The translations under genes and the position numbers were made by a program. This document shows positions 1 to 64,000 of a DNA stretch of 64,000 nucleotides, one piece after another. Every line of letters begins with the position of its first letter. Within the stretch, counting starts at the first letter, position 1. Below the pieces are notes generated by a model, which was given only the letters and a program-made list of their open reading frames with translations, did not search any database and was not told where the DNA came from. This stretch comes from Membranipora membranacea (Eukaryota > Bryozoa > Gymnolaemata > Cheilostomatida > Membraniporidae). The stretch is from the NCBI GenBank assembly GCA_914767715.1, contig OU612075.1, forward strand, positions 10,602,001 through 10,666,000, read 5' to 3'.

Positions 1-1142
1 ATATGCACAACAAAGGTAACACTTATATAATATATACTATACCATATTATGTGTAATATATATATAATTATTTATATAATTATATATAGTATACCATAAT
101 ATATATACCATATTGTATAAGTTGTATAATATACAATATTATATATATTATGCCATATCATATATAAAATACCATATTTTTCATTTTACAGTGTGTTATT
201 TGTAATATTGGCCCTGCCCTGATCCCAGTTCATTTACTGGCTCACATTGAGTGATTTAGTGATTTCCATAGAGTTAATAATAAACCTAGACAGGACGCCA
301 TATACAGCTGAAGTGAGGCACTTAATTGTGAATTCAACGTTGTAACGACATTGGAAGGTGTAGAAGCAATGATGCTATCCACAATCCAGATTTTCTGTTC
401 ATTACTCGATCAATTTCATTCGGATTTTGGGTCTGGAAATCGCTTTACCATCCGCAGCATCTGGTTATCAACATGATGTTATTTCATCCTCACAAAACTG
501 TAGCTAATATTTTTTCCTCTAAGCATTCTCCTCTAAACAATTTGAACAATTTATCTTTTGTATTTGAAGATTTGCTAGTATATTATTATTAACTCGGACT
601 ACCACTGCAAGTCTGGGAAACCTGTGTTGATGGAATTCTAAGTGAGACTTCAATCTCATAATTGTCACCTTACTATATATTTCTACAAATTCTTAGGTGA
701 CAATAATTATATTCAAGTTTCATTTAGTTATCTTTGAGATGTACAGAATTTGATGTACACCAATTTGTCATACTTGTAGCCAGACTCAAGCTGTCATGTG
801 ATTTTAATGATAATAATAAAAATAATAATAACAATAATAATAATAATAATAATAATTATAATATAATAATAACAATAATAATAATAAGGTTTATTGATGA
901 AACTGTTAATAAAATTTGTCATACTTGCAGATCTATACTGTGTAACACAATTTGCATTTAGTCAGTTAGTATTGATTTTCATATATTTACTTATTTTATT
1001 TTTTGCTTTTACCTTATACAAGGGGGATTCTCTTAAGCAATTTTATGCACCAGTAAAAATTTTTATTTCATGTAAACATCTCTTGAGAGAGGGTTTTAAA
1101 ATTAAACAAACAATCAACTAAAGTTGTCATGTGATTTTGTAG
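1..1142. other. AT-rich non-coding sequence with microsatellites
   Basis: No gene is supported here. The first 180 bases are nearly pure A/T, and an AAT-type microsatellite runs about 807-886. Short open frames across the microsatellite are low-complexity artefacts. A palindromic repeat relative lies at about 640-770 and is listed separately. Confidence 0.7.
640..770. repeat. Degenerate copy of a palindromic dispersed repeat
   Basis: The stretch contains GAGACTTCAATCTCATAATT followed by GTCACCT, then a loop, then AGGTGACAAT in inverse orientation. It resembles the foldback at 14596-14807, including the flanking TTATCTTTGAGATGTACAGA-like arm. It is probably a small non-autonomous inverted-repeat element; its ends are not defined. 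Confidence 0.5.
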
Positions 1143-3335
1143 TAGAACCAGTGTCTCTAATCTCGAACGGAGACTGACCGAAACTGAACTGACGTGTTAT
1201 CTGCATGCTAGACAGACAGTACAAGGTGTTGAGATCGACAAAGCTCGAGTACAGGGACAGGTAACGTTAATATTAATAATTATATGATAATATTATATGA
1301 TAATATTTAATAATTGTTAATATTATATGATTATAACTTATATAATATTACTAATTATATTATTATTACATTATATAATGATTGAATAATATTAATAAAT
1401 TGAATAAATCAAATAGTTAATTGGTGTTCTGGGGGGTATTTCAGTTATAATTAGTGATGTTTGGTGTATCAAATAATTGCTATCACTTCACAATATCCCT
1501 TTTAGTTAACAGACTCCGCTAGTCTTCATTGATAAAAAATGTGTCCTGCCAAGATTTTCTTGAGAATAGTAGATTTATTAATTTCGCATAAAGTCGAACC
1601 TTTCCAATTTAAAGTTTGTCATTGTTTATTCACCCAAAATTGATTTTGAGAGCCTGTGCAACAGAGTTGTGCTTGCAAAAGGTTTCAAGTCTAGTTTTCA
1701 CTTTCACTGAAGTATGATTTAACTGATTTTGAAGTTTCTCAAACCGACGTATATACATAAAATTGCATTGTCGTCTCGTTTCAGGATGACTTCGTGGATT
1801 ATTTGAAATCAGGATCAGATATAGTTGTTCAGATGAGAAGAATGTTTCCCCAGGATTTTGCCGATAGGATAATCACTGCCGCTAAGCTTGTATCTAGACA
1901 GGAAGTGGATAAGTTCAGTCAGAACGACGCATCGCTCGTGTTGAAAGTCCCTTCAAACCAGCTGGACTTTGAAGAACTGCACAATTTATACGAAACTCAC
2001 CTACCTCACACCACTAAGCTACTGAGTGTTTTTGACACATATACAGGACTTAAATTTGCAGCAACCCATCCGAAAGCCATACCAGTCGGGAAGAAACGGA
2101 GTATCAGGATACGATCTGAGAAAATAAAAACTGCAGCTCTCATAACTAAATACATCGGTCATAGTGATAGACAGCTCAGCGCCTGGGCACAATATATGCA
2201 TTCTCTTCTATCTGAAAACAAGGCAAAGCGGGCCATGATATATAAAATGTCTGAGTTGGGAGACTGCACTCTCCGCTCTTCACTTAAGATAAAGTCAGAT
2301 GTCAGTGAAGAAGAAAGAGGCTATGGTGTGCTGCTTACTGTAGAAAATGTCAAACTCACCGAAGATAGTCAAGATAAAAGTCTTATGCCTGGAAAACAGA
2401 CAGCTGTTACACCAACACCCGGAAAACCAACTATTGGAAAACTCACCACGGGAAAACCCACTTCTGGTAAACCCACTCCTGGTAAACCCACTCCTGGAAA
2501 ACCCACTCATGCTACCGAAACATCTAACAAAAAGCAGACTGCTGTGTCGATAAGTCATTCAGCGTCATCTCCGATAACCCACATGGTGACCAATCGGCAA
2601 ACTATTGATATGAGCAAGATACCTGAGCAGAGTGTAAGGAGGCCATCTTACTCTATAGCTAATGTTAGCGAAGTCGGTATAGGTGCTTCGGATGAATCCA
2701 GCACCAGAGCAGACCAGATTAATTCTAAGCTGGTTGGTCTGTCAGGGCAAGCTGGTACTGTTGCAGCGGTTGCCAATTCGGAAAACGCGACGAGCTCTCA
2801 ATCCCTGCAACAGCCCTCACTACAAACAAATAATATGCAACGGTCCGACCAATGTAAGCCTGTTGTTGTTGCTAAAAGAGTGACCGTGATCGGCCAATCA
2901 GCTATTAAGCAAATGTCTCCTGTTTCTCGCTGTGAACAGTTAGCAGGCTCCAAGGTGTCGAAGGGCAAGTTGAAGATCTTGGGCAGTACAAAGTCAAGTA
3001 CCGGTTCCCAACTAAAATTTGCTGGCAAAACTATTATAGGCTCTCCTACAATCTCCGGTCAGCCATCCAAGCCCCCAGATAACTCCTCCACAAGTCTCAA
3101 ACCTAAGTCAAAGCTAATTATCACCGTCATCAGCGGAAAGTCTGCCCTGCAGAAACCTAAAACCACTGCTCCGAGCAAAAATAAAATTTCCAGAGGGATA
3201 AGGGCACTCCTTCAGTCTACAGAGCATACCGTAGTAACAATTGACAAACAAGCAAACCAAAGGGACAAGAGCACAAGTAAAGTGGTAGTCACAAGCAAAC
3301 GGCTTACTGATGTGAAGCCTGAGATCGCAGACTAA
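1143..3335 (+). CDS. 3' exons of an unrecognised Lys/Ser/Thr-rich protein
   Basis: The last exon runs 1785-3335. It follows a TTTCAG acceptor at 1779-1784 and reads in frame (DDFVDYLKSG...) for about 516 codons to TAA at 3333-3335. A likely preceding exon is 1143-1260, with TTGTAG acceptor and GTAACG donor, ending in phase 0; it encodes an Arg/Glu-rich helical segment. Further upstream exons were not found, so the true start is unknown. The first ~150 residues of the last exon look folded and helical (FPQDFADRIITAAKLV, FEELHNLYETHLPHTTKLL). The rest is low-complexity, basic and Ser/Thr-rich, with a GKPT-type pentad repeat at about 2409-2512. I recognise no family. A nuclear or scaffold role would be a guess. 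Confidence 0.7.
2409..2512 (+). repeat. In-frame 15-bp repeat encoding TPGKP-like pentads
   Basis: About seven tandem 15-base units encode variants of T-P-G-K-P (TIGKL, TTGKP, TSGKP, TPGKP). Third bases and one residue per unit vary, so the array is not perfectly homogeneous. It lies in the disordered half of the 1785-3335 exon. Confidence 0.8.
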
Positions 3336-4640
3336 CTATTTATACCATACTTTAACTTCAGACTATTTGATACGCTTTGATATTTTCTGTGTTTGGCAAC
3401 CTTTGTCTGAATGTTTATATACTGGGAATTTTTGTCGACTACAACCATATCCGAAGTATGTCCCAAACTCCCATGCCTGTATTAAGTTTGATCCTATTTG
3501 CCTGCTTTTGGAGTTGTCACTCGTAGCGGCATGAAATGCGGTTGCTATGAGTCATACTTGTCCTATCCCATTTTCTTGTAATTACCCTCCCTGACATGAT
3601 ATGCAGCAGGTATGCCTAGTTTTGTAACATTAGTTGCATTCCTGTCAATTCAATATTATCTGAAAACGCAGGTCATGCAGCGGAGGTTGCATTGTAATTG
3701 TTAATCTCAGCAATTTTTTTCTATTTTTCAAAATAATTTGTATATCATTGTATAAATATAAATGTAAATATGCCCCTGGCATGATGGGTTCTGTAATAAT
3801 AATATCAATGTAGCCCCAGTACCAACCGTTACATGGGTTGGTAGTGGCCTGGATTTTGAACAGTGATCGAGAGCTGGTGCACAAAATGATTTCTGTCATG
3901 TCCATCTTGGAGCGTTATTAAGTCTGTGAATACTGGGAGAGTGAGACTATGACTCTTTGTGCTAAAATCTGCTGAATGGTATAAAAAACCATGATTTACT
4001 CACCTTAGATGAACATGACTTCATCCCAAATCCCTCTACACAGTCCTGTTGGAATTGAGTTGGTCATCCTCTCCTGCTTTTTAATTCTAGGCCACGTGAA
4101 CAACTCTGCATACCAAGCGTAATCCTGAAAATTTAACAAGTATTATAGAAGCTAGTGAAATACCCAAGTCTCTTGTATACAAGCTACGCATAATGAGTCA
4201 GAAAAGACAGAGATACGATCCCATTATGCATTATTCTAGACCTTCCAGTGATGATGTAATTACTGATAACGCAAAGAGTTATTCCAAGCCCAATGCATTT
4301 AGCAGAACTTGCCGGGAATTCCAGTCTCAAGGTGCATTGTTGGAATGTTGAGAACACATCCTATTGTAATTTGACAGGAGAATCAATATTTAACACACTG
4401 TTGGCGCAAGAGGCACCACCGAGGTAAAATTGTAGTTTTGCATATCATCATATGTTTCTATGATGTTTTGTTTTGTTAGCTATTTCATGCACTTGACAAA
4501 ATGCTCCTGCATATCCTTTACTCCTGTTAGGCATATATCATTTTTTTTTATCCTAGCGATGCAACACATAGGTTGTGATTATGTCAGCTCTGTTGCATCG
4601 AGTTCAAGTAAAACGATTCAACAAAAAGCTAGATTGAGGT
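3336..4640. other. 3' flank, no gene seen
   Basis: This is presumed 3' untranslated sequence of the upstream gene followed by intergenic DNA. Open frames on both strands are short, with no recognisable domain. Similarity to the TRIM-like array begins near 4660. Confidence 0.5.
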
Positions 4641-5011
4641 AACTCCAACAAACATAGGTTGATATATAGTAAGAGATGCTTTAAGACTGGGTTTATTAAT
4701 CATTGTATGTAGCTCATGCGTTTGGTCATCAGAGCAACAATGGTGTTTTTGCTAAATACATTTGATCCAAGAGGGTGTTGTCAATATGACTTGAAAATTG
4801 AACAACCCTGAGTTTAGTAGATCATTTTCGATCCAATTTGCCGGCATTCCAGTTGTTCGTACTCTTCAGGTGAGCTGCCAACCTTTTGCCAGCAACCCCA
4901 TCTCCGATGATGGCAAATTGGATCATTTTGATCTAGAGTTTATTGGTAAAATCACACTACATTGTCTATTGATTTCTTTATACACATTTTGGTTTCTATT
5001 ACCGACTACAG

Positions 5012-6967
5012 ATTCAGCAAATCAAAAGAGAAGCTGAGGACCTGAAAACAGAATTTAAAGACCATCTTAACAAGTCGACAGGAATGGTAGACGAGTTTTC
5101 TGAGGAAATGCTGCTGAACACCACAGTTCTGGATGACCTGTATATCTATGGAACTCATTTAGCAGACAGAAGAGCAGACGAGCAGCTACTGGAAGAATTT
5201 GATGAGGTATCTTCAAACCTAACACAAGCAAATGACAACATGGAGTGTGAGACAAAGGTGGCCCTCAAAACACCCTATCTGCATACAGGTAATAAGTTTG
5301 CATACAGGTATATTATATATTATTATAATGGAGTGGACTAATATATATATATATGTGTATATATATGTGTATACTCATATCTGCACATGCGGGGCAATGA
5401 CCACAATGACCAAGGGGTAAATAACCGAAACGAAGGAAATATTAGATGGCATAAAGCAATAGAGCTGAATTAATGGATTAAACTGATATTATGTTCCTTC
5501 CTGTTTCAGTGTTTGGGTCTAAATCCTTTAGGAGTAGGAGGTAGCTCAGTTGGTGAGAGCGCCGTCTTCAACATGCAAGTGATGAAGGTCGTGGGTTCGA
5601 ATCGTACTACTGGGGTTAGGTTGGCCCCCAGGTGTGCTCCAACCTGCTTGTAGACTGAAAACAAAAATGGCGCAGCCTCGCCATTAAGGCAAAAAGTATA
5701 TCGCCGCCCATGCTTCGGGATGTGGCGTTTGATATGTCATCCGAATTTAATCAACCTTTTAAACAACATTTAGGAATATGTAGCCATGGCCAGAAAAATT
5801 GGAACCAGTTTGTGAAAAAAGTTAGAACTAGAAACTAAAAGTACAAATGGATTGTAGCACGCTGTCCACATGTGACTGTAGGGATAAGCTTACACATGTC
5901 TATGATGATAGTAGTCAAAAACTATCTAATCACCAGTTTGATTGTTATTTTCCAGGTCCAGGCTCAGTGAATTTGAATGGAGAAATGGGATTCCTACCAA
6001 CAGCAATAACACATGTGAAACAAGAGAAAACAGGTGATGACTGCTTTGGGGTTAGCTGGACGCACAACGACAGAATACTTTGCACCACAGATGAAGGGCT
6101 CGAGATTAGAGACCCTGTTGACTTGAAACTACAGAAGCAACACCTAAATAATAACTACGAATATTCCTCTGCTACTCTTTGTGGAAGCAAACTGTTCACA
6201 AAGGGCGTTTCAATTGACTTAGAGAAATACATAACCTTTTCCGGATCACTTGAGCAACCTACTCGTTCTGTATTACACATTGAAGTCATTGATGGACCAG
6301 TCCCTCCTACCTATATGTCAGCAAACAAAAACCATGTAGCAACCATTGACCACGCCAATAACATGTTAAAACTCTTTTCAACTATTAAAGAAGAGCACCA
6401 GTTTGACATTCAGCTAATAAATGGACATTACCCATATGGAGTTCATCTCACATCTGATGCAGCACTAGTGACATTCTATGAAGAAGGGAAGCTGAGTAAA
6501 TATGCTCTGTCACCTTCACCAGACCCAATCTGGACATATGAAGGACTGGAGGGGCCTTCAGGAGTAACAACAGATGAGTCAGGCTTTATCTATGTAGCAA
6601 GTGCGCGCGAACCCACAATCAACATCATCTCAGCTGAAGGTAAGTATTATTAGCAACCCAAGAAGCGTTAATTTAGTTTTACTTCATTATTTTATTTGAA
6701 TATATTTAGAGGTCAAATCTTAAATTTGGATGTGGCCTAATATGAATTTATTTGAAATGTTTAAACACCACTTTAGTTTGTAACTCAAAAATATCACTTT
6801 ACAAAGTTTGGTTACCACTTGTAGGTGAGAAGATAAGAGAGCTGACTCATGAGAAGCTACAGGAGTGTATCGATGATGATTCCTGGATCTCAGATATTGC
6901 TGTGAGAGATGGGAAGATGGTGTTAGCTTGTAAACAAGAGGGTGTCATGCTCTTCAATATGAGCTAG
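5012..6967 (+). pseudogene. TRIM-like copy A, 5'-truncated (exons 5-7 only)
   Basis: Three exons match the 3' half of the array gene: exon 5 at 5012-5288 (coiled coil), exon 6 at 5956-6639 (beta-propeller/NHL-like) and exon 7 at 6825-6967, ending TAG. Splice sites are CAG/GTAATA, CCAG/GTAAGT and TGTAG, and phases agree (1-2, 1-2). All three exons are open. Intron-4 sequence homologous to copies B and D starts near 4660, but no RING, B-box or exon-4 sequence lies upstream. The copy therefore looks like a partial duplicate whose breakpoint fell in intron 4. It could be expressed only from a foreign promoter and would lack ligase activity. Confidence 0.75.
5537..5790 (+). mobile_element. tRNA-derived SINE in intron 5 of copy A
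   Basis: A tRNA-like head has an A-box-like TAGCTCAGTTGG at 5542-5553 and a B-box-like GGTTCGAATCG at 5594-5604. A shared non-tRNA body follows (GGTTAGGTTGGCCCCCAGG onward). The same sequence sits at the same intron position in copies B, D and E. The Pol III boxes and body together argue for a SINE and against a working tRNA gene. Confidence 0.7.
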
Positions 6968-8538
6968 TTAAAGAGATTGACTAGATACAGACTGTCAACA
7001 GCGCCAGCACTTGTTTATCCGCCGATATGTCAACAACTACTCAAAACTAATGACCCAGGAAAACAGTTTTGTGTGAAATAGATTGTGTGATTACCAAGCT
7101 AGAAGTGCTGTTCACAAATTGACAACTATTTTGACATGAAATACTTCATATACTCAATATTTCCAAGCAATCACTTTACCAAATATTCTCTTGTCTGTTT
7201 TAGATGAAGTGATGGGTAGGTTTATTGCATGATAAAAGCCCTCACTCCCTCCACATCCGATAATAATATAATATATATTTTCAACCTCAAGTTAATTCAA
7301 AATTGTGTTTCGCATGAATGAATTTGAGGGCAATCAATGTAATGTATATTTCGACCAGCGTGAATTGATTACAACCTAGACATTCGCCCAATCAGATCAC
7401 CTCACACTATCCTGTCAGATAGACATTGAATGTGTGGTATTAAAAAGAAAACATTTGTAAATTTTGTGCGAGTTATGTTAGTGAGAGTCGGGTTTGGCCA
7501 ACCACTTAGCTCTGATGTGACAAGACTACATATCAACTCTAATTCAGCCCTCAATATAATAATGTTTAAAACAATCAATGTCTTGAATCAATTGTTGACT
7601 AGTTTTTAGAGATGAAATGGTGACAAATATACATAGCCTACCTTGATCCTGTCCTTGGAAGTAGAATCTGATATGCTTCTCGTCACTTAGTTGATCAAAG
7701 TTGGGATATTTCAGCAAAGACTCGACAGGGTGACAAGCTAGACCTACTACGATTAAGTTATGTTACCTGCGATGAATTTTAAAACTAGTAGACTTTTACA
7801 AATATATACAAAGCTAGCAAGATTTGCTCTTGAGTTGCAATAAGCTATGGATTTTATCAGCCCATCAGGAAAGCCTTCATTGTTCATTCAATGATCGTTA
7901 ATAAGAACAAGTATTGGCTATGAGTTTAGCTAGGCCCCTGCAAAGTTACAAAAAATAAGAGCGCATATGAGTTGATCCTGGGCTCTCATAAAACAATATT
8001 ACTTAGCTTGAAATCTAAAATCCCAAGTGTTGTTTCAAATTGGTCACCAATTTGTAGCACTGTCAAAAAATCCCATCTCTGTTGTAAGTGAATTTTGGCT
8101 TTCCACCACAATCAAATAACAAAATGTTGAAATGTCAGCATAGATGCATGTAAAGAATCGCTATCACCGATCTTTCGAAGATGAAATACAAATTAAATTA
8201 GCCGGTAACCTCTGCCTTACTGCAAATTTAGCATTGAACCTTCTGAACCCGATAATGAACAAATTTCTGTACATATATGTAAAGAGTTGGGCAATTTCAT
8301 GATAAGTCGAAGAAGATCAACTTTCAAAAATAATGCAAATCAATGAAAACACCTTTGCTTCAATACGTAGCGTCAACCACATCAGTAAGCACCTCAATCC
8401 TTGTAGTCCATATGGTATATTGGTGAATTAAGGTTTAGTAACGCCGTAACTGACCATATATTGACTATATAGGAGTTGTCTTAATATCATCAATGTGGGC
8501 ACAACTCAAATCCTCATAACATTCTGCCTATTTATTTT
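6968..8538. other. Downstream spacer of copy A
   Basis: Non-coding sequence resembles the region after copies B (23728-24590), C (43862-45760), D (51640 onward) and E (59200 onward). It belongs to the duplicated unit. No coding exon is supported until the exon-7-like fossil near 8539. Confidence 0.65.
8472..8507. repeat. GAGTTGTC hairpin repeat
   Basis: GGAGTTGTC and GGCACAACTC form inverted ends around a CATCAATGT core. Related hairpins occur at 36575-36610, 45692-45727, 53146-53180 and 60661-60694. Confidence 0.6.
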
Positions 8539-8634
8539 GATAAAGGAGCTTGGATCTTTGATATCGCTGTAAGAGATGGAAAGATGGTGTTAGCTTGTGA
8601 GAAATGGGTTGTCATGCGTTTCAATATGGGCCAA
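8539..8634 (+). pseudogene. Exon-7-like fossil downstream of copy A
   Basis: The stretch encodes a degenerate version of the last TRIM-like exon (GAWIFDIAVRDGKMVLAC, then a Trp-Val change and loss of the NMS stop). It lies about 1.6 kb beyond the real exon 7 of copy A. A counterpart lies downstream of copy C at 45760-45853. It marks an older duplication nested in the array. Confidence 0.6.
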
Positions 8635-8639
8635 ATAGT

Positions 8640-11130
8640 GTTAACTATCAACTTAACAACGCAAAAGCTGCCTGTTAACCAATGGGTACTAACATATCTA
8701 GAATTGCAAATCCATTACAAGTGTAAAACCATAAATATATTATTATTTATATTGAAATCAGAGCTATCCTAACCACCAGATTAATATCATAGTTTGCTAT
8801 AACTCTTTGGTTTTAAACCATTTATACAAGTAAGCTAAAGTTTCTCTTCATCTAATAACAATATCGAGTCATTTCATCCAATACAAGGAAATCCCTCTTT
8901 TCATCCCCAGACTAATTTGACAACTCTTGTCAAATCTTAACCAACACTAAATTTTTGGCTTTGCTGGTTTGAATATATTTTGTACCACAGATTTAAGAAT
9001 ATGATATGATGGACCCCATGATTTGGAAATACTCGGGACGATTGACTGCTGGTTTTAATAGCTCATAGGTTCACATTGTCGCATCGCTAAAGAGTTTGTC
9101 TTCGTTCTTACTAAGACTATGATGCAGTCAGAGATTCATAGCCATAATTCAATTCAATAAAATGATCATAATAAATGGTTTGAGGTTTGAGTTTATGGTC
9201 CATCATTGTTGTTGTAGTTGTAATCGTTGTTATGACTGCTTGAAATAAGTTTATAATTGAATGGCATCAAATGACATTGGCTGGAAAGATCTGATTTTTT
9301 AATAAATTTTTTGCATGTGACTGTCCAATAAAGTGTTCCATGAGTTAATGTTGTCACTACTAACTCCATTTGTACCCTTTTTGTACGTTGTCTGTCGCTA
9401 AATTAAAATAAATTCAAATATATTTCAGATGCTAATAACTCTTGATGAATGCAATAGATATGCCTTGCATAAGACATGAACTTTTTACTTATTCTTATGG
9501 GTCTATATTGACCTCATTAGTGACCCAGAAAAGGTGACCTATTAAAATGGATGTACCACTATATCTAGTTTTGTTATAGTCATATAAATGTTGAAGATCT
9601 TCAGGATCTCTGCATACTCTTTGTTATCATGTGGCAGTGATACTAGACCAAGTCTGATTCAGCTAACCTGCATACAGAGTTGCTCCCCCTCCACTGATAA
9701 GACCTACCTTTTTGCCTGCAGATTATCAGAGGAGGAGTAGCAGCTGTAATGTAAGCAAACTGGATCAAACTTGATCTACTGTAGTATCCAAAGATGAGGT
9801 GAGTTACGCAAAAACTGAATCTGATGCAGAGACATAGATGTTATTAATAAGTTATGATATTTGCTGCAAACAGCCGTAAACTCTCGATATGATTATCTTT
9901 ACCTTAGTCTAGTGAATATTAGCTAGAGTTAATTTCAGACAGGTTGGGGATGGCTTGGCGTTAGCTATCACTAAGTTCTTGCTATCACTAAGTACATGGG
10001 GTGAGAAAATGTTGGCTAGCCGTAAATTTCACTATTTCAAGTCTGTGTTAAACGGCAAACTTTTCCTCCCACTGAGACATTACGATAAGTTGTTAACTTA
10101 TGTCTCCGTTAACTGAGATAACACTCTGATGAATGAATCAACGAAACAATCCTGTCACTCATCACTCAGCACAGACACAAACTATTGAGCGGCAAATTTG
10201 TACCTACAGCATAAATATAACTAGCACTATATCTAGGATGAACTCGGGACCTAATCAATAATAAATACTTCGGCCACTGGAACACTTATATTTGATATTT
10301 CAAAATCTTGCATTGTGTGGGCTGCCTTTGTTGACAAAAGGCAGTATGGTGGTCAATTTGCTGCAAAGATGGCGTATGCCCAAAGACTATCCTAGGTATC
10401 AGAAACAGTGTCAACCTGGACATTTTGAAATGTCTCTGGTACAAAAAACTAACTGACTGAAATACTTTATTATGGTCTACGCTAGCATAACAATTCAAAT
10501 ATAGGCTGCTCATAACAATAATAATGCCTTTCAACATTACGCAAATGTTAGGGGGGGGGGCAAAAGTCAGGGGGGCTCAGACTATCGAGCATGCTGCTAT
10601 CCTACCAATACTATCTAACAAGTTTACATAAAATATTATTTCTTTTGTCCTTTGTCCATACATTCTTATGCAATAGCACCTCAATATGCTGACTGGGAGA
10701 TCATTCAGCATATTGACTAAGCTCTAAAAGTTTGTTTAGTTTTCAGTTTCAATGGTTCAAATAAAAAAGAGTCAATAACTTTAAGTAAATAAAAGGATTC
10801 AATTCCAATTATGGTTTGGTAATCCTTGTTGATCAATGCTCCTGCAAAAACAGACTGTACTGTGAATCTGTGCATTTAATATTGTGAGGGCGTCATGAAA
10901 ATGTGTACAGAGAAAAGGGATGTCTTTGAGGAATTAATTTTGTAATTTTTGATCTGAATTATTGCTACAAATAAAATCTTCGAAAAGATTTCTGAGGTGC
11001 AAAGCATACCACAAAATTACTTTGGTTCCTAACAAGCTTATGTTCTGAGCATATTTATTAACACAGAAGGGGGAGGAGGTTATAATCCACCACTTGATAT
11101 TCACGCTAGTGATTTAGCACAACATTGGAC
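8640..11130. other. Spacer between copies A and B
   Basis: No coding exon is supported. It contains a foldback repeat at 9644-9780 and a run of ten G near 10551. From about 11050 it becomes similar to 54850-55230, the 5' region of copy E. Confidence 0.55.
9644..9780. repeat. Foldback (inverted-repeat) element
   Basis: The arm at about 9644-9700 and the reverse complement of 9721-9780 align along most of their length around GCTCCCCCTCCACTGATAA. A family member is at 39670-39786. Size and symmetry suggest a MITE-like element. Confidence 0.55.
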
Positions 11131-11181
11131 CAGTTTAGTTCGGCAGCCAGTTGACAATCAAAGTCTTTCCGCGGCAAAGAG
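11130..11181 (+). promoter_or_regulatory. Candidate 5' untranslated exon of copy B
   Basis: The sequence ends GGCAAAGAG followed by a good GTGAGT donor at 11182. The coding exon is preceded by a TTTCAG acceptor about 12 bases before its ATG. The same arrangement is conserved upstream of the second RING exon of copy E (near 54980). The 5' end of this exon is not defined, and its role is inferred from splice signals only. Confidence 0.4.
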
Positions 11182-11428
11182 GTGAGTGGCGTAGCCTATG
11201 ATCTTTGTTAGAAGGCGCCTACCTGACTCATATACCACCACAACATGACTTGTACTGCAGAAAGTGGGATAAGATCCAAGCTACCGTATAAAATCATCAT
11301 GAAGATTATATGTACGTAAAAGTCCTCACCAAAGAAATAGTCGAGGCTGAGCGTATACCATACAATATTATTCATTCTCAGTCTGTTTTATGACCTGTTG
11401 ACATTTGACAACTTTCAGAACTCCACAA

Positions 11429-14400
11429 ATGGCTACAGCAGAAGGGGTCACAGAACCGGCGGTGATGGAGAATATTAAGCTTACAGTTACCAGAGATACA
11501 GCCTGTGGATTCTGTGGTCTGACATTATATGAGATACAGGGACCAAGAGCTCTACCCTGTGGTCACACTCAATGTACCGAGTGTATCCATGTCAACTATC
11601 AGAACAAGGAGATAGAGTGCAAAGTCTGCAGGTATAGCTATTAGAGTCATAAACCTCACAAATAAGTTTTGTGTTGGAATAGTTTGGTGGTGCCAAGGTG
11701 CTTGTTTTTTATTTGATATTGTCATCGCTAGGCATAACAATATCCTTCACTTAGAGTAGGTTTTGTTGCAGATGCATTGCGCAGAGGAAGTCCAGCAAAT
11801 GATCCTCACACAACAGCATCTAAAGTCTAAACCAATGATATATTTATAGGGAAACCTTCAAAGATATAGAAATCAGAGCACTACCCACAATTCCTAAGCA
11901 CCTTGTACAGGAAGCGCTGGCTGATACAGAACTGGGATTACCATCAGCAGGAAGAGAATGCAATCGATGTGAGGATGAGAAAGTGAAGGCTGTTGTCTGC
12001 TGTGCTGACTGTAAGAAAAGGTTCTATCACCAACATGCTGAGGTAGGAACCCATCACCCTGAAGTCAGTATAGAAATATGTGCATTTTTTTGTGAAACTC
12101 ATAAAAGCAACTACAATACCTGACAACTGTTACCTAGCTGGGTCGCCTAATGGATAAATCATATAAACAAATCTTCTTCTGAATACGAATTTTCAATCTG
12201 TACATCATTCTGAGTTTAAAAGTATTACATACCTGAACAAAGTAATTTTATAATTCTCGATGACTTAGATAGTATACTGTACTATTTATACAGGAGCACT
12301 TGTTCCATTGTGGCGATCATGCACTTCTGCCGATAGAAGACAACCTGACACCAGAAAGATACGAGGTAGAAAGATGTAAGACTCACAAGAAGCATGTGCT
12401 TGATGAGATTTGTAAGAACTGTATGAAGCAGTTCTGTAGGAGGTGTGATTCTAAGGTAGCATGTTCAGCCTTAAATCAGAGCAGTGATCGGGCTGCAGCC
12501 CTTAATCAAGGTTGGTGTAGAATGAGTCCATGAGTTAATTGCAGAGTAAAAGGAAGAGACAACGGAAAACAGTATTGGTAAATTTGAAAACAACTACTTG
12601 TGAGAAACCATCACTTTGATTACAGAGACCAGGTTAAATTCACTGGCCATTTTTGGTCAGGCTAATGTTTGGTTGAATCTCAGTGACTTATATGGTTTCC
12701 TCGTTATCTCCCCTTACATTTTTTAAATTTGATGCAAAAACCATCACAAATTGATTGAAAGTTATTGTGCAGGCTTGGTGGTTGAATTACCATTTAATCC
12801 ACGAAATGAATGCAAAAAATCATGAATTTCATAAAAAATGATGAATTGTTGGCAAAAAATTATCTTTTAACCAGATGACTCAATTAAAATGCACTTCTAC
12901 ATATGCTAGAAGCATCAAATTTTTTTGCTAACCACATTATGATGATATCGATATATGAATCATTTTGGATCACTCTATCGCTATTTCCCTTCATTTAATG
13001 CAGCATTTCTTAAAATTTATTCTCAGTTTTCACATATAAACTTTTGATGCAAGCTGACATGGTACATTTATCCTCTATTGTATAGAACGAGGCACAGCAT
13101 ATAAAGGATTCCTTTGTTTACCAAATGTTGAAACAATGAAAAGTATTGAATCGTATAGAAGCCTCACACTCAGCACAATACAATGTTACAAAATTAATAT
13201 CACAATGAAGGTTTGATGTGAACCTGTAGTCTTGTCTTCTAACATGACATCACTCAAAATGATAACAGATTATTATGAGCACCGAATGCTGACTTAGATT
13301 ATTGTTCCTAAAATGAAGATGGAACCCTTATTTAATTTTGAAAGCAGAATATAAAAATTACTTAGGTATGATAGAAAAACCAGTAATTTTAGAAACCTCC
13401 AATGACAGAGAATATTAGGATTCTAAAACAGGGACCGGCAGATTTATTCAATATTTTACCTTAGTCCATTCAGTACCCATGAATGGGGGTTAATATGACC
13501 ACAGTACACTCTTCATTTTTTAATACCTATAAGATAATTTGTCAAGTCTTATGAGCTTGCCCAGATCATAACCTTACAGCAAATTTACACATCAAGCAAC
13601 ACTATTAGCAATGACAATAGTAACAAGATCTCGGAAATCCCTGTCAAAGAGTAGCAAATTCAAGCAGCATCCAAGCATTGTATCATTTTACATTGTACAG
13701 GGGCACACACAGCAATTCCACTGTGTTATGTTGTAATATTTCAAAACTTCTAGACTCTAGTGTTTTGTCAGATCAGGGAAATACATTTCTTCTCAGCTGT
13801 AAACACTTGATTACGTATTTTTCACATATTTTGAGTACTTTGAATTGCCAGCTTTTCAAATAGGCCCAACGTGATGATTAACCATAACCATAAACCCTGC
13901 TTGGTGATTTCACCTGGGTTTGTTATTGAAATATCTATGTGAAAACTACTCTGAGTTTGCTCACCTAAACAAGGATAGGTGTCTCCTGTTTCTTTGAAAT
14001 AGTTTCATTGATATTGAGTTTACAATGGATGTGAAGCCTAATCCCCCAAGAAAGAATAGAGTGAAGGCTGATTATTATCTCTAGGTATTTACACATTAAA
14101 GTGTGCTATGTAATGTTACCTGATAAAATCTCTTATAAATGGTCTGTGTAAGGTGGGTTGAATGAATGAGATTATCCTGTTATTGCCAAAAATTTTCAAT
14201 GGCTCCTGCAGTGAGAGTTCGCTCCTGTAGACTAGCTATATTGTAGAAGACAATATCAAATTGTTTGCAATTATGGACTCAAATTTAATTGCTTGAGTTT
14301 GATATTTCAGGGAGGGTGGCAGAGGGTATATCCCACCCTCCCTGGTTATTTCAGACCATCATTGTATTGGTATTAATTTTAAATATGTGTAGATTGGTGT

Positions 14401-17400
14401 ACCAAAATCAAGGATGAAGAAAATCAGTGCCTAGTGACGTTGGCTATAGCTTTTTGCTCAGATTGCAGGCAAAAACATATGAAAGGCATTTATTCTGTGT
14501 CACAGGTATTTCATGATGCAAGCCTGTTTTAAACCACTGCTGCCACACAGCCAAATGTGTGCTTATAGAATCCTGTGTAGCTCAAAACTAATAAAATGAG
14601 GCTGCAATCTCAGCATTGTCACCTAATGAGCAAATAATTTGCACAAACTGATCGTCAAAATTAGGGTATGAAACTAATTATGTCTTACTAGCGCACACTG
14701 TACACGTCATAAGCTGGTGGTAGATTTCATGCCCTGATTTTGAAGATCTGTTTGTGCAAATTATCTGTCCATTAGGTGACAATTATGAGATTAAGTCTCA
14801 ATTAATTATCTTGGAGCTATGCAGAATTCAATGAGCACAAATTTGTATGAGTGGCAGCAGTAGTTTAAGGGCAGCCCAAGGGAAAAATCATGGTAATTGG
14901 CTATTGCACTGCTCTGCCTATTCTACCCAGGGCTGTATCCATGGATTTTGTATAGGCAAACCAAGCTGGGTACAGGAAATGCGTTGGAAAGTCTTCCCGC
15001 AGGGAAGGATATTGAGGAACTATCTGAGAAATAGAGGTAGTTTAATGTGTTCCAGCCCATTTTGGAAGGAAAATTATCGATCGGCTTGCTGCAGAAACAA
15101 TCCATGGAAAATTTATCGAATTACGGAGCTCATTCATGAGCTGCTTGATGATTTTGACTTTGCTGCAACAAATATTATGCATGGGTGTTATTTCATTCGA
15201 CAGGCATCTTAAATTGAGACTTGCTTGAAAATTATTCAGACAGCGGCAATATCACATTTCTGGCCATAGCCTATCTTATGTCAAAAATATCAGTTTAAAA
15301 CTCATTGATGACATCTTAACCTCAAAACATGTAAGAATTGGCAAACCACACCATATCAACCAGCCTAATCCATTCATAATCCCAACCAATCTCACAATGG
15401 CCCCTCTGCGCGCCTGGTTATTAAAAGTTCAAGAGGTTTCAAGAGGATTTTCAAAATTGACACGCTGAAAATTGGTAGGGTCAAGCCCACTAAAAGCCCT
15501 TTCGACGAATACACTATTGACTCTACCCCACATACCTGTAATACCAACTTGTGGCAAGAAATTTAAAAGTATCATAGAGAATAAAGAGTAGAGGAAACTA
15601 TTGGATACTAAGTTGTTGCAGCTCTAATGCTGCCATCCTGAGTTAAATGCTGCTGTACTAGATTATCATCAATTTGACAAGTTCGTTTAAGGAAACTTTA
15701 TACCTCCTGGTCCCCAGTCCTCTGTCGATAAAGTTCCAACTCAGTGAGCATGGTATACGATAGACAGATTTAAAAATACCATACAAGGCTAAGACCAAAG
15801 CTACCAAAACCTTGCAGAATCAAACTCAAATTTAATTGATCAATAATTGTGTGTATTGATAATATCACTTGTTAATTTCCGGATCTTATTAAAGTTAGAA
15901 TTGACAAAAATTCACTGCTGCTGCATAAACATTTCTCCATTACTTTTGCTTAGTAATAGTTCAGTATAGCAAAATTTTGTGCGCATCGAATTCTATTTCA
16001 AAATCACAATGTTTCAATATGTTTGTGTGGCATCATTTGAGTGCCATACATGGAATTAGCATCAACACTTAATTTTAGTAGAGCAGGTCAAATTCAAAAC
16101 TGCTGGGCTTTCAATCAACAGACAAACCAGTTGATACAAACTAGAATATCCACTGTCTTTTGTTTCTATTCTTCTAAATTTCTTGTGAGTTTTGTTTAGC
16201 AGAACAAAAGACTTTCTATATGTATATAAAATTTGTGGGGTAATAACTCTGGTTTAAATATTTATACAAACAAGGAGATGATAATTCCTGCAGCTATTGA
16301 ATTACGAAATCCATATAAGTCACTGAGATGAAGAGCCACTATCCGAGCAAAAATTTCAGAATTTTTTTATTATGTATCAGTCTAATAGGATAACCAAATA
16401 GGAAAATAGTAGAGACTTTTAATCTTAGAGTTCAAGGTTCAATGCCAGATCCTTATCAGCAAAATTTAAAATATGGAGATAGGGTTCGTTTGAACAACCA
16501 AAATGCAATGCAAAATATCCGGGGAATAAACCTCTGGAAATAATAACTATCCTTTCTGTTGTTCTTGTAATTTTAGGCATGTGCCATGAGGTTGTCCCAC
16601 TCAAAGATGTGACCAAAGAAATGAGGGAGAAACTACGACAGCTGTCAGAGAACATTTTAGACAAAATAAAAAGATGTAGAGACATTGAAAAGTCTAGCCG
16701 AAGGCCTTTAACTGAACTGGAAACTCATATAGATAACATTAATAATCAGATAGATGAAAGGGCTGAAAATCTGGTGAGTTGTTTTTTGATGCAAAGGAGT
16801 AAATTGGAATTCGTCTTTTCATGATACAAGAGCAAGCAACTCCCTCCTATTATAGGTTATTGATCATTGTATGTAGCTCATGCGTTTGGTCATCAGAGCA
16901 ACAATGGTGTTTTTGCTAAATGAATTTGATCCAAGAGGGTGTTGTCAATATGACTTGAAAATTGAACAACCCTGAGTTTAGTAGATCATTTTCGATCCAA
17001 TTTGCCGGCATTCCAGTTGTTCGTACTCTTCAGGTGAGCTGCCAACCTTTTGCCAGCAACCCAAACTCCGATGAAGGCAAATTGGATCATTTTGATTTAG
17101 AGTATATTGGTAAAATCACACTACATTGTCTATTGATTTCTTTATACATATTTTGGTTTCTATCACTGACTACAGATTCAGCAAATCAAAAGAGAAGCTG
17201 AGGACCTGAAAACAGAATTTAAAGACCATCTTAACAAGTCGACAGAAATGGTAGGCGAGTTTTCTGAGGAAATGCTGCTGAACACCACAGTTCTGGATGA
17301 CCTGTATATCTATGGAACTCATTTAGCAGACAGAAGAGCAGACGAACAGCTACTGGAAGAGTTTGATGAGGTATCTTCAAACCTTACACAAACAAATGAA

Positions 17401-19137
17401 AACATGGAGTATGAGACAAAGGTTGCCCTCAAAACACCTTATCTGCATACAGGTAATAAGTTTGCATACAGGTATATTATATATAATTATAATGGAGTTG
17501 ACTAATATATATATATATATATGTATATATATGTATATACTAATACCAGCACATGCGGGGCAATGACCACAATGACCAAGGGGTAAATAACCGAAACGAA
17601 GGATATATTAGATGGCATAAAGCGATAGAGCTGGATTAATGGATTTAACTGATATTATGTTCCTTCCTGTTTCAGTGTTTGGGTCTAAATCCTTTAGGAG
17701 TAGGAGGTAGCTCAGTTGATAAGAGCGCCGTCTTCAACACGCAAGTGATGAAGGTCGTGTGTTCGAATCCCACTGCAGTCTATCATCTACTGGGTTTAGG
17801 TTGGCCCCAAGGTGTGCTCCGACCTGCCCGCAAACTGAGAACAAAAATGGCTCAGACATTGCATCCTAAGGCAAACAAATATTTTGCCGCCCATGCTTCT
17901 GGATGTGGCGTGTGATATGTCATCCGAAATTAATCAACCTTTTAATCAGACCAGGGAAATTGGAACCAGTTTGCGAAAAAAGTTAGAACTAGAAACTAAA
18001 AGTACAAATGGATTGTAGCACGCTGTCCACATGTGACTGTAGGGATAAGCTTACACAAGTTTATAATGATAGTAGTTGAAAACTATCCAATCACCAGTTT
18101 GATTGTTATTCTCCAGGTCCAGGCTCAGTGAATTTGAATGGAGAAATGGGATTCCTACCAACAGCCATAACACATGTAAAGCAAGAGAAAACAGATGAGG
18201 ACTGCATTGGGGTGAGCTGGACGCACGACGACAGAATACTCTGCGCCACACAATTCGGCCTTGAGATAAGAGACCCTGTTAACCTTAAATTACAAAAGCA
18301 ACACCTAGATAATAACTACTTGTTTTCCTCTGCTACTCTTTGTGGAAGCAAACTGTTCATAAAGGGCATTTCATCTGGCTACGAGAAACACATAACCTTT
18401 TCAGGATCACTCGAGCAGCCTACTCGTTCTATATTAAACAGTGAAGTCACTGTTGCAACATCCATTCTTACCCATCTGTCAGCAAACAAAAACCACGTAG
18501 TGACCATTGACTCTACCAATAACATGTTGAAACTCTTTTCAACTATTAATGAAGAGCACCAGTTTGATATTCAGCTGACAGAAGGACAGAACCCATATGG
18601 AGTTCATCTCACATCTGATGCGGTACTAGTGACATTCTTAGAAGAAGGAAAGGTGTGTAAATATGCTCTGTCACCATCACCAGATCCAATCTGGACATAT
18701 GAAGGACTGGGAACCCCTACTACAGGAGTAACAACAGATGAGTCAGGCTTTATCTATGTAGCAAGTGCTGACATGCATAGAATCTACATCATCTCAGCTG
18801 AAAGTAAGTATTATTAGCAACCCAGACAGCGTTAATTTAGTTTTACTTGATTGATTTTTGTGAACTTAATTAGAGGTCGAATTTTGTTGTGGCCTACTAT
18901 GAGTTGATCTTGGATGTTGTAAAGCACCACTTAAGTTTATAACTTTGAGGATCCTCAAACACTTTACTATACCTAGTTTGGTTATCACTTGTAGGTGAGA
19001 AGATAAAAGAGCTGACTCACGAGAAGCTACAGGAGTGTTTCGATAAAGGTGCTTGGATCTCAGATATTGCTGTAGGAGATGGGAAGATGGTGTTAGCTTG
19101 TCATGAAGAGGGTGTCATGCTCTTCAATATGAGCTAG
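11429..19137 (+). CDS. TRIM/RBCC protein with NHL-like propeller, copy B (intact)
   Basis: Seven exons join in phase to 638 codons: 11429-11631, 11850-12042, 12294-12510, 16577-16773, 17176-17452, 18117-18803 and 18995-19137 (TAG). The RING is C3HC4: C26-x2-C29, C44-G-H46, C49-x2-C52, C64-x2-C67. B-box 1 covers about 105-141 (CNRC, CCADC, HQH). B-box 2 uses C160, H163, C172, C175, C180, C183 and the H208 in CHEVVPL across an intron. Exons 4-5 (206-362) are charged and helical, as in RBCC coiled coils. Residues 363-638 resemble a beta-propeller, with an NHL-like GVTTDESGFIYVAS near 565. By family, such proteins are cytoplasmic E3 ubiquitin ligases whose propeller binds RNA or protein; the target here is unknown. 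Odd points: Y127 replaces a B-box-1 cysteine that is present in C and D, and intron 3 is expanded by a transposon. It is the only array copy with all exons open. Confidence 0.85.
12679..16327. mobile_element. 3.65-kb TIR DNA element in intron 3 of copy B
   Basis: Both ends carry CTCAGTGACTTATATGG as a perfect 17-bp terminal inverted repeat (12679-12695 and the reverse complement at 16311-16327). Copy D holds the empty site, GATTGAATGAAGA near 48865; in B the element is flanked by AT on each side, consistent with a 2-bp duplication. No transposase is recognisable: the longest frame (14847-15212, 121 codons) has no known motif. It is therefore probably non-autonomous. The superfamily is not assigned. 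Confidence 0.75.
14596..14807. repeat. Nested foldback repeat inside the TIR element
   Basis: The arm at 14596-14649 pairs with the reverse complement of 14750-14807. Shared blocks include TTGTCACCTAATG and ATAATTTGCACAAAC. A degenerate relative lies at 640-770, so this is a dispersed family rather than a local palindrome. Confidence 0.6.
17702..17945 (+). mobile_element. tRNA-derived SINE in intron 5 of copy B
   Basis: The A-box-like TAGCTCAGTTGA is at 17708-17719 and the B-box-like TGTTCGAATCC at 17760-17770, followed by the same body as in copies A, D and E. The first B-box base has decayed. It is orthologous to the copy A insertion, so the insertion predates this duplication. Confidence 0.7.
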
Positions 19138-19273
19138 TTAAAGAGATTAACTAGATACAGACTGTCAGCAGTGCTAGCACTTGTTTATCCAAGCACTTGT
19201 TTATTCAGCGCAAGGCTGAAAAAATCTGAGCTCCAGAAAAATTGACAATAAATCTGGGTAATTTTCACCCAAA

Positions 19274-20854
19274 ATGAACAAAGGCAAGAAGAGAAAACTC
19301 ATTTCCAGTAATGATCCTGATGAGGATGATGCTGAGGATAATATCTTCACCTATTCGCTCAACAAGTTGAAGGCATTACAAAAGAAAATCGACTCTACTA
19401 CCACTGATGAGTCTATCACCATAAAAGGTAATCCGGGAAACATCCAAATTGTCGTTGACTGCAGCACAGCTGTTTTTGAGCTTGTCAGATCTATATTTCA
19501 AACATCAATTCAGGAGCAATATCTTTATGTAACTAGGAAAATGAATAAAGATAAGGACAAAAACACAACAGCCACCATATTCACCGTTAAAAACAAGAAG
19601 TAATCGGATAGACGCCTTTATACTGCAAACTTTTACCATACCACCTCTAGAATACTGGTGAATGCTATCAAAGATGTGGATGTGTTTATAAGTCACTACT
19701 CTAAGCTGGTAGGTGAATTACAGCCAGAAACAATTGCCAATTTAAACGAGAAAGTCCGTTCCTCATGCTCAAATGCAATGGAATCGCTAAAAAGTAAACA
19801 AACCAATGCCAACAGCAGCACAACTCAACAACAAAGCACACAAGGTGCTCTAGGGGGATCTACAGTTTCACTGCCAGAGTCTTCTCAGTGTTCCCTGTCT
19901 GAGACAATGGAGACTTCTGCTCCATTCGTCGACAGCGCTCCCAGTCATTCCAGGGACAGAGATTGTGGGGAGAGTCCCGGATGTGCGTCATGCAGAACTC
20001 TACATGGCGTGCTTTCTATTATGATGGAGAAGATGGACAGCATGCAGGAGAAGATGGACAGCATGCAGGTTAAATTGGATAAAATTACTAGTGCTTTTTC
20101 TGAGAGCCCTAGTACAAAGGAATGTCCATCAAATTCCAAAAATACCGTACAACAAACATATCTTCCAACTCAAACTCTTAACACCACACAACAATGGTCA
20201 TCAGTTGCAAGCAGCAGTAGACAACTCCACAGAAATATTCCTTCATCAACAACACATCAAAACACACCAACACCAAGTTCACCGGCAACTACATCCAACA
20301 CACCAGATCACATGCCATCTATTACAAAAACAGCTCGTCCAAACAACTTCAACCCCAAGCACTGCATCGTAATAAGTATCAACAAGTCATCAAAAACCTA
20401 CCAAAACTATAATCAAGACAACATCAGACGTGAGATTAACCGTGAATTCGGCCCAACAATCATAGAAAACATAACGACCTACAATTTCAAGACAGAATCT
20501 CCAAAAATTATGCTGCACCTTCGCGATGAAAAGACAGTGACCAAGTTGATAAACACTTGGAATACATTACTATTTGAAAATTCGCAAGTAAGAAAGACAA
20601 TCAATCCAGAATCAGCAAAAGTCAACACTGGTATGCTGAGAGGCATTCCTATCGATGCTGATGATGAACTTGTAATAAAAGAGATATCACAGAATTTCCC
20701 CAACTCTTCAGCTATAAGGATTTACAAAGGGGAAAAGAAAATGCGCATCTTTAAAGTAAAGTTTGACACTCAGGACCAATACAACAAGGTCTTCAGTCAA
20801 GGTATGATTTTAGACTCACTTAAACTTAAATGCCATTTTGAAAAACTTCTATGA
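19274..20854 (+). pseudogene. LINE ORF1 with one in-frame stop
   Basis: The open frames 19274-19603 and 19658-20854 are in the same register, interrupted only by TAA at 19601-19603 (codon 110 of about 526). The N-terminus is acidic then basic. A Cys/His cluster (CGESPGCASCRTLH, near codons 231-244) precedes a short coiled coil built on a repeated KMDSMQ motif. The C-terminal ~160 residues resemble the RNA-binding/RRM-like region of LINE ORF1 proteins (GMLRGIPIDADDE). No CCHC knuckle follows. The expected role is RNA binding in the retrotransposition particle. Loss through the nonsense codon is the simplest reading; sequencing error or readthrough is possible. Confidence 0.7.
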
Positions 20855-23595
20855 TGGCAATGAATTTTCATAGCGCATATCTTAATATCCGTGGATTGGC
20901 AAGCAAACTGGAAGAGGTTCGTTTAATTCTTAGTGATCACAAATTTAGTATACTGTGTTTGGCTGAAACATTTTTGAATGAAAATGATGACAGCTGCCTA
21001 TATGAGGTACCAGGATATACGATGATAAGAAGGGATAGGCTCTGTAACAATGGTGGGGGATTACTCTGCTATGTCCATGATTCACTGGTCATTGAACATC
21101 TGGAAAATTTAGATCTTTACATGGATGAGAGTATAACAGTCAAGGTCAGACCCAGAAGCCAAAAGAGTTTTTTGGTCACATACTTATATAGACCTCCCCA
21201 ATCAAAAGCATCATGGAACACAGACTTTTCAGAGTTTGTCGAGCGTTGTTATGGTTTGAACGATGAAATTATAATATTTGGTGATTTCAATATTGATTTG
21301 CTGAATCCAACTTCGAAAAACAGGTGGTTAGATAATGTTACCTCTCCACTACTGTTGAATCAACTTATATCTGAACCCACTCGCATAACTAATTCATCAA
21401 GGACACTAATTGACCACATCTATTCAAGTAAAAGTGACAATATTGCTAAATCTGGTGTCATCAAATATTCACTGAGTGATCATTTCATGATAGTAGCTTC
21501 AAGAGAGATTGATAAAAATTTTAAAATATCTAAACAAAGATGTAAGGTAACATTTTTGGATTATTCATTTGCAACACCTGAAAACATTTTCAACACATTC
21601 TCAAGGGAAAATTTTGGTTACGTACTGTATGAAAGATCAATAGACTCAATGTTTGAGAAGTTTTATAGCCATTTGAATCATCTTATATCAAAACTCGTGT
21701 TTGAGAAGACTCGTTTTGTAAGAACGCATAATCTTCCAAAATGGTTGGATGATGAGGTAAAAATGAACATCAAAATCAGAGATCAACTCAAACAAAACGG
21801 TGATTGGGAAGGATATAAAAAACAGCGAAATTATGTCACTAATATGATCAGACAAAAGAAGAAAAGAGCTATTTCTAATACTATTAAAGAGTCTAAAGGT
21901 AATACAAAACCTGTTTGGGATGTATTAAAGAATAAAAAGAAGGAGACTTTCCCTGCGACAAATTTGAGTGCAGATCAATTTAACAGCCATTTCACATCCA
22001 TTGCAAAATCAATCACAAAGAACCTTGTTGTAACAGATGAGATGACATTTCCCGTATCCAAACATAATTTAACAGACATACCACAATTCACCCCTTTCAC
22101 ATGTACAAGAATATTGTTCCACATTCCTGATAGTAAAAGTACAGGACCTGACAGAATTACAGTGAAGATGTTGAAGCTTGTTTGGCCTTATATTGTGGAT
22201 ATTGTCACTGATATGTTTAACAGGGTTTTAAGCAAAGGACAGTTCCCTTCAACATGGAAACTAGCTCGAGTTTCACCAATACATAAATCTGGGGATATAA
22301 ATAACCCATCAAATTATAGGCCAATTTCAGTCTTGCCTGTTCTTTCAAAAATATTTGAGAAACACATAAATCACCATCTGCAAGAATATCTCACTAAGAA
22401 CAAAATCATCCATGAGCTTCAATGTGGATTTAGAAAAGGCCATTCTTGTTCAGACAGTTTATTTAAAATTATTTCAGACTCTTTGGTGGAGAAAATTAAT
22501 AGAAATGTTATGACATTACTTTTTCTGGATTTTAAAAAGGCATTTGACTGTGTATCCCATGTTTTACTACACAATAAGTTGAAGGCTTGCGGCATCGGAG
22601 GAAATATATTAAAACTTCTTGACACCTTTCTGACAGACAGAAGGCAGTTTGTTAAACTCAATAATATTGAATCTTGTAGATTGCCTATCACAATAGGGGT
22701 CCCTCAAGGTTCAATCCTAGCACCAACTTTGTTTCTCATCTTCATAAATGATTTATTAACTTCATCAAAATCAGACTCATCATCATATGCATATGCTGAT
22801 GATACAGTGTTCCTGTCATCTAATAAAAACCTTCAGCAACTAAAGGCAAAGGCATCTGAAGATTTAAGTGGCATTTTGGATTGGTGCAATCGTAACCGGA
22901 TGGTTATAAATGTTCAGAAATCTCATTACATGCTACTTAATATCTCAGATCCGCTTTATGACCTGGAACTGTACATAGGGCATGAAAAACTAAACAGACA
23001 GAGAACTACAAGGCTTCTGGGTTTTGTGTTGAATGACTCGCTTTCATGGCAGGATCATCTAGAGTATGTATATAAAAAGGTACAACGGAATGTTTACCTA
23101 CTTCAAAATTTGAGATACTTCTTGGATATAGCAAGTGCCCGCACATTTTACTTCCAGTTTATCTATTGTCACCTTATATATGGTATCCATATCATTGGCA
23201 ACTTGTCCTGCAGTAATGCCCTCAATAGATTATTTTTGTTGCAAAAACGGGCTTTACGCATTATCGCCAATGTGCATTACATCCCGTATTATCTCATTTC
23301 AACCGAATCCATTACACAATCATTACAACTCCTACCTCTTCCTAAGCTTGTTCGTTATTTCACTTCACTTTTTGCGCATAAGATAAACAATTTTTTAACA
23401 CCTCCATTTATATATAGAGGATTTAAAAACACTACCAAGTTCAATTTTCGTGATAAACATTTACTTTTATATCATACAGACAATCTAAGATACAAAGTTT
23501 CTGCTACATACAATTCTTTACCGTTACATATGAGATCTAAAGAGAAGTTCAGTTCATTCAAAACTTTACTTTTCAACCATATATTATCGACTTGA
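20851..23595 (+). CDS. LINE ORF2: APE endonuclease and reverse transcriptase
   Basis: This is an intact 914-codon frame. Endonuclease motifs in order are NIRGL (about 12), AETFLNE (about 40), GDFNID (about 145) and SDHFMI (about 210). Reverse transcriptase motifs are YRPISVLPVLSKIFE (about 490), CGFRKGHS (about 525), FLDFKKAFD (about 560), GVPQGSILAP (about 617) and the catalytic YADD (about 649). No RNase H follows. This layout is that of the CR1/L2/Jockey group, which primes reverse transcription from a nicked target. The ATG overlaps the ORF1 TGA as ATGA, which suggests coupled re-initiation. The frame shows no damage, so the enzyme may be recently active. The clade cannot be fixed without a phylogeny. 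Confidence 0.92.
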   Translation: MMAMNFHSAYLNIRGLASKLEEVRLILSDHKFSILCLAETFLNENDDSCLYEVPGYTMIRRDRLCNNGGGLLCYVHDSLVIEHLENLDLYMDESITVKVRPRSQKSFLVTYLYRPPQSKASWNTDFSEFVERCYGLNDEIIIFGDFNIDLLNPTSKNRWLDNVTSPLLLNQLISEPTRITNSSRTLIDHIYSSKSDNIAKSGVIKYSLSDHFMIVASREIDKNFKISKQRCKVTFLDYSFATPENIFNTFSRENFGYVLYERSIDSMFEKFYSHLNHLISKLVFEKTRFVRTHNLPKWLDDEVKMNIKIRDQLKQNGDWEGYKKQRNYVTNMIRQKKKRAISNTIKESKGNTKPVWDVLKNKKKETFPATNLSADQFNSHFTSIAKSITKNLVVTDEMTFPVSKHNLTDIPQFTPFTCTRILFHIPDSKSTGPDRITVKMLKLVWPYIVDIVTDMFNRVLSKGQFPSTWKLARVSPIHKSGDINNPSNYRPISVLPVLSKIFEKHINHHLQEYLTKNKIIHELQCGFRKGHSCSDSLFKIISDSLVEKINRNVMTLLFLDFKKAFDCVSHVLLHNKLKACGIGGNILKLLDTFLTDRRQFVKLNNIESCRLPITIGVPQGSILAPTLFLIFINDLLTSSKSDSSSYAYADDTVFLSSNKNLQQLKAKASEDLSGILDWCNRNRMVINVQKSHYMLLNISDPLYDLELYIGHEKLNRQRTTRLLGFVLNDSLSWQDHLEYVYKKVQRNVYLLQNLRYFLDIASARTFYFQFIYCHLIYGIHIIGNLSCSNALNRLFLLQKRALRIIANVHYIPYYLISTESITQSLQLLPLPKLVRYFTSLFAHKINNFLTPPFIYRGFKNTTKFNFRDKHLLLYHTDNLRYKVSATYNSLPLHMRSKEKFSSFKTLLFNHILST

Positions 23596-23728
23596 CCAAC
23601 ATCATTGATGATATTATTTCCCTTCTGTTTCTCTTTTTTGTTATAAAAAAAAAATTGTTTTCTGGCACTGAGTGCAAAACATTTCGAATGAGATGACTTT
23701 TGATGCCAATAAAAAGTATATATATATC

Positions 23729-25650
23729 CACCAATATGTCAACAACTACCCAAACTATGGACCCAGAAACAATATTTTGTGTGATTGAGATCGTGTGATC
23801 AGCTACGCCAACAATGTTGTATACAAAGTGTAAACCATTTTGACATGAAAAATTTCATTGACTTCCTTTGATTTTAAACATGATGTAATGAGTAGTTGCA
23901 ATGCATAATAATAGCCCCTCCCCCTTCATATCCCATTATAATGTAGCATTGCTTTTCACCTCCATAAAATTTGATGGCAATCAAGGTATCGAATATTTCT
24001 TCTGAAGCGAACTGATTATGACTTCGTCGTTTTCCAGATGTGATTGGTGGAGCCACATGTTAAGGTAAGAGAATATGGTATTTAACATTTATGTTTCATA
24101 AAACTTTTGTGACTTTTGCTTGTGAGTATACTGGTTTGGCCAACCACTTAACTTTGATGTGGCGAGACTATATATATCAACCCTAATTCAGCCCTAAAAA
24201 TAAATGTATAAGACAATCAATGCATTGATTCAATTGCTGTCTGTTTATAGTAATGAAATGGCCACATTCATGCATAGCCTACCTTGATCCTCGCCTTGGA
24301 AGCAGAGTCTGATACGCTTATCTTCACTTAGTTGCTCAAAGCTTGGCTAATCTGCTAGGTCTAGGAGAAATGAGTTATGTTACTGGTTCCTTTGTTTTGC
24401 TATAAACTAGAGGGCTTTTACAAATCTATAGCAAGCTTTGCTATCAACTCGCATATAAGCTATCATGTTGATGACCCAATGAGGAAAGCCTTCATAGCTA
24501 CTGGGATCTCAAGCATCGTAGAGCTTTCAAATAACAGTATTAGATTGCTTAAAATATAACATCACAGGAGTTGTTTTCTCATCTTATCAAGCAAGGACAA
24601 CTCCTCTATTATAGAGATAACTTTGTTATTTTGATCTCAAAAAGGACCGATTTTGCTGGCATTGAAACTTCTGTATAAATTAATCAGGCTCAGTATATCT
24701 TCATGCATCAGGTTGAATTTAAACATCAAATTAAAGTAGTTAAATCTCTACAGGGTGCTAAATCAAAGTGAGTTTGAGTTCGTTCTAAAGTATTCATAAC
24801 CGAGACTTAGAAGCTTGGCCCTCGCATACAAGGCAGGCAGAGCAAGACAGGAGATCACAGTCAGTTCACAGGCTGTAGCAAAAACAAGTCAATTCTCTGA
24901 CTTTGGTATGAGATTTGCGATGCTCAATATGGTGAATTTGAGTAACGGACCTTTGCATGAGAGACGGGTGCCTTGATGATAGAAACTTTGCGCCGATGAG
25001 CAAACCTCCCTAAGTATAATCATGAGAGTGATGGGGTGAACATTGTTGCAGTGAAACAATGAAGAGTTGACATCCTCCCTGGCTGTGCAACAGCGTAAAC
25101 ACTCCGATTATGTCAAAATACTAAACTGAGAATGTGCACTGAGGGCTAGAAGCGATGGAATGAGATGCTCATCAACACACAGGGGTGGCTTCATGCTGTT
25201 GAGGCCAGCCATGAGCAGGTTTTACTGGAGATGACCTCAAAACAGCGCTTTACTCATGGTTTCTAGCTAAAGACCTGTGTGCTGTGCGGTGATATGTGCA
25301 CTACTGTATGTGTATTTCAAATATAATTGACTTGATAGAAAGTTACCAAAGAAGAGTCATAATGTAGCTACCCAGATGCAGCATGTCAACCAGCGAGGAC
25401 AAAATAACTTTGAGCAGTACAATGTAAACCAACTACTCTGAAGTCCAAACTTGAAGAGGGTGTCAAATATATTTTTATCATAAATATTAAACCTAAAATG
25501 CTGGATTGAGTGGCGACGGAATTCATCGGCTCAAATAATTTCATGAGGGTTGAGATTACATCATATTTATCCTCTCCTGGGCTATGTCTGAATGTAACTA
25601 TTAATTTAAACAAATATGAAGTCAAGGGTCTATTGAGACCCATTTGTTCC
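23729..25650. other. Downstream spacer of copy B and intergenic DNA
   Basis: From 23729 to about 24590 the sequence matches the spacer after copies A, C, D and E. A hairpin built on GGAGTTGT and GGACAACTCC lies near 24563-24605. From about 24600 to 25650 no coding exon or known repeat is seen. Confidence 0.55.
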
Positions 25651-25655
25651 CTTAC

Positions 25656-25784
25656 CTTATGCTTGGAAGCATCGTATTTGACAAATTTTCTCTGTTTCGG
25701 TACTTTTACTGAACATGATTTGATCTGGAACTGGCAGCCATACAGTGACCATCTTGCTTCACCGACCACATTATTAATATTTGC
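25656..25784 (-). CDS. Candidate exon of an unidentified minus-strand gene
   Basis: Reading minus, CCACCAG precedes a 43-codon open exon ending CATAAG before a GTAAGG donor. It encodes a basic, aromatic segment (GEARWSLYGCQFQIKSC). It lies on the same strand as, and downstream of, the exon split by the Ginger-like element and may belong to the same gene. The acceptor has a poor pyrimidine tract and the protein is not recognised, so this is tentative. Confidence 0.3.
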
Positions 25785-26583
25785 CTGGTGGTCGGATGGA
25801 TGGCATCATAAAATTAGTGAGTTTTCCCACCACAAACAAAAAAGTAAAATATTGAAATATATTCAACTCTCGGTTGGATGTCATGGAATTTTAAAGATAA
25901 TTTTCTAAGACAGCGTTAAAATTGCAGGCTGGCAACCTAAGCATTACTACAGTAAGGATTTCAAACCTTATAAACATGATAATCAGATAAATTTCTGTAC
26001 ACACTACACAGATGCCAAAAGCTAGACATAGTGATTTCAGATCATCTTGTATCTAAAACTGGTTCCTGTTACAAGGAGCAATTCATTCAACATAAAGTTT
26101 TTGGGGTGTCTTTGTAAGAAAGAAAGGATACAATTCTAGATGCCTCCTATGCAGATGATTAGGCCTGGGTGTCATGTAATAAATAAAAGTGATTTATTGC
26201 AGACAAGGTTATCCTTGCGTACTTGCACAAATCACAGAGGCAAAAGTCACAAACCATGGCAGAAGACATACCAGAAAAGGCCTCAAAAAAACTTCTGCAT
26301 ATGACAGCCAGGCCTGTAGTTCTAAGGGAGGCAGGGACGCTCTGCCTCCCCTAGATTGCTCAATAGAGTGGCCTAAAAAGACAATAATTGAATATTCCCT
26401 ATCAGAAGCAGCTTATTTGGGCCTCCAATTGCTCTCTATATCATTAATACACTTGGGAGGCTGGGGACTCAGGAGGAGCTTACAATACCTAACCTGGTAT
26501 TTATTCACACTCTCAAGGATTTTTTGCCTCCCCTACCATTTTTCCTAAACTATGGCCCTGCAGACTTACCCAAAATACCACCG

Positions 26584-26618
<35 letters not shown>

Positions 26619-27157
26619 GATTACATGCCCAGCGCCTCTCATCGATTACATGCCCTGCGCCTCTCACCGATATAGCCTGCAGTAATCTCTCGTAGTCCTC
26701 TCCTAATCGTCGGTGTGCAGCGAGCTGCCAAAACTGAACTGGTACTAATCGGCCATTGGCTGTGACACTTTGATCTTAGCCTGCATTTCACAACATCAAA
26801 ATTGATGTATATTAGCCCCTGAGAAACAAATAATTTGAGTAACTGAAAAAAATTTAAATGCAAAAAAATGTCTTTACATCAACTGGGTAAAGCATATAAA
26901 AACTTCAAATCTAGCGATTCGTGGCCATTATGTATATTTGGAGATTTCATTACATGTGAGTTCAAATCTAAAGTATCATTGAACCAAAGAGTTAAATTCA
27001 TTAATTGATTGAACCAAATGGAGAACTGTATGGGGGGGGGGCAATCACTGTATTTTAACATTCATTATTTTCTTACTTCTTTCTGATACAATCAACCCGG
27101 CAATAAGTTTTTGATTCATGAAGTGGCAATAAAACAGACAAATTAAGGAGAACTCAC
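25785..27157. other. Intergenic or intronic DNA with a TA microsatellite
   Basis: A (TA)n run spans about 26585-26617. It is followed by two near copies of a 27-base unit (CGATTACATGCCCTGCGCC-like) at 26619-26672. Several open frames exist but none shows a domain or good splice flanks. Confidence 0.5.
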
Positions 27158-27225
27158 CATAGCAACCCAAGTTAAAAGCTGCACAAAGAGTCTCAACATC
27201 TTCAATGATATTTTCATCGGCCTCT

Positions 27226-27230
27226 TGGTC
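27226..27230. repeat. Target-site duplication, left copy (TGGTC)
   Basis: TGGTC immediately precedes the left inverted repeat TGTTACACCC. The same five bases follow the right end at 34073-34077. This supports transposase-mediated insertion. Confidence 0.8.
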
Positions 27231-27625
27231 TGTTACACCCACAAGTGTAATAATTTTCAAAACTTGTAAGAACACCCACAAATATAATAATCTCTTCCCT
27301 CAAATGTAATAACCAACCACAACTGTAATAACTTCTTCCCTCAAGTGTAATAAAATGCTTCACCCACAAGTGTAATAATCTGTTCCCTCAAATGTAATAA
27401 AAAAAAAATCACCCACAAGTGTAATAATCTCTTCCCTCAAATGTAATAATTTTATTCGCCGTTAATTGTATTGGAGAATAGAGAGGTAGATCATCTGACA
27501 GTGCTATTACTGTGTTATATGCGCCTTTTGGTGTTTTTTTGCGCTCCAAATTGTCATAATAGGGCTTTAAATCATATGAAAATCCATCTGTTTGAGTTGT
27601 ATAGGGGAGACAACGTAATTGTAAA
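27231..27625 (+). repeat. Left terminal inverted repeat with tandem subrepeats
   Basis: Alignment to the reverse complement of 33664-34072 is nearly continuous, with small indels. The outer 220 bases are tandem subrepeats; the inner part is unique (CAATTGTATTGGAGAATAGA-like, then AGGGGAGACAAC). Confidence 0.85.
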
Positions 27626-28916
27626 TGGCTAAAAATTTAAATCCTATGAAAATCAATCCATCATTCATCCATCCATGTAATCATTTTTCACCATACCTAT
27701 TCTGCAGCTAGCGGGCCATTTTTCTTTCCTAGCTTTCAATAAAACTCCTAAATTTGACCTGCAGTGGAGCACACCTAGTTAGTAGCACCGCAATAGACCA
27801 GAGGAAAAGGTTATGAGTTATAGGCCTAACTAATTCTAGTTATTAACCTATTGATTTGTATCATAAGCAGGTGTGAAAATAACCAGATTTGTTTGGAAGG
27901 TGTTGGAATAACATGGGCATAGGCTTAGTGCAAGGAAGACAAAGCTGATAAAAATTACACTACCCACTGTCAGTGGATGAAGCACAACTTGAGTTTTAGT
28001 GATGAGTTAATATGTCCACAATTTTTTATCAAAGGCTGCGCCGGCACCCAGTCATGGTCGTAGTAAGGCAAAAAGTCTCAACTGTACTTTTTTATATACT
28101 GCTCATTACCAATAACATTAATTTTGCGAATGCTTGCAATAGTTTTTAATCAAGCAATGGAACCTATAAATATCCTAGCTATCTCTGCGCATGTCCTTGG
28201 TGTCAAGGGTAAGCGGTGACAAACCTGCTGATTTAGAAATAGAATGAACATTATGTGCTGGCAGCCCACCAGACAGCACTACCAAAGACTATAAATAGAC
28301 TAAAAATTCATCTAATAATTTATATATATATATACATATTATGTACATTGTACCTTTATTGACATAAGACTGCTGCTTATAAAAGTACAGGAATATAGAC
28401 GAGTAGGTGTTGGACAGGCCAGTACAGAAATTTAAGACATAATTTTTGATTATGGAACGGTAATAAGAGTATGAAAATAAATGCTACATGATGTATGAGA
28501 CCTATGACCTGACTTCTATTTTAAAAGATGAACAGAAAGTCAGTACTACTAATAACTAATCTACAGTTTAATCCACACAAGCACACAACATGATATAATG
28601 ATTGAAGTAAGAAAGCTAAATGTATAGTATTGAATCAGGGAACAAAAATACATCGGATTTAATTAGATTAATTAATTCCAGTGTATGTTTGTGACTCGAT
28701 ACCACCCGAATCTTAGTTTCTCCAAAGTAATGTAACCGTTTATCCAGCCAGTGCCATAGCCCTGCAAAATTTCTCGCAATTCTATCGCCACTCCACTGCC
28801 TCTTCCACAATGTTGCATGATCGTTCTAACACCGATCACTGGGTTTAGTTCCAACTTCAGCTCTCTCTCATCCATTAGATTGAAATATACCTGTGGGCAT
28901 GACTTACGGGATTCAT

Positions 28917-28930
28917 ACACACACACACAC
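28917..28930. repeat. (AC)7 microsatellite inside the F-box exon
   Basis: Seven AC units (GT on the coding strand) end the F-box frame: the frame runs PVCVCV and stops at TGA in GTATGA. One repeat unit more would join it to the frame reading YESRKSCPQVYFNLMDE down to 28672. Repeat length therefore decides the C-terminus. Confidence 0.6.
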
Positions 28931-31900
28931 AGGAAATTGAGTTCCAAAGACGGTCTTTATATTGAGGAAATCATATATGCTGCCTCTGGCAGCATACCGG
29001 AATATGCGCTCAATATCAGCACATTTCAAGTCGGAAAACTTGCAACGAGGCTTCCGGCGCATGTTGAGGGCTAAATCACGCCACAGCCGACACACACTCC
29101 GTATCCTTGTCAGACTTCTGAGATCGACGGAACATAACTGAAGTAGGAGCATAATCACTAGTAGAGGCAGTTCGTTGATATGAAGTGGCGATCTATAAAA
29201 TATTAGACAGAAAAGATGAATCACACTTTCATATCGTAATCAGATCGGTATAAATCTCCCTCCCAGTGAAATGCATTCTTATAACCCTAATCACAATGAT
29301 GAAGTAGGCCCTACATACATACAAAATATATCACGTCCTACTATATATCTTCTTATTTCCCTGATGGTAATTTTTAAAGTAGCAATATAACATCAAGTGG
29401 ATTCGGTATAGATATTGTAAGTGAATAGTGCCATTTACGCACCGTTCCTCAGCTGACTCCTTTGATGATGGAGTTTCCTTATCACTGTCAGTGGTCTTTG
29501 GCAGACAGGTTGCTTTTCGCTTCACTTCTACAGTGCTGGTACTACAATGGTAGAAATCAAAATACATGTTATCAAGAACGTAATGCATCTTTGCCCTTGA
29601 TCAAGAAACACGTATCGACAATATATAGGCAATGACGGTCAGAATAAATAGTCTTTACTTTGCTCTTTGTCTTTGATAAGTATGTTTTCAGGGGCCGCGC
29701 AGCTTACCATATTTTCAAGCTCCTGTACCGAGCTTGATGAATTTATTCACTGTCATTCTGACTTGGCAAGGAAAACCTACCAAGATTTTGAACCTGAAAG
29801 CTGGAAGCGACAATAGGAGTTATCCTTCCATGTATTTAGGCCTTACCTGATATGAAATGCTGAATTCTGTGCTTTAATGCGGCTGCTGTTAGACTCGATA
29901 ATTGTATGATTGATGGGAATGTCTGTTGCTTCTGATGTACTGGCGCTACAACCATTCAAAGAAAAAGGAAATTTTATCATCGGTTCTATCACTGCCCCGG
30001 TTTACACAGTCTTAATTTTGCAACATATTCATATAGGTGATTGAAGTTATTTGTAAACCAGGAAGCATCTCTAGTTTGTCTCCTGTCCACTACTCATTGT
30101 ATCACATGCCATTTATACTGTATAATTGAGTCATCGTGGCTTGCACAAAATAAGTTGTACTATGTTTGGGTTTGAACATTAATGATCATGCGTTTAGAAT
30201 GAATCAATGGAAACAAAATTAAATACCTGGTTGTAGGGGAGGGTCTTGTGGAATCTGTCGTAATCTGCCTTGAACTCTCAACGATTTGATGTATGTCCCT
30301 CATGTCATTCCTAAGGACTACATAATGGGTACCTCTCGTCTCATCTTGATGGCCAAGTACAATCGTGGGCAGCGCTCTATTAAATGCTCTGCTTCCACTT
30401 GGTGTTAGTATTGTTGATCCATGTTGAATAGTAGAATCAATGAGTATCTGCACATTGAAGATTTCTGCAGCTACCTGGAGCGTTAGATGGTCGCCAAATT
30501 CCGCATTTTGGCTCATCCGTGTGATGTATTCGTTTTCATCCTCCCCAATTGCTTCAGTCCACAACACGCTGTTTTGGATTCCGACATACCTGTTTCTCAT
30601 GGGATATTCAATAACCTCACTTCTGAGTGTGTCCGCCGAACGGTATATTCCTAACTGTTGAATAGCGTACACTATGGCTGCAAATTGACAGTTCCCATCC
30701 GGTGCTGGGTTGAAAATGGTCGGCGAGGCAAAGATTTGAGAGCTGTTGCTTATCAGCACGTCCAATCTGGTTTGCTGCATTCGTTTCTTTTGGAGACTAA
30801 GTGTACTGCCAGTCAGGTCCCTGACTGAAATCCACTTCGTTTTGGCATTGTTATTTAAGTGATATTTTACTTTATACATGTACAGTTTTTCATTTCTCTG
30901 GATTACGTTTCCCATCACAACCTTTGCCTTGGATATTCCTTTGTTGCCTGTCCTTAGCCGTATCAGGACTCTGTCATTTATTTCATGTGTCGGTGTTTTT
31001 AATGACCTGATTGAGCGTCTTATAACTCTCTCATTTTCCTTTCCACTGGCTATTCTTGCCTCACTTCGAATTCTCTCAGTTGTGTTCTCGGATGTTGTGA
31101 GGAACTTCTCCCGTCCGTAATACATATTTAGTGGACTCCACCAGGCTAGTTCTCCTCGTGGCATATCGTTCAACTGGAGTTCATATGTAGGAAGCTCATT
31201 TACCCAGTTTGTACCATTGGGATTCGAGATGAGGTCGTACTGCATTTTGTACCTCAACGTACGGTGGGACCTCTCTACTTTCCCCTGCGACTCTGGGTGA
31301 TATGGGCTGCTGAATATTTGTCAAATGTCTCTTGCCTTCAGCAGTCTGGACACATCCTGCTTAAATTCTGTACCTTGGTCATTCTGGACTATCTTTGGGT
31401 TACCAAACGTGTCAAATATCGCCTTCAGCTCCTTTGCCACATTTTTTGAAGATTTTCTGGTCAACGGTCTCAGCCAGGTGTATCTAGAGAAGACATCGAG
31501 CACAGTCAGAATATATCGATATTCTTTACCATTATGATACGCCGGGTTGTTACGAAAGTCAACTAAGTCGATTTGAACTCGCCACATGACGGTCCTACAG
31601 CATATCGGTGTAATGGGAGCCTTGTTGCTGAACCTAGCAGACAGTCTTTGCCGGGTGGTTGAGTGTTGTAACGCAGATGCAATAGTTGCCTCAGAGAATC
31701 CTACGTATGTGCCTTTCATTTTTAACTGCAAACGTCGTGGTCCAAGACCCTTCTCAATATCAAAGTGTTTAGCAATCACTGGTGCCTTCTCGGATTGTCG
31801 TATCACTCGTAATCCATCTGCAAAAAATCAGTAAAATATGGCATTACAGTCTGAGACATATTGACAATGTAGTATGCAGATGCTTTGTGTTGTGTGATTA

Positions 31901-31972
31901 AACACCTAGGGACTCGAATCAAAGTCATGGAGATATGTTCTTGTTCAAATTCACACCAACCTTCATACACCT

Positions 31973-32032
31973 GGAGTTGTCTTCTATGTATTTTGATATC
32001 AATTGACTCCAACAAAAAGGGCGGACAACTCC
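31973..32032. repeat. GGAGTTGTC inverted repeat within the transposon intron
   Basis: GGAGTTGTC at 31973 and GACAACTCC ending at 32032 are perfect inverted ends around 42 bases. The ends match the hairpins found in TRIM spacers, so a small element of that family seems to sit inside the Ginger-like element. Confidence 0.5.
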
Positions 32033-32228
32033 AATATTCCACACAAACTACATTAGCTACTGCTATTGATATGGATGCAGTATGAATGAGTAAAGTCATA
32101 GTGTATGCACCGAGGTTATTTCAATTAAGTTTCATTGCCATCTTCTTGTTTCATGAATGAGGATGTGGAGACAAGAAAATTCATCAAAATTGACCGAACT
32201 TCAGCGTAATAGCCAATTAACACTAGGG

Positions 32229-32417
32229 GTGGAATGAGACTGTTTTTGAAAGTCAAAACAAGATGAGAAGGGACAGCATGAAGTAAGGACAAAGTAGGAA
32301 CAATTCTATCATCTTCTTCCCGCTTCGAAAATAAGAATGGGTAACTTAGTTTTGTGTCAACGAGACTGCGTCACCCCGCCTCGAAACCCATCTCGAAACG
32401 GAGGGGCGTCTCATTCC
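32229..32417. repeat. Short element with GGAATGAGAC inverted ends
   Basis: GGAATGAGAC near 32229 and GTCTCATTCC ending near 32417 are inverse to each other. The interior has repeated CTCGAAAC motifs. It is possibly a MITE in the intron between the second and third transposon exons; no duplication was confirmed. Confidence 0.35.
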
Positions 32418-33663
32418 TAATGAAGACAATTAATAGTCATGCGTTACCTAAAATAAACATTACCCGGAGAGACGGGTAATTCGAAAATGCTGTGCTACAA
32501 ATTGGGCTGTGTGTAATGAAATATTCAATGAGTACATTGTGAATTAGGCTCTGCTTACCAAGGAGAAGAATCTGTTCTGAGTCTTTGATTTCCACGCTCC
32601 AACGTCCCCTGTAGCGCCAGTGATGAACGTATGCAGAACGCTCCAATTTACTGCGGTCCTTGACTGCGGATTTAAAGTTTCCACTCTCTATTTTCATAAT
32701 CACATCATATATGCCATCATTCATCACAGTAGGCTTTCTCTTTCCTCTAGCATACACACTGTCGCAGCATATGAATATCGAAAAGACAAGTAGTAACATC
32801 AGTCTGAAAAAGAACAAACAAATTTCACTGATGACAATTCAAGTTATAGGTTTCATCAATGACTTAGATCATTGGTTTCATGTATAATACTATTATTTGT
32901 AGCCGAACCGCTTAACATCCGAAACCTGGTAACTATTGTCAGTTCCTTGCCAGGATTGATGATGGAATGCCAATGACAGGCAGTAACTTTAAAATGCTTG
33001 TAGAAACAATGAGATGTAAATGAGATGTAAATGAGATAGTGATTGTTTTTGCTCACCTGAGGAGTGAAGTTGACATCTTGGTCGCTGCAATGAAAAGCAA
33101 TAACTGATGAAAAATTCTACTTTCTTTTACACTGTGATATATTGGGGTAATAATGTCCAGCTGCGTCTGTTTATTTTTGACTTCAAGCTTTTGTTCAAGT
33201 TATGAAACATTATGATTGATATTTTGTGCATAAAAAGAGAGGTAAAATTAACACGTATTTATTAATTGGTTGAATGTACAATAGAATTAGACCGATCAAA
33301 GTCAACTGTGACTATCCTATGCTACAACGTTTTTTTCACACATCAGCTTGTATATATCTTTCATTACAACTATTTGAAACTCTCTCCGTAAAAATATTTC
33401 ACATGATTGTCCGAGTTTATGTAAATCCTAGCCACCCTAAATGACGGCTCCAAAAAAATAATAAGGTGGGCAGCATCAGTAATATCATAGTTTGACCATC
33501 GTGAATCTTGATGTGCTCTGGCTGGCTTAATCAATACCATGACTCTTCCTACTAGACATATAAATTTTGGTAATATTGTAGAGTACAATGAGATTGATTG
33601 TTAATACCCGTATTAAATTTGTTAGAGATGATCTCTCTAAGTGGAAGCTTCTTATCAGTTTCA

Positions 33664-34072
33664 AAGTTTATAATAAAGTTGTCTCCCCTACACAACTCAA
33701 TGCCTTTGCATGGATTTTCATAGGATTTACATTTAAAACCCTATTATGACAATTTGGAGTGTAAAAAAACACCATAGGCGCTTATAACACATTAATAGCG
33801 CTGTCAGATGATCTGACCTCTCTATTCTCCAATACAATTGCCGGCAAGTAAAATTATTACGTTTGAGGGAAGAGATTATTACACTTGTAGGTGATTTATT
33901 TTTTATTACATTTGAGGGAAGAGATTATTACAATTGTGGGTGAAGCATTTTATTACACTTGAGGGAAGAAGTTATTACACTTGTGGGTGGTTATTACATT
34001 TGAGGGAAGAGATTATTACATTTGTGGGTGTTATTACAAGTTTTGAAAATTATTACACTTGTGGGTGTAACA
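33664..34072 (-). repeat. Right terminal inverted repeat with tandem subrepeats
   Basis: This is the inverse partner of 27231-27625. Subrepeats read TTTGAGGGAAGAGATTATTA and ACACTTGTGGGTG. The last bases are GGGTGTAACA, followed by the TGGTC duplication. Confidence 0.85.
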
Positions 34073-34514
34073 TGGTCTCTTTGGCGACCAGTAGACTGAA
34101 AAAGAGTGATAACTGGTGAGAGCAAAATATCCATCAGGAGGTTGACATGGTGGCAAGTCATTTCATTCAAAGCAATAACAACTTTCAAAAAAACTAACAA
34201 AAATCCAGCGCATCTATATCTATCCAATAAAAGAATTACATTCTCTTTCTTCTAAAGACATATTTACGGATAGTGCAGAAAAATCATTTTGACCGAAAAG
34301 CTTATATGGAATTTTTTTTTATATCTTTTAATTTTCCTCCTAGATTTTACTTTTATCGATTAAACAACAAGGGTGGATTTTTTTTCAGAAATGACAATAA
34401 ACAAACCTCAGACTACAAAAGTAACAGTGAAATTTTAAAATGTTGAGAAAAGAGGAATACTTACTCCTGTCCGTCTTGCAGCTCGACAGATTCCATTTTG
34501 TCAGCGGAAGGCAT

Positions 34515-36048
34515 GGTTCTGTTACAGCAGTGTGTCCCTATGATTTCTTCTTCTTTCTATGCTTCCAGTTCACAACCACCACGACTCTGACCGTGTAGTA
34601 TTTGCTTCACAGAGACATTAAGATTGACAGCTGTTGAAGAGTGACGCTATTGACCAGGTAACGTGGCTCCCACCTGTAATTAGTTGCCAGTTTTAATAGA
34701 CAGTCAATCAATATGAAGGTCGAAGGTTGTATCCGTTTGGAGTTCACCACAACAATACAAGCCAGCAGATCATGTGATACTCGGTAGCGAAATAACACAG
34801 GTATAATTAGCTTGCCTAAGACATCTGTTTATTAGTCCAAAAGTACCTCCGTGCTTGTGAGGATTCAGTATCTACCATCGTATATTATTCGATGAGCACA
34901 TAAAATTCCACTCTCAGGTTGATTATGATTATAATTGATCACACCAAACCAGCTGTACATGCCCTTGTGGGTTAAAGAAAATAAAAGGCAGGCATTAATC
35001 CATTAAAATTAAAATTAAAATTAAAACAGTATGACAAGGAAAATCCTTCATCAAAACCACCTTTCTTTAAATACCAGTGAGTAGAGAGCCTAGCCATCAC
35101 TCTCCAAAAGTTTATGACATTTTTTGTAGTAAATGGTTCCTCAAAAGAGTAAAAGAATAATAGAATAATACAAAATTATTTAAATTTAAGCATAAGTGAG
35201 CCAGCTAACATTACTGTATACAGGTTGAAGTTCAGCGGGCACAGAACTTCTACAAACATGGACCATCAGTTTATATACCAAAATGCACTCAGAAAAATGA
35301 AACATATAATTCCGTTCAGACTTAAATTGGGTATGAACATTGGCCATTGTGAAATTAGATGTTATTGAAACCTCACAAAGGCTGCAGTAAATTTTTAGTG
35401 AAGTTTCAGGTTTTTAAAACGTCAAAAAAACACTTGTGCATTCTAATGAGAATCTTTGAGCTTCAGGAATACCAACCTGCTCACTGGCCAGAAAGATACA
35501 TAAAATTTTGATTACCCCCAAGTGCAAATATCTGAAATGGGGTAAACCAGAGATAAAAGCCAGAACTTTGATTGATTAAAGTTGGTTGGTTGTGTCTTGA
35601 GCAATGTCAGAATGCAAATCAAGATGTAGCCAACAAGACGGCGCAAGAGGGAAGAGTGTGCAGAAACAACACAGAAAGTCTTGCAGAGAGCCCTAGGGTG
35701 AACATTAAACCGCAAGTACAGTGCACAACTGACCTGCAACAGGAACAATTCACAGTCATTCAACTGGACATATAGCACTCTCACCTCAAGACTACCACAA
35801 CCATATCTAGCGATGCAGCGTTCGATTATAATTGTTGAATCACAATAATAACTTATATCCATCTGCAGCAAATGTACCCAAAAGTTGACTTTTAACAAAC
35901 TACAGCTAAAAAATATGTGTGTCAATACTAGGTCAGCAATGACATTTCACACTAGGATAAAATAATACCACATGTTCAACATAAATTATATTAAATAATT
36001 AAATGATTAAAATTAATAACTAACCATTAATAGTTAATAATAAATAGT
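34515..36048. other. 5' flank of the minus-strand gene, no other gene seen
   Basis: The promoter of the minus-strand gene would lie just above 34514, but no clear motif is visible. TTAAAA-type short repeats occur near 34996-35024. Open frames up to 137 codons overlap on both strands without a domain. Confidence 0.45.
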
Positions 36049-36428
36049 AAAGCGTAACATAGTAAAGGGTAGCGTAGAAAAGCGTAGCGTGGTAAGGCGT
36101 AGCGTGGTAAGGCGTAGCTTAGTAAGGCGTAGCTTAGTAAGGCGTAGCGTAGAAAGGCGTAGCTTAGTAAGGCGTAGCGTAGTGAGGCGTAGCGTAGTGA
36201 GGCGTAGCGTAGTAAGGCGTAGCTTAGTAAGGCGTAGCGTAGAAAGGCGTAGCTTAGTAAGGCGTAGCGTAGTGAGGCGTAGCGTAGTGAGGCGTAGCGT
36301 AGTAAGGCGTAGCTTAGTAATGTGTAGCGTGGTAAAGCGTAGCGTGGTAAGGCGTAGCGTGGCAAGGCTTAGCGTAGTAAGGCGAAGCGTAGTAAGGCAT
36401 AGTTGATAAGGCGTAGCGTAGTAAAGCG
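36049..36428. repeat. 15-bp minisatellite with 90-bp higher-order repeat
   Basis: About 25 units of GTAGTAAGGCGTAGC-type sequence run in tandem. Variants (GAAAGG, GTGAGG, CTTAG) recur every 90 bases; for example AGAAAGGCGT is at 36151 and 36241. So six-unit blocks were amplified together. Both strands stay open because 15 is a multiple of three; these frames are not taken as genes. Confidence 0.9.
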
Positions 36429-36574
36429 TTCAGCATGAATCAATGTATCCAAACATAGAAGTTAATGGTAAAAATGTGTTTTGATGTATAATTCATTTGA
36501 GGTTAGTAGAGAAACGATACTTTATCATTCAACAAAAATGATAGATAGTCTATTACGGCTCGCCATATATTTAC

Positions 36575-36610
36575 GGAGTTGTCTTAACAAGATCAATGTG
36601 GGCACAACTC
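36575..36610. repeat. GAGTTGTC hairpin repeat
   Basis: It has the same GGAGTTGTC and GGGCACAACTC ends and CAATGT core as the copies in TRIM spacers. Here it abuts the 5' edge of the LINE fragment. Confidence 0.55.
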
Positions 36611-38500
36611 TTAACTACAAACGAGCTCACCAAAATAGTAAACCATGGGTAAACAGAAGCATTACTGATCTTGTTACACTGAAACACCAGATGGCGAGAG
36701 ATGGCAATAAACCAATGATGGATAAACTCAAGAAGGACATCAAAAAATAACTCATCAAATCTCAAAAGAAATATGCCAAACTTGCTCAAGAACCAGCCAA
36801 TGCATGGACAGAAATAAAAAAGCTCAGTGGTTTCACTAACGACCCACCAGCCATTAAACCTTCTCTTATATAACCAGCGGAGGACCTGAACAAATTCTTC
36901 TGCAGATATGAGAAAACAGATCCCACCAAACCAAAACCTAATCACACCGACCCCCATACACCCTTATCTGATATACCAGGAACTGATGTACTGATGCAGC
37001 TTCGTTGACTGAACCCCAGAAAGGGCCCTGGCCCAGATGGTATCCTGCCTAAGATGATCAAGTTGTGTGCTTACCAACTAGCACCTGTACTTACAGGCAT
37101 CTTCAACTGCAGCATACAGCAAGGAAAGGTGCCCAGTATATGGAAAACTGCAGAGATCAGACCACTGCCAAAAGTAAGCAAACCTAACCAGCTCAAAGAC
37201 TATAGGCCAATAGCTTTAACTAGTTGTTGATGTAAATCCTTAGGGCGTTGATCAAGTCATACATTACTACTAATACTATTTCAGATGCATTACAATTTGC
37301 ATACAAATCTCATAGGTCTACTCAAGATGCTGTTTTGCAACTTGCTTCTTATGTAACTAAGTTCATTGATGCTGGGGCTGGCAATTATTGTTTTTGGATT
37401 TTTCGTCCGCCTTAAATACGATATGTGTAGCTAAGTTAGTTGAAAAACTGACACAATTGGACCCTAATGTCACATCATGGATTTCAAGTTTTTTACCTGA
37501 CCGCACTCAATATACTAAAGTTGACTCAGATTGTTCTAGAAGCATGACCACTAATTTATATATTCCATGTTTATTCTGGAGAAGAATAAGTCCTTAGGAC
37601 TTGTACCCAGAAAACAGAAAAATTGATAAAAATATGATGTAGAATTAAAAAGACATGTAACTAAAAATCAAGAACAATGACAGGTAAAATTACAGAGTAC
37701 ACACAGGCATTAATTAGCAGTAAAACATTACACAAGTTAATACACAATAGCTAGGAAAAGAAAAGTTAGAACGATGTAGCAGTAGGGATTGACTCAGCTT
37801 AACATGATTGGGTAATCCGTTAAACTTCTGAGCACCGAAATCAGCTAAAGCAAATCAATAATTTTCCTTGGATAGTCTAAACCCAGAACTTTTAGCAAGC
37901 CGAGTTTCACTAGTAAATTTCTCGGGGAGCAGATTGGTATCAATTATTGGGACTAAACTATTAACAATTTTATAAAACATAAGCAGATACAATTATTCGA
38001 AACCCAAAGTTAAAACAGGGATGTTGTAGGTCTTTCGAGTATTATCTTTAGAACTGTTATAGTCTATCATTTTCAAACATCTATTCTCAATTTTTAAAAA
38101 TTCTTTTTTGACATAGTCGTTTGTGGTAAATAAAACAGGAGAGCTGTATTCCACTAATACTGGTACTCCTCAGGGTACATTTTTGTCACCACTGCTTTTC
38201 TCGATATATACTGATTTTATCACTTCTGCTACCTCAAATGTCATGGTGCTAAAATATGCCGATGACACGGTTATTATAGGAAATATTCAGTCTGATAGTG
38301 ATTTTATGTTATACCAAGAAGAAGTTAAATATAATTTGCATACTTTGTAGATCTTGAGTAGCAAACTGCTTTTATTGTAGACTTTATTTTTTTTTAGTAT
38401 CATCCTCTTTTTTTCTACTATTTATTCACAGAGTGGCAATCTTAGTTTTATCTCGCCAATTTTTTTGTTAAAAATGTGTGACAAATAAATAATCAATCAG
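36590..38500 (+). pseudogene. Scrambled CR1/L2-like LINE ORF2 fragment
   Basis: Broken reverse-transcriptase sequence is readable in three + strand frames. It shows PRKGPGPDGILPKMIK near 37010, WKTAEIRPLPKVS and DYRPIALTS near 37140-37220, QFAYKSHRSTQDAV near 37300, FLDFSSALNTI near 37390, TGTPQGTFLSPLLFSIY near 38160 and KYADDTV near 38255. Stops are frequent (TAA at 36748, TGA near 37006). A 3' tail ends ACAAATAAATAATCAATC near 38497. Between about 37560 and 38130 the segment reads on the opposite strand. It is dead, and distinct from the intact LINE at 19.2-23.7 kb. Confidence 0.75.
37560..38130 (-). pseudogene. Antisense LINE ORF2 C-terminal fragment
   Basis: On the minus strand it reads like the terminal part of LINE ORF2 (ENRCLKMIDYN, NIPVLTLGFE, LPNHVKLSQSLLLHRSNF), with a few stops. 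It interrupts the sense fragment exactly between the RT block with FLDFSSA and that with TPQGT. Either a nested insertion or a local inversion explains it. Confidence 0.5.
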
Positions 38501-39864
38501 CTACATAAAGTTTCATCCTAGACTTTCATAATAATATTGGTTCTCTAACAGCCGCCTATTGCACTCGCCACTCAGGAGTTAGCGCATACTTTTTTACCAT
38601 ATAAAAACACAATATTTTCATATAACAATCCAGGCATTGAATAATTATCATAATTAAAGTAAATGTCAAGTTTTATCACCACATTTTGAGTGCACTGACA
38701 ATGGTAAGATTGATATGAATTGAGTTGAGGTAGGGCGAAGGGAATTCCATTCTCCCTGGTTGAGGCAAAGCTAGTTCTAACCTGACAGTAACCTAAATCA
38801 GTCTGTTATCTATTCAACCAAAAGAATGTAGGAGAATTATACCAATGATTATTCCAAAAATGATAAAATAAGGCTGTAATATCTCAAACATAATGTGGCA
38901 GTAATTATTTAAATATTCTGAAATTCTTTCTCTCACTACTTTCAATTTTATTTTCATCCGATAAAGAAACTAATGTCTGCCTTTACTATATAAATAATGG
39001 TATGGGTTTGATCTCATCACAGCAATAATAAATGGGAAAGACCGTCCAAATAATTACCAGGCTATTCATCCGAGCAAGTCAAGTTCTTTACTCTTTTTAT
39101 AAATGATACAAACCTGATAACAGTTTGTTAATGCTCTGTTTTCTGCACTTTTGCTGTTTTTTTCTTAATTTTTCTGTCGAAATGTATGAGATTACAGAAC
39201 GAAATGCTTCTACTGATGGAGCAACAGATGCAGAAGTGACGGGATAAAGGAGAACACAAGGTGAGAGGTATACACTAGAATAGCATTGCGTGTCCTCCCA
39301 ACTGAACAGTTTCAGTTTTCCGGGTAGAGAAATCTTAGGTAAGTAATTCTTAATTTTCCTATGGTTCTATATTTGATTAGAACACCTAACATGTTCCAAG
39401 TAGGTCAACAATATGAATGATTGGAAGAGCTAATCTAGTATAGTAGATGCTAAGATAGCCATCTGAGGGTTCTCAGATGTAAAGGTTTAGTTGAAATTAG
39501 CAAGGAAGTGAGAGCTTGGAAGTGAGAGCTTGGAAGAGCCCGACGGACAGGAATTGGGAATCCTAAGTTTGTTTGTTGACAGCCGTGATTGCGCTGAAAT
39601 GCTGTTGGAGTCACGAGTTTACCTTTCATTATGTGGACTTTCCTCATGTTATGACTGTATGGTGAGTACTAGATCAATTTTGATCTACTTTGCCTGCATT
39701 CTGGTTTGGCTCCCCCTCCACTGGTCCTTCAGCGTGACCAGTGGACAGGGAACAACTCCGAATGCAGGATAATGATTCAAACTTGGTGAAGGTGAGGCTT
39801 ATAGCTAACACTAACATCTTTTAATTTTAGTTGCAGATTGTAAAGTAAGTAAAGTAAAAAAGTG
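38501..39864. other. 5' spacer of copy C
   Basis: The sequence is homologous to the inter-copy spacers at 53220-54743 and 60700-62541 (for example the GCATTGCGTGT and GAGTAATTCTTAA blocks). It is part of the array unit. A foldback lies at 39670-39786. A TTGCAG acceptor precedes the copy C ATG. Confidence 0.6.
39670..39786. repeat. Foldback element, second copy of the 9644 family
   Basis: The arms share CCTGCATTC and the CTCCACTGGTC/GACCAGTGGA centre. Outer parts match the arms at 9644-9780 (GATCAA-TTTGATCTAC blocks). Confidence 0.55.
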
Positions 39865-40692
39865 ATGGAGAATATAAAGGTAACAGTAACCAGAGATACA
39901 GCCTGTGGATTCTGTGGTCTGATATTGTATGAGATACTGGAACCAAGAGCTCTACCCTGTGGTCACACTCAATGTACTGAGTGTAACCATGTCAACTATC
40001 AGAATAAGGAGATAGAGTGCAAAGCCTGCAGGTAAGGCCATAAGAGTCATAACCTCCCAAATAAGTTTTGTGTTTGAATAGTTTGGTGGTGCCAAGGTGC
40101 TTGTTTTTTATTTGATAATGTCATCGCTAGGCATAACAATATCCTTCACTTAGAGTAGGTTTTGTTGCAGATGCATTGCACACAGGAAGTCCAGCAAATG
40201 ATCCTCACACAACAGCATCTAAAGTCCAAACCAATGATATATTTATAGGGAAACCTTCAATGACATAGACATCAGAGCACTACCCACAATTCCTGAGCAC
40301 CTTGTACAGGAAGCCTGCGCCAATACAGAGTTGGGATTACCATCAGCAGGAAGAGGATGTAATCGATGTGAGGATGAGAAAGTGAAGGCTGTTGTCTGCT
40401 GTGCTGACTGTAAGAAAAGGTTCTGTCACCAACATGCTGAGGTAGGGACCCATCAACTGCAAGCCAGTATAGAAATATGTACGAATTTGTTTGTCTTGTG
40501 AAACTCATGAATACAACTACAATACCCAACACTCGTTGCTTAGTCCGGTAGCCTAATGGATAAGTTGAATTTTTATCAATTTTCATCCTGGTTCTGGTTC
40601 TGAGTTTAAAATAATCACAAACAAATTAATTATATAATACCTTAAAATTCGGTGAGATGGTATAATGTATTTATTTATACAGGAGCACTTGT

Positions 40693-41167
40693 GTGGGGAA
40701 TTCTGGTCTTTGACTGCTATATATATATATATTATATACTGAGGTTATTATTCATGCATTCAAATTCTCATATCTTGTCTTTTTTAATAATCATTTGTCC
40801 ATAACATTTAATGCCTTGACTGTATCTAACTTCCTATGAATCATTGCTTTCACAAGTGTTACTTTAGCCTGCTCATCGGCACTTCATGTTTGCTAGCGGA
40901 CGAGACTAAACGCACTGATTATTTTTACCAATTTATACATTCAATCTTTGTAACTCTGTTCGTTTTAGTTAGATAGTTAGTACACAATAAAATCTTAGTA
41001 TAGTTGATAAACAACACATTTTTATGCCTGGCTGGTACCTTGATTTAAACAGACTTTTTGACTGGCTGGTTGCCGTTAAGCCTTACGCGTTCATCAGAAC
41101 AAGTTGGAGATCGGGAATAATTATGCCATGCCCATGCTGGCTATCCTGGCAAGATAGAATTTCCCGA
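40693..41167. mobile_element. 475-bp TIR element inserted in exon 3 of copy C
   Basis: CACTTGT is present on both sides (40686-40692 and 41168-41174) and once in B and D, where the exon is uninterrupted. The ends are imperfect inverted repeats, GTGGGGAATTCT against GTCGGGAAATTCT. The 7-base duplication and lack of coding capacity indicate a MITE-like element; the superfamily is undetermined. Confidence 0.75.
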
Positions 41168-41834
41168 CACTTGTTCCATGTCAGCGATCATGTACTTCTG
41201 CCGATAGAAGACAACCTGACTGAAGAAAGATACGAGATAAAAAGATGTCAAACGCACAAAAAGGTTGCGTTTGATGAGATTTGCAGGCATTGCAAAGAGC
41301 AGTTTTGTAGCAGATGTGACATTAGGGGAAGATGTATTGCTTCAAACGCAGAGATAGACAAAAGTGAGTTTACTAAGCAAGGTTGATATGGAACTAGTAG
41401 AAGTTGATTGTTACCGGTCCTGTTTGATTGATTGATGGTTAGTTTTGAGTAGACGCTAGGCCTGGTTATAGGCAATAATGAAGAGACACTAACGCCTTCA
41501 CAAATTCAGTTTTCTGCATTTGATAATAAAGTCGCATGCGGAAATAAAAACCCTCAGAAACGACGCTGTGCTTTGAGTTGTTACATGCTTTTCATTTTAG
41601 GCCAAAGTCATGAGGTTGTCCCACTTAAAGATGGGCCCAAAGAATTGAGGGAGAAACTATGACAGCTGTCACAGATTATCTTCCACAAGATAAAAAGATG
41701 TAGAGACATTGAAAAGTCTGGCTGGAGGCGTCTAGCTGATCTCGAGGCTCATACCGAGAACATCTATCAGGAGATTGATGCAATGGCTGAAAACATGGTG
41801 TGTTTTATTTTTATGCCTGATACGAGTCTTAGTG

Positions 41835-41944
41835 CTCAGACGGCTCCAATATGGGTTAGTGGCACAACATTATCAACCACCCATTTCCACGGTGAAAATG
41901 GGTGGTTGATAATGTAATGCCACTACTTCGCATTGGAGTCTGAG
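41835..41944. repeat. Foldback element in intron 4 of copy C
   Basis: The outer arms are CTCAGAC-CTCCAAT and ATTGGAGTCTGAG; the inner arms are CATTATCAACCACCCATTT and its near-perfect inverse. The same element is in copy E (56755-56855) and at the broken end of copy F (63915-64000). The stem would be extremely stable. Confidence 0.75.
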
Positions 41945-44109
41945 AACTTAGACTAGTCTGAAACATAAAGATATTACTTGGAAAGTTGTCATGTCATATC
42001 TTAAAAGACAATCCTTTCCATTAGTAAATAATTTAAGACTATCGATTTATTCAGTTCGGAAAAACCTTGGCCTGTTGTCAATTAAACAATGGAAAAATCA
42101 CTGATCTCAAAATTGTTTCTAATTACAAAACAAATTAAATGATACCAAATTTTCATCATGGTTTTTTATTCTAAATGCAATTCGAGATGGTTGTCAATGT
42201 CTATATGAAGGTTGCAAGAGCAACTTTGAGTTTAAAGCTTTAAAAAATCTTGAGTAGATGGGTGTCTAATTGCCATTACCATTTCTTCAACCATTGGCAG
42301 ATTCAGCAAATCAGAAGAGAAGCAGAAGACCTGAAGACAGAATTTACAGACCATCTTAATGAGTCAACTGAGAAAGTAGGCAAGTTTTCTGAGGAGATGC
42401 TGCTGAACACCACAGTTTTAGATGACCTGTATATCTACTGTTCTCAACTAGCAGATAGAAGAGCAGACCAGCAGCTTCTAGAAGAGTTTGATGAGGTGTC
42501 TTCAAACCTTACACAAACAAATGACAACTTGGAGTATGAGAAACAGGTCGCACTCAAAATACCCTATCGGCATACAGGTAAAATATTTGCCGTGAATACC
42601 CCAAAGTTCCAATTTGTACCATCACCAACTATGGACATGATCTTACTGGGAATTTTGGAAAAATTGATTAAAATTGATAAAGCCGACATATTGCATTTAG
42701 TAAGAACAAAAACTGATTGCAGCGGACACACAAAATCTCATACCTTCTTTGATTAATTCTGTCATCATTCTACAGGACCACCTTCAGTGAATTTAAAAGG
42801 GTCATTAGATTTCCTACCAACAAATATAACACATGAAAAGCAAGAGAAAACAGCTGCCTGGTGCTTTGGGGTGAGCTGGACGCACAACGACAGAGTTCTT
42901 TGCGCAACAAGAGCCGGGCTTGAGATTAGAGACCATGCTGACCTTAAATTACAAAAGGAGCATAATGCTGATAACCACATGTATTCTCAGCTACTCTTTG
43001 TGGAAGCAAACTGTTCATTAAGGTTTGGTCATCTGGATTTAGGAGACACATAACTTTTTTCCGGGTCACTTGAGCAATCTACTCGGCCTATATTACACAG
43101 TTATGTCACTGTTGGACCAGTCCCTCCTACCCAACTGTCAGCAAACAAAAACCATGTAGCAACCATTGACCACGCCAATAACATGTTAAAATTCTTTTCA
43201 ACTATTAATGAAGAGCACCAGTTTGACATTCAGCTGCCAGACGAACAGAACCCATATGGAGTTCATCTCAAATCTGATGCAGCACTAGTGACATTCTTGG
43301 AAGAAGGGAAGCTGTGTAAATATTCTCTGACACCATTACAGACCATATCTGGACATGCAATGGACTGGAGGGGCCTTCATGAGTAACAACAGATGAGTCA
43401 GGTTTCATCTATGTAGCTTATCTGCGTGACCCCATAATCAATATCTTCTCCCCGGAAGGTCAGTATTTATTGACAACCCAAGCTTTGTTTAACCGATTTT
43501 ACCTGCTCTGTTATGGACTTGTTTGGGTCTTAAATTTGGTTGCAGCCTACTATGAGGGCCGATAGGCCTTTGTGATGCTTGAACTTTTTGGCCCAGTATA
43601 AAGCATGACATTGTTTGATTTTTGTTAAATTTGTGTGTAAAAATATCTCTTAAACCCCACTATACCTAGTTTGGTTATCACTTGTAGGTGAGAAGATAAA
43701 AGAGCTGACTCCTGAGAAGCTACAGGAGTGTTCGATAAAGAATCTTGGATCTCAGATATTGCTGTGAGAGATGGGAAGATGGTGTTAGCATGTCAAGAAG
43801 AGGGTGTCATGCTCTTCAATATGAGCTAGTTAAAGAGATTAACTAGATACAGACTGTCAGCAGTGACAGCACTTGTTTATCCGCCGATATGCCAACAACT
43901 ACTCAAGCTATGGACCCGGGAACCAATGTTGTGTGATGAGTTAGTGTGACAAGCTACGCCAATAATGTTGTGTACAAAGTGGCAACCATTTTGACATGAA
44001 ATACTTCACATACTCAATATTTCCTTGCAATCAATTAGGCCAATATTCTCTGATGATATTTATGATGATATCCCCCTCCCCTCTCCACATTACATTTTAA
44101 TATAGAACA

Positions 44110-44393
44110 GGAGTCAGGAGCGGTCTGATGGTTAAGGATGCCGACTTGTGATCTGTGAGGTCCAGGTTCAATTCCCGGCGCTGGCAGTCATTTCTGATTT
44201 GGTACTAAAATTATCGTAGGTCCACTGTTTGTTTGCGCACCCCATATGCAGTAAAAAGATCCCTCTCTGCCTGTTCGACAAAAATAGTTTCTAGGAATTC
44301 CGGCAAGCAAGGGTATAGGGTGCGGCTTGAGTACCACGGGTCCCTGTACCTGTACTCTAGAGGAGTTACACTCTCCACAATGACAACTTAGAC
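44110..44393 (+). mobile_element. tRNA-derived SINE with 13-bp target duplication
   Basis: A tRNA-like head has a GGTCTGATGGTTAAGGATGC A-box region and a B-box GGTTCAATTCC at 44165-44175. The unit is flanked by TTAATATAGAACA at 44097-44109 and 44394-44406. The length is 284 bases. It differs in sequence from the intron-5 SINE, so it is a second family. The long duplication indicates LINE-driven insertion. Confidence 0.8.
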
Positions 44394-45691
44394 TTAATAT
44401 AGAACATACTTTTTATTTTACCCCATTAGAATTCAAACATGTTTATCGTACGCATATAATTTGAGGGCAATCAAACTTAGGTATATTTCGCACCACTTGA
44501 AGTATTTACAAATTTTTGTGAGTTTAGTTTGTGAGAGTACAGGTTCGGCCAGACACTTATCTATGAAGGGACAATACTATATTCAACCCCAATTCAGCCC
44601 TCATAATAAATGTATAATTTACAATAATGTATTACTCGTCTTAATCATTTGTTGATAGTATTTTAGTGATGAAATGGCAACATTAATACATAGCCTACCT
44701 TGATCCTCACCTTGGAAGCAGAGTCTGATACGCTTTTCTTCACTATAAGTTGGTCAAAGTTTGTTTGTGAAAGATTTTGCTGGCATTGTTAACTCGTTTA
44801 ATCAGGCTCAACATATCTGTATGTAGGATGCTCACTTCCAAAGGAGATGAGAATACTCTTGATACCTTGATCCTCGCCTTGGAAGCAGAGTCTGATACGC
44901 TTTTTTTCACTAAGTTGATCAAAGTTTGTATAGTTCAGCAAATAATCGCCACAGTTACCAGCTAGATCTACTACAATTAAGTTATGTTACCTGTGATGAC
45001 ATTTAAAACTAATAGGCTTTCACAAATATATACAAACCTAGCAAGATTTGTTCTTGAGTTGCAATAAGCTATAATTTTTATCAGACCATCAGGAAAGCCT
45101 TCATTGTTCATTCAAAGTTCATTAATAAGAACAAGTATTGGCTATGAGTTTAGCTAGGTCCCAGCAAAGTTGCAAAAAGTAAGAGCGCATATGAGTTGAT
45201 CCTGAGCTTTCAAAAGACAACATTACTTAGCCTAAAATCTAAAATCATAGGAGTTGTTTACAATTGTAGTCACCAATTTGTAGCACTGTCCAAAAATCCA
45301 ATCCCTGTTGTGAAGGAATTTTGGCTTTCCACCACAAACAAACAAGCAAAATGTAGAATTATCAGCATAGATGCGTGTAAAGAATCGCTATCACCGATGT
45401 TTCAAAGGCAACATACAAATTCTTTAGCCGGTAACCTCTGCCTTACTGCCAATTTAACATAGAACCTTCTGAACCCGATAATGAACGAGTTTCTGTACAT
45501 ATATGTAAAGAGTTGGGCAATTTCATTATCAAGTCGAAGAAGATCAACTTTCAAAAATGATGCAAATCAATGAAAACATCTTTGCTTCAATAGCGTAACG
45601 TCAGCCACATTAGTAAGTGCCTCATATCTTGTGGTCCATATGGTGTATTGGTGTATTAAGTCTATTTGACCGACCATGTATTGACTCTATA

Positions 45692-45727
45692 GGAGTTGTC
45701 TTAACAACATCAATGTGAGCACAACTC
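45692..45727. repeat. GAGTTGTC hairpin repeat
   Basis: GGAGTTGTCTTAACAACATC is followed by AATGTGAGCACAACTC, inverse at its ends. It is at the orthologous place to the copy at 8472-8507. Confidence 0.55.
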
Positions 45728-45759
45728 TTATCCACATAACATTCTGCCTATCTATCTCG

Positions 45760-45853
45760 ATAACGGAGCTTGCATCTTTGATATTGCTGTAAGAGATGGG
45801 AAGATGGTGTTAGTTTGTGAGAAATGGGTTGCCATGCTCTTCAACATGAGCCA
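45760..45853 (+). pseudogene. Exon-7-like fossil downstream of copy C
   Basis: It encodes a degenerate last exon (IFDIAVRDGKMVL, then ending in LFNMS without the stop). It pairs with the fossil after copy A. Confidence 0.6.
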
Positions 45854-46441
45854 AACAGTGTTAACTATCAACTTAACAGGACAAAAGCTGCCTGTCAACA
45901 AATGGGTACTAACATCTCTTTAATTCCTAATCCAGTACCTGTGAAAAAGAATTGTCACAAGACTATGATGCAGTCAGAGGTTCTTAGCCATAATTCAAAC
46001 CAAGTGATCAGAGGCTTTATTAAAATGATCATAATAGATGGTTTGAGGTTATGGCTCATAATTCTACGTTGCTGTGGTTGTCATCGTTGTCATTATGACT
46101 CCTAAATTTTTTTGTATGTGATTGGATGGCATCAAATGCCACTGATTGAAAAGATCTTCGCATGTGTCTATCCAATAAAGTGTTGGTAACACATTTCATG
46201 AATTTAGTTGTCACTACCAGGATGAATGTTTCTTGTGGTCAAAGTCTAGACAATCATGATGGCCCTGATAAAAAAATATATTTGATTTTCACTCCAATTG
46301 AACCCCTTATTTTTCTGTTGATCGTCGCTAAATGATGGTGAATTCTAAGAATTTACAGATGCTGAGAGTTACTTGTAAATGAATGTATATACTATATAAC
46401 ATACATCATATTTTTTGGATAATTGATTCAAATAATGACTA

Positions 46442-46828
46442 ATGATCAGTTCTGAACACCTAACATCGAAAAAATTAAAATATTGGTTCGCCAGTGCTGC
46501 TGCAAAACTTTCATCTCAAAAGTACAAGTGGAAACAAGGAAGAGTGGTAGATCGGCTGTCGAATCGTTCTTACCTAGTTTCAAACAGCAGTACAAATAAG
46601 GCAGTAAAAAGAAATCGTGCAGACCTGCGTCCTATAGCTGAACCTGAGTCAGACCAGACCGAAGAGGGAGCTCCAGTTAGTGGCAGGAAATTCACCAACA
46701 GGAGGTACTCCATTGGTGAGTACATCAGCAGAATGTCAACCAGCAGCAAGTACATCAGCAAAAGTACACCAACTAAAGCAGCTCCAAACCTCGTTGCTAC
46801 ACTAACCAATCGCTTAATATCATTCTGA
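46442..46828 (+). pseudogene. C-terminal fragment of a gypsy-like LTR retroelement polyprotein
   Basis: A 128-codon frame contains WKQGRVVDRLSNRSYLV followed by KRNRADLRP. This is the pattern at the very end of many invertebrate Ty3/gypsy polyproteins, downstream of integrase. No reverse transcriptase or integrase is adjacent, so only the tail remains. The assignment rests on this short motif. Confidence 0.5.
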
Positions 46829-47004
46829 TATTCAATCCATTACACAATCATTTTCATTATCTGAATAGTATTGTACTTGTTTAGTTTTGTTGTTTTTGTG
46901 TACAATTTTCATCAAGTTTGTTAATACATCGTGCGTCACTATTTATTTGTGTTGTTTCGTATTTGTGTATCTTTATCATCATTTGCCTCATCTTGCTAAA
47001 GGTT

Positions 47005-47018
47005 TAATAAGGGAGATG
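47005..47018 (+). other. Candidate polypurine tract and LTR start
   Basis: AATAAGGGAGA at 47007-47016 is followed by TGTTGATTG, the usual arrangement at the 3' LTR of gypsy-type elements. It lies about 190 bases after the polyprotein tail. The LTR end could not be located, and no 5' partner is in the window. Confidence 0.35.
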
Positions 47019-47620
47019 TTGATTGTATGATGGATGCATGAGTTTGTATATATGTTGTCACTCTTTTATTCATCTCAGTCATAGTAGTCAATCTGTTTTT
47101 GTAGATGTTAGAAGCCTAGAGTGGACCTTACTAAAACCACTTTTATCTGTTGCTGGTAATTGGGGATATGTGGCTCCCTCTGGCATACCTATCAAAGACA
47201 GGTGATGTCAGAAGATATTGGCCAACAAAAAAGCTGCCTATTGGCAACCTCTTCAAAAGGTTGCTGGCTAAGCCTTGCCGGCTGGGTAAATATAATACAT
47301 AGAACTTACACAGTGGCAGACCAGCTCAGAAATATCATTGTTTTGCTTTACCAGTTTTTTTACAGCCTGCATTGTTATGCAATCACACCTGATAAAAATG
47401 AAGATGGTTTAGGGTGAATCAATGGAACCAATTCATTGAGGTATTTGTAATCAATATCAAACATAGCTCCTTTAAAAGCGACTGTGTTTGCAGTTGTCAA
47501 TATCTGTCAATGAGCTAATAGTTATTAGCATAGAAGTGGTCAAAAGGAAATCGTTATCTCAGCACTATCAACATTCTCAGATTGTCAAATATCAGATTGT
47601 GTAGTAGTAGGTGTCTAAAT
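47019..47620. other. Possible LTR remnant and 5' flank of copy D
   Basis: No gene is seen. The sequence is unlike the 5' flanks of copies B, C, E or F, so copy D has a different upstream region, possibly partly LTR-derived. Confidence 0.4.
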
Positions 47621-50600
47621 ATGGCTACAGCGGCAAGGCTTACGGAACCAAAACCATTGGAATATATAAAGGTAACAGTAACCAGAGAGACAGCCTGTGG
47701 ATTCTGTGGTCTGACATTATATGAGATACAGGAACCAAGAGCTCTACCCTGTGGTCACACTCAATGTACTGAGTGTATCCATGTCAACTATCAGAATAAG
47801 GAGATAGAGTGCAAAGTCTGCAGGTAAGGCCATAAGAGTCAAAACCTCCAAAATAAGTTTTGTGTTGGAATAGTTTGGTGGTGCCAAGGCGCTTGTTTTT
47901 TATTTGATATTGTCATCGCTAGGCATAACAATATCCTTCACTTAAAGTAGGTTTTGTTGCAGATGCATTGCACACAGGAAGTCCAGGAATGATCCTCACA
48001 AAACAGCATCTAAAGTCTAAACCAAAGATATATTTATAGGGAAACCTTCAAAGATGTAGACATCAGAGCACTACCCACAATTCCGGAGCACCTTGTACAG
48101 GAAGCACTGGCTGATACAGAGTTAGGATTACCGTCGGCAGGAAGAGAATGTAATCGATGTGAGGGTGAGAAAGTGAAGGCTGTGGTCTGTTGTGCTGACT
48201 GTAAGAAAAGGTTCTGTCACCAACATGCTGAGGTAGGAACCCATCACCCTCAAGTCAGAATAGAAAAATGTACATTTTTTGTGAAACTCATAAAAACAAC
48301 TACGATACTTGACAACTGTTACCTAGCTGAGTCGCCAAATGGAATAATCATATAAACAAATCTTCTTCTGAATACGAATTTTCAATCTGTACATCATTCT
48401 GAGTTTAAAAGTATTACATACCTGAACAAAGTAATAATTTATAATTCTCGATGACTTAGATAGTATACTGTACTATTCATACAGGAGCACTTGTTCCATT
48501 GTGGCGATCATGCACTTCTGCCGATAGAAGACAACCTGACACCAGAAAGATACGAGGTAGAAAGATGTAAGACTCACAAGAAGCATGTCCTTGAGGAGAT
48601 TTGTAAGAACTGTATGAAGCAGTTCTGTAGGAGGTGTGATTCCATGGTAGCATGTTCAGCCTTAAATCAGAGGAGTGATCGGGCTGCAGCCCTTAATCAA
48701 GGTTGGTGTAGAATGAGTCCATGAGTTAATTGCAGAGTAAAGGGAAGAGACAACGGAAAACAGTATTGGTAAATTTGAAAATAACTACTTGTGAGAAACC
48801 ATCACTTTGATTACAGCAACCAGGTTAAATTCACTGGCCATTTTTGGTCAGGCTAATGTTTGATTGAATGAAGACCCACTATCCGAGCAAAAGTTTCAAA
48901 TTTTTTTTATTATGTATAATTCTAATAGGATAACCAAATAGGAAAATAGTAGAAACTTTTAATCTTAGAGTACAAGGTTCAATGCCAGATCCTTATCAGC
49001 AAAATTTAAAATATGGAGATAGGGTTCGTTTGAACACCAAAAATGCAACGAAAATATCCGGGAATAAACCTCTGGAAATAATAACTATCCTTTCTGTTGT
49101 TCTTGTAATTTTAGGCATGTGCCATGAGGTTGTCCCACTCAAAGATGTGACCGAAGAAATGAGGGAGAAACTACGAATGCTGTCACAGAACATTTTAGAC
49201 AAAATAAAAAGATGTAGACACATTGAAAAGTCTAGCTGGAAGCGTTTAGCTGAACTGGAAACTCACATAGCTAACATTTATAATCAGATAGATGAAAGGG
49301 CTGAAAATCTGGTGAGTTGTTATTTGATGCAAAGAAGTAAGTTGGAATTCGTCTTTTCATGATACAAGAGCAAGCAACTCTCTCCTATTTTAGGAGATGC
49401 TTTAAGACTAGGTTTATCAATCATTGTATGTAGCTCATGTGTTTTGTCATCAGAGCAACAATGGTGTTTTTGCTAAATAAATTTGATCCAAGAGGGCGTT
49501 GTCAATATGACTTGAAAATTGAACAGCCCTGAGTTTAGTAGACCATTGTCGATCCAATTTGCCGGCATTCCAGTTGTTCGTACTCTTCAGGTGAGCTGCC
49601 AACCTTTTGCCAGCAACCCAAACTCCGATGAAGGCAAATTGGATCAATTTGATCTTGAGTATATTGGTTTCTATCACCGACTACAGATTAAGCAAATCAA
49701 AATAGAAGCTGAGGACCTGAAAACAGAGTTTAAAGACCATCTTAACAAGTCGACAGAAATGGTAGGAAAGTTTTCTGAGGAAATGCTGCAGAACACCACA
49801 GTTCTGGATGACCTGTATATCTATGGAACTCATTTAGCAGACAGAAGAGCAGACGAGCAGCTACTGGAAGAATTTGATGAGGTGTCTTCAAACCTTACAC
49901 AGGCTAATGACAACATGGAGTATGAGACAAAGGTCGCCCTCAAAACACCTTATCTGCATACAGGTAATAAGTTTGCATACAGGTATATTATATATTATTA
50001 TAATGGAGTTGACTGATATATATATATGTATATATATGTATATACTAATACCTGCACCCGCGGGTAAATAACCGAAACGAAGGAAATAGTAGATGGCATA
50101 AAGCGATAGAGCTGGATTAATGAATTAAACTGATATTATGTTCCTTCCTGTTTCAGTGTTTGGGTCTAGATCCTTTAGGAGTAGGAGGTAGCTCAGTTGG
50201 TTAGAGCGCTGTCTTCAACACGCAAGTGATGAAGGTCGTGGGTTCGAATCACACTGCAGTCTATTGACTACTGGGGTTAGGTTGGCCCCAAGGTGTGCTC
50301 CAACCTGCCTGCAAACTGAGAGCAAAACTGGCGCGGACATTGCAGCCTGGCCATTAAGGCAAAAAAATATTTTGCCGCCTATGCTTCGGGATGTGGCGTG
50401 TGGTTTGACATCCAAATTTAATCAACCTTTTAATCAACCCTTAGGAATACGTAGACATGACCAGGGAAATTGGAACCAGTTTGTGAAAAAAGTTAGAACT
50501 AGAAACTAAAAGTACAAATGGAGTGTAGCACGCAGTCCACATGTGACTGTAGGGATAAGCTTACAGAAGTTTATAATGATAGTAGTCGAAAATATCTAAT

Positions 50601-51633
50601 CACCAGTTTGACTGTTATTTTCCAGGTCCAGGCTCAGTGAATTTGAATGGAGAAATGGGATTCCTACCAACAGCCATAACACATGTGAGACAAGAGAAAA
50701 CAGCTGCCTGGTGCTTTGGGGTGAGCTGGACGCACGACGACAGAATCCTTTGCGCAACACCGGGCAGCCTTACGATTAGAGACCCTGTTGACTTGAAACT
50801 ACAGGAGCAACGCCTAGATAATAACTACATGTATTCCTCTGCTACTCTTTGTGGAAGCAAACTGTTCATAAAGGGCGCTTCATCTGACTTGAAGAAATAC
50901 GTAACCTTTTCTGGATCACTCGAGCTGCCTACTCGTTCTATATTACACAGTGAAGTCACTGTTGGACTCGCCCTTCATACCCAAGTGTAAGCAAACAAAA
51001 ACCATGTAGTGATCACTGAGCAGGCCAATAACATGTTAAAATTCTTTTCAACTATTAATGAAGAGCACCAGTTTGACATTCAGCTGACAGAAAGACTGGA
51101 CCCATATGGAGTTCATCTCACATCTGATGCAGCACTAGTGACTTAGAAGAAGGGAAGCTGAGTAAATATGCTCTGACACCTTCACCAGACCCAATCTGGA
51201 CATGTGACGGACTGAAAACACCAACAGAAGTAACAACAGATGAGTCAGGCTTTATCTATGTAGCAAGTGCGTGCGAATCCACAATCAATATCATCTCAGC
51301 TGAAGGTAAGTATTATTAGCAACCCACACAGCGTTAATTTAGTTTTACTTGATTATTTTATTTGAATATATTTGGAGGTCAAATCATAAATTTGGATGTG
51401 GCCTAATATGAGTTTATTTGAGATGGTTAATCACCACTTTAGTTTGTAACTCATAAATATCACTATACAAAGTTTGGTTACCAGTTGTAGGTGTAAAGAT
51501 AAGAGAGCTGACTCACGAGAAGCTACAGGAGTGTATCGATGAGGATGCCGTGATCTTTGACATCGCTGTGAGAGATGGGAAGATGGTGTTAGCATGTGAG
51601 CGGGAGGGTGTCATGCTCTTCAATATGAGCTAA
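47621..51633 (+). pseudogene. TRIM-like copy D: intact RBCC, broken propeller
   Basis: Exons 47621-47823, 48040-48232, 48485-48701, 49115-49311 and 49687-49963 are open and in phase, with full RING, B-box 1 (Cys retained) and B-box 2 ligands. Exon 6 (50626-51305) has a nonsense TAA at 50988-50990 where other copies have TCA. It also has a 4-base deletion near 51141 relative to A and B. Exon 7 is 51491-51633 (TAA). The predicted product is 483 residues: RING, two B-boxes, coiled coil and about half the propeller. It could still be a functional truncated TRIM, but decay after the stop suggests otherwise. Intron 4 is about 46 bases shorter than in A and B. Confidence 0.8.
50183..50430 (+). mobile_element. 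tRNA-derived SINE in intron 5 of copy D
   Basis: The A-box-like TAGCTCAGTTGG is at 50189-50200 and the B-box-like GGTTCGAATCA at 50241-50251, with the shared body. It is orthologous to the copy A, B and E insertions. Confidence 0.7.
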
Positions 51634-54600
51634 TAAAAGAGATTAACTAGATACAGACTGTCAACAGCGCCAGCACTTGTTTATCCACCGATATGTCAAC
51701 AATTCTACTCAAAACTGATGACCCAGGAGAAAAGTTTTGTGTGAATGAGATTGTGTGAGTAGCAAGCTAGAAGTGCTGTTCACAAATTGACAACCAATTT
51801 GACATGAACCACTTCATATACTCAATATTTCCGAGCAATCCCTTTACCAAATATTCTTTTGTCTGTTTTAGATGAAGTGATGGGTAGGTTTGATGCATGA
51901 TAAAAGCCCTCACTCCCTCCACATCCGATAATAATATAATATATATTTTCAACCCCAAGTTAATTCAAAATTGTGTTTTGCATGAATAAATTTTAGGGCA
52001 ATCAACGTAACGTATATTTCAACCAGCGTGAATCAGTTACAGCTTAGACGTTAGCCCAATCTGATCACCGCAAACTATCCTGTCAGATAGACATTGAATG
52101 TGTGGTATTGAAAAAAAGGATTTGTAAGTTTTGTGTGAGTTATGTTAGTGAGAGTAGGGTTTGGCCAATCACTCAGCTATGATGTGGCAAGATTATATAT
52201 CAATTCTAATTCAGTCATCAAAATAAATGTATAAGACAAACTATGTCTTTATTCGATTGTTGACTAGTTTTTAGAGATGAAATGGTAACATATATGCATA
52301 GCCTAACTTGATCCTTGTCTTGGAAGCCGAGTCTGATACGCTATTCTTCACTTAGTTGGTCAAAGTTTGTTCGTGAAAGATTTTGCTGGCATTGTTAACT
52401 CGTTTAATCAGGCTCAATATATCTGAATGTAGGATGCACACTTCCAAAGGGGATGAGAATAGTCTGTAAGGTGAACAGATACTTCAACCTTGGCATATTG
52501 CTCCTCACTGTTGTGTATGAAATAGTAAATAAGATGTGTCCATTAAATTTCATCCTATATATTCAATCTGTAGTTAATGCTGGGACGTCATAAATTGGTT
52601 GACAAATTTTATTGTTGTGATAACAACACTTCCATTCTCTTCTGCCGGCCTATGTCAGAGTGCAGTATTTTGTTTCAGACGTTAATGTTGGTGGTAGTCA
52701 GCTTACGCTGTCCCTAAGACCAAGTTGCAGCACTGTCCAAAAATCCGATCACTACGTAAAATAATTTTGGCTTTTTGCCATAAACAAACAGGCAGAATAT
52801 TTTATTGTCAGCACATATGCAGGTGTTGAATCATAATCGCCAATGTTTCAAACATGAAATCCAAGTTTTTCAGCTAGTAAACTCTGCATTACTGCACAAT
52901 TAGCATTGAAAGTTGCAAACTTGACGAGAAGCAAGTTTTCGTACATATATGTCAAGATTTTGACAATTTTCTAGCTCATAATCAATTCAACACCAATGAA
53001 AACACCTTTCTACTACACAATCCATTAACACCACCACAACTAAATTAATGTCTTAGTAGTCAGTTCATCAATGCTTGTGAACCACAATTATAGTCTAGGT
53101 TTATTATTAAGTCTATGGACTGACCATATATTTGATCTTTAGCAGTAGTTGTCTTACCAACATCAATGTGGAGACAACTCTTATTTAACAGTTTAACATT
53201 CGAGGCCATTTTGGTTATTATAGGTTCTCTAGCTGCCTATTGACTTGATCATTGCTACACTTACACAACATTGTTACATATCAGCCCAGACCTTCCATCG
53301 AAAAACTATCACCACTAAATTACATGTCATGATAAAAGTATCAATATCACCTTTTGAACGCATTTACAATAAAAAACATTGATGAGAGAAGTTGAGACAA
53401 AGCTAGTTCTAACCTGCTGGTCTGTTACCAATTCGAGCAAGGGAAAGTCGGCGAATTAAATGCAGCAAACGAGAAGCCACATATATTGTCATGTTGTTGG
53501 TCGGCAGATGAGAGAACAAAACTTAAACGGTCATCACTCCTTCTTATGGTGAGATAGATCTGGTAGTGTTGGGTCAACAAGCACACAAGATGATTTGGAC
53601 ATTAATTTATTGATGTGATTACCTTTAATCACAACCTCAGCTTAACCAATTGCGGGTAAGAAATATTTCGCCTATTGCAATTGTGACATGGACCAATAGT
53701 AATTACTATAACGATAACCTCACTATCAAAAGTGGCGTTAAATACTATGACCAGGTATAGAGTAAGTAATCGGGATAGGAAACTAAAAAGATAAATAAAC
53801 AAAAGTTATGGAGTGGCACTAAATATGTAAATACCTTTTGCTATCGAAAATATACCAGGCTCTTAGTTTATAATGTTTTAATGTGGAAGTAGGATTTCCA
53901 GCAGGATTTCCATCCAACTTCAGGTCAAGTGTTATAAAATATAAAATTGACTCTGGGGAGACTTTGAAATAAAAACAGGCTATCCTACAGTTATTTATTT
54001 AATTTTCGGACACTTCATCAATTGTGTGAACAATTCAGTTACGTATGTACCTAATGTAAAGAATTAAAGATCGAGAGTTATCAGCACTGAGATAAAAAGA
54101 ATATTAGCCAAAAGCTTTGCACAATAACATGAGTTACCCAAGGCTTAGTTCCTTTTAAACTCAATTACTTTACACTCAGTGGTATTTAATGCTGCTGCTA
54201 TGAGATTAGCAGCATGGTAAAACTATTGCATATGTTAAACCTCTTATCTTATCTTACTTGGTACACCAAATTTTAGCTGAGCATTGCGTGTTCTGCTTCC
54301 CACCTAAACAGTTTCATTTTTCTGGGTGAGTAAACCCTAAGCGAGTAATTCTTAACGTTGTCATGATTTTGTATGTCATTAGAATGCTTAACATGATCCA
54401 TGTAGGTCACCAATACAAATGTGGGTGTTAACCTAATAATCTGAGAGATCACAGGATGTAACACTATATATGAAAGCAGCAAGGTAGTGAGAGCTTGCAG
54501 GAGTCTGGAATTCGGAATCTAAAAATGGCTAGTATGACTCTAGCAGCTGTTATTTGATTGAAATGCCATTCAATTCACGAGTTTACATTCCATTACAAGG

Positions 54601-54743
54601 ATTCTCCACAGGCTATGAATGTAGAGTGAGGCCCAGCTAGCCAAGAGTTGGCTCTCCCTACCAAAAAATCAGAGGCAACACATTGCTACCCATAGCTAAC
54701 TTTTTGTTTTGGTTTCAGATTGTCGTAGTGAAGTAAAGTAGTG
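51634..54743. repeat. Array spacer between copies D and E
   Basis: About 3.1 kb closely match 59194-62541, giving a tandem period near 7.8 kb for the D/E and E/F units. Segment 61018-61303 is present only in the second spacer. No exons are supported. Confidence 0.75.
53146..53180. repeat. GAGTTGTC hairpin repeat (divergent)
   Basis: AGTTGTCTTACCAACATCAA is followed by GGAGACAACTC. It is orthologous to 60661-60694. Confidence 0.5.
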
Positions 54744-54850
54744 ATGGAGAACACTCAGCTAACAGTCACCAAAGAGACAGCCTGTGGATTCTGTGGTCTG
54801 ACATTATATGAGATACAGGAACCAAGAGCTCTACCTTGTGGTCACACTCA
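54744..54850 (+). pseudogene. Truncated RING exon at the 5' end of copy E
   Basis: ATGGAGAACACTCAG onward encodes the RING up to the CGHT motif and then breaks at GGTCACACTC. From 54848 the sequence is the upstream flank of a second RING exon, homologous to 11050 onward in copy B. It is the remnant of an F-type first exon left by recombination. Confidence 0.8.
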
Positions 54851-56754
54851 TATTTATTAACACAGAAGGGGGAGGAGGTTATAATCCACCACTTGATATT
54901 CACGCTAGTGATTTAGCACAACATTGGACCAGTTTAGTTCGGCAGCCAGTTGACAATCAAAGTCTTTCTGCGGCAAAGAGGTGAGTGGCGTAGCCTATGA
55001 TCTTTGTTAGAAGGCGCCTACCTGACTCATATACCACCACAACATGACTTGTACTGCAGAAAGTGGGATAAGATCCAAGCTACCGTATATAATCATCATG
55101 AAGATGATATGTACGTAAAAGTCCTCACCAAAGAAATTGTCGAGGCTGAGCGTATACCATACAATATTATTCATTCTCAGTCTGTTTTATGACCTGTTGA
55201 CATTTGACAACTTTCAGAACTCCACAAATGGCTACAGCAGAAGGGGTCACAGAACCTGCGGTGACGGAGAATATAAAGATAACAGTAACCAGAGATACAG
55301 CCTGTGGATTCTGTGGTCTGACATTATATGAGATACAGGAACCAAGAGCTCTACCTTGTGGTCACACTCAATGTACTGAGTGTATCCATGTCAACTATCA
55401 GAACAAAGAGATCGAGTGCAAAGTAGGTGGGGCTATTAGAGTCAATGCCTCCCAAATAAGTTCTGCGTTTGAATACTTTGGTGGTGCCAAGGCGCTTATT
55501 TTTATTGGATATTGTCATCGCTAGGCATAACAATATCCTTCACTTAGAGTAGATTTTGTTGCAGATGCATTGCACGGAGGAAATCCAGCAAACGATCCTC
55601 ACACAACAGCATCTTGAGTCCAAGCGAATTATATATTTATAGGGAAACCTTCAAAGATGTAAACATCAGAGCACTACCCACAATTCCTGAGCACCTTGTA
55701 CAGGAAGCGCTGTTAGATACAGAATTAGGATTACCATCAGCAGGAAGAGAATGTAATCGATGTGAGGGGGAGAAACTCAAGGCTGTGGTCTGCTGAGCTG
55801 ACTGTAAGAAAAGCAAGCTGGTTCTGTCACCAACATGCTGAGATAGGGACCCATCAACTGTAAGTCAGTATAGAAATATGTAAGTATTTGTTTGTCTTGT
55901 GAAACTCATAAAAACAACTACAATACCCGAGACTCATTGCCTAGTTGGGTGGCCTAATGGGTAAGTTGAATTTTTATATTGGAAAAAGGACCTTTATCCT
56001 GGTTCTGAGTTTAAAATAATTACATACTTGAACAAATTAATTATATAATACCTTATAGTTCGATGAGATGGTATTATGTATTTATTTATACAGGAGCACA
56101 TGTTCCATGTCAGCGATCATGTACTTCTGCCGATAGAAGACAACCTGACTGAAGAAAGATACGAGATAGAAAGATGTAAGACTCACAAAAAGTTTGCGCT
56201 TGATGAGATTTGCAGGCATTGCAAAGAGCAGTTTTGTAGCAGATGTGACATTAGGGGAAGATGTATTGCTTTAAACGCAGAGAGAGATGAAAGTGAGTTT
56301 GCTAAGCAAGGTTGATATGGAACTAGTAGAAGTTGATTGTTACCGGTCCTGTTAGATTGATTGATCAATGGTTAGTTTTGAGTAGACGCTAGGCCTGGTT
56401 ATAGGCAATAATGAAGAGACACTAATGCCTTCACAGATTCAGTTTTCTGTTTCTGGTAATAAAGTCCCGTGCGGAAATAAAAACCCTCAGAAACGACGCT
56501 GTACTTTGAGTTGTTACATGCTTTTCATTTTAGGCCAAGGTCATGAGGTTGTCCCACTTAAAGATGTGACAGAAGGAATGAGGGAGAAACTTCGAAAGCT
56601 GTCACAGAATATTTTCGACAAAATAAAAAGATGTAGAGACATTGAAAAGTCTGGCTGGAGGCGTCTAGCTGATCTCGAAGCTCATACCGAGAACATCTAT
56701 CAGGAGATCGATGTAATGGCTGAAAACATGGTTTGTTTTATTTTTATGCCTGAT

Positions 56755-56855
56755 ACTAGTCTTAGTGGCACAACATTATCAACCACCCATTTCCACCGTG
56801 AAAGTAGGTGGTCGATAATGTAATGCCACTACTTCGCATTGGAGTCTGAGACCTT
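56755..56855. repeat. Foldback element in intron 4 of copy E
   Basis: It has the same inner stem (CATTATCAACCACCCATTT and inverse) as 41835-41944, with part of the left outer arm deleted. Confidence 0.65.
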
Positions 56856-57742
56856 AGACTAGTCTGAAACATAAAGATATTACTCGGAAAGTTGTCATGT
56901 CATATCTTAAAAGACAATCCTGTCCATTAGTAAATAACTTAAGACTATCGATTTATGCAGTTCGGGCAAACCTTGGCCTGTTGTCAATTAAACAATGAAA
57001 GAATCACACATCTCAAAATTGTTTCTAATTACAAACAAATTAAATGATACCAAATTTTCATCATCGTTTTTTATTCTAAATGCAATTCGAGATGATTGTC
57101 AATGTCTATATGAAGGTTGCAAGAGCAACTTTGAGTTTAAGGCTTTTAAAATCTTGAGTCGATGGGTGTCTTATTGCCATTACCATTTCTTCAACCATTG
57201 GCAGATTCAGCGAATCAGAAGAGAAGCAGAAGACCTGAAGACAGAATTTACAGACCATCTTAATGAGTCAACTGAGAAAGTAGGCAAGTTTTCTGAGGAG
57301 ATGCTGCTGAACACCACAGTTTTAGATGACCTGTATATCCACGGTTCTCATCTAGCAGATAGAAGAGCAGACCAGCAGCTTCTAGAAGAGTTTGATGAGG
57401 TGTTTTCAAACCTTACACAAACAAATGACAACATGGAGTATGAGACAAAGGTTGCCCTCCAAACACCTTATCTGCATACAGGTAATAAATTTGCATATGG
57501 GTATATTATATATTATTATAATGGAGTTGACTAATATATATATATATATATATATAAATATATGTATAGTTGTGTATATACTAATACCTGCACATGCGGA
57601 GCAATGACCACAATGACCAAGGGGTAAATAACCGAAACGAAGGAAATAGTAGATGGCATAAAGCGATAGAGCTGGATTAACGGATTAGACTGATATTATG
57701 TTCCTTCCTGTTTCAGTGTTTGGGTCTAAATCCTTTAGGAGT

Positions 57743-58000
57743 AGGAGGTAGCTCAGATGGTTAGAGCGCCGTCTTAAACACGCAAGTGATGAAGGTCGTG
57801 GGTTCGAATCCTACTGAAGTGTATCATCTACTTGGGTTAGGTTGGCCCCCAGGTGTGCTCCAACCTGCCTGCAAACTGAGAGCAAAAACGGCGCAGTCTT
57901 GCCATTAGGCTAAGGCAAAAAATATTCTGCTGCCCATGCTTTGGGATGTGGCGTGTGGTTTGACATCCGATTTTAATTAACTTTTTAGTCAACCTTTAGG
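57743..58000 (+). mobile_element. tRNA-derived SINE in intron 5 of copy E
   Basis: The A-box-like TAGCTCAGATGG is at 57749-57760 and a consensus B-box GGTTCGAATCC at 57801-57811, with the shared body. It is orthologous to the copy A, B and D insertions. Confidence 0.7.
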
Positions 58001-59193
58001 AATACGTAGATATGACCAGGGAAATTGGAACCAGTTTGTGAAAAGAAATTAGAACTAGAAACTAAAAGTACAAATGGATTGTAGCACGCTGTCCACATGT
58101 GACTGTAGGGATAAGCTTACACGTGTTTATAATGATAGTAGTTGAAAACTATCTAATTACCAGTTTGATTGTTATTTCCAGGACCAGGCTCAGTGAATTT
58201 GAATGGAAAAATGGGATTCTTACCAACAGCCATAACACATGTAAAGCAAGAGAAAACAGGTGATGGCTGCTTTGGGGTTAGCTGGACGCACGACGACAGA
58301 ATACTTTGCACCACAGATGAAGGGCTCGAGATTAGAGACCCTGTTGACTTGAAACTACAGAAGCAACACCTAGATAATAACTACGAATATTCCTCTGCTA
58401 CTCTTTGTGGAAGCAAACTGTTCACAAAGGGCGTTTCAATTGACTTAGAGAAATACATAACCTTTTCCGGATCACTTGAGCAACCTACTCGTTCTGTATT
58501 ACACATTGAAGTCATTGATGGACCAGTCCCTCCTACCTATATGTCAGCAAACAAAAACCATTTAGCAACCATTGACCAAGCCAATAACATGTTAAAACTC
58601 TTTTCAACTATTAATGAAGAGCACCAGTTTGACATTCAGCTAACAAATGGACTGTACCCATATGGAGTTCATCTCACATCTGATGCAGCACTAGTGACAT
58701 TCTTAGAAGAAGGGAAGCTGTGTAAATATGCTCTGTCACCATCATCAGACCCAATCTGGACATATCAAGGACTGGAGGGACCTACAGGAGTAACAACAGA
58801 TGAGTCAGGCTTCATCTATGTAGCGAGTTGGGATGAGCCCAGAATCTACATCATCTCAGCTGAAGGTAAGTATTATTAGCAACCCAGACAGCGTTAATTT
58901 AGTTTTACTTGATTATTTTATTTGAATATATTTAGAGGTCAAATCTTAAATTTGGATGTGGCCTAATATGAATTTATTTGAGATGGTTAAACACCACTTT
59001 AGTTTGTAACTCAAAAATATCGCTATACAAAGTTTGGTTACCATTTGTAGGTGTGAAGATAAGAGAGCTGACTCATGAAAAGCGACAGGAGTGTATCGAT
59101 GATGATTCCTGGATCTCAGATATTGCTGTGAGAGATGGGAAGATGGTGTTAGCTTGTAAATAAGAGGGTGTCATGCTCTTCAATATGAGCTAG

Positions 59194-62100
59194 TTAAAGA
59201 GATTAACTAGATACAGACTGTCAACAGCGCCAGCACTTGTTTATTCACCGATATGTCAACAACTACTCAAAACTAATGACCCAGGAAAAAGGTTTGTGTG
59301 AATGAGATTGTGTGATTAGCAAGCTAGAAGTGCTGTTCACAAATTGACAACCATTTTGACATGAAATACTTCATATACTCAATATTTCTGAGCAATCACT
59401 TTACCAAATATTATCTTGTCTGTTTTAGATTAAGTGATGGGTAGGTTTGATGCATGATAAAAGCCCTCACTCCCTCCGCATCCGATAATAACAACCCCAA
59501 GTTAATTCAAAATTGTGTTTTGCATGATTAAACTTTAGGGCAATCAACGAACGTATATTTCAACCAGCATGAATCAGTTACAGCTTAGACATTCGCCCGA
59601 TCTGATCACCGCACACTATCCTGTCAGATAGACATTGAATGTGTGGTATTGAAAAAAAAGGATTTGTAAATTTTGTGTGAGTTATGTTAGTGAGAGTAGG
59701 GTTTGGCCAATCACTCAGCTATGATGTGGCAAGATTATATATCACTTCTAATTCGGTCATCGAAATAAATGTCTTGATTCGATTGTTGACTAGTTTTTAG
59801 AGATGAAATGGTGACATATGTACATAGCCTACCTTGATCCACGCCTTGGAAACAGAGTCTTATACGCTTTGCTTCACTTAGTTGGTCAAAGTTTGTTTGT
59901 GAAAGATTTTGCTGGCATTGTTAACTCTTTTAATCAGGCTCAATATATCTGTATGTAGGATGCACACTTTCAAAGGTGATGAGAATACTCTGTAAGGTGA
60001 ACAGATACTTCAACTTTGGCATATTGCTCCTCACTGTGTATGAAATAGTAAATAAGATGTGTCCATTAAATTTCATCCTAAATATTCAATCTTTAGTTAA
60101 TGCCGGGACGTCATAAATTGGTTCACAAATTTTATTGTTGTGATAACAACACTTCCATTCTCTTCTGCCGGCCTATGTCAGAGTGCAGTATTTTGTTTCA
60201 AACGTTAATGTTGTGGGTCGGTGGTAGTCAGCTTACGCTGTCCCTAAGACCAAATTGCAGCACTGTCCAAAAATCCGATCACTACGTAAAATAATTTTGG
60301 CTTTTTGCCATAATCAAACAAGCAGAATATTGAATTATCAGCACATATTGTATCATAATCGCCAATGTTTTAAACATGAAATCCAAGTTTTTCAGCTAGT
60401 AAACTCTGCATCACTGCACAATTCGCATTGAAAGTTGCAAACTTGATGAGAAGCAAGTTCTCCTACATATATGTCAAGATTTTGACAATTTTCTAGCTCA
60501 TAATTGACTCAACACCAATGATAACACCTTTCTACTACACGATCCATTAACACCACAACAACTAAATTAATGTCTTAGTAGTCAGTCCATCAAGCTTGTG
60601 AACCATATTGTCTAGGTTTATTATTAAGTCTATGGACTGACCATGTATTTGCTATTTAGCAGTTGTCTTACCAACATCAATGTAGGCACAACTCTTACTC
60701 ATATAACATTCGAGGCCATTTTGGTTGTTATAGGTTCTCTAGCTGCCTATTGACTTGATCATTGCTGCCCTTATTCGACATTGTTATATATCAGCCCAGA
60801 CCTTCCATCGAATATTTATCACCACTAAAATAGATGTCCTGATAAAAGTATCAATATCACATTTTGAACGCATTTACAATAAAAAACATTGATGAGAGGA
60901 GTTGAGACAAAGCTAGTTCTAACCTGCCGGTCTGTTACCAATTCGAGCAAAGGAAAGTCGGCGAATTAAATGCAGCAGACAAGAAGCCACATATATTGTC
61001 ATATTGTTGGTCGGATTTATAAACTAATATTAATAAAGAGGAAACTCCATCTTGCCTTTTATTATATCAAAGTTGGTATGGGTTTAATCGCATATCAACA
61101 ATAATAAATAGGAGAGACAATCCATATAAGTGCCACACTAATTCTAGGAATTAAAATCGTCTGCTCTTTGTTACAGAAGATATTAGACTGATTAGGTGAC
61201 TAAATCAGTACAGCTGGCTGCTTTTCACCAGTATTTTTTTTGTTGATGCTCTTTTTTCTTCACCCATGCTGTCCCTACTAATGTTGTCTGTTGGAACGAC
61301 GGATGAGAGAACAAAACTTAAACGGTCATCACTCCGTCTTATGGTGAGATAGATCTGGTAGTGTTGGGTCAAGAAGCACACACGATGATTTGGACATTAA
61401 TTTATTGATGTGATTACCTTTAATCACAACCTCAGCTTAACCAATTGCTGGTAAGAAATATTTCGAACGCCTATTGCAATTGTGACATGGACCAATAGTA
61501 GTTATTATAAAGATAACCTCACTATCAAAAGTGGCGTTAAATATTATGAACAGATATAGCGTAAGTAATCGGGATAGGAACCTAATAAGATAAATAAACA
61601 AAAGTTATGGAGTGGCACTAAATATGTAAATACCTTTTGCTATTGAAAATATACCAGGCTCTTAGTTTATAATGCTTTAATGTGGAAGTAGGATTTCCAG
61701 CAGGATTTCCATCCAACTACAGGTCAAGTGTTATAGAATATAAAATTGACTCTGGGGAGACTTTGAATTAAAAACAGGCTATCGTTCAGTTATTTATTAA
61801 ATTTTCGGACCCTTCATCAATTGTGTGAACGATTCAGGTAGGTATGTGCCTAATGTAAAAAATTAAAGATCGAGAGTTTTCAGCAATGAGATAGGAAGAA
61901 TTTTAGCCAAAAGCTTTGCACAATAATATGAGTTACCAAAGGCTTAGTTCCTTTTAAACTCAATTACTTTACACTGAGTGTATTTAATGCTGCTGCTAAG
62001 AGATAAGCAGCATGGTGAAACTATTGCATATGTTAAACCTCTTATCTTATCTTACTTGGTACACCAAATTTTAGCCGAGCATTGTGTATTCTGCTTCCCA

Positions 62101-62541
62101 CCTAAACAGTTTCATTTTTCTGGGTAAGTAAATCCTAGGCGAGTAATTCTTAACTTTGTCATGATTTTGTATGTCATTAGAATGCTTAACAGGATTCATG
62201 TAGGTCACCAATACAAATGTGGGTGTTAACCTAATAATCTGAGAGATCTCAGGACGTAAAACTATATATGAAAGCAGCAAAGTAGTGAGAGCTTGTAGGT
62301 GTCTGGAATTCGGAATCTAAAAATGGCTAGTATGACTCTAGCAGCTTTTATTTGATTGAAATGCCATTCAATTAACGAGTTTACATTCCATTACAAGGAT
62401 TCTCCACAGGCTATGAATGTATAGTGAGGCCCAGCTAGCCGAGTTTTGGCTCTCCCTACCGAAAAATCAGAGGCAACACATTGCTACCCATAGCTAACTT
62501 TTTGTTTTGGTTGCAGATTGTCGTATTGAAGTAAAGTAGTG
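59194..62541. repeat. Array spacer between copies E and F
   Basis: It is homologous to 51634-54743 along most of its length. Segment 61018-61303 is absent from the D/E spacer but has a relative near 38990-39180 upstream of copy C, so its absence is probably a deletion in the D/E spacer. Confidence 0.75.
60661..60694. repeat. GAGTTGTC hairpin repeat (divergent)
   Basis: AGTTGTCTTACCAACATCAA is followed by TAGGCACAACT. It is orthologous to 53146-53180. Confidence 0.5.
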
Positions 62542-63914
62542 ATGGAGAATACTCAGCTAACAGTCACCAGAGATACAGCCTGTGGATTCTGTGGGCTGAC
62601 ATTATATGAGATACAGGAACCAAGAGCTCTACCTCAATGTACTGAGTGTATCCAGTCAACTATCAGAACAAAGCGATAGAGTGCAAAGTAGGTAGGGCTA
62701 TTAGAGTCAATGTCTCCCAAATAAGTTCTGTGTTTGAATACTTTGGTGGTGCCAAGGCGCTTATTTTTTATTTGATTTTGTCATTGCTAGGCATAACAAT
62801 ATCCTTCACTTAGAGTAGATTTTGTTGCAGATGCATTGCGCAGAGGAAGTCCAGCAAATGATCCTCACACAACAGCATCTTAAGTCCAAGCGAATTATAT
62901 ATTTATAGGGAAACCTTCAAAGATATGAACCTCAGAGCACTACCCACAATTCCTGAGCACCTTGTACAGGAAGCGCTGTTAGATACAGAGTTAGGATCAC
63001 CATCAGCAAGAAGAGAAATTAATCGATGTGAGGGGTAGAAAGTCAAGGCTGTGGTCTTCTGTGCTGACTGTAAGAAAAGGTTATGTCACCAACATACTGA
63101 GGTAGGGACCCATAAACTGTAAGTCAGTATAGAAATATGTAAGTTTTTGTTTGTCTTGTGAAACTCATAAAAACAACTACAATACCCGACACTCATTGCC
63201 TAGTTGGGTGGCCTAATGGATAAGTTGAATTTTTATATTGGGAAAAATGATTTTTATCCTGGTTCTGAGTTTAAAATAATTACATACCTGAACAAAGTAA
63301 TTATATAATACCTTATGATTCGATGAGATAGTTTGTATTTATTTATACAGGAGCACTTGTTCCATATCAGCTATCATGTACTTCTGCCGATAGAAGACAA
63401 CCTGACACCAGAAAGATACGAGGTAGAAAGATGAAAGACTCACAAGAAGCATGTCCTTGAGGAGATTTGCAGGCATTGCAAAGAGCAGTTTTGTAGCAGA
63501 TGTGACATAAGAGGAACATCTATCGCTTTAAATGCAGCGAGAGATGAAAGTGAGTTTGCTAAGCAAGGTTGATATGGCCCTAGTAAAAGTTGATTGGAAC
63601 CCATCCTGTTTGATTGATTGATGGTTAGTTGTGAGTAGACGCTAGACCTGGTTATAGGCAATAATGAAGAGACACTAACGCCTTCACAAATTTAGTTTTC
63701 TGCTTTTGATAATAAAGCCGCATGCGGAAATAAAAACCCTCAGAAACGACGCTGTACTTTGAGTTGTTACATGCTTGTCATTTTAGGCCAAGGTCATGAG
63801 GTTGTCCCACTTAAAGATGTGACCGAAGAAATGAGGAATACACTACACAAGCTGTCACAGAATATCTTCCACAAGATAAAAAGATGTAGAGACACTGAAA
63901 AGTCTGGCTGGAGG
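62542..63914 (+). pseudogene. TRIM-like copy F, inactivated; runs toward the window edge
   Basis: The RING exon (62542-62691) has a 12-base deletion removing the CGH ligands, a 1-base deletion near 62653 and the same terminal CTGC loss as copy E. Exon 2 (62909-63101) replaces the first CNRC cysteine with Ile and has TAG near 63036. Exon 3 (63351-63567) has TGA in place of the first B-box-2 cysteine. Exon 4 starts at 63787 and is cut at about 63914, where it joins the intron-4 foldback, deleting the rest of the coiled-coil exon. It shares RING-exon damage with E, so those lesions predate their separation. Confidence 0.85.
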
Positions 63915-64000
63915 CTCCAATATGGGTTAGTGGCACAACATTCTCAACCACCCATTTCCACGGTGAAAATGGGTGGTTGATAATGTAATGCCACTACTTC
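63915..64000. repeat. Foldback element at the broken end of copy F
   Basis: CTCCAATATGGGTTAGTGGC and the following inverted stem match 41845 onward of copy C. It directly abuts exon-4 coding sequence, marking a deletion breakpoint. Confidence 0.7.

Follow-up and report, generated by a model that had tools for sequence, protein, structure and literature searches.

This locus raises the question of whether a transposase can carry, within one polypeptide, parts that join DNA, remove ubiquitin and recruit a ubiquitin ligase. The mobile DNA element concerned spans positions 27231-34072 (6842 nt) of the window, by which we mean the whole 64-kb stretch of DNA that was analysed.

The element and its disabled gene

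The terminal inverted repeats (TIRs) of the element, 27231-27487 and 33816-34072, are 95% complementary over 257 nt and remain similar to ~400 nt, which bears out the ~400-bp inverted repeats described in the first-pass annotation; they are partly built of ~45-nt subrepeats. The left end opens with TGTTACACC, and TGTTA is found at both ends, in keeping with the TGTNR termini of Ginger1. A perfect 5-bp target site duplication, TGGTC, lies directly outside both ends; it is known from this one copy, and the flanking 4-bp strings differ. No second copy was detected by BLASTN in the rest of the 64-kb window, and no viral-contig copies were detected by protein pattern or by terminal repeat.

Within the element, six minus-strand exons join in phases 2,1,2,2,2, with AG preceding exons 2-6 and GT following exons 1-5, reproducing the exons and phases proposed earlier. 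The integrase and OTU domains claimed for the spliced product are confirmed by its Pfam matches to rve (E 7.7e-14) and OTU (E 4.1e-9), which correspond to the DDE integrase core and the C-terminal OTU/Ulp1 protease of Ginger1. The Cys and His boxes of an OTU deubiquitinase are present in the window (DGNC at 30699-30688 and GTHYVVL at 30333-30313, minus strand), and the OTU fold is predicted in relatives, which are referred to here by P numbers. In the model of P0015 (mean pLDDT 72), residues 36-462 match PFV integrase and residues 487-637 match Otu2, while the model of P0103 (mean pLDDT 84) matches OTUD3. The features of the element are as follows:

27226..27230, no strand: target site duplication TGGTC, left copy, identical to 34073-34077
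27231..27627, plus: left TIR, ~400 nt, with ~45-nt subrepeats; inner end approximate
28675..28956, minus: conserved C-terminal domain (CTD), in a frame that differs from exon 6; located with a profile of relatives' tails
28916..29192, minus: exon 6, F-box-like segment (~29176-29060) and following stretch, ending at a GT repeat
29443..29541, minus: exon 5, linker
29847..29945, minus: exon 4, linker
30227..31817, minus: exon 3, integrase (core ~31590-31264) and OTU domain, from Pfam rve and OTU and motif positions
30313..30702, minus: OTU domain, PF02338 E 1.1e-9 on the exon 3 piece
31321..31323, minus: stop codon in frame at residue 254 of the spliced product, within the integrase core
32559..32803, minus: exon 2, remainder of the signal-peptide-like segment (to ~32749) and integrase N-terminal domain
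33057..33076, minus: exon 1, start of the signal-peptide-like segment (MSTSLLR)
33667..34072, minus: right TIR; inner end approximate
34073..34077, no strand: target site duplication TGGTC, right copy, identical to the left copy

As it stands, the copy in the window is dead. In addition to the stop codon in the integrase core, the F-box ORF terminates at the GT repeat and the frame is broken after the F-box; since a conserved CTD piece lies downstream in another frame, the gene was originally longer than six exons and this copy has been disabled. The exon set of the first-pass annotation stands, whereas the in-frame stop, the CTD and the signal-peptide-like start had all been missed.

The CTD of the window is recognised by a profile of relatives only. 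Among 2050 window ORFs, a profile built from the tails of 40 relatives picks out the CTD ORF at E 1.9e-18 and one built from eight does so at E 6.8e-13, and from this match to 28675-28956 we conclude that the window gene once reached about 28675. Joining the CTD to exon 6 by a normal intron was tried and rejected: none of the splice sites listed is a donor with good consensus that lies in the required phase and would give an intron of usual length; a change in repeat length or an unrecognised intron may separate the two. A second CTD-like stretch in exon 6 is hinted at by P0019, P0007 and P0020 (0, 1 and 3 of 300 shuffles, respectively, reach the score), with no hint from five other tails. The best solved match of the tail profiles is MDA5 (E 6.4e-4 for the whole and 0.032 for the best stretch; 0.0038 and 0.034 with the other profile), and a reading of the CTD as a CARD was set aside because the match covers only ~30 residues and strands are predicted in the CTD by both models.

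Recurrence of the tail in relatives

A protein search with the spliced product returned 31 proteins, and a second search with an alignment of 22 of these gave 227 matches, the best 120 of which were used, for 137 proteins in total. Four of these (P0028-P0031) do not belong to the family, judging from their domains; P0028 combines OTU with transposase domains (precomputed PF02338, PF14291 and PF05699), the latter two of which we take to be hAT-type, making it another transposase class with OTU. In several relatives the OTU domain and a linker are followed by LP.E..I...V..F and then by a conserved block, GSG...W.NAWL....GW..I..I.WK. Among the matches listed, this F-box-like and CTD tail is present (>18 bits) in 61 of the 137 proteins, at least three of the matches being partial (P0047, P0069, P0073), and in 50 of the 59 proteins with room for it, those in which the OTU His box is followed by at least 160 residues; the other 76 of the 137 may either lack the tail or have been truncated by prediction or contig ends. 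The architecture of integrase, OTU, F-box-like segment and CTD recurs in relatives, and because they keep the tail, the first-pass concern that other copies might end before the F-box fails at the level of the family.

Nine proteins lack the full tail despite having room (P0012, P0013, P0016, P0021, P0028, P0075, P0092, P0116, P0134). P0021 has kept the CTD and is missing the F-box-like segment, P0116 is apparently a broken remnant, and P0134 is a distant member that has a Cys-rich C-terminus, in place of the usual CTD, after its F-box-like segment (VCKRW). In a quick tree built from 49 integrase cores (of the 64 submitted, 15 were dropped because the core pattern failed), tails are present in each multi-row main group; the window clusters with P0001 and P0002, and the tail-bearing P0006 adjoins. 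Named hosts of tail-bearing proteins are the corals Oculina (P0045) and Montipora (P0060) and the grouper Epinephelus (P0073, partial); no tail was seen in proteins from the sea urchin Lytechinus (P0011, P0013), Oculina (P0014, P0024, P0127) or the coral Acropora (P0132). P0132 has a leader, and its integrase is almost identical to that of the tail-bearing P0022 (branches 0.04 and 0.04). In P0007-P0010 and P0012 the linker between OTU and F-box consists of a ~25-residue repeat, SPPCAASLDQESTESTVIPSIYQQ, in many copies, and the copy number varies between these near-identical proteins.

These proteins bear on a further explanation, namely that the exons for the F-box and the CTD belong to a host gene, separate or captured, that lies inside the inverted repeats and is joined in frame by chance. 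The two do have exons of their own in the window, and the copy is broken there. In relatives, however, a single predicted protein contains all four parts (integrase, OTU, F-box-like segment and CTD), in several cases on a contig that is barely longer than the coding sequence (P0020, 738 aa on 2747 bases; P0067, 739 aa on 2739 bases), and on these grounds we reject a separate host gene or chance join as extremely improbable. A search for standalone tails gave 11 matches, none with a precomputed Pfam domain; ten of these are on contigs of 572-2916 bases, and the eleventh is a gene model of the mussel Dreissena (P0143, 236 aa) without integrase.

The F-box-like segment and the signal-peptide-like start

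The segment after the linker had been called a classic F-box. The Pfam F-box-like match has E 0.009 in the spliced product and 0.0013 in the F-box exon alone, and the best match in the window scores 18.9 bits against a curated cut-off of 24.3, which it does not reach. The search of solved structures with the F-box exon lists a single protein, FBXL17 (E 0.027 and 0.038). Against profiles of relatives' tails this exon gives E 4.2 (eight tails) and 0.18 (40 tails), the latter profile ranking it second among the window ORFs. Across 20 tails, F-box matches 10 and F-box-like 7, the only Pfam families found in more than one tail, with a best E for F-box of 2.2e-4 that is still below the Pfam cut-off; in a smaller set the counts are 3 and 2 of 8. 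The tails share the register LP.E..I ... V..F with the F-box, and their profile, when aligned with host F-boxes, outscores 20 shuffles and a reversal. Two models predict three helices in the segment; integrase and OTU filled the lists of fold matches. Among 12 tail-bearing full-length proteins scanned, none reaches the Pfam F-box cut-off and eight (P0005, P0007, P0009, P0015, P0038, P0063, P0072, P0041) do not match F-box even with E allowed up to 1. The PDB matches listed for the tail profiles, taken up to E 10, include no F-box protein. What stands of the earlier description is an F-box-like segment within the transposase; "classic" does not, as the matches are below the cut-off and weak sequence by sequence. 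We therefore name the segment F-box-like; judged by its sequence, it is likely an F-box, and it may bind Skp1.

The explanation that we somewhat favour is that the locus holds a dead copy of a Ginger1-like transposon, the transposase of which was both a deubiquitinase and an SCF adaptor. The element would belong to a Ginger1-like lineage of DNA transposons of the cut-and-paste type, with an ancestral gene probably encoding a leader, a retroviral-type integrase (N-terminal domains, DDE core and C-terminal domain), an OTU domain, a linker, the F-box-like segment and a CTD of ~70 residues. If the F-box-like segment binds Skp1, the transposase would also act as the receptor that brings substrates to an SCF ubiquitin ligase, and the CTD would likely be the part that binds them; the OTU domain could remove ubiquitin from the transposase itself or from proteins bound to it. 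At the integration complex, such a pair might determine how stable the transposase is, and likewise a host factor for repair or silencing, with OTU and tail protecting the transposase and marking a host factor at the transposition complex. One polypeptide would then hold DNA-joining, ubiquitin-removing and probably ubiquitin-ligase-recruiting parts, together in distant relatives, and the transposon family may steer the host protein-disposal system.

A possible, if on balance unlikely, alternative is that the tail, though conserved and F-box-like, is a helical module without affinity for Skp1. Forming one unit with the CTD, it would then serve the transposase itself, for instance by helping it to multimerise, to bind DNA ends or to choose targets. 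The F-box matches are sub-threshold throughout and missing from those eight full-length scans, the tail recurs across the integrase tree, and the CTD of the window matches relatives far better than the F-box exon does, all of which fit such a module. It is harder to reconcile with the F-box being the only recurring kind of Pfam match among the tails, and in the LP.E..I ... V..F register, or with the adjoining OTU being itself a ubiquitin-pathway domain.

The start of the protein is unexpected for one that should act on nuclear DNA, as it resembles a signal peptide. In the window this leader reads MSTSLLRLMLLLVFSIFICCDSVYA. The N-terminal domain is present in 91 of 138 proteins (window included) and complete in 55, which leaves 40 after merging at 80% identity; among the matches listed, 30 of these 40 non-redundant N-complete members, window included, hold their most hydrophobic 12-mer upstream of the N-terminal domain, a call made by hydropathy only on predicted proteins with uncertain start codons. 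A plausible cleavage site by the small-residue -3/-1 rule is present in 29 of the 30, ten of the 30 have leader and tail in the same protein, and the leader directly precedes the domain that aligns with the N-terminus of PFV integrase. The ten members without a leader (P0040, P0045, P0055, P0056, P0063, P0081, P0084, P0085, P0087, P0096) perhaps in some cases lack the first exon; on the integrase tree, which held six of them, leader state changes at least four times. The leader suggests either regulated choice of start or passage through the ER, and a search of open-access papers aimed at such a start, judged by titles and abstract starts, listed no account of it.

A working signal peptide would separate the protein from Skp1 and from DNA unless it were bypassed, and this counts against the SCF-adaptor reading. 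We consider it doubtful that the leader works in this way, with the transposase entering the ER and being retrotranslocated to the cytosol and nucleus, and with OTU and F-box as on-board ERAD-like tools. Host OTU1/YOD1 and FBXO2/FBXO6 are parts of ERAD. The frequency of the leader, its cleavage sites, its co-occurrence with the tail and its position just before the domain resembling the PFV integrase N-terminus are consistent with ER entry; against it, a quarter of the members (10/40) have no leader, the leader is called by hydropathy with uncertain start codons, and in several members a Met follows closely, making a leaderless nuclear form possible. More improbable still would be a widespread animal lineage in which the transposase is routed to the ER by a cleaved signal peptide and spared by its own deubiquitinase and SCF adaptor during retrotranslocation to the nucleus, or even exported between cells; if true, transposase activity would be gated by host protein quality control.

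Comparison with known transposons

Ginger1 transposases carry an OTU or Ulp1 protease (Bao, Kapitonov and Jurka 2010, PMC2836005). As described in the passages of that paper that deal with them, Ginger1 elements with OTU share with this element a single spliced transposase gene, a retroviral-type DDE integrase, a C-terminal OTU domain, TGTNR termini and long inverted repeats. They differ in target duplication (4-bp CCGG/CCGT versus 5-bp TGGTC here), inverted repeats (about 40-270 versus ~400 nt here), introns (0-4 in Table 1 versus at least five here) and the H2C2 zinc finger that defines Ginger1 and is absent here (PMC2836005). The pattern H..H..C..C was not found before the core in any of the 55 proteins with that region, window included, among the matches listed; it was found in all three gypsy-type control proteins (P0029-P0031), and H2C2-matching strings occur elsewhere in P0082, P0104 and P0134. 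A bare [GN]P[YF] string, not placed at the GPY/F position, is present in 14 of the 138 proteins among the matches listed. Because of the 5-bp duplication and the missing H2C2, we describe the lineage as Ginger1-like and do not file it in Ginger1. The first-pass reading, "Ginger-like", agrees with the fold, termini and OTU and departs from Ginger1 in these two defining features, and its interpretation is partly supported, namely in a single integrase-OTU-F-box-like transposase that is kept in relatives.

Ginger2/Tdd elements share the retroviral-type integrase and TGTNR termini, and TDD-4/5 make 5-bp duplications as here; the same source gives them the H2C2 zinc finger, absent here, and, where it treats them, no OTU domain (PMC2836005). 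In nematodes, F-box and transposase-derived domains meet in F-box-Mos1 helix-turn-helix genes, as described in part of PMC12062965; there host F-box genes captured a Tc1/mariner HTH, whereas here a full, element-borne transposase bears the F-box-like tail. Helitron/Helentron proteins likewise have OTU on a transposon protein, but with Rep/helicase chemistry and no integrase in the relevant part of PMC6431247, the main text of which contains "F-box" 0 times. Neither "F-box" nor "signal peptide" occurs in the main text of PMC2836005, whereas an F-box-like and CTD tail and a signal-peptide-like start are present here. The first-pass annotation knew of no described integrase-OTU-F-box fusion, and searches of the open-access literature listed none, covered mostly by titles and abstract starts, with Repbase Reports and most subscription papers outside that scope. 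With this element, the remark of Bao et al. (2010) on ubiquitin proteases riding on transposases gains a testable system.

Elsewhere in the window, a non-LTR retrotransposon (19604-23595, plus strand) has a 917-aa ORF2 with endonuclease and reverse transcriptase (RVT_1 E 8.4e-36), preceded by a 416-aa ORF without a Pfam match, and a long ORF of degenerate simple repeat (LTTLRLTTLR...) lies at 36034-36429 (minus strand). Four related plus-strand ORF copies (5832-6653, 18080-18817, 50586-50990, 58169-58879) have GSVNLNG.MGFLPTAITHV in common; no Pfam family scored above cut-off in the three that were scanned, and the copies look like an expanded host gene family.
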